The notes under the pieces were generated by a model. It ran no database searches. It was not told the origin of the DNA and saw nothing but the letters and a program-made list of their open reading frames with translations. A stretch of DNA of 35,444 bases from a virus. The stretch spans positions 1-35,444 of the IMG/VR virus record IMGVR_UViG_3300046642_000275; one strand, written 5' to 3'. Below, in pieces: positions 1 to 35,444 of the stretch. Numbering within the stretch: position 1 is the stretch's first letter; each line of letters begins with the position of its first letter. Position numbers and translations under genes: made by a program.

Positions 1-30
1 ATAGCGACATCGTAGAAGGACGCAAAAGAT

Positions 31-1014
31 ATGGCTGACGACGACACGACGGAAATCTCCCGGCCTGTGCTGGTGCCGCCGCGCGGCGCGAACCCGTTCA
101 GTGCCGGCGAGATCGCGGTAAACGCCGGCGGCAACCGGGGCGTCGTGGCGGTCGAGTCGCAGCGCGCGATTGCCGAGGTTCAAGCCCGCATGATCATCGC
201 CCGCGCCAACCCGCGCGACCCGGTGCGCGCGATGGAGCTGGTGCTCAACGACTGCACGCGCCCGACGCTGGCCGACCACGCCATCTACCAGTACGCGCGC
301 GGCGGCACCGACATCCGAGGACCGTCGATCAGGCTCGCCGAGGCGATCGCGCAGCGCTGGGGCAACATCGCGAGCGGCATCAAGGAGTTGTCGCGCTCGG
401 GCGAATATTCGGAGTGCGTCGCTTACGCCTGGGATCTGGAGTCGGGCTATTACGACGAAAGGCAGTTTCAGATCAGACACTGGCGGGATACCAAAAAGGG
501 CGGCTACCTACTCACCGACGAGCGCGACATCTACGAGCTGATCGCGAATTTCGGCCAGCGCCGGAAGCGCGCGGTCCTGCTGACTGTCATCCCTGGCGAT
601 GTCACCGAGGCGGCGCTCGAACAGTGCGAGCGCACCATGCACGCCAGGGCGGACGTAACGCCCGAGGGTATCAAGAAGCTGATCGAGACGTTCGCCGAGC
701 TCGGCATCACCCAGCCACAGATCGAGGCGCGCATCCAGCGCCGGCTCGACGCGATCCGGCCCGCCCAGGTCGTCATGCTGCGGAAGATCTACACCAGCCT
801 GAAAGACGGCATGTCAGAACCCGCTGATTGGTTTGAGGCGGTCGTGCTGGCGCAGCCCGAGGCCGAGGCTCAGCCGCCGGCGCAGCAGCAGCGCCGCCAG
901 CGCCGCACCCGCGAGCCCGAGCCGCCGACGCAGGACGCGAAGACCGAGGACAGCCCGGCGCCGCAAGATCAGCCGCAGCCGGGCGCTCGCCGGCAAGTCC
1001 AGTTCGAGGTCTAG
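31..1014 (+). CDS. phage recombination-type protein, possible single-strand annealing protein
   Basis: This encodes a 327-aa soluble protein. The core (about residues 45-265) is well ordered, with a segment around residues 95-112 (GPSIRLAEAIAQRWGN) of a kind I associate with uncharacterised phage proteins next to recombination genes. The last 50 residues are a Gln/Pro/Arg/Glu-rich, probably disordered tail. The ATG follows a GAAGGA Shine-Dalgarno sequence at 15-20. It ends 4 bases before a Rad50/RecF-like ATPase gene, so the two are probably co-translated and act together on phage DNA ends. I infer a RecT/Rad52-like annealing role from this context and from general resemblance; no catalytic motif proves it. 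It could instead be a replication accessory protein. The gene starts close to the window edge, so its operon may begin further left. Confidence 0.6.
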   Translation: MADDDTTEISRPVLVPPRGANPFSAGEIAVNAGGNRGVVAVESQRAIAEVQARMIIARANPRDPVRAMELVLNDCTRPTLADHAIYQYARGGTDIRGPSIRLAEAIAQRWGNIASGIKELSRSGEYSECVAYAWDLESGYYDERQFQIRHWRDTKKGGYLLTDERDIYELIANFGQRRKRAVLLTVIPGDVTEAALEQCERTMHARADVTPEGIKKLIETFAELGITQPQIEARIQRRLDAIRPAQVVMLRKIYTSLKDGMSEPADWFEAVVLAQPEAEAQPPAQQQRRQRRTREPEPPTQDAKTEDSPAPQDQPQPGARRQVQFEV

Positions 1015-1018
1015 TCCG

Positions 1019-2698
1019 ATGACAATCGATATTGCCGTTCGCAATTTCCGCGGCTGTGCCGACGCGCGGTTGACGTGCGCCCCTATCGCGCTCGTGGGCG
1101 GAAATAACGCTGTCGGCAAGACCTCGATCGCCCAGGCGGTCGGCGCCGCGCTCTCGGGCAACACGCTCCCGGTCGCCGGCCTGCGCGCCAACGCCGCCGG
1201 CGTGCTCGTCCGCACGGGCGCCACCACGGGCACCGTCGAGGTCGGCAACACCGAGGGAAGCTGCACGGTCGAATGGCCGGCGGCGCGCGCGACGACCCAC
1301 GGTGCGCCGCCGGTGGCGAGCGCCTATGCCGTGGGGCTTGAGACGATCGTTCCCCCGATGACAGCAAAGGACCGGCTGCGCATCCTCGCCGAATACCTGC
1401 ACGCCGACCCGACGCGCGAGGATCTGTCCGCCGCGCTCGACGAGGCCGGGCTCGATCCCGAACGGGTGCTCGCGTCAATCTGGCCGCTCATCGAGCAATC
1501 GGGTTGGGATGGCGCGGTCACCGCCCGGCGCGATCGGGGCGCCGAGATCAAAGGGCAGTGGCGGCAATGCACCGGCGCCAACTATGGCAGCCGCGTCGCG
1601 GCGTCGTGGCGACCCGACCTCGGCGAGCTCGACGAGCAAGACCTTGTGACCGACCTCCACAATGCGCAGCGCGAACGCGATCGGGCGATGAGCGCGCAGG
1701 CGGTGTCCGCCGACGAGCACCGGAGGCTCGAAGACGAGGCCGAGCTCTATCAGGCCCGCCAGGATGCGCTGGGGCGCGCGTTGTCGCGGATCGACGAATA
1801 CACCGCCGTCTTTCAAAAGGCGCAGCAGGCGCGCTCTGTGCTGCCGCCAGCGGGCAAGCTGGACACGTTTCCTTGCCCGCACTGCGGCGAGTTGGTCGTC
1901 ATCAACAAGGTGTCGCTGGTAGAGACGCGATACGAGAAGCCCGACGCCGCTGCGCTCGACAGCGCCGAGCTGGGGAAGCGGCGGATGGCGATCGCCGAGA
2001 CAGACGGCAAGCTGAGCCACGCGAACGCCGATCTACAGGAAGCGCGCCGGCAAGCGACCCTGGCAGAACAAGCCGTGAGCGACTCGGAGCACGCCCGAGA
2101 ACGAATCGCTAACTGGCCGCGCGCGGTCGAGGCCGGCACAGACATCGCGACCGCCGAGGCGCAGCTCCAGCGGGCCGAGAAGCGGCTCGCCGAGTACCGC
2201 AGCAAGGTCGAGGCCGATCGGCTTCACCGGCTGGTCGAGGGCAACGAGATCGTGATCTCCATGCTCGCCGCCGATGGGTTGCGGGCGAAGAAACTCGCTC
2301 GGGTGATCGACGTGTTCAACGCCCAGGTCGGCAACCTCTGCCATGCGGCAGGCTGGCAGGGTGTGCGGATCGATGACGCCGGCAATATCGGCTACGGGGA
2401 TCGCCCCTACAACCTGCTGTCGAGCTCCGAGCAGTACCGCGTGCGCGCCGTGCTGGCGGTCGCGATGGCGCAGATCGACGGCTCGAACCTCGTCGTCCTC
2501 GACGGCGCCGACATCCTCGACGCGCCGAGCCGTGGGCAGTTGTTCGCGCTGCTCGCCGAGGTCGAGATTCCCGCACTTGTGACGATGACCGTCGCGCGCC
2601 GCGAACAGCTTCCCGACCTCGCCGCCGCTGAACTCGGGGCGTCATTCTGGCTCGCCGGCGGCGTGCTCGAACCGCTCGGCGAAAGGGTCGCGGCATAA
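1019..2698 (+). CDS. SMC/Rad50/RecF-like AAA ATPase
   Basis: This is a 559-aa ATPase of the structural-maintenance type. The Walker A motif GGNNAVGKTS is at residues 27-36, right after an N-terminal beta strand as in RecF and Rad50. The middle (about 220-420) is rich in Glu, Arg and Ala with heptad-like character, and carries a CPHC motif near residue 283 that resembles the zinc hook of Rad50. Near the C-terminus a serine-rich signature (LLSSSEQYRVRAV) precedes a Walker B strand LVVLDGADIL. I chose the ATG at 1019, four bases after the upstream stop, because the open frame before it (from 833) lies inside the preceding gene and is only Arg/Ser-rich shadow sequence. Such proteins act in double-strand-break processing or recombination. 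No SbcD-like nuclease partner is visible in the window. Confidence 0.85.
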   Translation: MTIDIAVRNFRGCADARLTCAPIALVGGNNAVGKTSIAQAVGAALSGNTLPVAGLRANAAGVLVRTGATTGTVEVGNTEGSCTVEWPAARATTHGAPPVASAYAVGLETIVPPMTAKDRLRILAEYLHADPTREDLSAALDEAGLDPERVLASIWPLIEQSGWDGAVTARRDRGAEIKGQWRQCTGANYGSRVAASWRPDLGELDEQDLVTDLHNAQRERDRAMSAQAVSADEHRRLEDEAELYQARQDALGRALSRIDEYTAVFQKAQQARSVLPPAGKLDTFPCPHCGELVVINKVSLVETRYEKPDAAALDSAELGKRRMAIAETDGKLSHANADLQEARRQATLAEQAVSDSEHARERIANWPRAVEAGTDIATAEAQLQRAEKRLAEYRSKVEADRLHRLVEGNEIVISMLAADGLRAKKLARVIDVFNAQVGNLCHAAGWQGVRIDDAGNIGYGDRPYNLLSSSEQYRVRAVLAVAMAQIDGSNLVVLDGADILDAPSRGQLFALLAEVEIPALVTMTVARREQLPDLAAAELGASFWLAGGVLEPLGERVAA

Positions 2699-2733
2699 CC
2701 GCTGGGTGATCGTGTTGACTTAGGTTTAATTTT

Positions 2734-3156
2734 ATGGAACGTCCAATGGCACACATTACCGTACCGGAAATCGCGGCCCGCATGGGCGTCTCTGCCGCCA
2801 CCGCAAAGCGACGCATTGCTGAATGGATGCTCGGAACCGGCTCCGCGCCGATGCGACCGGGCCGCGCCTATGTGCTGACCGAACAAGAATTTTCGCAAGT
2901 CATGGAGTTTACCCGATGTCGCTCAACCTCGTTGCCCCAGGCAAACGCAAGGGCAACCGCACTTGGATATTCCGAGGGCGAGTCGCCGGAAGGCTCCGCG
3001 AGATCACAACCGAGTTCGGCCCCGGTACGCCGGCGCGGGTCTTACGCCAAGCTGCGGAGCAAGCTGAACGAGAGCTTTGGGCCGAGTACGAGGCCGGTCG
3101 TGTCCCTCGATCTGGAGAAAACACGACGTTCCGCCAAGCGTCTGTGCAATACCTGA
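2734..3156 (+). CDS. small helix-turn-helix protein, excisionase-like
   Basis: The first 55 residues form a MerR/AlpA-like winged helix-turn-helix: ITVPEIAARMGVSAATAKRRI is the HTH, followed by a short wing and YVLTEQEFSQVMEF. This size and its place directly before the integrase fit an excisionase or a recombination directionality factor. The frame does not stop there: it runs 85 more codons, 241 bases into the integrase gene, giving a Ser/Arg-rich tail that looks like out-of-frame sequence. Starts at 2734 (AGG nine bases upstream) and 2746 (GGA eight bases upstream) are both possible. Function is inferred from fold and position; it could also be a transcription regulator. Confidence 0.7.
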   Translation: MERPMAHITVPEIAARMGVSAATAKRRIAEWMLGTGSAPMRPGRAYVLTEQEFSQVMEFTRCRSTSLPQANARATALGYSEGESPEGSARSQPSSAPVRRRGSYAKLRSKLNESFGPSTRPVVSLDLEKTRRSAKRLCNT

Positions 3157-3929
3157 ATCTCAAAGATCCACAGGCGCAGAACCTGCCGCTTCAGCGCAAG
3201 ATCGAGAAGCTTGTGGCCCAGCTCGGCGAGAGGACGCTCGCCAGCATCGGCGCGCAGGACATCATCAACCTCGCCAATCAGCTTTATGCCCACACGACGC
3301 TGAGCAGCCGCAACGACGCGGTGATCATCCCGGCGGCGGCGGTCCTCCACTACGCCGCCCGGAACGGCTGGTGTCAGTGGCTCAAGATTTCGCAATTCGC
3401 CAGGAAGAAGCCCGAGACTCGATCTGTGTCGGATGCGGTCGCCGAGACGCTGATCAACTCGCAGCCGATGGGCAGCTTCGAGCGGCTGTTCCTGCTCTGG
3501 ATATTCCGTCAGGGAAACCGCGTCACCGAGGCGCTGGGTGTCCGCTGGGAAAAGGTCGACCTGCCACGGCGAACCGTCGAGCTATGGGTCCAGAAACGGC
3601 AGGAATGGCGCAACAAGCCGCTGCACGACGAAGTGTTCGAGGCGCTGGCGGCGATCCCGCTGGCCGAGCGCGGCGAGTACGTCTTCCCGTGGCGGAAGCG
3701 CAACCATGTCTATGCGTGGCTCATGCCCTACGCGAAGCGGCTGGGTGTCCGGTTCACGCCGCACATGGCGCGGCATACCGTGGGCCGCTGGCTCAACGCC
3801 GAGGGCAACGGGCTGCGGACCATCATGGAGGTGATGGACCACCTCGACCCCCGGTCGAGCGTCCGTTACCAGAGCGTCGACGAGGCCACCGTGCGCAACG
3901 CGCTCGCGGGGCTGGGTAAGAGACGATGA
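2916..3929 (+). CDS. int: tyrosine site-specific integrase
   Basis: This 337-aa protein is a tyrosine recombinase that would integrate and excise the phage genome. An Arg-rich N-terminal arm-binding segment (about 1-60) and a SAM-like core-binding domain (about 70-165) precede the catalytic domain. The catalytic residues visible are Arg202 (GNRVTEAL), Lys227, His283 and Arg286 (HMARH), His309 (MDHLDP) and the nucleophile Tyr318 (VRYQ). Length and residue order are normal for the family, so it is probably active. The ATG at 2916 is preferred over 2823 because the recognisable family sequence starts at MSLNLVAPGK and the longer frame lies inside the HTH gene. Its stop overlaps the next start (ATGA). 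Confidence 0.95.
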   Translation: MSLNLVAPGKRKGNRTWIFRGRVAGRLREITTEFGPGTPARVLRQAAEQAERELWAEYEAGRVPRSGENTTFRQASVQYLNLKDPQAQNLPLQRKIEKLVAQLGERTLASIGAQDIINLANQLYAHTTLSSRNDAVIIPAAAVLHYAARNGWCQWLKISQFARKKPETRSVSDAVAETLINSQPMGSFERLFLLWIFRQGNRVTEALGVRWEKVDLPRRTVELWVQKRQEWRNKPLHDEVFEALAAIPLAERGEYVFPWRKRNHVYAWLMPYAKRLGVRFTPHMARHTVGRWLNAEGNGLRTIMEVMDHLDPRSSVRYQSVDEATVRNALAGLGKRR

Positions 3930-4138
3930 GGAAGAAGACCAAGCAGCCCAAGCCCTGCGACGGCGTCAAACGCAGCGACTGCCGGTTTACCGAGGCCGAG
4001 TATGTGCGCTCCAACCGGGCACCGCTCCGACACCCCCGCCCGCCGACAGAGGCCGAGCTGCGCGACAGATACCGCCGCCACGTCGCCGAGGGCGACATTC
4101 CTCCCACCTGCCCGCAATGCGGCTGGGCGCACCCATGA
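3926..4138 (+). CDS. small basic protein with a C-terminal CxxC
   Basis: This is a 70-aa, strongly basic protein (Lys/Arg-rich N-terminus, then TEAELRDRYRRHVAEG) ending in PPTCPQCGWAHP. The CPQC pair could hold half of a zinc site. It overlaps the integrase stop by four bases (ATGA) and the next gene by four bases, which supports translation by coupling. I do not recognise the family. A DNA-binding or regulatory role is possible from the charge but not shown. Confidence 0.6.
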   Translation: MRKKTKQPKPCDGVKRSDCRFTEAEYVRSNRAPLRHPRPPTEAELRDRYRRHVAEGDIPPTCPQCGWAHP

Positions 4139-4422
4139 GCGGCCCTGGCTACTGGATGGACGAAACGAGCGGTGTCCTGCGCCCCGCTGTGAGGACCTAT
4201 CTCCGACACGATGACCCACTCACCGAGGCGCATGTCGCTGCGCTACGCGCCTACCTGCGGCAATGGATCGTCTCGCCGGTCTGGGATCAAAACCCGCACG
4301 CCACCGAAACCGATGGGGAAATGCTCGCCGAGCTTCGGCACGGCGTCGACCGGCTGCATACCCGGGAAGCGATCGATTTGTGGCTCTACGAAGCGGACGC
4401 CCTCGGGATTGACCCGTTATGA
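4135..4422 (+). CDS. hypothetical protein of the integrase operon
   Basis: A 95-aa protein of mixed composition with a predicted helical middle (LTEAHVAALRAYLRQWIVSPVWD) and an acidic C-terminus. The start at 4135 overlaps the preceding stop (ATGA), so I prefer it to the upstream ATG at 4117. The sequence YLRQWIVSPVWDQNP reminds me of small uncharacterised phage proteins. No domain, signal or membrane segment is visible and I cannot name a function. Confidence 0.6.
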   Translation: MSGPGYWMDETSGVLRPAVRTYLRHDDPLTEAHVAALRAYLRQWIVSPVWDQNPHATETDGEMLAELRHGVDRLHTREAIDLWLYEADALGIDPL

Positions 4423-4709
4423 GAACTGTGGGGAAGCTGTGGGGAGACTTCGCCGAAAGTCGGGTAAATCAAGTGCTTAACGGGCACCGGAACTTATTTG
4501 TTGAAATTGTCGATACCCGCGCAGGACACTGGCGGCAACCCTCGGAAACGGCAAAAGATATTAGGTCGGTCAATCACTTAATGCCACCCATCGTATCGCT
4601 CAGAACAGAACGAATCGCCACCGAAAACCGCGAACGCGCGCGGAACATTCCCCACAACTGTGGGGAGGCTGTGGGGAACCGTTCCGCAATGGTTCGCGAG
4701 GTCCGCTGA
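4419..4709 (+). CDS. possible small ORF across the repeat region
   Basis: This 96-codon frame starts with an ATGA overlap to the previous gene and ends in the stem of a hairpin. Both ends of the frame are built from the same 22-bp repeat (encoding TVGKLWG and NCGEAVG), and the base composition drops to a lower GC content than the neighbours. This suggests the stretch may be a DNA site (attachment or control region) that is open by chance. No domain is recognisable. Confidence 0.3.
   Translation: MRTVGKLWGDFAESRVNQVLNGHRNLFVEIVDTRAGHWRQPSETAKDIRSVNHLMPPIVSLRTERIATENRERARNIPHNCGEAVGNRSAMVREVR
4424..4445 (+). repeat. 22-bp repeat, copy 1 (two CTGTGGGGA units 11 bp apart)
   Basis: The sequence reads AACTGTGGGGAAGCTGTGGG followed by GA. 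It contains the 9-mer CTGTGGGGA at 4426 and 4437, spaced by 11 bp, close to one helical turn. A second copy with one mismatch lies at 4656-4677. The position just downstream of the integrase operon suggests protein-binding sites such as integrase/excisionase arm sites or replication iterons; this is inference. Confidence 0.7.
4656..4677 (+). repeat. 22-bp repeat, copy 2, with an adjoining palindrome
   Basis: This copy differs from 4424-4445 at one base. Its units CTGTGGGGA are at 4658 and 4669. Its left part also forms a perfect inverted repeat CCCCACAACTGTGGGG (4650-4665), so the first unit exists in both orientations. Confidence 0.7.
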
Positions 4710-4730
4710 TGGCACCGAGCAGCGGATTTT
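4702..4730 (+). terminator. candidate intrinsic terminator of the plus-strand operon
   Basis: A six-base stem, TCCGCT (4702-4707) with AGCGGA (4721-4726), is followed directly by TTTT. It overlaps the stop codon of the last plus-strand ORF and lies between two converging operons, where a terminator is expected. The stem is short, so strength is uncertain. Confidence 0.45.
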
Positions 4731-4762
4731 CAGAAGTAGCTGATGCAGCCAATTTCAATGGG

Positions 4763-4978
4763 TTAGCCGGAGACGGTTGGCAAAAAATACCCGCCGTTTC
4801 CTCTAGCGGTCCGGTATCGGCTGAGCAATTCGAGGTAAGCCATCGCATAGCGAGGCACCGCAAGTTCGCCTTGCACCCAGCGATTGACCGTGTTGGTGGC
4901 AACGCCAAGCACACGGCCAAACGCCGCCTGCGACAGTTCAGCCTGTCGCAAGGCGGCGCGCAACTCTTGGCCGCTCAT
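4763..4978 (-). CDS. Cro/CI-type helix-turn-helix regulator
   Basis: A 71-aa protein that is almost entirely one XRE-family helix-turn-helix: ELRAALRQAELSQAAFGRVLG is helices 1-2 and VATNTVNRWVQGELAVPRYA contains the recognition helix. The size fits a Cro-like repressor without an oligomerisation or RecA-cleavage domain. It is the last of three minus-strand genes, its start abutting the stop of the previous one, and it converges on the integrase operon. It is the only lysogeny-type repressor candidate here, but the true CI may lie outside the window. Confidence 0.85.
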   Translation of the reverse strand: MSGQELRAALRQAELSQAAFGRVLGVATNTVNRWVQGELAVPRYAMAYLELLSRYRTARGNGGYFLPTVSG

Positions 4979-5179
4979 CTAGTTTTTGGACGCCGCCGCA
5001 ATCTCGTCGCCCCCGAACCGGATCAGTGCCTCAATCTTGTCGCAGCCAAACTCACGCAGCTTCAGAGGGGGGTAACCGGGAACCTCACGACCGAAATTTT
5101 TCAACAGGTAAAACTTCTTCCGACCGTCATTTGGCAAGGCACACAGGGCCTCAAAATCCAACGTCGCGTAATTAATCAT
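4979..5179 (-). CDS. hypothetical protein in the regulator operon
   Basis: A 66-aa protein with no membrane segment and mixed charge (DFEALCALPNDGRKKFYLLKNF). It sits tightly between two small genes in a three-gene operon, with 3-base and 0-base gaps, which supports it as real. I do not recognise the family. Its place beside a Cro-like regulator suggests a regulatory or early accessory role. Confidence 0.6.
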   Translation of the reverse strand: MINYATLDFEALCALPNDGRKKFYLLKNFGREVPGYPPLKLREFGCDKIEALIRFGGDEIAAASKN

Positions 5180-5182
5180 CGC

Positions 5183-5374
5183 TCAACCCTCCACCTTTTC
5201 GACCATATCCACGGTGACCGTCTGCATCGGCCAGATACCCGTGCGAAGCTCCAGCGCGGAGATATCAACGCGACCCTTTTCTTCGTCATTACGGGCAATC
5301 CAGGTGTACTCGTCATCACCCTTGTCCTGCCACTGCGGGCGGATTTTGACGATGTCGCCCTTCAGGATAGTCAT
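5183..5374 (-). CDS. small SH3/KOW-like hypothetical protein
   Basis: A 63-aa protein with a beta-rich pattern: GDIVKIRPQWQDKGDDEYTW looks like an SH3-type barrel start, ending VTVDMVEKVEG. I chose the ATG at 5374, with GGAG eight bases upstream. A longer frame reaches 5425, but that start would lie upstream of the -10 box of the operon promoter and would not be transcribed from it. It is the first gene of the regulator operon. The function is unknown; I have seen similar small proteins in phage early regions. Confidence 0.65.
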   Translation of the reverse strand: MTILKGDIVKIRPQWQDKGDDEYTWIARNDEEKGRVDISALELRTGIWPMQTVTVDMVEKVEG

Positions 5375-5407
5375 TTCAGAAACTCCACAAGCCGTGTTGA
5401 TGACGTA

Positions 5408-5436
5408 GATATAGATACACGCCACGTAGATGTCAA
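5408..5436 (-). promoter_or_regulatory. sigma70-type promoter of the regulator operon
   Basis: On the minus strand TTGACA (5436-5431) is a perfect -35 box, followed after 17 bases by TATATC (5413-5408) as -10. Transcription should begin near 5400, just upstream of the 63-aa gene. The same stretch holds two ACGTAGAT copies and inverted GTTGA/TCAAC ends, which could serve as operator half-sites shared with the divergent methyltransferase gene. Confidence 0.65.
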
Positions 5437-5469
5437 CGCCAATCGTACACGCAGCGTGGAATTATCGTG

Positions 5470-6345
5470 ATGTGCCGCCGCCCGTTGGCGATCGACCTCT
5501 ATTGCGGGCTTGGGGGCTGGACGGAAGGCCTGCTGGCCGAGGGCTACGATGTCGTCGGCTTCGACATCGAGCGGCACGAGTACGGCGCGCATCGCTATCC
5601 GGCGCAGCTTGTCGTGCAGGACGTGCTGACGCTGCACGGCTCGCAGTTCCGCGACGCCGCGCTGATCGTCGCCTCGCCGCCGTGCCAGGCCTACAGCTAC
5701 CGGGCGATGCCGTGGAAGCGGGCGAAGGCGCTGCCGCCGCCCGACAACACGCTGTTCGAGGCGTGCTTCCGCATCCAGCGCGAGGCCAGCGAGGCCGCGG
5801 GGCGGCACATTCCGCTGGTGGTCGAGAACGTGAGAGGCGCGCAGCCGTGGGTCGGACGCGCCCGCTGGAACTTCGGCTCGTTCTATTTGTGGGGCGATGT
5901 GCCCGCGCTGATGCCGATGATCTCTCCCCGAGCCATTCTCAAACCGCAGTCCACCGAACGGCGACACGGTACAGGTTCTTGGTTCGCCATCGATATGAAG
6001 TCGGCGCGAGCGGGGATCACAAAGCCTGCGGACATCACGGGCACGAAATCCAGGGTTCCCGCTACCGGCAAGCGGTGGGATGAACGAGTAGCCGAGACGG
6101 ACGAACACGCCGCCGCCTTTCACTACAAGCTCCCCGGCTTCCGCTTCGACGGCAGCGGGCGCTCGTTCCAATCGGCCTCGGTCGAGGGGACGAAGAACGG
6201 CAACGACTGGTTCGGCTCGGGCGCGGATTGCTCCGAGCAACGCCGACACTTCTCGACATCGCCCGCGCGCAAGCAAGCCAGCGCGATGATCGCCAAGATA
6301 CCGCTGCCGCTGGCCCGCCACATTGCCCGCGTGTACGCGCCATGA
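5470..6345 (+). CDS. DNA (cytosine-5) methyltransferase
   Basis: This 291-aa enzyme would transfer a methyl group from S-adenosylmethionine to cytosine C5 in a DNA target. Motif I DLYCGLGG (9-16) binds the cofactor, ASPPCQ (68-73) carries the catalytic Cys72, and ENV (119-121) is motif VI. The classical QxRxR motif VIII and a GNAVP motif X are not obvious; the end IAKIPLPLARHIARVY stands in for the latter. It is thus a short, divergent phage-type enzyme. No restriction endonuclease is adjacent, so it is probably an orphan enzyme protecting phage DNA or modulating expression. A GTG three bases upstream (5467) is an alternative start. It is divergent from the regulator operon. Confidence 0.92.
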   Translation: MCRRPLAIDLYCGLGGWTEGLLAEGYDVVGFDIERHEYGAHRYPAQLVVQDVLTLHGSQFRDAALIVASPPCQAYSYRAMPWKRAKALPPPDNTLFEACFRIQREASEAAGRHIPLVVENVRGAQPWVGRARWNFGSFYLWGDVPALMPMISPRAILKPQSTERRHGTGSWFAIDMKSARAGITKPADITGTKSRVPATGKRWDERVAETDEHAAAFHYKLPGFRFDGSGRSFQSASVEGTKNGNDWFGSGADCSEQRRHFSTSPARKQASAMIAKIPLPLARHIARVYAP

Positions 6346-6406
6346 CCGCCGCCCGGCAAAGCCCCGGCGCCGCTTGCCACAGCCGCCCCTTGTTCCTGCG
6401 ACAAAT

Positions 6407-6436
6407 TGGGTTATCGCGCTTAACGACCTTTAATAA
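6407..6436 (+). promoter_or_regulatory. possible promoter for the 63-aa membrane peptide
   Basis: The stretch 6400-6455 is strikingly AT-rich for this genome. TTGGGT (6407-6412) and TAATAA (6431-6436) with an 18-base spacer could act as -35 and -10. A second AT-rich stretch, TTATATAAAA, follows at 6445. The match is modest. Confidence 0.35.
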
Positions 6437-6459
6437 TTTATCGATTATATAAAAGCGCG

Positions 6460-6487
6460 ACGCCGCCTTGCTGGAAACAGGGCGGCG
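6460..6487. other. GC-rich hairpin upstream of the membrane peptide
   Basis: CGCCGCC (6460-6466) pairs with GGCGGCG (6481-6487) around a 14-base loop. It sits 36 bases before the ATG at 6524 and could structure that leader. Read on the minus strand it is followed by CGCGCTTTTATA, so it could also serve as a backup terminator for the late operon behind the main one. Confidence 0.45.
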
Positions 6488-6523
6488 CCACTTTCCACCC
6501 CGATCGCGTTGGAGGCGACCGAG

Positions 6524-6715
6524 ATGAACAGCATCAATAATACGACTAAACGCACGCCAAAGGGCGAAAGACGCACCCGGCAGAGTTGGGCGCGGTTTTT
6601 TATGCTCGCCGCGTTCTGCGCGGCGGCGGTGCTTTCGATCAACTGCAATCCGATTATCTGCGATTCCAATTTAGCCGTCGGCGTCGCTGCGGCACGCGCC
6701 GATACCGCGCGGTAG
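6524..6715 (+). CDS. small single-pass membrane peptide
   Basis: A 63-aa protein with a basic N-terminus (TTKRTPKGERRTRQSWAR) and one hydrophobic segment at about residues 26-43 (FFMLAAFCAAAVLSIN), then a short tail with two cysteines. The ATG at 6524 has a good GGAGG at 6511-6515; the frame also opens at a TTG at 6509 that I reject. It stands alone between the methyltransferase and the end of the late operon, with its own AT-rich upstream region, as lysogenic-conversion or moron genes often do. The family is not recognised. Confidence 0.55.
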   Translation: MNSINNTTKRTPKGERRTRQSWARFFMLAAFCAAAVLSINCNPIICDSNLAVGVAAARADTAR

Positions 6716-6726
6716 CTATCAAGTTT

Positions 6727-6764
6727 AAAAAAAACCCTCGGCGCCGATTTGGAAACGCCGAGGG
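6727..6764 (-). terminator. strong intrinsic terminator of the late operon
   Basis: A perfect nine-base stem, CCCTCGGCG (6735-6743) with CGCCGAGGG (6756-6764), has a 12-base loop. On the minus strand it is followed by eight T (complement of the A run 6727-6734). It lies about 80 bases after the last minus-strand gene, so it ends the 28-kb late transcript. Confidence 0.9.
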
Positions 6765-6842
6765 CGAAGAACGTAGGGAGGTACGATTCATCAACCGCCG
6801 CCACTTTAACCGAAGCCCGACCCGCTTGTCAGCAAGGCCGGC

Positions 6843-6998
6843 TTAGACCAGCCCGAGCAGCAGCAGCACCAGCAGGATCACGAGGACGACGCCGAGCGCG
6901 CTGCTCGGGTAATAGCCCCAGCCCCGGCTGTACGGGTACGCCGGGAAGGCGCCGACCAGCAGCACGACCAGCAAGACGATGAGGACCGGGGTCAGCAT
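6843..6998 (-). CDS. DUF3309 small membrane protein
   Basis: A 51-aa protein with two hydrophobic helices (residues 4-16, LIVLLVVLLVG, and 35-50, GVVLVILLVLLLLG) joined by the loop AYPYSRGWGYYPSS. The SRGWGYYPS loop between two Leu/Val-rich helices is what I know of the DUF3309 family, which is common in Proteobacteria. It starts five bases after the endolysin stop and is the last gene before the terminator. DUF3309 has no proven function. Two-helix size and position next to the endolysin make it a candidate holin or antiholin here, which is inference. Confidence 0.8.
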   Translation of the reverse strand: MLTPVLIVLLVVLLVGAFPAYPYSRGWGYYPSSALGVVLVILLVLLLLGLV

Positions 6999-7002
6999 CG
7001 CC

Positions 7003-7602
7003 CTACGCTTCGTTCGTCGATACCGCGCCGGATGCCGTGACGTAGTAAGGTCGCACGCTTTCCGGTGGCTCGGTCATCGGCGCGCGACGAATGGCAATGC
7101 ACCGCGCTTTGGCGACCCGCGTGATCGTCACGGAATCGGACTGATTGCCGCCGAGCGTGTGATAGTGGGCGCCGTCCTCGGCGATATAGAACCCGACATG
7201 CCCGCCGCCGTCGCGGACGTAGACGAGGATGTCGCCGAGGCTCGCCTCGCGATCGTCGACAAAGCGCAGTCGCGGATTGCGATCGGTGCCTTCGTTCACC
7301 GCGACCGGCTCACCGAACAGCGCCCAATTCCTCGCCCACAAGGGATTGAGGATAGGACCGTGACCGGCTCGATGCGTGACGATCGCGGCGAACAGCCCGC
7401 ACCACGGCACGCTGTCATCGGAGAAGCCTTGGATCGCTTTTGGATGAGCCGCGTTGATCTCGTCGCGCCAACCGTCGATCACGTCGTTCGATGCGCGCCC
7501 CGGCTCTTCGTCGGTGCCTAAGAGATCGAGCGCGTGCAGGATCGTCGGCGGGTGAACGCCCACGGTACTGAGAAACGCATATTTCGCCGGGATGCTCGCC
7601 AT
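7003..7602 (-). CDS. endolysin, TIGR02594-type NlpC/P60-CHAP-like peptidase
   Basis: A 199-aa protein expected to cleave peptidoglycan at lysis. The cysteine of SVPWCGLFAA (about residue 66) and the histidine of GGGHVGFYI (about 138) are the expected catalytic pair, and TLGGNQSDSVTI is the conserved strand after them. The N-terminal 45 residues (PAKYAFLSTVGVHPPTILHAL) are typical of the family. I chose the ATG at 7602, with AGGAAGGA upstream; the longer frame to 7701 lies in the previous gene. No signal peptide is seen, so release would need a holin. Its neighbours are two membrane proteins that could supply it. Confidence 0.85.
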   Translation of the reverse strand: MASIPAKYAFLSTVGVHPPTILHALDLLGTDEEPGRASNDVIDGWRDEINAAHPKAIQGFSDDSVPWCGLFAAIVTHRAGHGPILNPLWARNWALFGEPVAVNEGTDRNPRLRFVDDREASLGDILVYVRDGGGHVGFYIAEDGAHYHTLGGNQSDSVTITRVAKARCIAIRRAPMTEPPESVRPYYVTASGAVSTNEA

Positions 7603-7616
7603 GTTCGTGATCCTTC

Positions 7617-8249
7617 CTATTTGCTGACCAGCGTTCGGGCGACTTCGCGCGCGGCGCCGACCGCCACGTCTTCCGCCGTCGCTCCCGGCGGTTCCCGCCA
7701 CGCAAGATAGATGACGCCCACGAACGCCTCGGGCGAGGGCGGGATCGGCATCGCGCAGGCGCGCTTCATGCCTCGGTCGGCGAGGCGTCGCATCAGCGGC
7801 GACTCTCGAGGTCCGGTATCGCCGCAGGCTGGGTGACCGGCGAGGACGTTCACGACCGCCTGGATGTCGGAGGTCGATACGATGACCGGCAATCGCCTCG
7901 GGCTCGGGATGATCGGACGCTGCCCATCGGAGCGGCGCGCGGCGAGGAAGCGCTGGCTGTTGGCGCCGAGGTCGACCGCCCAGATCTGCACTAGGTCGGC
8001 GCCGCTATCCTCGACCAGCTTGTCGAGCGCCGCCGGGACGCCGCCTGTGTCGAGTGCCGCCGCATCCGGTGTCAGCCACGCCTCGAACAGCTCGTCGCGC
8101 TGCTCGTAGACGATCCACCCGGCGCCGCCGACGACGAACAGCGCGATCACCGCGCCGACCTTCCACGGCTTGTCAACATAGGCGAGCAGCTGCGCCAGCA
8201 AGCCCGAGGTGCCGCCGCCAGCGGGCGGGCGCGGCGGCTCGCCGGTCAT
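7617..8249 (-). CDS. membrane-anchored protein with a GAF-like domain
   Basis: A 210-aa protein with a short cytoplasmic Pro/Gly-rich N-terminus, one transmembrane helix at about residues 32-49 (VGAVIALFVVGGAGWIVY), and a soluble domain (about 70-205). Strands such as LVQIWAVDLGANSQRFLAAR and ACAMPIPPSPEAFVGVIYLAW follow a GAF/PAS-like pattern. The anchor should place this domain in the periplasm. It sits just upstream of the endolysin and overlaps the preceding small gene (ATGA), so a lysis role (holin, pinholin regulator or signal sensor) is plausible but unproven. Confidence 0.65.
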   Translation of the reverse strand: MTGEPPRPPAGGGTSGLLAQLLAYVDKPWKVGAVIALFVVGGAGWIVYEQRDELFEAWLTPDAAALDTGGVPAALDKLVEDSGADLVQIWAVDLGANSQRFLAARRSDGQRPIIPSPRRLPVIVSTSDIQAVVNVLAGHPACGDTGPRESPLMRRLADRGMKRACAMPIPPSPEAFVGVIYLAWREPPGATAEDVAVGAAREVARTLVSK

Positions 8250-8446
8250 CGCTTCGGCTGCGGTATCCCCTGCGCCGACCCGCAGATGAGCAGGCGAGGG
8301 GTCTGCTGCTTCATCGCCGCAATGACCGTGGCGCGCGGCACATTGGCCGCGAACTCGGTCAGCCGCTCGACGATGTTGTCGTCGTCATATTTGATCGTCG
8401 CGTGCCAGCGCGTCCCGACGATCGACAGCTCGGTTAGCTCGGGCAT
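8246..8446 (-). CDS. hypothetical protein between tail fibre and lysis genes
   Basis: A 66-aa soluble protein (MPELTELSIVGTRWHATIKY...) that overlaps the next gene by four bases and begins one base after the fibre gene stop. Tight packing supports that it is translated. The beta-strand N-terminus and amphipathic middle match no family I know. A fibre chaperone or a small lysis accessory is possible from position only. Confidence 0.6.
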   Translation of the reverse strand: MPELTELSIVGTRWHATIKYDDDNIVERLTEFAANVPRATVIAAMKQQTPRLLICGSAQGIPQPKR

Positions 8447-8447
8447 C

Positions 8448-10961
8448 TCAGTGAACCGTCGCGCTTTCGAGCGCGGCGATCCTGGCGACCATCTCTTTCC
8501 CCTGGTCGTTCAGTTCCTTCACCGCGTTGATGAGGGCATAGATCAAGTTGCCCGGTTCGAGCGTCGACAGCTCGACATTTTCCTTTTTGCCGATCGTCGT
8601 CTTGACGGTCCCGACGATCTCGGGAACGTGCGGTTTTACATCGTCGGCGATCAGCCCGAAGAGCTTGTGTGACGGCTTGTCGCCTTCGGTGAACGGCGTC
8701 CCGGCGACATAGCGAAACTGCACCGGCTTGAGTGCGACGATAGCGTCGAGGCCGCGCGTGTAGGGCTGCACCTCTTGCTTGACGCTGGCGTCGGAGATTG
8801 TCGTCCACGCTCCGGTGATGTTGGCGCAAGAGCCGTTGACAGTGAACGCGCCGGACTGCGTGCCGGTGTTGATGATCACCTGTCCACCGGAAAGGATCGT
8901 CATCCGCTGAGAATTTCCGGCATAAAAGAGTAAAGACCCCAAGTTGCCATTGCCGTCAGGTGAGGCGGCAATGGTGGGGCTGTTGCCGTTGGTGCCAGAG
9001 CCTAAGAGGATGCCCGAATAGTTAATATTACCAGACAGTCCGGCATAGAAGCTGGGGTTTGGCATCCCAGCATTGCGAGCGGCGACCCCGCCGCCGACAT
9101 CGAGCTTCACGAGCGGCGTCGCCGTGCCGATGCCGACGTTGCCGCCGCCGTCAATCGTCACCCGCGCCGCGTTGGCCGTCCCAAGTTGCAGCCCGTGACC
9201 GTCCGCGTCGTTGATAATGAGAGCATAGGGCAGAGACCCGCCCATGCTGGCGCCAGAAGTATTGCCCTCGACCCCAAATAGCGCCCGCTCTTGGGTGACG
9301 CTGCCGTTCGATACCAAGATCCCGACCGGGCTGGTCGTGGTCGCGGTCACCACTGCCAGCTTCTGGCTCGGCGCCGCCGTGCCGATGCCGACGTTGCCGC
9401 CGGATTGGTTCAGCAAAAGGTTCGTGAAGCCGACATTGCTCTGAGCCGACTGTATCTCACTCCAGTGCGAGGCTTGGTTGACGCCGAAGTTCATCATCTG
9501 CGGGTTCACAACGCCGCTGCGCTGAAGGATTAGCGGAGCGTTACCGTCATTGGGCGCGGTGAGTAAAACCGTCGAGCCTAGGTTCTCCTGCCCGCCCGAG
9601 GTCGCCGACGCGCCGACGTGCAGCCTTGCCCCCGGCGCCGTCGTGCCGATGCCGACGTTGCCGTTGCCGTCGATCACCATCCGCTGCGTGACGCTGGTTT
9701 GCCCAATCCCAGCAGTATTAAAATTCAGGATGCCGCCAGCGTTGGTCGATGTCGTGTTTTCTGCCGCAGTCACGTTGATCGTGGCGGCTTGATGTTCGGC
9801 TGTGCCGTCGAAGTTGTTCCAAGTTATGAATCCCACATTGTCGCCGAGTTGCGTCGCGGTCGGCGCGGCCCCGGTGCCGCGTTTTTTGTGAAGGACGACA
9901 CCCGGCGCCGAGCCGCTAGCCGCGCCAGAAAACGAATATGCGCCGACTATGCACGCCGTGCTATCGGCGGCGGCGAAACGAGTCACTTCCGCTCCGGTGT
10001 ACAGCGCCGGGTTCGCGGCGTTCTGGTTGACTTCTAGCTTCGCCTGCGGCGTCGCCGTCCCGATACCGACGTTGCCGTTGTGGTCGATCCGCACCCGCTC
10101 GGCGGCCCCGGTCGTGCCATTGGCAACTGTCGAAAAAACCAACAAAGAGCCGTTTGAGGTCGCTGACCACGCTTCTGCCGTCAAGGTTGAAAGAGAAGTC
10201 GCTACCGCATAAGCCGAGCCATTCCAACTATACGATTGCCATGCACCGATAAATTGTCCGAGCGGAGGAGTTGCCGGCGCCGCTGCCGTGCCGCCGGCAT
10301 GATGCAGTCCAAAGGTCGGGGCGGCACCAAACGCGGTCGACGAGACAGTAGTAAACTGGCCGTCCGCGCCGATCGCCCGCACACCGCAAAAGTTGCTGAT
10401 TGGCGGAAAGGTCGCCGCCGCGTTGGCGTTGAGGATCAACCCGCCCTGGCCGGGGTCGGGCGCCGGGTTGCCGATGACGACGCCTTGGCGGATTGCCATC
10501 CTGTTCGCTAGCGTTGCCGTGCCGAGGCTGGTCGTCAGAAAGCCGAACTGTGTTCCCTGTGCCGTGTCGGTCCAGTTTTCCAACGCCGACAAAATGAGCT
10601 GACCCTTGGTGCCGAAGTAACCTGTCGCCCCACGCCCCCACGCGCCCAGAAAAAGCAGGCTGTCACCGGATTGCACAGCGGTCGGCGCCGCTGCCGTGCC
10701 TCGCGCCCTCCGCGACACAAATCCCGGTGAGGCGGTTCCGTAAGTGTCGGCGAGAACGAAGGAACCGGCTTCGCTGACCACGTTTAATTGCGCCGTCACC
10801 GGGAAGGGCTGCGGCGCCGAAGCCGCATTCGAGATGATGACCGGACCCGGCGAGATCGTGCCGCCCGCAGCCGAGAACGGCGTCGTCGTCAGCGATATGG
10901 TGCCGTCAGCCGCGACGGTGAATTGGTTGTTGAAGTTGTCGGGACCGTTGAGCGTCGGCAT
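8448..10961 (-). CDS. tail fibre/tailspike with Peptidase_S74 chaperone domain
   Basis: An 837-aa receptor-binding fibre. The N-terminal part (1-280) is Gly/Ala/Thr-rich beta structure. The middle holds four repeats of the type GNVGIGTATPxxKLxV, starting near residues 296, 436, 524 and 607, as in other S74 trimeric fibres. The C-terminal 115 residues, from SDASVKQEVQPYTRGLDAI to the end, match the intramolecular chaperone Peptidase_S74. That domain folds the trimer and then cuts itself off at the Ser of the SD-K motif. A coiled-coil end (LINAVKELNDQGKEMVARIAALES) is present. It is the last large tail gene, as expected for host recognition. Confidence 0.9.
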   Translation of the reverse strand: MPTLNGPDNFNNQFTVAADGTISLTTTPFSAAGGTISPGPVIISNAASAPQPFPVTAQLNVVSEAGSFVLADTYGTASPGFVSRRARGTAAAPTAVQSGDSLLFLGAWGRGATGYFGTKGQLILSALENWTDTAQGTQFGFLTTSLGTATLANRMAIRQGVVIGNPAPDPGQGGLILNANAAATFPPISNFCGVRAIGADGQFTTVSSTAFGAAPTFGLHHAGGTAAAPATPPLGQFIGAWQSYSWNGSAYAVATSLSTLTAEAWSATSNGSLLVFSTVANGTTGAAERVRIDHNGNVGIGTATPQAKLEVNQNAANPALYTGAEVTRFAAADSTACIVGAYSFSGAASGSAPGVVLHKKRGTGAAPTATQLGDNVGFITWNNFDGTAEHQAATINVTAAENTTSTNAGGILNFNTAGIGQTSVTQRMVIDGNGNVGIGTTAPGARLHVGASATSGGQENLGSTVLLTAPNDGNAPLILQRSGVVNPQMMNFGVNQASHWSEIQSAQSNVGFTNLLLNQSGGNVGIGTAAPSQKLAVVTATTTSPVGILVSNGSVTQERALFGVEGNTSGASMGGSLPYALIINDADGHGLQLGTANAARVTIDGGGNVGIGTATPLVKLDVGGGVAARNAGMPNPSFYAGLSGNINYSGILLGSGTNGNSPTIAASPDGNGNLGSLLFYAGNSQRMTILSGGQVIINTGTQSGAFTVNGSCANITGAWTTISDASVKQEVQPYTRGLDAIVALKPVQFRYVAGTPFTEGDKPSHKLFGLIADDVKPHVPEIVGTVKTTIGKKENVELSTLEPGNLIYALINAVKELNDQGKEMVARIAALESATVH

Positions 10962-10976
10962 CGGGCGAACTCCTAT

Positions 10977-11165
10977 CTACTCTGCCGCCGGGACCGGCTC
11001 GACGAGCGTCGGCTTGGTGACCGAGCGCGTCTCGTCCTGCGGCTGGTTGGCGATCTCGGCGAGAAGCTGGCAGCAGCGGAGATACTCGTTCGCCTCGCGC
11101 GGCCCGGTGACCGTCACCCGCTCCAGAAACGCCAGGATGTTCTGCGCGTCGAGCTGTTTAAGCAT
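10977..11165 (-). CDS. small hypothetical tail-region protein
   Basis: A 62-aa, mostly helical protein (LDAQNILAFLERV, then EANEYLRCCQLLAEIANQ) with a Thr/Pro-rich end. It lies between two tail genes with short gaps and has GGAGG-type sequence (rc of cctcctt) upstream. The family is unknown. Small helical proteins at this place may assist fibre attachment, but nothing in the sequence shows it. Confidence 0.6.
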   Translation of the reverse strand: MLKQLDAQNILAFLERVTVTGPREANEYLRCCQLLAEIANQPQDETRSVTKPTLVEPVPAAE

Positions 11166-11178
11166 TCGGTTCCTCCTT

Positions 11179-11619
11179 CTAGAAGCGGCGATACCAAGTG
11201 TTATCGGCGCTGTGGTAGCGGAAAGCGATGCCGCCGCTGGCAGTCAGCGTCCCGGTGCCGCCGGATACGGTTAAGCCCGGCGCGGTGACCGCGATGGCGG
11301 TGATGGTCTGCGTCGTCGACATCTCGAATATCTGCCCGTCTGTCGGTCCCGGTGGTAGCACCACGTTGAGCGTGGCGATTGGCCCCGCAGGCTGGAGAAC
11401 GAAAGCCCCGAGGCCGGTCGTCGCCGTCAGGGTCGCCCCGGTTAACGGGCGCTGGAAGCTGAAGCTGATGGTGAAGGAACCGCCGAGCAGGGCGTTGATC
11501 GTGACCATCAGATCGGAGATCATCGGCAGCAAGTGCTGGCGATGCCCGCCATGCTGCATGTCATTACTTGTGCTGCCATCATCACTGTACAGGTTGCCGT
11601 TGACGAGGACTTGGGTCAT
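11179..11619 (-). CDS. tail-tip structural protein, beta-rich
   Basis: A 146-aa protein. After a short N-terminal arm (MTQVLVNGNLYSDDGSTSN) and a helix, it is Thr/Gly/Ala-rich with alternating hydrophobics (LTATTGLGAFVLQPAGPIAT), a pattern of a beta-sandwich, ending FRYHSADNTWYRRF. The C-terminus resembles the short beta domains that phages use as fibre or spike tips. It overlaps the upstream tail gene by four bases. The exact place in the virion cannot be told from sequence. Confidence 0.65.
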   Translation of the reverse strand: MTQVLVNGNLYSDDGSTSNDMQHGGHRQHLLPMISDLMVTINALLGGSFTISFSFQRPLTGATLTATTGLGAFVLQPAGPIATLNVVLPPGPTDGQIFEMSTTQTITAIAVTAPGLTVSGGTGTLTASGGIAFRYHSADNTWYRRF

Positions 11620-12479
11620 CCGATCACCTCTTCCAATGCGATCGGCACCTCATCGATGTCGACGACCGCATAACTGAACATGCCGGGGTCGGTGAACTGG
11701 GCGAGCATCGCGGTTCGCACCCAATGCACGCGCTCGTCTGGATTGGGCAACCAGATCACCGGGTCGCAGATGTCCCGCTGCCGGTACATCTCGAACTGCT
11801 TCGCCAACGCCTCGTTGTGCGGCAGGCGGAAGCTACCCTTGAAGACGCGGGGCTTGGCCCGCTCGTCGAAGTATTTCGCGCCGCCCAGCGCCTCGGTCGC
11901 GATCGTGCGGAATCTGAACCCGTACTGCGCACCGTACTGGAAATTATAGGTCACCTGATATTGGGCCGCGATCTCCAGATAGCCGGCCTGGATATAGCCC
12001 GCCGGGTTGGTCGGGTCGGACATGTCGATGCGGATGCCGGCGGCGTTGTAGTCGATCCCCACCCACCAGAGCCACAGCCAGGTCGTGCCCGCCAGCTCCT
12101 CGTCGGTGTACTGCCCGGTCCAGTAGTTGTCGTCTTCCCACTCCAGCGTGTCGTAGGGGTAGACCTCGGGCCAAACCGGCATCACGGCGCTGTCGTAGAG
12201 GAGCGTGCTCATCGCCGGTTCGAGAAAGAGCCGGATGCGGATCGTCGCCTGGAGCGAGAAATTGTGCCGCGCCAGGGCGATCAGCCCGACCCGCCGCGTA
12301 TTGGTCGAGGTCGCGGTGATGACGGTGTCGATCGCGTTCAAGCTGATCGATCGCGCCACCTTGGACAGCGGCATCGCCTGGAGGTTCGAGCGCGGATAGT
12401 TGGTCTGCCAATTGCCGCCGGCAAGGGCGAAATTATCGGTGGCGCTGGGCCAGCCTAATATCGCGGAGGTGTTCGGCAC
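11616..12479 (-). CDS. tail-tip/baseplate protein
   Basis: A 287-aa protein with a jelly-roll-like N-terminal half (LARHNFSLQATIRIRLF) and aromatic stretches (TTWLWLWWVGIDYNA). A second segment, QYGFRFRTIATEALGGAKYFDERAKPRVFKGSFRLPHNEA, looks like a distal-tail type beta domain. Overlap with the gene after it and a one-base gap before it place it in a tail-tip cluster with the 517-aa protein. This family is usually annotated simply as phage tail protein. Function in detail is unknown. Confidence 0.7.
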   Translation of the reverse strand: MPNTSAILGWPSATDNFALAGGNWQTNYPRSNLQAMPLSKVARSISLNAIDTVITATSTNTRRVGLIALARHNFSLQATIRIRLFLEPAMSTLLYDSAVMPVWPEVYPYDTLEWEDDNYWTGQYTDEELAGTTWLWLWWVGIDYNAAGIRIDMSDPTNPAGYIQAGYLEIAAQYQVTYNFQYGAQYGFRFRTIATEALGGAKYFDERAKPRVFKGSFRLPHNEALAKQFEMYRQRDICDPVIWLPNPDERVHWVRTAMLAQFTDPGMFSYAVVDIDEVPIALEEVIG

Positions 12480-12480
12480 G

Positions 12481-14034
12481 TCAGCCCCACAGCGCCAGGA
12501 TCAGGATGTTGCGAATGGAATTGTACTCCATGCCGGTGATGATCATGTTCCGCCCGGTATCGTAGCCGAAGCGCGGGATGACGACCTTTACCGTCAACCC
12601 AAGGTCGAGCGAAGCCAGTGCCTCGGGACGCAGCGGGGTGTCGACCTCGATGAAGTCGCGGCGCTCCTTGAACAGCGCGAGCAGGCGATCGGCCTCGGCC
12701 TGGGCGTCGGCCTGCATGGCGAAGAGCGTCGCCACAGTCTTCTGAACCGCCAGGGGGTTCGCGATCTGCACCGAAGTATCGGTCGAGACGACGTTGCGCG
12801 TGGCGGTCGCCAGATAGGTTCGGTCGACATCGCTGACCGATCCGGCGACGGTGGTCCCGGTCAGCACCGTGTAATTGACCGCGTAAGTCAGGCTTACGCT
12901 GTACGTCGGCACGCCCTTGTCGGCGTCATTGGTCGAGAGGAACCGGCAGTCGACCATATCGAAATCGCCGACCTGGGAGTCGCTCTCCAGCCCCATCCGC
13001 CGCACGGTCGCGACCGGAACGCCCGGCGCTTCGAGTCGCTGCATCCGAAACTGGCCCGTGCGGTCGAAGCCGTACCACGCGCCAACGCTGCCAAGGATCT
13101 GATCGAGCGCGGCGCCGAAGCTCGTGTCGCTGTCCAGCCAGATGCCGACCTGGCCGGAATTGTCGGCATCGAGGGCGGTGACATCGGCCATGTTCACGTC
13201 GCCAGCCGGGATGCCGCCCGTGCCGGTGACGAGAGACAGAGCGACTTGAGCCGCCGTGCGCCCCGCCGCCCCCAGCCCCTGGGTGACGTCCGCGGACACG
13301 CCGCCGACGGGGCTGGTGCGGATGCGGAAGTACCCGCCAGCCGGCCACAGTCGGTATTGACCGGGCGACGGCTGGTTTCCCTCCATGTCGGCCTGATCGT
13401 TATAGTTCGCGCCGCGCGACAGCGTCGCCCCGGCATCGCGAACCGCCAGGACATCCTGCACCGGACCATCGTTGACTTGAAACTCCAGCCGGGCGGTATT
13501 GACCGGGAGCGCGGTGGCGTTGCCGACCTGGCCGAACGCCAGTGGCTTGGGTTTGCCCGCGATATTGTCTGCTCCCTCCAACCCATCCGGCAGCACGTTG
13601 TTGCCGAGATACTTGTTCGGCTGGATGAGCTGCTGCAAGTCTTGCAGGCGGTCCTTCAATTTGAAGCGGACCACGGCGAAGTCGAACAGCGCCTGCTCCA
13701 CCCGCCCGACGATGAACGGCACGAAGCTCGGGTACGGGTCTTGATCATCCCCGAGCAGGATCGTGCAAGCCTGCCCGGCGAGGCCGAAATCGCGGAGGTT
13801 GTCCAGCGCGCCGTCAGGGTTAGCGATGCCCAGGTCGCCCTGGCTTACCGATCCAGCGCCGCCAGTCGTGCCCTTCGCAAAGATATCCCGGCGAAAGGTC
13901 GGCAGCTCCAGCACCCGGTTGTCGTAGGGACCGGGGGCGGTGGGATCGAGGTATGGCTGCGAGCTGTACCGCAGCATCGTCAGCGCGTCCGCTCCGGTGT
14001 CATAGGCCGCGATCTCGATCAGGTAGGTCAGCAT
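12481..14034 (-). CDS. tail-tip hub-like protein
   Basis: A 517-aa protein encoded directly after the tape measure gene, the usual place of distal-tail and hub proteins. The sequence has several beta domains: an N-terminal part with YDTGADALTMLRYSSQPY, a central LQDLQQLIQPNKYLGNN segment, an insertion AALDQILGSVGAWYGFDRTG that resembles gp27-like hub proteins, and a C-terminal part FGYDTGRNMIITGMEYN. The second half of hub proteins often contacts the fibre. I infer a hub role from gene order and this general pattern. Confidence 0.7.
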   Translation of the reverse strand: MLTYLIEIAAYDTGADALTMLRYSSQPYLDPTAPGPYDNRVLELPTFRRDIFAKGTTGGAGSVSQGDLGIANPDGALDNLRDFGLAGQACTILLGDDQDPYPSFVPFIVGRVEQALFDFAVVRFKLKDRLQDLQQLIQPNKYLGNNVLPDGLEGADNIAGKPKPLAFGQVGNATALPVNTARLEFQVNDGPVQDVLAVRDAGATLSRGANYNDQADMEGNQPSPGQYRLWPAGGYFRIRTSPVGGVSADVTQGLGAAGRTAAQVALSLVTGTGGIPAGDVNMADVTALDADNSGQVGIWLDSDTSFGAALDQILGSVGAWYGFDRTGQFRMQRLEAPGVPVATVRRMGLESDSQVGDFDMVDCRFLSTNDADKGVPTYSVSLTYAVNYTVLTGTTVAGSVSDVDRTYLATATRNVVSTDTSVQIANPLAVQKTVATLFAMQADAQAEADRLLALFKERRDFIEVDTPLRPEALASLDLGLTVKVVIPRFGYDTGRNMIITGMEYNSIRNILILALWG

Positions 14035-14038
14035 GTGC

Positions 14039-17000
14039 CTAGCCGAAGGCTTGCCGGCGCAGGGTGTCTTGGATCTGGTTCATAATGTCGGTATTGGCCC
14101 CCTGACTGCCCGCCATGAACTCGTCGAAGTTGATCGTGACCTCAGTCAGCAACTGCATGTATTCGTGGATGATGTGCAACTCATTCCAGAGGTTCTGGTT
14201 CCAGCCGACGATGTTGTTAAGTATTTCTTGCAGCTTGTTGTAAAGGTTCTGGTTCCACGCGACTTCGTTCGAATTGATCCCGTTCAACGTGCCGTTGATC
14301 GTGCCGAGCCACCAATTGTTGTCGTTCCTCGCCTGATCGACATAGGCCGGGATCACGCCGGTCTGGCCGACGATGCTGTTCGCCGAGCCGTAGATCGCGG
14401 CGATGTTGGCGACGCTCATCGAGCCGATCGCGCCGATGATCGAGTTGCCGTTCGCGAAGGTGGCGCCGATCTCGTTGCTGCTCGAACCATAGGTCGCGGC
14501 GATCTGGGTGCTGCCAGAAGAGAAGATCGAGTTCGAGATCGCGTTGGCGACCGCCGCCAGCATGTTGATCGTATTGTTCGCGTTGTTGTTGGCGTTGCCG
14601 ACCTCGGCATTGCCCCAGGCGGCGATGTTCTGGCACGTCGCGTTGCCCCACGCGGCGACCGTCCCGGCGACGGCGTTGCCCCACGCATCGACTGTCCGCC
14701 ATGTCGTATCGAGCCCCGCCCACGTCGTCGACGCGATTAGTTGGCTCCAGGCGGCGACGGTGCGGGTGACCGAGTCGCCGGCAAACCAAGTCTGGTAGTT
14801 GATCGCGTTGCCCCAGTAACCGATCGTCTGGACGATCGCGTTCGACCACGCCTCGCTGCTCTGAACCGCCCAAGTTCCATAGGCGGCGATCTGCCCATAG
14901 ATCGCGCTCGACCACGACGCCGCGCTCTGCGTGATCTCGTTGCCGATGTTGTAGATCGCGGTCCCGACCTGAACGTCGCCGACGGTTACCCCCGCGATCG
15001 ACTGAAGCGCGGCGATCTGGGCGTCGCCCTTGGCGACCAGCGCGTTCGTCCCGGCTTGCGTTGTCGCCGCGATATTGGCGGACGCCGCCTCTGTCCGCGT
15101 CCCGAGAATATCGGTCGTGTTATAGGCCGCGCCGACGGTTGCCGTGGTCGCGCTTTCCGCCTGCGCCGCCTGCGCCGCCTGGACGTCTCTCCCCTGCGCC
15201 AGCAGCGTCGTAGTGCCGGCCTGCGTCGAGACATCAAGCGCGTGGACCGACGCCTCGTTCCGCGCCGCCACCTCGGCAGATGTCGCGTTGGCCGTCCAGA
15301 TCATGTCGGTGGTATTGGCATTCGCCGTGGCGACGCTGGCGTTTCCGGTTGCGGTCGCGGTGTCGATGATCTGTTTTGAGGCATTGTCGTTCTGGGCGAC
15401 GATCGACGCGGCGGTGGTGTTGGTGGTCGCCACGACCGCCGCGGCGTCCCGGCTGTTTTGGTCGACTAGAGCCGCCGATTGCACGGCGTTGGCGGTCAGC
15501 AGCGCACCCGAGTTCGCCTCTTGCTGGGCAAGCAGGTTCAGGGTGTCTTCCTTCGACCCCGCGATCAGCGTTGCCGCGTTGGCCGCATTGGAATCGAGCA
15601 GAGCCATCGTCCCGCTCTTCGTGACATCGGCGGCGATGTTGACTGCCGTCGCCGTGTTGTTGCTTGCCGCCGTGATCTGAGCGGCGCTGGTGAGGGTCGC
15701 GCCCGTGGCGAGGTCGAGGCCGGTTGTGGTCGCCCCGACGATGCTGGCGGCCCCCGCGATGCCGTTGGCGACGATGCTGTTCGAGGTGTCGATCGCCGTG
15801 GTGACGATCCGCGTGCTGCTGTCGCCCGTCGCGGACACGATGTCCCGTGACGTCGCTCGGGCGTTGTCGACGATCGCTTGGTTGGTCGCGATGGTCGTGC
15901 CGATGATCTGTTGCGCGGTGGCGGTGGTCACGTCCGAGATGGTCGAAACGGTCGCCGTGCCGTTGTCGTTGATCGCGTCCACGATCGCGTTGGTCGCTGT
16001 ATCTTGGGCATTGGGCACGCCGGGTAGAGCCGCCAGCGCCGCCTTGGCCGCCTCCCACTCAGCCGCGCCCGGTGCCGAGCTGGCGAACCAGCCCTGCAAG
16101 GCCGCCTTCAATTGATCGGCGATGCCGGTGATCCCCTGGAGCGCGTTGACGTCGCCGCCTTGGGCCAGCCCGAGCTGGGTCTGGAACTGGCTCCGCGCCG
16201 CCTCGAGCCGGCTCTGCGGGCTGGTGTAATCCGGCCCCGTCTCCTGAGCGTTGAGGTATTGCCGGATCTGCAGCCCCGCTGCGAGGATCGCGTTCGACCG
16301 GGCTTGGGCGTCGGCCTGCTGCTGCGTTGCGATCGTCGCCGCCTTTGCCTCGTCCACCCATTGGGCAAATGCCGGGTTTAGGTCGGCGAGAACCTTGCGC
16401 GCCGCCTCGAGCTGGTCGTTCGTCAGCGCCTGCAAAATATTCAGCGCGGCGCGATGCTCCGTTTCCTGCACCTGGGCATCCTGATCGGAGCCGAGGCCAA
16501 GCGACTTGTTGGTCGCTTGGGTGGCGATCCGCGCCTTGTCCAGATCGCGAAGCTGCGCCAGGAATCCTTGGTTGGCCGCCGTGTAAGAGTCCTGTTGATT
16601 TTGATAAATCTGGGCTTGCTGGTTCTGAGCAGCGATCAATGCCTCAGACGCCAGAGCCGCATCCCGCGCCGACGTTGCCAGAGCCGGGAGGTCATTACCA
16701 AGATCGCCAAACGCAGCAATTACCGCATTAAGCTGCGTGCTGTTGAGTTGGGCAAACATCGTCTTCAAAGAAGCGTCAAATGTCTGACCCAATTTGTCGA
16801 AAACAGTAGTGCTGGCACCGATCGCCGACGCTTCGCGAGCCATCGATGCATAATTATCCACTAAAGACTGAACACCGTTCAGGAAGTCATTTCCGGTCGC
16901 GGTGTTGTACGCCGCGTCAACCGCCTTGGCGAAATCGACATTGATCCGCTTCGTCGCCTCGGCCAACGCCGCGTTGATTGGGTCGATCGACAGCCCGTAT

Positions 17001-20000
17001 TGCTGGGCCTGCGTGGTCAACTGAGCGAACGTATCGGTGATCTGCGACATCGCTTGTTCAAACGGCCCCGCCTGCTGGGCTCCACTCTCGATGCTTTGGA
17101 AGGCAGAGTCGGCAGCGGTTACGATGGTGTCGTAAATCTTCGAGAAATTTACCGCCGTCGTTAGCTGGGTCGTATCTTGGATTTGGTTGATGTCGAGCGA
17201 CCCGACAGCCTTCTGCAACGTCGGGCTCAAGGCGGATAGGTCGCGATGCTCAAAAAGGAACTTAGCGACTTCTTGAACGACCGCACCCGCGTCCGAGCCG
17301 GTGAAACTTTTCACCCCTTCGCCCGACGCGATGTTCACCTTGATGCCATCCCGCGACCCGGCCTGCGCGATCAACGTCGCCTGGGGCAGGACCGACGCAC
17401 CAAGAATCTGGGTGATGTTAGCCAACGTCGTCGAAATCGGCTGAAGGATGCCCTGCGCCGCCTGATCGTTGGCGGCCACACCGCCGCTGGTGAACGCGCC
17501 CAATTGGCCGGTCGCCAGGTTGAGTGAACCAGAACCCGCATTGTTGGCAGGCTTGGGGCCAAAAAAGCCACCGAGCAAGCCGCCGCCCGCGCCGCCGATA
17601 ATGCCGCCGAGCAAGGTGCCGATACCGGGAACGATCGATCCGATGATTGCGCCCGCCAGCGCGCCGCCGGTCGAGCCGATCATGCCGCCGGTCGACTTTC
17701 CGCCGCCGATCATCGGGCCGATGAACATATTGGCGAGCGACCCCACGGTCGCCCCGGCGCCGACGCCGCCGAGGAAGCCGCCGAGCGTGGTCCCGCCGAA
17801 GAGCCCGCCCGCGACACCACTGCCAGCAATATCCGACGTGGCTCCCGTCGCCGCGTTCGTAAAAATGCCCGCCCCGGCACCGCTGCCAGGAAGCAAGCCA
17901 GAAGGGGCAAAGCCGAGCGAGGTGCCGATCGTATTGTTGACGAAGCCGCTGATGCCGCCGCTGCCGAAGAGCCCGCCGCTGCCGCCGCCGCCAAAAAGGC
18001 CCGACCCGGTATTTGCCAGCGAGCCGACGCTCGAAACGGTGCTGAGCGTGCCGGTGAGATTGCCCTCTTTGTCTCTTTGCTCCAGGGTTATCGGAGCGCC
18101 AGTGGCACCGCTAGTACCTTGGCCCCCACCACCAAGGCTACCTCCGAAGATACCGCTCAACAAACTCGCGCCGCCGCCACCGCCAAAGAACGTCCCGAAA
18201 TTCGACGCCGCGCCGCCAAAGTCCAGCATCCCCAGTAGCGACCCGATGGCGGGCTTGATGACCGACATCGAAATAAGCTGCGACTCAAGCTGCACCAAGG
18301 CATCCTTGAAGATCGTGTGCCACGCAGTGATCTTCTTCCCGCTGAGTGCGTTGGAGACGTTCTGAGTAATCGCTTGATCGACGGTCTGACCGACACTGGT
18401 CAGCACATCGTTCAGTCGCTGCGCGGCGCGCTGTTGTTCGGCGAGAGCAATGTTGGACTTCCCCAAAGCATCGACGCTCGCGAGGTAATTTTTGGCCTCA
18501 TCACTCGACAGGTCGACGTTCTTGCTGATCAAAAACTGCTTTGCCTGCAACAGCGAAACCTGGCGTTGGATTTCCTCACTGGTCTGGAAGGCGTACTGCG
18601 CCTCGACCTTATTAACCTCGATCTGATCCTTGTTGGAGTTGATCTGCTTTTGGAGTTCCAGCGCGGTCTGGGCTGCGTCGTTCTTCTTGATCAGCGCCAG
18701 CGTGACCGCTTCAAGCCGTTTTGCTTCCTCGATATAGGCCGCATTGCCGGTCGCCTCGGCCTTGGCGACCACGTCATGCGTGGCCGCGGTCGCCTGGTTC
18801 TGAAGCTCCATCTCATGCTGGGCCGCCGCGCCACCCTTGGTGGCTTCGGCCAGCCTTGAAGTCTCGGTGTACTGCAACTGGAGCGCCGGGATCGCCTTGG
18901 CGCTGGCGGTCAGCGCCTCGGCGGCTTGCTGAGATAGAATCCTCTGAGTCTGTTGCGCGACATCGCCGCCGTGCTCGAGCACGTCAACACGAGCCTGTTC
19001 CGCCGCCGCCGCCTTGATCCCGGCTTGTTCGCTCTCCAGATAAGCGTTCGCGACACCTTCCTGCCCCTTGATGGTAAGGTCAACCTTCTGATTGGCAGTA
19101 TCGAGCGCGACATTTTGTTCTATCAGTGAATTTTTATACGCATTAAGTCCGGCAGTTTGTGCCAATTGGTCATTATGACTAGTATTAAGTTCTTGGTTAT
19201 ATGCAGCGTAAGCTGCGGTTCTTGCTGTGGCGATTGGGCCGCTCAGCGTTTGATTAACCGTAACATTTTGACCAAGCAACCTATTCTGCTCGGCCAAAAC
19301 AGCGTCAAGAGCAGCGACAGCTTTCGGGTCTTGACCTTGAAACGGCCCACCACTCACAGACGTAGCAAGACCAATTTGCGGTGCGCCCCTAAACCCGATG
19401 TGACCAATGTCGGCTGGCGAGCTTGGGCTGATCGGCCCGCCCATCGAGCCGAACAGCGCACCGTTTTCCATGAACGGCAGAAGCTGCGGATATTTCTGTG
19501 CAATAAATGCTGCCGCGTTTTTAAACGTCTGCCCGTAAAGACCGCCAGGTGTCGTGTCGGTCCCGGTATTCGGGTATTCCTGCCCGGTCGTCGTATTGAT
19601 GATCTTGTAATCGAACGCGCCGCCAGCAGCTGGATTGTGTGCCGTGCTTGCGCCAACTGAAGAATTTGACTTCTGGCGACCGATGCTGGTGATCACAATC
19701 CCGAAACCGGGCGGAAGCTGAGTGACCACATTCGACATCGTGTCGATGTAAGCCGGGGCATTTGGTGTCATAACCACACCCGGCCTGACCGAAAACTTGT
19801 TTCCAGAGAGGAGTGTCCCGTAGTCACCGCCGTAAGTCGGTGTCGTCGTTCCTAAGCCGGGTTGCGGGACACCTGTCGCGCTAGGCACCGTCCCTGTGGC
19901 TAACGGCGCACCCGCCCCTGACAGCCCGTGCGCTTCCATAAACTTGTCACTAAAAATCTGACCCTTGGTGATCAGATTGGTCAGATCAACCGCTAACTGC

Positions 20001-22006
20001 GTCAGGTTTTCTTGTGCCAGCTTAAACGCGCCGCCCTTAGCAAGAGCATCGAGAAGACCGTTCCACGCCGAACGGAACTTCTCAGCCGCTTTGGTCGATT
20101 CATCGGTATTGGCGGCGAAACCTTTCGACGTGTCTCTAATATCCCTAAAGACGCGATTCAGCGCGTCACCACCCCTGCCCTCCTGGGCCATAGTGAGCAC
20201 AAGCCCTGCTTCCGCCTTGTCGATCGCGTGGATATTGAAGGCAAAGTCGACCATCGTCTGAATGCCGCCATCCATAGCGGCCTGAAAATCCTTCATGCCC
20301 TGCGCCACGTCGACATTGCGAAGCCTGGAAGTGGCAATCGCGACATCGGTGATCTCTTTGGCGAAGGCAGGATCAATCTTTGTGTTACGAGCAAGGTCAG
20401 CGACAAACTTATTGGCATCCTCTGCCGCTACACCGACGTTCCGCAACGCCAACGCAGCATCTTCCATCCCCTTGATGGTCTTGCTCGAATCGTCGCCGAT
20501 CGTGCCGAGCGCGTTGTTGAACTGCTTGATGGTCGATGTATTGGCGGCGGCCCGTGCCAAGACAACCGCGAACCCGACAGCAAGAGCCGCCAGCGCCGTC
20601 ACCGCGAGGGTGGTCGGCGTGATCATCCCCGCGATAGCTTCCTTGACGCCCTTCAGAACCGGCCCGACGCCGCCGCCTTGGGCAAATGCCTGGATGACCT
20701 GGCCGCCCTGCTGAACGAGGATCGTGAACGGGCTTTGCCCGCTGAGCAGCCCGCTCGCGATGTCGTTAAGCTGGAACCCCATGTTGGTAACGGCAGCATT
20801 TAGCTGCCCGGTTGTTTGGGTCGCTTTGCCCTGTATGTTACTGGTGTGATCCAAGTTGCTGCTGACACTTTTTAGCGCAGAGTCATATCTCTGCGTTTCG
20901 ATCAACAGCGCCGCCTCATGCTCTTCTTGGGTTTTAAAGACGGTATTGCCCAAAGCAGCGGCTTTGGCGATCGCAGCTAGTTCCGCTTCGTGCTGCTTTT
21001 CGAGCGCAACCAGCGGCACATACTTCAAACGAAGCCCGTCGACCTCCTTCTCGTAAGCCTTAAGCTGATCGACGAATTCCGCATAGGAGGGAGGGACAGC
21101 ATCTTTCGCGGCTCTCGCTGCATTGCCAGCCGCGGTGGCGACCTTGTCGTAAGCGTCAGCGGCTTCCGCAAGCGCTGCCGCCGCCTGCGCTTCGCTAATT
21201 CTTCCAGCACCGACAAGCAGATTTACTTCTTGCTGAACCTGCTTGTACCGCAGCCCAGCCGCGTACACCTTGTCGTAGGTCTGCGCTAAGCCTTCGACCT
21301 TTGTCTCGTAAGCCGCGACCTCGGTTAGGAACTCGGCATAGGATGGCGGAACCGCGCCCTTTAAGGCTCTCGACGCATTGCCAGCCGCCGTCGCTACGTC
21401 GTCGTAAGCCTTCGTCGCGGCTGCAAGAGACACCGCGGCCTGGTCGGCGGTGAGTTCGCCGGCTCTCAGGAGTAAGTTAATCTCCTTCTGGGCCTGGCCG
21501 AACTTCAGTCCAGCGGCGTACACCGTGTCATATATCGGTTTGATCCGCGCAATCTCTGCGACATACGCAGCAATGTGCTCAGAAGATTGCTGAACAGTCT
21601 CACCATATGCTTTTGTCGCATCCGCAGCTTTATTCGCAGCAGCGATTTCTAGATTATATTTATCAATCACCAACTGCTTGACAGCCGAGGATTGCGCTTC
21701 GTCAAGCTGCAATTCCCTGGTGAAGCGCGCGACCCTGTCCAGGCCGTTCGCTAACTTAAGCGCCGCCCCCGACGCCTTGTCTTGCGCACCAACAAATTTG
21801 GCGAACTCGTTAGTTGTCGTCCGTATTGCCCTGGTGACTCTTTCATTGGTGGCGGCGTTCTCGTTGCTGGCACCCGTCGCTTTTTGCGTCGACGTCGTCA
21901 GTTTCTTTGTCGTCGCGTCAAGCAACGCAGCCGCAGCTTCAGCGTCAGTGAGCTGCTCACGCCCCTGAACCAGTAGTTTGACGACTAAGGTGTCAACTAA
22001 AGCCAC
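14039..22006 (-). CDS. tail length tape measure protein with embedded peptidase-like domain
   Basis: At 2655 aa this is the largest gene. Residues about 130-400 hold three 80-100-residue helical repeats (each with YAAGL and, in two, PPSYAEF). At about 408-440, NMGFQLNDIASGLLSGQSPF is typical of prophage tape measure proteins. Residues about 745-875 resemble a zinc D,D-peptidase of the M15 type: ITSIGR, then STAHNPAAGGAFDY and DIGHIGF, giving His, Asp, His. A long coiled-coil follows, then a Gly-rich hydrophobic zipper (about 1430-1490), then Ala/Thr/Asn hendecad repeats (about 2010-2480). The start is a GTG. The protein sets tail length and probably opens the cell envelope at entry. Confidence 0.93.
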   Translation of the reverse strand: MALVDTLVVKLLVQGREQLTDAEAAAALLDATTKKLTTSTQKATGASNENAATNERVTRAIRTTTNEFAKFVGAQDKASGAALKLANGLDRVARFTRELQLDEAQSSAVKQLVIDKYNLEIAAANKAADATKAYGETVQQSSEHIAAYVAEIARIKPIYDTVYAAGLKFGQAQKEINLLLRAGELTADQAAVSLAAATKAYDDVATAAGNASRALKGAVPPSYAEFLTEVAAYETKVEGLAQTYDKVYAAGLRYKQVQQEVNLLVGAGRISEAQAAAALAEAADAYDKVATAAGNAARAAKDAVPPSYAEFVDQLKAYEKEVDGLRLKYVPLVALEKQHEAELAAIAKAAALGNTVFKTQEEHEAALLIETQRYDSALKSVSSNLDHTSNIQGKATQTTGQLNAAVTNMGFQLNDIASGLLSGQSPFTILVQQGGQVIQAFAQGGGVGPVLKGVKEAIAGMITPTTLAVTALAALAVGFAVVLARAAANTSTIKQFNNALGTIGDDSSKTIKGMEDAALALRNVGVAAEDANKFVADLARNTKIDPAFAKEITDVAIATSRLRNVDVAQGMKDFQAAMDGGIQTMVDFAFNIHAIDKAEAGLVLTMAQEGRGGDALNRVFRDIRDTSKGFAANTDESTKAAEKFRSAWNGLLDALAKGGAFKLAQENLTQLAVDLTNLITKGQIFSDKFMEAHGLSGAGAPLATGTVPSATGVPQPGLGTTTPTYGGDYGTLLSGNKFSVRPGVVMTPNAPAYIDTMSNVVTQLPPGFGIVITSIGRQKSNSSVGASTAHNPAAGGAFDYKIINTTTGQEYPNTGTDTTPGGLYGQTFKNAAAFIAQKYPQLLPFMENGALFGSMGGPISPSSPADIGHIGFRGAPQIGLATSVSGGPFQGQDPKAVAALDAVLAEQNRLLGQNVTVNQTLSGPIATARTAAYAAYNQELNTSHNDQLAQTAGLNAYKNSLIEQNVALDTANQKVDLTIKGQEGVANAYLESEQAGIKAAAAEQARVDVLEHGGDVAQQTQRILSQQAAEALTASAKAIPALQLQYTETSRLAEATKGGAAAQHEMELQNQATAATHDVVAKAEATGNAAYIEEAKRLEAVTLALIKKNDAAQTALELQKQINSNKDQIEVNKVEAQYAFQTSEEIQRQVSLLQAKQFLISKNVDLSSDEAKNYLASVDALGKSNIALAEQQRAAQRLNDVLTSVGQTVDQAITQNVSNALSGKKITAWHTIFKDALVQLESQLISMSVIKPAIGSLLGMLDFGGAASNFGTFFGGGGGASLLSGIFGGSLGGGGQGTSGATGAPITLEQRDKEGNLTGTLSTVSSVGSLANTGSGLFGGGGSGGLFGSGGISGFVNNTIGTSLGFAPSGLLPGSGAGAGIFTNAATGATSDIAGSGVAGGLFGGTTLGGFLGGVGAGATVGSLANMFIGPMIGGGKSTGGMIGSTGGALAGAIIGSIVPGIGTLLGGIIGGAGGGLLGGFFGPKPANNAGSGSLNLATGQLGAFTSGGVAANDQAAQGILQPISTTLANITQILGASVLPQATLIAQAGSRDGIKVNIASGEGVKSFTGSDAGAVVQEVAKFLFEHRDLSALSPTLQKAVGSLDINQIQDTTQLTTAVNFSKIYDTIVTAADSAFQSIESGAQQAGPFEQAMSQITDTFAQLTTQAQQYGLSIDPINAALAEATKRINVDFAKAVDAAYNTATGNDFLNGVQSLVDNYASMAREASAIGASTTVFDKLGQTFDASLKTMFAQLNSTQLNAVIAAFGDLGNDLPALATSARDAALASEALIAAQNQQAQIYQNQQDSYTAANQGFLAQLRDLDKARIATQATNKSLGLGSDQDAQVQETEHRAALNILQALTNDQLEAARKVLADLNPAFAQWVDEAKAATIATQQQADAQARSNAILAAGLQIRQYLNAQETGPDYTSPQSRLEAARSQFQTQLGLAQGGDVNALQGITGIADQLKAALQGWFASSAPGAAEWEAAKAALAALPGVPNAQDTATNAIVDAINDNGTATVSTISDVTTATAQQIIGTTIATNQAIVDNARATSRDIVSATGDSSTRIVTTAIDTSNSIVANGIAGAASIVGATTTGLDLATGATLTSAAQITAASNNTATAVNIAADVTKSGTMALLDSNAANAATLIAGSKEDTLNLLAQQEANSGALLTANAVQSAALVDQNSRDAAAVVATTNTTAASIVAQNDNASKQIIDTATATGNASVATANANTTDMIWTANATSAEVAARNEASVHALDVSTQAGTTTLLAQGRDVQAAQAAQAESATTATVGAAYNTTDILGTRTEAASANIAATTQAGTNALVAKGDAQIAALQSIAGVTVGDVQVGTAIYNIGNEITQSAASWSSAIYGQIAAYGTWAVQSSEAWSNAIVQTIGYWGNAINYQTWFAGDSVTRTVAAWSQLIASTTWAGLDTTWRTVDAWGNAVAGTVAAWGNATCQNIAAWGNAEVGNANNNANNTINMLAAVANAISNSIFSSGSTQIAATYGSSSNEIGATFANGNSIIGAIGSMSVANIAAIYGSANSIVGQTGVIPAYVDQARNDNNWWLGTINGTLNGINSNEVAWNQNLYNKLQEILNNIVGWNQNLWNELHIIHEYMQLLTEVTINFDEFMAGSQGANTDIMNQIQDTLRRQAFG
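14560..15980 (-). repeat. hendecad (11-residue) repeats in the tape measure protein
   Basis: This part encodes tandem 11-residue units. The Trp part reads TVDAWGNAVAG, TVAAWGNATCQ, NIAAWGNAEVG and goes back through SSEAWSNAIVQ and SAASWSSAIYG. Further upstream, Ala/Thr-rich units such as TTIATNQAIVD, NARATSRDIVS, ATGDSSTRIVT continue with the same 11-residue period, broken at a few places. Eleven-residue periodicity is known in tape measure proteins and fits a right-handed coiled coil. Confidence 0.75.
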
Positions 22007-22025
22007 CGCTCACCGCGCTCCATTC

Positions 22026-22924
22026 TCAACGACGCCTTGGCAAAATCGGCCCGCGTAAAGCACCATTGCCGCCGCCCATCCGAGGCTGTGGTTTCGGTGT
22101 TCGATTTTCGGTTTCCGTTTTCTCGGCCTGGACACTGGCGCGCAGCATCCCGAGCTGTACCAACGTCCGCGATTCCCACGGCTCCAGCTCGCCGACCTGG
22201 CTCAGTGCCTGCCAGGATCGCAGCGCTTCCCAGGTGATGACCGGCGGGGCAAAGCCATTCGGGGCCAAGCCATACGAGATCTCTTGAAACCAGCCCCAGA
22301 GGTAATCGAGCAGATCGGGGAACTCGGGACCGCTATCGATTTCCGGCACTTTGACCGGCTGATCGCGGCGGCTGGCGGGTCGCAGCGCAGCAGGGATCTT
22401 GGCCCACTGCGCCGCACCAGAAACCAGATGGTCGCGCTCGGTCGACCCGTCTACGGTTTTGCGGCCCGCCCTGAACTCGGACTCGGCCCATTCGACGAGG
22501 TCGATGACGAGGCCCGCGTAAAATTTCCCCTATCAGCCGCAAACTCGTCGACTTGCTCCCTGATCCAAGTGACTTTGTCGTAGACCACCCGGGCGTTTTG
22601 CGCCGAGAACGGCAAGCCCAGCATCGAGCCGTCGAGCGCGACCAGCGACCAGCCGGCGGTCAATGCCACCAGAAGATCGGTCGCTTCCGCTTCCAACTCT
22701 TCCGGGGTCAACTTCCCCCTGCCTCGCATGTTCAACCGGCGGCGTTGGGTTTCCCGGTTATGCCGGCGGGCGATATCGGAGTCCGAGGAGTAAAGATCAA
22801 CGTAGGCTTCCTCACCATTCGGCCCGCGGAGGGGCTGGCGGGTCTGGTAGTGAAGCAACGGCATTCGCTGCGGCTTTTCCACGTCGAGAGATAGCGCACT
22901 TAGCGCAGCGTCGATATCAGTCAT
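22026..22924 (-). CDS. tail assembly chaperone G-T, -1 frameshift product
   Basis: This is the long product of the chaperone pair, about 299 aa. The first 135 codons are shared with G. At AAATTTT (22526-22520 on the minus strand) ribosomes slip back one base, after Asn134-Phe135, and continue in the frame YAGLVIDLVEWAESEF to the stop at 22026. The extension ends with a T domain with the conserved-looking stretch LLDYLWGWFQEISYGLAP and ITWEALRSWQALSQ. In siphoviruses G and G-T bind the tape measure and the tube protein during tail assembly; the tape measure gene follows directly. The T frame has a stop just before the slippery site and no good start, so only frameshifting joins them. Confidence 0.85.
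22451..22924 (-). CDS. tail assembly chaperone G
   Basis: A 157-aa product made when no frameshift happens. Residues 1-135 carry the fold (TPEELEAEATDLLVALTAGWSLVALDG, then ARVVYDKVTWIREQVDEFAA). The last 22 residues after the slip site are low-complexity Ser/Pro/Arg, as expected for a zero-frame end. The start ATG at 22924 has AAGGA nine bases upstream. A conserved hairpin element lies 25 bases upstream of the start. The protein is expected to be far more abundant than the G-T form and to coat the tape measure in the cytoplasm. Confidence 0.85.
   Translation of the reverse strand: MTDIDAALSALSLDVEKPQRMPLLHYQTRQPLRGPNGEEAYVDLYSSDSDIARRHNRETQRRRLNMRGRGKLTPEELEAEATDLLVALTAGWSLVALDGSMLGLPFSAQNARVVYDKVTWIREQVDEFAADRGNFTRASSSTSSNGPSPSSGRAAKP
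22520..22526 (-). other. -1 programmed frameshift site AAATTTT
   Basis: The zero frame reads GGA AAT TTT, so the heptamer A-AAT-TTT fits X-XXY-YYZ. After slipping, the next codons are TAC GCG GGC, which open the T frame. The site lies just downstream of the stop of the T frame and at the point where the zero frame degenerates into low-complexity sequence. Confidence 0.88.
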
Positions 22925-22948
22925 AGGTGGCGGTCCTTCTGAGGGAAA

Positions 22949-22968
22949 GGCGCGCTTCGCAGCGGGCC
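22949..22968 (-). promoter_or_regulatory. conserved 5'UTR hairpin, copy upstream of chaperone G
   Basis: The minus strand reads GGCCCGCTGCGAAGCGCGCC: two eight-base arms with one C-C mismatch closed by a GCGA (GNRA) loop. The start codon of G is 25 bases downstream. A TTTCCCTCAGAAGGA box follows the hairpin and holds the Shine-Dalgarno sequence. Two related copies lie upstream of the tail tube (24370-24389) and capsid (31917-31936) genes. Confidence 0.8.
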
Positions 22969-22979
22969 GTTTTGGCGGG

Positions 22980-23016
22980 AAAAAGGGGACGCACCACCCG
23001 CCAGCGGCACGTCCCC
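22980..23016 (-). terminator. intrinsic terminator after the tail tube gene
   Basis: On the minus strand GGGGACG (23016-23010) pairs with CGTCCCC (22991-22985), followed by TTTTT. It lies inside the 158-base gap between tail tube and chaperone G. It would reduce read-through, so the tail tube transcript should exceed that of the genes beyond. The same gap (23018-23064) holds three further small hairpins: GGTAGCGCTACC, TCCGC-TTAC-GCGGA and CCTG-N6-CAGG. Confidence 0.75.
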
Positions 23017-23082
23017 CGGTAGCGCTACCATCCGCTTACGCGGACAGCCTCCTGTGGCGGCAGGAATGGTGACGAAAGACGG

Positions 23083-24345
23083 TTAGACCGCCTCGGTGTC
23101 GGTCATCATAATTGTGGTTTGCGGGACACCGACGGCGTTGCCCACATACTTCAACGCCGTGAAGGGCATCGTGAGCGTCTGCGCGCCCAAGCCGGTTACC
23201 GCGACGTCGGCGTCGGAGAACTTCACCCGCGGCAGGTAAATCGAAGTCGCCGCCGAACCTGGGTCGTTGGTCGTGGTCAGATACGCCAGGATATCCACCT
23301 CGTCTTCGTCGAGGAAATTCCTGACGAGGTCGAGGTCTTCCAGCATCGCAGTGACCTGTCCCGTGACCGCCGCGCTACCCAAAAACACTTCCGGCACGAA
23401 GTCCTGGCCCACGACCGCATCGGAACTGGGCGACAGCTCCATAGAGATATCAAGCCCGGTGACGACGCCGACCACGCTGCCGTTAACCCTCAACATGCCA
23501 TTGACCGCGGCGAAAATGCCGGTGGTCGTCTCGGGGTCGGGCGAAGTGAAGAACGGTGCCGGAACGCTTGTCCCGGCATCGAAGACCTCCATGTCGCGAC
23601 CCATCATCGTAAATTCGATGGTCGCCAAGCCCGACGCAGGCAAGCCAAGCTTGAACCCGCCGACCCGCACCTCGGTGAACAGACGGCTGACCCCGATATC
23701 TTCATGGAATGTCTCGATCGCGAACTTACGAGAGACGAACCCGCTGGATGGGATGATCAGGTTCGACCCGATTGTGTGGAGCGAGAAGGTCAGGCCGGCG
23801 GCCATCGTGGCTGGCGCAGGAAAGACCTTTACCGTGCTGTTGGTGACGCCACTAAAACCGACAGCGATGAAGTTGACGCCATTATTCGCCGCGCCGCCGC
23901 CGCTCAGCCCACCGAGCCGGAAGATGCTGCCAACGTGAAGCCCGAGCGCGACCGGATCGCCCCCGCCAAAATCCAGCGTCGACGCCGACGCATCAGCCGT
24001 GACGCTGGTCAGTTGCGCCTCGGTCAGCGATACCCCGGGCGTGGCGGTCCCGCGCGTCGCCGCCTCAAAGAAGTCGAAGTACGTCGCGGGGCTGAACTCT
24101 CCGGTGATCCCCCCGGTAACGCGACGGGTGCCATGCCGGAAATCCACGATCTGCCGATCGGAACGGATTTCGGTCGCCTGGTAGGTGTCCTTCGCGAGTT
24201 TTAGGGTCGAGGTCACGCGGCGAAGAACTTGCGCGCCGACTTGACCAGGGTCGGTCGCCGACACCGGCTGGGTGTTGGACTCGATCGCACCGTTTGCGTA
24301 GGGGAGGTACGCTACCCGTGCGCTTACGCCTTCAGCTAGAGACAT
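23083..24345 (-). CDS. major tail tube protein (two-domain size)
   Basis: A 420-aa protein located between tail terminator and tail chaperone genes, the standard place of the tube protein. The N-terminal half contains RRVTGGITGEFSPATYFDFF and the C-terminal half MLRVNGSVVGVVTGLDISMEL and SAAVTGQVTAMLEDLDL, two stretches of beta-rich tube-type sequence. Common tube proteins are 140-260 aa, so this one may hold two tandem tube domains or an added decoration domain. ATG 24345 is chosen since GGAG lies eight bases upstream; the frame extends to 24405 through the leader. A conserved hairpin precedes it and a terminator follows. Confidence 0.85.
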   Translation of the reverse strand: MSLAEGVSARVAYLPYANGAIESNTQPVSATDPGQVGAQVLRRVTSTLKLAKDTYQATEIRSDRQIVDFRHGTRRVTGGITGEFSPATYFDFFEAATRGTATPGVSLTEAQLTSVTADASASTLDFGGGDPVALGLHVGSIFRLGGLSGGGAANNGVNFIAVGFSGVTNSTVKVFPAPATMAAGLTFSLHTIGSNLIIPSSGFVSRKFAIETFHEDIGVSRLFTEVRVGGFKLGLPASGLATIEFTMMGRDMEVFDAGTSVPAPFFTSPDPETTTGIFAAVNGMLRVNGSVVGVVTGLDISMELSPSSDAVVGQDFVPEVFLGSAAVTGQVTAMLEDLDLVRNFLDEDEVDILAYLTTTNDPGSAATSIYLPRVKFSDADVAVTGLGAQTLTMPFTALKYVGNAVGVPQTTIMMTDTEAV

Positions 24346-24530
24346 AGTGGGCACTCCATCAAAGGGAGGGGCGCGTCTCACGACGGGCCGATTCGCCTTG
24401 CCCAAGGGCGTTTGAGTTAACCTCGCGCGGGCTTCACGCGAGGGTTAGGATGGGTGCGGCTGTGCGGGAGTGGCTCCCCAATTAAGCGCACAGACCGAGC
24501 GGGTTAGGAGCGCCGCGGCTCGGGCTGCGA
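24346..24530. other. structured 185-base gap before the tail tube gene
   Basis: This is the longest gap in the late operon after the leader. On the minus strand it holds, in order, GGCTGATCGCAGCC, a small GGGAG/CTCCC hairpin, a TAACCTCGCG hairpin (24418-24447, one bulge), the CGCCCTTGGGCAAGGCG hairpin (24394-24410), and the conserved element at 24370-24389. No open frame or convincing promoter is visible. Confidence 0.6.
24370..24389 (-). promoter_or_regulatory. conserved 5'UTR hairpin, copy upstream of the tail tube gene
   Basis: The minus strand reads GGCCCGTCGTGAGACGCGCC. Compared with the other copies the top two base pairs changed from CT/AG to TC/GA, which keeps pairing, while the C-C mismatch and a GTGA (GNRA) loop remain. 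The tail tube start is 25 bases downstream. The following box CCTCCCTTTGATGGA carries the Shine-Dalgarno GGAG. It contains an ATG that opens a 7-codon frame (24359-24336) overlapping the real start. Confidence 0.8.
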
Positions 24531-24992
24531 TCAGCCGATCAAGTCGAAAAACAGATCTACTTCGGCGGTCGCCCAGAAATAGTTGGTCACTTCCGATGGC
24601 AGGCCGATCGGCTTCAACATCGAACCGTCCCCCCCGGGATAGACCGTAGCCGTCGAGCAGGACACGTCAGCGTCGCGGTAGGAACGAAACAGCGATGCTG
24701 CCGTCTCGGCATAATCCGTCGCTGGAGCCAGCCCCCAGCCCCTCGGCACGAACACCCAGATGTCGAGACGTGCCGGGTTGCGGTATCGATTGCGATATCG
24801 ACCGCCGCCGAACGAGGCCAGCTCGCCAGGCTCGGCCAAAAACTCGGTGTAGAGAAACGGTGCCGGCGTATCAGGTAGCGTGACGTTGCCCGCGCTGTCC
24901 TCGTCCTCGTTCTGCCAGCGCAATGGCGGCAGCGAATTCGCGGCTTCCAATCGCGCTCGCAAGATCGCGTAGGCTTGGCTGACCGTGGTCAT
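24531..24992 (-). CDS. tail terminator/completion protein
   Basis: A 153-aa protein with the features of a gpU/DUF4128-like tail terminator: an N-terminal helix (VSQAYAILRARLEAAN) and then strands such as ARLDIWVFVPRGWGLA, a helix ATDYAETAASLFRSYRD, and C-terminal strands NYFWATAEVDLFFDL. Terminators cap the tube and join it to the head connector. The gene stands between the gp10-like protein and the tube gene, with a four-base overlap upstream (ATGA). The family match is from pattern, so assignment is good but not certain. Confidence 0.78.
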   Translation of the reverse strand: MTTVSQAYAILRARLEAANSLPPLRWQNEDEDSAGNVTLPDTPAPFLYTEFLAEPGELASFGGGRYRNRYRNPARLDIWVFVPRGWGLAPATDYAETAASLFRSYRDADVSCSTATVYPGGDGSMLKPIGLPSEVTNYFWATAEVDLFFDLIG

Positions 24993-25654
24993 AGCGGCTC
25001 GAAAAAGATGGCCGGCGCACGCACTTCAGTGCCGGCGATCTGCCTGCGCTTGCGCAGCGCGCCACCCTTGGCGATGTAATGGCTCGGCAACTTGCCCTTG
25101 ATTTGATAGGCCTCGGGCATCGTGACGTAACCGTAGGCGATCCGCGCCGCGTTGGCGTATCGAGCGCCCAGCTTCTTGGCGACCCGCTCGTAGATGTGGT
25201 TCGGCACACTGATCAGGAAGTCGCGACCGCTCTCGGTTTTGCCGACCTCCAATCGGCGGGCATAGACCACCGGATTGGCGATATAGACGTCCTGGCCGAT
25301 CGTTACCGGGGTGTTGTCCGGTGCCGGGCGTCCGTCGATGTACAACGAGTGGGAGTTCTTGTAGCGCCCCGAGTCGGCGGGTGAAGCGGCACGCAGCTCC
25401 TTCAGGAACTCCGAGATCATCTCTTGCAGATAGGTGTACTTGAAGACGATCGTTTGCTTGGCGTTGTCGATCGGTCCACCCGGCGGGTTATCGCCGACGC
25501 CCGTCCAGCTCGGCTTAAAGCCCGTCCGCTTCTGCTGCTCGTCGAGAACCTTCATGTTCTCGAGCTTCGCCTGCGAAACGAAAATCTGGCGGGCTTGCTC
25601 GTCGACCTGCTTCGCGACGATGGGGATCGTGCGCAGGAACGCGGTGAGCGCCAC
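24989..25654 (-). CDS. HK97 gp10-like head-tail/neck protein
   Basis: A 221-aa protein. The stretch LKELRAASPADSGRYKNSHSLYIDG is typical of the HK97 gp10/minor-tail Z family, in which a helix leads to a PADSGxYKxS turn. The N-terminus is helical (VAKQVDEQARQIFVSQAKLENM). The C-terminus carries basic strands. The family acts at the neck near tail joining. It overlaps the terminator gene by four bases and follows the head closure gene after a four-base gap, the standard order. Confidence 0.8.
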   Translation of the reverse strand: MALTAFLRTIPIVAKQVDEQARQIFVSQAKLENMKVLDEQQKRTGFKPSWTGVGDNPPGGPIDNAKQTIVFKYTYLQEMISEFLKELRAASPADSGRYKNSHSLYIDGRPAPDNTPVTIGQDVYIANPVVYARRLEVGKTESGRDFLISVPNHIYERVAKKLGARYANAARIAYGYVTMPEAYQIKGKLPSHYIAKGGALRKRRQIAGTEVRAPAIFFEPL

Positions 25655-25658
25655 GACG

Positions 25659-26012
25659 CTATCCCTTCACCCGCAAATTGTACGCGATCAGCTCGGTCCC
25701 GACGCTCCGGGTGGCGTTGTCAGGGAAGCTGATGGTGAATTCTTTGCCCTGGAAGACCACCTTGTCCGACCCGGTGAGCGGCAGCGGGAACCCGGCGTTC
25801 TCCAGATCCTCGACCAGCACGACCGCGTGATAGACCAGCTCCTTCAGCTCACCGACCAACGGCTCCTGGCGCAGAGGATCGGCTCGGATCCAGGCTCGGC
25901 ACTGCGCCTCGGTCACGGTGCGATCTGGCCCGGCCTTGCCGGTGTATCGGCGGATCGCGACGCTGTTGGTGAGAAAGCGTCGGTAGACCGATTTGGCGTA
26001 CTCCGGGGTCAT
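25659..26012 (-). CDS. head closure / head-tail connector protein
   Basis: A 117-aa protein with a helical N-terminus (EYAKSVYRRFLTNSVAIRRYTG), a middle with VTEAQCRAWIRADPLRQEPLVGELKE, and a beta-rich end (DKVVFQGKEFTISFPDNATRSV). Size and position between the gp6-like connector and gp10 match the head closure step. It overlaps the upstream connector by four bases. I name it by synteny and pattern. A specific family name is not certain. Confidence 0.7.
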   Translation of the reverse strand: MTPEYAKSVYRRFLTNSVAIRRYTGKAGPDRTVTEAQCRAWIRADPLRQEPLVGELKELVYHAVVLVEDLENAGFPLPLTGSDKVVFQGKEFTISFPDNATRSVGTELIAYNLRVKG

Positions 26013-26653
26013 ACGGTCCAGCGCTTGTAAGGGCTGAGCCAGCTACGAACCCCCGCGGGCGGCCCATCGGAGGTCGCCCCGGCGCCAGAATTCGGGTCGC
26101 CATACTGGACCGTGAGGACGTCGAAGACCGCTTCGGAACGGATCGAAGGATCGCGCCCACGCATGAGCCAACGAGCCGTCAGCCATTCGTTCGCCGCCGC
26201 CTGCAGATCGGCTGGGATCGGATCGTAGCCGGCGGTGTAATCCATCACGACCGCGGTGCCGCCCCAGCCTCCGTTGAGGCGGAAAGCGCGTCCGGTGTCG
26301 AGGTCGACCTCGAAGAGCGTAGGGTCGAGAACGCCGCCGTCGATCGTGACGCCGAGCAACGGGACCGGCGGCGTGCTGTCATCGAGCAGGATCGGGTATT
26401 GCTGCGCCCGCAACGGTTCGGCGTAGCTCCAGTAGAATTGGCTGAACTGGTCACGGTACGTCTGCTTCGGGAACAAGCGGTCGCAGTAGTTGGAAATCGC
26501 CGCCGACACAGCATTGATCTCGGCCTGGATAATATCGTCGTGGGATGTGTCTGACTCGGCTACGCCGAGCACGAGCTTGGCATCATCGAGGGTGATCAGC
26601 CCGGGATCGGTGGCGGGGGTTATCACCCGCGAGATCAGATAGCCGTTGCCCAT
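26009..26653 (-). CDS. gp6-like head-tail adaptor
   Basis: A 214-aa protein: ITLDDAKLVLGVAESDTSHDDIIQAEINAVSAAISNYCDR is the typical start of gp6/head-tail adaptors (helices that dock on the portal), and the C-terminal helix AANEWLTARWLMRGRDPSIRSE is also typical. The strand-rich middle (LLGVTIDGGVLDPTLFEVD) is the beta domain of longer members. Its start overlaps the stop of the collagen-like gene by one base. It would make the ring between portal and tail. Confidence 0.83.
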   Translation of the reverse strand: MGNGYLISRVITPATDPGLITLDDAKLVLGVAESDTSHDDIIQAEINAVSAAISNYCDRLFPKQTYRDQFSQFYWSYAEPLRAQQYPILLDDSTPPVPLLGVTIDGGVLDPTLFEVDLDTGRAFRLNGGWGGTAVVMDYTAGYDPIPADLQAAANEWLTARWLMRGRDPSIRSEAVFDVLTVQYGDPNSGAGATSDGPPAGVRSWLSPYKRWTV

Positions 26654-27726
26654 TATCGGACCACCTGAGTGAGCACCGGATAGAAGTCACAGGTCGTGGT
26701 CGCGCCGTCCTCGGCGGTCAGCGTCAGCAGCCCCTGGTTGTCGATCGTCGCACTGACGATCCGCCCAGCCGGGCCGCGATGACCGGGCTCGCCGCGCGGT
26801 CCCTGCTCGCCGGGTTTCCCCGAGCGCCCTTGTGCGGCGAGCAGTTGCCAGTCTGGGCCTGGGCACTCGCCAGGATCGTTGGAGCGGGCCACGAACGAGG
26901 CGCCACCAGTGGCTACGATATCCAATGCCGAATAGCGCTTCTTCGCGTCGTAGGTGCCCCGCACAGCCAGCGAGCGCCCTTCGGCACCAGCCGTCGCGAG
27001 GCAGAGCCAGTCCGCGTGCGGCGGCGCTCGTCCGGTGTCGCACCGGGCCTGCCAGGTCGCTCCGTCGTGGCTGACAACAGTTCCCTCGTAGTGGACGCCG
27101 TCTTGCCACTGGACAACCACCGGCAGCTTGCCTTGCGGCCCTTCAGGCCCGCGGTCGCCGTCGCGGCCCGGCTGTCCCTGCTCACCCGGCGGCCCGCGCT
27201 CGCCTGGCTCACCGGGCGGTCCCACGAGCGGCAGCTTGGCCAAGGCGGCCTCGACCAAGCGCGTGATGGTCGCCTCATCGGGCGGCGGTCCTGGCGGTCC
27301 CTCGGGACCACGCTCACCCGGCTGTCCCACACCCGGCGGCCCAGGAAGCCCAGGATCACCCGGAGGACCGACGATGGCTTCACCGTCCTTACCGGGCAAT
27401 CCCCGCTCCCCAGGCTCGCCGCGCGCCCCCTGCAAGCCGGTTTCCCCGCGCTCCCCCTTATCACCGGGATAACCCGGTGGTCCCTGGATACACTCGCCGG
27501 GCGGCCCGCGCTCGCCGGGCGGACCCTGCTCACCGTTCTGCAGCGTCGTCAGCCGGGTCACGACGTGCAGCTCCAGCTCGGCTTTCAGCGCCTGCAGCGC
27601 GGACATCTGCTCGCGCATTTCCGCCAAGGATGCCGCCACAGACAGCTTGACCTCGCGCTCGATCCGAGCAGCGATGGCACCAAGCAGCTCGCCCGCGACA
27701 TCAAGCAGCGAGTCGGTGTCGGTCAT
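26653..27726 (-). CDS. collagen-like virion protein with two carbohydrate-binding-type domains
   Basis: A 357-aa protein. Residues 1-62 are helical/coiled coil. Gly-X-Y triplets fill 66-148 and 170-199 and return at 300-321, with a helix break at about 151-167. Between 206-247 and 254-299 are two tandem copies of a module (xYxGTVVSHxGATWQA...DWLCLA and YSALDIVATGGASFVA...DWQLLA) that look like CBM5/12-type carbohydrate-binding folds. The start ATG at 27726 lies 26 bases inside the end of the portal gene; longer starts fall in that gene. Trimeric collagen fibres are known in phages. Placement among the connector genes is odd and suggests a head or neck fibre. Confidence 0.85.
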   Translation of the reverse strand: MTDTDSLLDVAGELLGAIAARIEREVKLSVAASLAEMREQMSALQALKAELELHVVTRLTTLQNGEQGPPGERGPPGECIQGPPGYPGDKGERGETGLQGARGEPGERGLPGKDGEAIVGPPGDPGLPGPPGVGQPGERGPEGPPGPPPDEATITRLVEAALAKLPLVGPPGEPGERGPPGEQGQPGRDGDRGPEGPQGKLPVVVQWQDGVHYEGTVVSHDGATWQARCDTGRAPPHADWLCLATAGAEGRSLAVRGTYDAKKRYSALDIVATGGASFVARSNDPGECPGPDWQLLAAQGRSGKPGEQGPRGEPGHRGPAGRIVSATIDNQGLLTLTAEDGATTTCDFYPVLTQVVR

Positions 27727-29125
27727 AGGCGACGCGGAAAGCGGCGCGGAAGGCAGCACTCTGCTGCTGCTGTTCGTCTGCTGCATTTGGGTCGCCCGTA
27801 TTAGTGCCTGTGCCGCCGCCATCGGCAGGAGCTGGCAGGGCTGGCGGCGTCGGTGAAGGCGGCTCCAATGCCGCGCCGTAGCTCAGCGGAACCACTTGCT
27901 GTTGCACCCGGGGCATGTCGCCGTAGCCGTCTTCGACAGCCGGCAAATCCTCGGAGGCCCGCGCCTCGTCGGGGCTGTAAATGCCCGAGATGACACCGCG
28001 CGCCAACGCCTCGATGCGCTCACGGTATGCGCTGCGCAACAGCGCCCGAGTGTCCAGCTCGAGGTACTCGTCGGGGACGCCCTTCAGCCCGAACAGCGCG
28101 CCGACAGCCTCCTCGATGTGGTTCAAGGTGAACCCGAGCCCCGAGGCGATCCACGACTGCATCAGCAGCTCGGTCGACGAATAGGTGTTGCCGCCGAGGC
28201 CGAGGATCTGCAGCGGGATCCGCATCGCCAGCGCGATGTTCTCGTTGGTCATCTTCAGCATTTCGGCGAGCTGGGAATCGACGGCGTTCGTCGTGATCGG
28301 GTGCGCCTTCAATCCGCCTGTCAGGATCGGGGTGCGGCCCGCATTCTCGCCTTGTGTCTGGTCGTCCCACCACGCGCGGAGTTCCTGCGCCTGTTCCCGC
28401 TTCATCACTGCATCGGTTTCGAGCGTGAAGCTGGGCCGTGCCTGGTTGAGGTAGAAGAAGACCTGTTGCTGGCGGGCCGCGCTCGCCATCGCCAGGTCGA
28501 CCGTCGCCGCCAGGATCGGGCTTTCGCCCCGCAGCGGGTGCCGCGGCGTATGCAGCCTGACATGCAGGATATCGCGCGCCGGGATCGGCTGGGAGAGGTC
28601 GAACCGAAGCTGCAGAATCTCGTTGCCGTAGACCGAATAGAAGATCGACCCTTCCTCGGCGATGGTCGCGCGCCCGTCGCGCACCAAGTGCAGTTCGCCA
28701 ATTTCGCCGCGGTTGTTGCGAATAGCGATGGCAAAGGCCTCGCCCTTCTCATAGAGGCGCCGGGTAAGGTTCAGGAGGAAATCGCTGATCGTTTGATAGT
28801 CGTTCGGCTGCTTGAGGATGCGCGACAGCGCGGAGTTGACCACCCGCTCACGACCGCCATTGTCGAGGCTGCGCCAGTGAGTGCCGGGGCACATGGGAAC
28901 GGTTTGCGAATACGCCGAGACGCAGGCCTCGACCATCGCGCTACGCTCGCCGTAGGGCTGCGGGCGGTAGCCGGTCTGCCACCAATTCCAGTATCGACCG
29001 ATATCCGCACCGAGCCACCCGTTGGGCGACGTGCCATCGGTGATCAGATACGGCCCGGGGCGGTACTGCCCTTCAGCAGCCCGCCCCAGCCATGACATGA
29101 CTTTGGTGGTAAGCCAGTTAGCCAT
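27701..29125 (-). CDS. portal protein, HK97 family
   Basis: A 474-aa protein that forms the dodecameric ring for DNA entry and exit. HK97-type marks visible are EACVSAYSQTVPMCPGTHW near the N-terminus, DILHVRLHTPRHPLRGESPI in the clip/stem, and MRIPLQILGLGGNTYSSTELLMQSW before the C-terminal domain. The last 60 residues are Pro/Gln-rich tail. The ATG 29125 overlaps the preceding gene's stop (ATGA); the longer frame to 29371 is Arg-rich shadow of that gene. Unusually, the portal gene follows the capsid gene in this operon. Confidence 0.92.
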   Translation of the reverse strand: MANWLTTKVMSWLGRAAEGQYRPGPYLITDGTSPNGWLGADIGRYWNWWQTGYRPQPYGERSAMVEACVSAYSQTVPMCPGTHWRSLDNGGRERVVNSALSRILKQPNDYQTISDFLLNLTRRLYEKGEAFAIAIRNNRGEIGELHLVRDGRATIAEEGSIFYSVYGNEILQLRFDLSQPIPARDILHVRLHTPRHPLRGESPILAATVDLAMASAARQQQVFFYLNQARPSFTLETDAVMKREQAQELRAWWDDQTQGENAGRTPILTGGLKAHPITTNAVDSQLAEMLKMTNENIALAMRIPLQILGLGGNTYSSTELLMQSWIASGLGFTLNHIEEAVGALFGLKGVPDEYLELDTRALLRSAYRERIEALARGVISGIYSPDEARASEDLPAVEDGYGDMPRVQQQVVPLSYGAALEPPSPTPPALPAPADGGGTGTNTGDPNAADEQQQQSAAFRAAFRVAYDRHRLAA

Positions 29126-29301
29126 CAGCGGGTCTTGTAGCGATCCCGCACTTTGGCTGGGCGCATCTCGCGGGTGTGCTTGGCTTGCGCCTCCTGCTCT
29201 GCTGGTGCCGGATCGCCGCCTTCGCCTTCGCCTTCGCCTTGGTGTTCGCCTTCGTGTTCTTGCTCCTCTTCCTCGGGAGCAGGCTTCGGATCGCTCATCA
29301 T
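29125..29301 (-). CDS. very acidic small protein
   Basis: A 58-aa protein of extreme composition: EEEEQEHEGEHQGEGEGEGG in the middle, then a basic end (EMRPAKVRDRYKTR). ATG at 29301 or 29298 are equally possible; GAGGT lies upstream. It overlaps the portal ATG (ATGA). Acidic low-complexity peptides in head operons can be scaffolds or DNA mimics. I cannot decide, and the family is not recognised. Confidence 0.6.
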   Translation of the reverse strand: MMSDPKPAPEEEEQEHEGEHQGEGEGEGGDPAPAEQEAQAKHTREMRPAKVRDRYKTR

Positions 29302-29309
29302 GGCAGACC

Positions 29310-29882
29310 TCACTTTCTGGACGTGGAGGGGTCGCTGCGGGCCGCCCGCGAAGCCGCGATCGCAACGGCATTCGACGGAGGCGCGGCGGTCCCGCCGATC
29401 GCGTTGGTCGCGGTGACCACGCAGCTAATGCTGTGCCCGACGTCGCTCTCGGTTACGACGTAGCTCGGGCCGGAGCCACATTGCTCCGTCCCATCACGCA
29501 TCCATTGGCCGCTGTAATGGGTAGGCTCGCCGTTCCAATTCCCCATCGTGCAAGTCAGGGTGTCGCCCGGCCCGGCGGTCATCGGCTGCACGCTCGGCAC
29601 ATCGACGTTTTCCGGCGCGGTTTCATCCTCACCGACACCGTGCGCGTCGAGCTTGAACCCGTCGGCCTCGTCCTGCGTCGGCGACGGCGGATCGGGGTCC
29701 GCGGGCGCGGCCAGCGCTGCGGTTTCAACCGCCGGGCTGTGCGACTTGAACCCGTTGGCCTCGGCCTGCGTCGGCGCTGGCGGATCGGCGACACCCGATC
29801 GAGTATCCTTCGGCCTTGCCACGTCTCGATGCGCTGGCGGCAGCGGCGTGTCCCTGTGGGCCGTCTCCCTGGTGCTTTCCAT
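29310..29882 (-). CDS. Ig-like domain virion protein
   Basis: A 190-aa protein. The C-terminal 95 residues match an Ig-like fold: GDTLTCTMGNWNGEPTHYSG, then WMRDGTEQCG, YVVTESDVGHSISCVVTAT, NAIGGTAAPPSNAV. These are the Cys-Trp-Tyr pattern of phage Ig-like domains that decorate capsids or tails. The N-terminal half is disordered and contains two copies of a PxPTQxEAxGFK motif (about residues 36-46 and 66-77), an internal duplication. AAGGA lies seven bases upstream of the ATG. Its place between capsid and portal suggests a capsid decoration protein binding host or surface polysaccharide. Confidence 0.75.
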   Translation of the reverse strand: MESTRETAHRDTPLPPAHRDVARPKDTRSGVADPPAPTQAEANGFKSHSPAVETAALAAPADPDPPSPTQDEADGFKLDAHGVGEDETAPENVDVPSVQPMTAGPGDTLTCTMGNWNGEPTHYSGQWMRDGTEQCGSGPSYVVTESDVGHSISCVVTATNAIGGTAAPPSNAVAIAASRAARSDPSTSRK

Positions 29883-29919
29883 GTCTTCGTCCTTTCTCGG
29901 AAGCGGTCAGCAAAAGGAC

Positions 29920-29939
29920 GGCGGGACCGAAGCCCCGCC
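29920..29939 (-). terminator. cUUCGg hairpin after the capsid gene, attenuator-like
   Basis: On the minus strand GGCGGGGC-TTCG-GTCCCGCC makes eight base pairs (one G-U) closed by a C(UUCG)G tetraloop, one of the most stable loops. GTCCTTTTG follows. It sits 18-37 bases after the capsid stop. It can act as a partial terminator and as a 3' block to exonucleases, keeping capsid mRNA abundant. Confidence 0.65.
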
Positions 29940-29956
29940 GCCCACGCCGAAAACGC

Positions 29957-31894
29957 TTATGGCCCCCAGTTCACCCCGGTCATGTATTGCACCATGCCGG
30001 GCCGCCTCATCGCCCAGGTGACATTGGCCAACATCCTGATCGCGATCTGCGCGGTCTGGAACATCGACTGCACCGGAGCGGCGACAACCGGCGGGGTGCC
30101 AGCAGTGCCGATGTTGAGCGGGGTGGTGTCCTCCATGTGCACGGTCGCGACCTCGCTGATCTCGAATTCGGGCGCGCCCGAAACGGACACGAAGTCCACA
30201 GCATCGATCATGTACACCGACCCTGACGGGATCGAGGTCGACTCGATGACCGCGAAGCGCTGGGTGAACTGACTGGCCCACCCGAACTGGACGCCGGTCG
30301 GACCTGGCGCAAAGATCAGTTGCTGCCCCTGCGCCGGGTTCATCAGCATCGCCAGCTTGCGACCCGCATTAACCGCGTAGAACGGGTTCGTCAGCGCCTG
30401 GATGTCGGCCAAGATCGCCGCGTAGCCCTTCGCGGTCGAAGCGGTAACCGCCACCACACCGTTGGTCAGGCCCGCTGGGCGGGTCGTGGACGTCGGAGCG
30501 GCATCGAGCAGCAGCGCATCGATGTTGATCGAGGTGTCGTCCGCGATAGCCTCGCGAATAATCCCTTCGATCGCCGGGTTGGAGTACATCGCGATTTCGC
30601 GCGAAAACACCGACAAGCCGCCGACTTTGTGGGGATACAACGTGATGCTCGTCGTCCCCAACCTGCGCACCGGAATCGGCGCACCTTCGGCCACGAACGA
30701 GCCACCGATCGACGGGGTGGTCGTCCTCGAGGGGATCTTGATCGATCCCGCATTCGCGCCGAAAGTCAGCGACGTGCCCATGCCCGCAAGCGGCTGGAAC
30801 ACGCTGACCGGCGTCAGCACTTGCAGGAAATCGGCCTGCCCGAGCTGAACCAAATCCATCGCCCATCCGGGTGTGGTCGTGGTCGCCCCTGCTATCGCGG
30901 CACGGGTGACGACTGCCGTCAGATCGTGGTCCGGGTAGCGTTCGTGCAGCACATCGTCGATCGAGCGATGGGTGACCTGGGAGATGAACTTGACCACCAT
31001 CGCCCGGGCGAGAAGCTCGCCAGGAGCGAGATCCTTGACCGCCATGCCGAGCGGTGGGCGACGAGCAACTCCCGTCCCCGCCGCCTGCTGTTGCTGCTGC
31101 TGCCCCAGCCCCTGATCGACAGCCCGTTGCGCCAGCGCTTTTTCGGTGCGCTGTAGCGAGGCGAGCCGTTCCTCGTGTTCACCGATCTCCTCTTGCAGCA
31201 GATCGGCTTCCGCCGTGTCGTGATCTGGGTCGCGTGTAAGTTCGATAAGCGCATCACGGGCAGCGTTGAGCATGAGCTGCCGGTCCTCGATCTGTCTTCC
31301 GACAGGAGTTGGTTGTCCGTTCATCGGGATCGCCCTTCTGCTTGGCGATTGACGTTCGGCTTGCCCGCCGCGGTTTAGTGCCAGGCCGTCTCGGCTTCGT
31401 GCTTGCCCGCTGAAGACGAGGGACATGGTTTCATGTGAAACATGCAGTGACTTCGCCACTTGCAGTGCCGCCGGGTTGGCGGGCACGCTGACGATCGACG
31501 TTTCGAGCAGCTCCTGTTTGGTGTAGCGCTGCCCGCCGTAAGGGTCTTTCGGGTCGATAGCCTCAGACTCGATCGGGTAAAACCCGACCGACGTCGCGCG
31601 CAGGATGTCCTGCTCGATCAGGTTGATGATTTCATCGACGCGTTGGGAGGTGCCGCGGGCCGCCGGGACAAAATCACCGAGCAGCTTGCCGCCCTCGGTG
31701 CGGACGTTCGCCCAGGTGCCGATCGGAAAGCTGCCCTGATGCCCGAACAGCGCGATCGGGTTGCGCCGAAAGTTGTCGAGCATCCAGCCGGTCGGCTCGA
31801 TGATGTCACCGTAGCGGTCGACCGTCGCGTCGCTGAGAATATAGGTCATCGACCCCGCGACCTTGCCGGTCACGACTTTGCGGATGGTGTCCAC
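29957..31894 (-). CDS. prohead protease-major capsid protein fusion
   Basis: One gene of about 645 aa makes both protease and capsid. Residues 1-165 are an S78-type prohead protease: His52 in FGHQGSFPIGTW and Ser133 in ELLETSIVSVPANPAAL. A linker (about 190-280) with a coiled-coil (EEIGEHEERLASLQRTEKALAQ) and poly-Gln acts like the delta/scaffold domain. From about 295 the HK97 fold follows (VTRAAIAGATTTTPG, PLAGMGTSLTFGANAGSIKIP, TSITLYPHKVGGLSVFSREI). I prefer the GTG at 31894 with GGAG six bases upstream, which keeps the same spacing to the conserved hairpin (23 bases) as in its sister genes. The ATG at 31906 is the alternative. Confidence 0.9.
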   Translation of the reverse strand: MDTIRKVVTGKVAGSMTYILSDATVDRYGDIIEPTGWMLDNFRRNPIALFGHQGSFPIGTWANVRTEGGKLLGDFVPAARGTSQRVDEIINLIEQDILRATSVGFYPIESEAIDPKDPYGGQRYTKQELLETSIVSVPANPAALQVAKSLHVSHETMSLVFSGQARSRDGLALNRGGQAERQSPSRRAIPMNGQPTPVGRQIEDRQLMLNAARDALIELTRDPDHDTAEADLLQEEIGEHEERLASLQRTEKALAQRAVDQGLGQQQQQQAAGTGVARRPPLGMAVKDLAPGELLARAMVVKFISQVTHRSIDDVLHERYPDHDLTAVVTRAAIAGATTTTPGWAMDLVQLGQADFLQVLTPVSVFQPLAGMGTSLTFGANAGSIKIPSRTTTPSIGGSFVAEGAPIPVRRLGTTSITLYPHKVGGLSVFSREIAMYSNPAIEGIIREAIADDTSINIDALLLDAAPTSTTRPAGLTNGVVAVTASTAKGYAAILADIQALTNPFYAVNAGRKLAMLMNPAQGQQLIFAPGPTGVQFGWASQFTQRFAVIESTSIPSGSVYMIDAVDFVSVSGAPEFEISEVATVHMEDTTPLNIGTAGTPPVVAAPVQSMFQTAQIAIRMLANVTWAMRRPGMVQYMTGVNWGP

Positions 31895-31916
31895 CGCAAG
31901 CTCCATCGTAGGGACA

Positions 31917-31936
31917 GGCGCGCTTCACAGCGGGCC
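31917..31936 (-). promoter_or_regulatory. conserved 5'UTR hairpin, copy upstream of the capsid gene
   Basis: The minus strand reads GGCCCGCTGTGAAGCGCGCC, eight-base arms with a C-C mismatch and GTGA (GNRA) loop. It differs from the chaperone G copy by one loop base only. The box TGTCCCTACGATGGA follows. Confidence 0.8.
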
Positions 31937-31958
31937 ACGGGAAGTTAGGTTTCGGCCT

Positions 31959-32072
31959 TTACGGCCAGTCGTCGTCGAACTCGCTATCGGGCGGCGGCGG
32001 CGGTCGCTCGAGCGCCCAGCCGATCAGCAACAGGAAAACGGCGCCGATCAGCGCCAGGAACAGCCACGTCAG
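31959..32072 (-). CDS. tiny single-pass membrane protein with CTG start
   Basis: A 37-codon frame starting at CTG that overlaps the TGA of the preceding gene (CTGA): TWLFLALIGAVFLLLIGW is one membrane helix, and ERPPPPDSEFDDDWP is an acidic tail. No ATG, GTG or TTG fits, so translation must rely on coupling to the upstream gene. The clear helix-plus-tail design argues that the frame is real. Confidence 0.5.
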   Translation of the reverse strand: MTWLFLALIGAVFLLLIGWALERPPPPPDSEFDDDWP

Positions 32073-32230
32073 CCGCGCAGCCCTGGCAGGAAGATGAACA
32101 AGCCGAGCAGTAACACCGCAGTAAACGCCAGAAAGATGTATGACGAGGCATACGGAGCCAGCGGCGGGATCGGCAAGATGGTCAAAAACCAGATGAACAT
32201 CGTTACCGTGAAAAGTATCTCGAGGATCAT
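32069..32230 (-). CDS. small two-helix membrane protein
   Basis: A 53-aa protein: MILEILFTVTMFIWFLTILPI and SSYIFLAFTAVLLLGLFIFL are two membrane helices separated by a PPLAPYA turn. It begins 15 bases after the large terminase stop, with AAGGA (rc of tcctt) upstream. A holin- or superinfection-exclusion-like role is possible from size. Its place between terminase and capsid is not usual for lysis genes. Confidence 0.65.
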   Translation of the reverse strand: MILEILFTVTMFIWFLTILPIPPLAPYASSYIFLAFTAVLLLGLFIFLPGLRG

Positions 32231-32244
32231 TGCCCTATCCTTCT

Positions 32245-33783
32245 TCAAACGACCATCGAGTAGACGTCGAGTTCGGGTTCGCTGAGCGGCGCCACACCGA
32301 CCGCCATCAGCAGCGCGACCATGCCATCGATCCGCCTGGTGTTTTCGCTCTTGGTGAGCTTGCGTGAGCCTGCCGGATCGGTTTTGACGACGGCGTTCGC
32401 AGCGCACATCTTCAACACGGGCTGGTCGCCGTGGGCCATGCGACCGTTCAGCAGCTCGGCCTCGAGGTCGCGCATGGCGGGCGACATCGACTGGAAGCCC
32501 TGCCCGAACTCGACGAAGATCTCGTCGATCTCGGCATCGTCGAATCCGGCTTTCAGCAACCAAGGCCGCAAGTGCCGGAAGCCCCACCGATCGAATGCTA
32601 ATTTGCGAATATCTAATTCGCGGACCAGCTCTCGCAGGTAGATCGCGACGTACTCGTAGTCGACCGACTTGCCCGGTGCGGCCCGCAGATGCCCTTGCTT
32701 GTACCAAAGGTCATACGGCACCCGGTCTTTGCGGCTCTTCTCGGCCAGTCCTTCCTCGGGCAACCAGAAGGTCGGGTGGATTTGCCAAATCTCGTCGACG
32801 CGCCCGATCAGCACCAGGGCGGTCAGATCGTTGACCGCCGAGAGGTCGAGGCCGCCGTAGACCGGCACGTCGTCGATCGGCAGAGCGTCGGCCCCGCAGC
32901 GCTCCCAGACGCTCAACGGGATGAACGGCGCGGAGGCCTCGACCCGCTGGTTGAGCACGTAGTTGCGATACTCGGCTTCCCGGCTCGGCATCCGCCGTGC
33001 ATCCTCGGCCATCGCCAGCACTTCCACTGTGTTCTGGAACGCGCCATAGGCCGGGTTGGCCTTGCGGATTGTGTCCTCTTCGAACGGGTCGTCGTCGATC
33101 GGCGCGGTGTAGAGGCTGACGACAACGCGATCGTCGTTGCCGGCCACAGCGTCATCGATCAGTACCGAGAGCAGATCGCCGTCGTGCGGTGCCTGCGTGC
33201 TGATGATGATCGTCAGCGGGGCGATCTGCGCGGCGGTCGCCGTCTCGAGCGCTTCGTACAATTGGCTGCGCGGTCCCCGCACCTGGCCGAGTTCGTCGTG
33301 GACCGAGAACACCGGGCTTAACCCGAAAGCGGTCGCGGCTTCCGCCGACAGTGCGCGGTAGACGGTTCCGAGGCTCGCGCAGACCAGTTGCTTGGGGGTT
33401 TCGTGGATCGAAACGACCTCGCTAAGCGCAACGCCGCCATCGGGCGGCGGGGACTGGCGGACGATCTTCGCCGCCAAGTCGAACAGGATTGCGGCCTGCT
33501 GACGCGACTGAGCGGTGCTGTAGAGCTGCGAGTTAGGCCGGGCCTCGGGACCGCAGAGGTGCAGCAGCAACAGGCAGCTCGCCAGGGCAGTCTTGCCGTT
33601 CTTGCGCCCGAAACTGAGGATCGCGCGCCGCGTGCCCGACGGGTTGTCGTAGATCCGCCGCAGTTCGTCCTTCTGCCAGCCCTGCAGCTTGATCGGTCGA
33701 CCGCCGTACTGCCCCTCGGGGACGATGCAGTACTTCTGGATCCATTTGATGTTTCGTTCGGCCCGAGTCTCTACGCTTCCCAC
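32245..33783 (-). CDS. terL: terminase large subunit
   Basis: A 512-aa packaging motor and nuclease. Walker A SFGRKNGKT is at 57-65, Walker B PVFSVHDE at 157-164, and IIISTQAP near 195 is the coupling motif. YGGLDLSAVNDLTALV begins the RNase H-like nuclease domain, with its metal-binding Asp. It belongs to the HK97-like Terminase_1 type. I chose GTG 33783, which overlaps the small subunit stop by 13 bases. The frame extends to an ATG at 33960, but this would add 59 low-complexity residues overlapping the small subunit by 190 bases. Confidence 0.93.
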   Translation of the reverse strand: MGSVETRAERNIKWIQKYCIVPEGQYGGRPIKLQGWQKDELRRIYDNPSGTRRAILSFGRKNGKTALASCLLLLHLCGPEARPNSQLYSTAQSRQQAAILFDLAAKIVRQSPPPDGGVALSEVVSIHETPKQLVCASLGTVYRALSAEAATAFGLSPVFSVHDELGQVRGPRSQLYEALETATAAQIAPLTIIISTQAPHDGDLLSVLIDDAVAGNDDRVVVSLYTAPIDDDPFEEDTIRKANPAYGAFQNTVEVLAMAEDARRMPSREAEYRNYVLNQRVEASAPFIPLSVWERCGADALPIDDVPVYGGLDLSAVNDLTALVLIGRVDEIWQIHPTFWLPEEGLAEKSRKDRVPYDLWYKQGHLRAAPGKSVDYEYVAIYLRELVRELDIRKLAFDRWGFRHLRPWLLKAGFDDAEIDEIFVEFGQGFQSMSPAMRDLEAELLNGRMAHGDQPVLKMCAANAVVKTDPAGSRKLTKSENTRRIDGMVALLMAVGVAPLSEPELDVYSMVV

Positions 33784-34214
33784 GGCATCGCCGCGGCCTT
33801 TGGTGCCTTTGCTGCGGCTCTGGCCGCCGCGTGCGGCACGTACCGGGACTGATTTGTCAGCCGTAGCTTGGTTGCCAGCGTCGCCGCGCCGCGAACCTCT
33901 TCGGCGCGCATTCGCAGCAGGAGCTGATAGCGCTTTACCGCCTGGATGTTTCGTGGCCATGAGGAGCTGGAGGTGTGCTTGTTGATGTGCTCGTTGATCC
34001 GCTCGGCGGCTTCACGGTGGCGACAGTAATCGGCGAGCATTCCGCGGAGGGCGCCACTGTTGAAGAAGGCGACATCCTCGCTGGCGACGACCTCGCGCCA
34101 GATGTCGGCTTGCCGCTCGGTGAAGTGCTCGGGCGGATCGGGCCGTCTACCGAACGCGCCAGTGACGATGACGGCGGCGGTTTCGGCGGCTGATCGGCGG
34201 CCTCGCGTCCTCAT
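33771..34214 (-). CDS. terS: terminase small subunit, P27-like
   Basis: A 147-aa protein. An N-terminal Arg-rich region with RSAAETAAVIV and PPEHFTERQADIWREVV, and a helical middle (MLADYCRHREAAERINEHI, KRYQLLLRMRAEEV) fit P27-type small terminases that pick the packaging site. The C-terminus is Ala-rich and overlaps the large subunit start. It overlaps the HNH gene by four bases. Confidence 0.85.
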   Translation of the reverse strand: MRTRGRRSAAETAAVIVTGAFGRRPDPPEHFTERQADIWREVVASEDVAFFNSGALRGMLADYCRHREAAERINEHINKHTSSSSWPRNIQAVKRYQLLLRMRAEEVRGAATLATKLRLTNQSRYVPHAAARAAAKAPKAAAMPWEA

Positions 34215-34633
34215 CGCCGGTTCCAGTGGTGGTCAGGGTCCAACGGTGTCCCGTCTGGCCGTACACCCGTGATGACGATCCGTTCCTGCCGTTCGCCGGT
34301 CTTGTTCGTGCTGAATCTCTCCCGGTGAGCCTGGTTGTCGCACCGAGCGCAGAGCGTGCGCAGGTTGGACAAGTCCCTCGTCAGCTCCGGGTGCGTCGCC
34401 CGCGGCTTGATGTGGTCGACGCGAGACGCGCCGGGACGGCTGACATCGATGCCGCACTTCACGCAGCGGTAATGGTCGCGTTCAAGCGCGAGCGCGCGGA
34501 GACGTTGCCAGGCGGCTGTGTGCAGGAATGCTTTGCTCAATTGCGTCCGCAAGGACGGGGCAAATCGCCCTTGTCCACAAGATGTTGTATTCTGCTGCGC
34601 AAGGTTTCCCGCATTGTCAAGCGGAAACCGCAT
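34211..34633 (-). CDS. HNH endonuclease of the packaging module
   Basis: A 140-aa protein. The HNH core is RVDHIKPRATHPELTRDLSNLRTLCARCDNQAH, with CVKCG and CARC pairs that hold the structural zinc. In HK97-like phages an HNH protein next to the terminase is needed for specific DNA cutting with the large subunit (known from HK97 gp74). I start it at ATG 34633, overlapping the NusG-like gene by 17 bases; the longer frame to 34819 is shadow sequence. Confidence 0.9.
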   Translation of the reverse strand: MRFPLDNAGNLAQQNTTSCGQGRFAPSLRTQLSKAFLHTAAWQRLRALALERDHYRCVKCGIDVSRPGASRVDHIKPRATHPELTRDLSNLRTLCARCDNQAHRERFSTNKTGERQERIVITGVRPDGTPLDPDHHWNRR

Positions 34634-35159
34634 CCAGAGACGCAAGATGGAACGCCGCGGGCACCTGTCTTTTGAACAGACCGAGCAAGGTTCGCGCCCG
34701 TCCGCGATCGTCAACCTCCTGCAATTCTGCGAGGAAACTCGCGAACGGCCCGTCCGCCACCCGCATCTTATCGCCAGGCTTCGCCAGCGGGAGCTTGATC
34801 GCGCCAGGACGCGGATCATCGAAGATCCCGGCTTCGCTTTCGGCGCGGATCGCCGCGACCAGATCAGGCGCTAGCATGGCCGGCAGATCCCGCTCGCCCG
34901 CGCGCCGCACCAGATCATAGACACCCGGCGTGTGCAGGATATCGATCCACGCCTGACCCGGGTGAAGCTCGACAAAGAGGTACGATTGGAACAGCGGGCG
35001 AAACACCATCGCCCCTCGGCTCTTGCGCTTGCCGCGGAGCACCTTTCGGTAGACCGGCAGCACGACACGCCGACCGCGGCGCCGCAAGGCATCCTGCGCC
35101 AGGAACTCGGCCATCGGCTTCGACATCACGACAGCCCAGCCCTCGCACAGTATTTCCAT
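34617..35159 (-). CDS. NusG/RfaH-like transcription antitermination protein
   Basis: A 180-aa NusG paralogue. The NGN domain is visible as GWAVVMSKPMAEFLAQDALRRRG, VVLPVYRKVLRGKRKSRGAM and LFQSYLFVELHPGQAW. The C-terminal KOW part reads KPGDKMRVADGPFASFLAELQEV and ends RTLLGLFKRQVPAAFHLASL. Specialised NusG proteins (RfaH, UpxY, LoaP) keep polymerase going through long operons. Here it is the first gene of a 28-kb late operon that has internal terminators, so a role in its antitermination is likely. ATG 35159 has an AAGAGG too close to be ideal; a GTG 16 codons upstream is possible. Confidence 0.88.
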   Translation of the reverse strand: MEILCEGWAVVMSKPMAEFLAQDALRRRGRRVVLPVYRKVLRGKRKSRGAMVFRPLFQSYLFVELHPGQAWIDILHTPGVYDLVRRAGERDLPAMLAPDLVAAIRAESEAGIFDDPRPGAIKLPLAKPGDKMRVADGPFASFLAELQEVDDRGRARTLLGLFKRQVPAAFHLASLDAVSA

Positions 35160-35444
35160 CCTCTTATCGCCCCAGTGGTCGTGACAGGTGGTCCCGACTT
35201 TATACACCGACAGATGAGGCTCGCGGCAGGTTATCCACCGATCGGCTGGGGTGCGGGGAGGTCGGAAAAGGCGGGATCGGCCCCGGTTTGGACGAAAGGC
35301 CGACCCCGAAAGGTGTTTAAGGAGGTGAACGCTCGACAGGAGGTGGGGAACTTTAATACCTCCCGCCGAATGCCCGCCGCACGGTAGCATTTCTGGGTGG
35401 GTTTGACACCACTGGCGAAATGTCACCGATTAGCAAACGAACGG
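35160..35444. promoter_or_regulatory. leader/promoter region of the late operon
   Basis: No gene is visible in these 285 bases. On the minus strand TATAAA lies in TGTATAAAGTCGG about 50 bases before the start. Further upstream are a GGAGGT/ACCTCC hairpin (35339-35344 with 35358-35363) and two CACCTCC copies. TTATCCACC at 35231 on the plus strand matches a DnaA box at eight of nine bases. Which parts form the late promoter and any antitermination site cannot be settled by eye. Confidence 0.5.

Follow-up and report, generated by a model that had tools for sequence, protein, structure and literature searches.

A short hairpin recurring before structural genes of unrelated phages, and its possible role at translation initiation

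Why should one short hairpin stand in the leaders of three different structural genes of a single phage? We investigated this question in a window of 35,444 bases, the whole stretch of DNA analysed here, which is an IMG/VR virus record. The minus strand of the window carries a head and tail operon comprising the terminase, a protease-capsid fusion, the portal, the tail terminator, the tube, the chaperone and the tape measure. Since a tyrosine integrase gene is present as well, the phage is probably temperate. The three genes concerned, all on the minus strand, are the tail assembly chaperone gene (22451..22924, ATG at 22924; PHROG 313), the tail tube-like gene (23083..24345, ATG at 24345; PHROG 290) and the protease-capsid fusion gene (29957..31894, GTG at 31894; PHROG 617 and 80). 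The GTG start of the capsid gene is backed by a relative, L013, in which the gene is not in frame with the ATG contained in GATGGA. PHROG 290 bears the label "minor tail protein"; we infer the tube identity from the order of the genes and because genes at the same position in other phages are annotated "major tail".

An earlier note on this DNA had described three minus-strand 20-mers with common arms, a C-C mismatch and a GNRA loop. All three were found at the claimed sites with these arms and this mismatch, and their loops read GNGA. On the minus strand, the copies of this main hairpin (H2) lie at 22949..22968 before chaperone G (GGCCCGCT-GCGA-AGCGCGCC), at 24370..24389 before the tail tube gene (GGCCCGTC-GTGA-GACGCGCC) and at 31917..31936 before the capsid gene (GGCCCGCT-GTGA-AGCGCGCC). 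The TCCCT-N2-GA(T/A)GGA box said to follow each hairpin could be located by coordinates in every case, as a conserved block that includes the Shine-Dalgarno sequence, at 22934..22946 (TCCCT-N2-GAAGGA, chaperone), 24355..24367 (TCCCT-N2-GATGGA, tail tube) and 31902..31914 (TCCCT-N2-GATGGA, capsid), again on the minus strand. The near-identical spacing also held: the start codon begins at base 25, 25 and 23, that is, with 24, 24 and 22 nt between hairpin and codon. The general form, GGCCCGNN-GNGA-N'N'CGCGCC followed by TCCCT-N2-GAWGGA and then the start codon, thus occurs three times in the window. Since the exact pattern plus TCCCT was matched only three times in 257 Gb of bacterial and archaeal DNA (two chance-like matches and one phage contig), three copies in 35 kb are not chance.

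When folded alone, the three 20-mers adopted one common structure of about -10 kcal/mol each. In folds of longer stretches, the hairpin formed in two of the three leaders, the chaperone leader preferring another structure. The convincing evidence for the hairpin is comparative; the energy model alone would not convince. The hairpin was described correctly, and it extends far beyond the window. The pattern GGCCCGNNGNRANNCGCGCCNNTCCCT, which leaves both the Shine-Dalgarno sequence and the start codon outside, matched 68 IMG/VR stretches, and nearly all of these matches had a GAWGGA-type Shine-Dalgarno sequence and a start codon next to them. A covariance model, R1, with rough E-values, found more copies in the same contigs before other structural genes, the completeness of these phage contigs being uncertain. 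With relaxed patterns included, 101 distinct elements could be parsed in IMG/VR phage contigs, all in a single orientation.

We then released parts of the pattern one at a time. Freeing the C-C mismatch yielded just one extra locus, with C-A. Freeing the stem gave a second class in which the mismatch lies one step lower, either A-C (GGAACG/CGTCCC, GGACCG/CGGCCC and GGAGCG/CGCCCC) or A-A (GGACTG/CAGACC). Freeing the loop gave GNGA or the pentaloop GNGAY, and one of these two loops was present in 98 of the 101 parsed hairpins. Exceptions were locus L239, with the loop TGGT, and locus L183, with a fully paired stem; the copy in Pseudanabaena phage Pan4 has lost the GNGA loop.

Pairing of the H2 arms was assessed in two alignments. 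In a set of 36 sequences, 99.6% of cells were paired, compared to 89.3% after shuffling and 27-60% with the partner slid, and both-sided changes occurred at four pairs; in the pattern by which this set was mostly picked, the outer bases of the arms are fixed, its free test therefore covers the two inner pairs only, and the outer-pair swaps stem from model matches and looser scans. In a set of 121 hits, 98.9% of cells were paired, five pairs showed 72 two-sided cells, and 0 of 500 shuffles reached as high. Moreover, the arms remain paired while the loop length differs by one base. Selection on pairing, which had been claimed from compensatory changes in the tail tube copy, was thus borne out by the covariation statistics of both sets. 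These comparisons show that the element, read as mRNA, is able to fold into a hairpin whose stem has about 8 bp and a single internal mismatch and whose loop is GNGA or GNGAY. The same data bear on the idea of a DNA site, such as a promoter, an operator or a recombination boundary at which phages could more easily exchange modules. Such a site would suit the position at gene boundaries and, as expected of a recombination joint, the presence in unrelated phages. However, compensatory changes with varying loop length, a conserved C-C or A-C mismatch, an asymmetric loop and a fixed distance to the start codon fit RNA and not duplex DNA, and we consider this explanation the least probable of those weighed here.

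The position of the element is equally constrained. The distance from hairpin to start codon was 21-26 nt in 92 of 95 copies, and its standard deviation was 1.8 nt, compared to 89 nt for the distance to the upstream stop codon; the element is therefore tied to the start that follows it, rather than to where the preceding gene ends. In mRNA sense, the hairpin is followed by UCCC and then by the Shine-Dalgarno sequence. The conserved block reads TCCCTNNGAWGGA, and its TCC was kept in 100 of 100 aligned copies. As far as comparison of sequences can establish it, these results demonstrate the RNA nature of the element and its tie to translation starts. A UCC-GGA mini-hairpin that would mask the Shine-Dalgarno sequence was considered and rejected, with a median pairing probability of 0.09 and flanking bases without covariation. 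Mimicry of rRNA was likewise discarded, since R1 scored at best 8.3 bits against the E. coli rrnH region.

A signal at the level of transcription was also weighed, namely a pause hairpin, a put-like RNA or an antitermination site like boxB. Lambda boxB is a short GC-rich hairpin of 5-8 bp with a GNRA-like tetraloop or pentaloop, a description that applies to the element and its GNGAY pentaloops as well. In addition, one element-bearing contig encodes a phage NusG-like protein, and one copy, that of the chaperone, adjoins a terminator-like hairpin with a T5 run between the tube gene and the chaperone leader (22980..23017, minus strand), which by its sequence is context outside the element. In contrast to boxB, the element lies at the ribosome binding site of each structural gene, with strict spacing to the start codon and several copies in one operon. 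The cognate N protein of boxB is arginine-rich and short, and no gene of that kind was found in common among the contigs, which may be incomplete. We regard a transcription signal as very improbable.

Which genes does the element precede? By blastp, the genes behind the element could be joined no further than into about 21 families (61 clusters at 70% identity), and nearly all are structural: several capsid types, scaffolds, tail tubes and sheaths, plus the chaperone. Their PHROG matches were to major head proteins (10, 617, 283, 334 and 264), a head protein (240), scaffolds (3927 and 8865), tail tubes or major tail proteins (158, 290, 1407, 185 and 807), a sheath (165) and the chaperone (313). 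A few had no assigned function (PHROGs 8234, 8917 and 13692, and L181 without match), and the relatives of PHROG 13692 include a protein that is annotated as major capsid in an Arthrobacter phage. The carriers include siphovirus, myovirus and podovirus modules. The link with genes of abundant virion or assembly proteins, first noticed in three leaders, thus extends to nearly all of these families.

A hairpin directly before highly expressed capsid genes recalls the RNase III sites of T7 and the 5' hairpins of ompA mRNA. The element could be an mRNA stabiliser or processing site: once the RNA is cleaved just before it, the hairpin would either form the 5' end of the capsid, tube or sheath message or shield that end. 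Stable or terminator-like hairpins were often observed directly upstream of the major tail genes of named rhizobial phages, and another such hairpin lies upstream of the tube gene in the relatives L095/L096; a hairpin as such may therefore help, and the terminator-like hairpin upstream of the chaperone copy points the same way. However, a generic role of this kind does not need an invariant TCC, a GNGA loop or a mismatch at a fixed place, nor spacing to the start codon as tight as that observed, and standard RNase III substrates have longer stems than this one of only about 8 bp. We judge this explanation unlikely, while giving it more weight than the other rival explanations.

In many phages, a second conserved hairpin, which the earlier note did not mention, stands shortly before the first. 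In the window, a companion hairpin (H1), CGCC-CTTGGGCAA-GGCG, lies 4 nt upstream of the tube H2 (24394..24410, minus strand). H1, a stem of 4-5 bp with the loop CYTNGGCAA, was found upstream of H2 in 37 of 101 copies, compared to 0.3 expected from shuffled sequence, at a nearly constant spacing. Its stem also covaries (95.5% paired compared to 56.7% shuffled; 49 two-sided cells). H1 without H2 was seen in the relatives L089-L091, in the alphaproteobacterial prophage L332 and before the major tail gene of Rhodobacter phage RcapNL. H1-only matches in Alphaproteobacteria were set aside as mostly chance matches inside genes. By eye, sheath leaders carry another upstream hairpin, with GCGGGA within its loop.

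Some relatives lack the main hairpin. In L089-L091, whose tube is 78% identical, H2 is absent at both tube and chaperone; in L092 it is absent at the chaperone, and there was no match anywhere in the 28 kb contig. Lineages thus seem to gain or lose the element at all genes together, a comparison that draws on few genomes, and the tube tree did not resolve one loss from several. Such all-or-none presence points to a single trans factor, or a single property of the host, on which the element would depend. A phage-encoded translational repressor or activator that binds the hairpin would be one such factor, as Com acts on mom and the coat proteins of RNA phages act on their operator. Indeed, like the MS2 and Qbeta coat protein operators, the element is a short hairpin with a mismatch and a specific loop beside the ribosome binding site, and some relatives lack it at every readable site. 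In contrast to these operators, it is not confined to one coat family: unrelated proteins lie downstream, with no single autoregulating reader. The suggestion of a coat-protein feedback site is thus unlikely, as about 21 gene families without homology to one another all have the element before them, which rules out simple autoregulation. The proposed site for a conserved phage regulator fared no better. When all open frames of 18 element-bearing contigs, which may be incomplete, were compared, no gene was common to all. Only head-module genes reached 10 lineages, and with the podovirus lineage included, nothing occurred in more than three; element-bearing lineages share only parts of the head module, and the podovirus lineage not even that. 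Given the uncertain completeness of contigs, a small, fast-evolving phage RNA-binding protein could have been missed. We consider a phage regulator improbable, if less so than a signal in transcription.

The sequences also hint at the hosts. When named phages were searched for short DNA matches to the window-type sequence, no true copy appeared. A query of the A-C class found Mae-JY02, Mel-JY03 and Pan4, each with a degenerate copy before an annotated major tail gene; in the first two the copy stands directly before a gene annotated "major tail protein". All three are recorded as cyanophages, yet they have 64% GC and Pan4 carries GTA-like genes, so we treat this host record with caution. The hosts are perhaps Alphaproteobacteria, since one downstream tail protein has its relatives almost all in phages of Rhizobium, Sinorhizobium, Labrenzia and Bradyrhizobium, another downstream protein has a relative in Brevundimonas phages, and H1 occurs in RcapNL and in alphaproteobacterial prophage DNA. 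Among 84,980 species, each represented by a single genome, the strict pattern had no true match in a host chromosome, a search that degenerate copies could escape, and a scan of 385 Alphaproteobacteria with R1 under stricter filters gave no true host-chromosome copy.

Is this a described element? The earlier note did not know it as such, and comparison with Rfam agrees: the window had no match in any Rfam 15 family at the gathering threshold, and a relaxed threshold gave only sub-threshold, implausible matches in two leaders. The part of the literature covered held no description of it. The closest described analogue is found in the Start Associated Sequences (SAS) and Extended SAS (ESAS) of Cluster K mycobacteriophages (PMC3203893; PMC12699233), with a similar motif in Microbacterium Cluster EF (PMC7302621). 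These too are repeated phage sequences that contain the Shine-Dalgarno sequence, are fixed relative to start codons, often have an inverted repeat just upstream and are practically absent from host chromosomes. However, SAS lie at non-structural genes of one phage cluster, whereas the genes behind the element are nearly all structural and belong to unrelated phages, and the 13-bp SAS consensus at the ribosome binding site is GGGATAGGAGCCC, in contrast to the element's own block. Moreover, the changes in the ESAS repeats do not support RNA pairing according to their authors (PMC3203893), whereas the arms of the element covary strongly.

The best reading, to which we give about even odds, is a cis-acting, host-read, structured leader for translation initiation on abundant virion proteins. 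The structural genes of the operon probably lie on one transcript, in which single structural cistrons would each have the element as their own RNA leader. This leader would keep a defined structure immediately before the region covered by the ribosome, so that translation of the capsid, scaffold, tube and sheath genes might start efficiently or at the right time; both the direction of the effect (enhancement, repression or timing) and the partner we infer from sequence comparison. Since unrelated phages carry the element without a detectable common gene and seem to gain or lose it jointly at all genes, its reader would be a host component, such as the 30S subunit or an RNA-binding protein of the host. 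As a counterpoint, host genes might then be expected to use the element, yet no true host-chromosome copy was found. A broader version, which we hold only tentatively, is a general late-gene translation signal in which a two-hairpin RNA is read directly by a ribosome component or a host RNA-binding protein, a signal that capsid, tail and sheath genes without relationship to one another would have acquired repeatedly, and that a phage lineage would lose throughout its genome once it ceased to depend on the reader.

A phage needs hundreds of capsid and tube subunits, and the operons that supply them code for single-copy parts as well. A leader of specific sequence common to unrelated virion genes would be a shared answer to this problem of dosage and would hint at a host reader not described so far. 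In metagenomic phages, the element may also serve as a simple mark by which to annotate major structural genes, and it is a candidate part for expression in their hosts.

Besides the main hairpin, a stem of about 8 bp with a GNGA or GNGAY loop that precedes virion genes, we observed a distinct hairpin with the loop CYTNGGCAA and strong covariation. This companion hairpin precedes the tail-tube and capsid genes of many phages and is present even at sites that lack the main hairpin. It was located in the window at 24394-24410 (minus strand), at about 2500-2516 in another locus, L104, and at two further loci, L319 and the alphaproteobacterial prophage L332. The CYTNGGCAA-loop hairpin looks like an independent RNA motif, so far undescribed.

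Two other inverted repeats were seen in the window: one, terminator-like and ending in a T5 run, separates the tube gene from the leader of the chaperone (22980-23017, minus strand), and the other is located upstream of the tube leader (24421-24443, minus strand). The major tail gene of Rhizobium phage 16-3, like that of other rhizobial or Labrenzia phages, has a terminator-like hairpin with a U run directly adjoining its Shine-Dalgarno sequence on the 5' side (loci L299, L300, L301 and L303).

In the window, portal and head-tail connector genes flank a collagen-repeat protein gene (26653-27822, minus strand). The phage is probably temperate, since it carries a tyrosine integrase gene (2823-3929, plus strand); despite this, no prophage copy of the main hairpin was found in a strict pattern scan of one genome for each of 84,980 species.

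One myovirus contig with the main hairpin, L137, carries a NusG-like transcription factor gene (756-1247, minus strand). In myovirus leaders, a different upstream hairpin holds GCGGGA within its loop (upstream of sheath or tube genes at L051, L056, L065, L194, L201, L230, L238 and L240). The GCGGGA is complementary to the conserved UCCC 3' of the main hairpin, and the two may possibly form a pseudoknot in these leaders.
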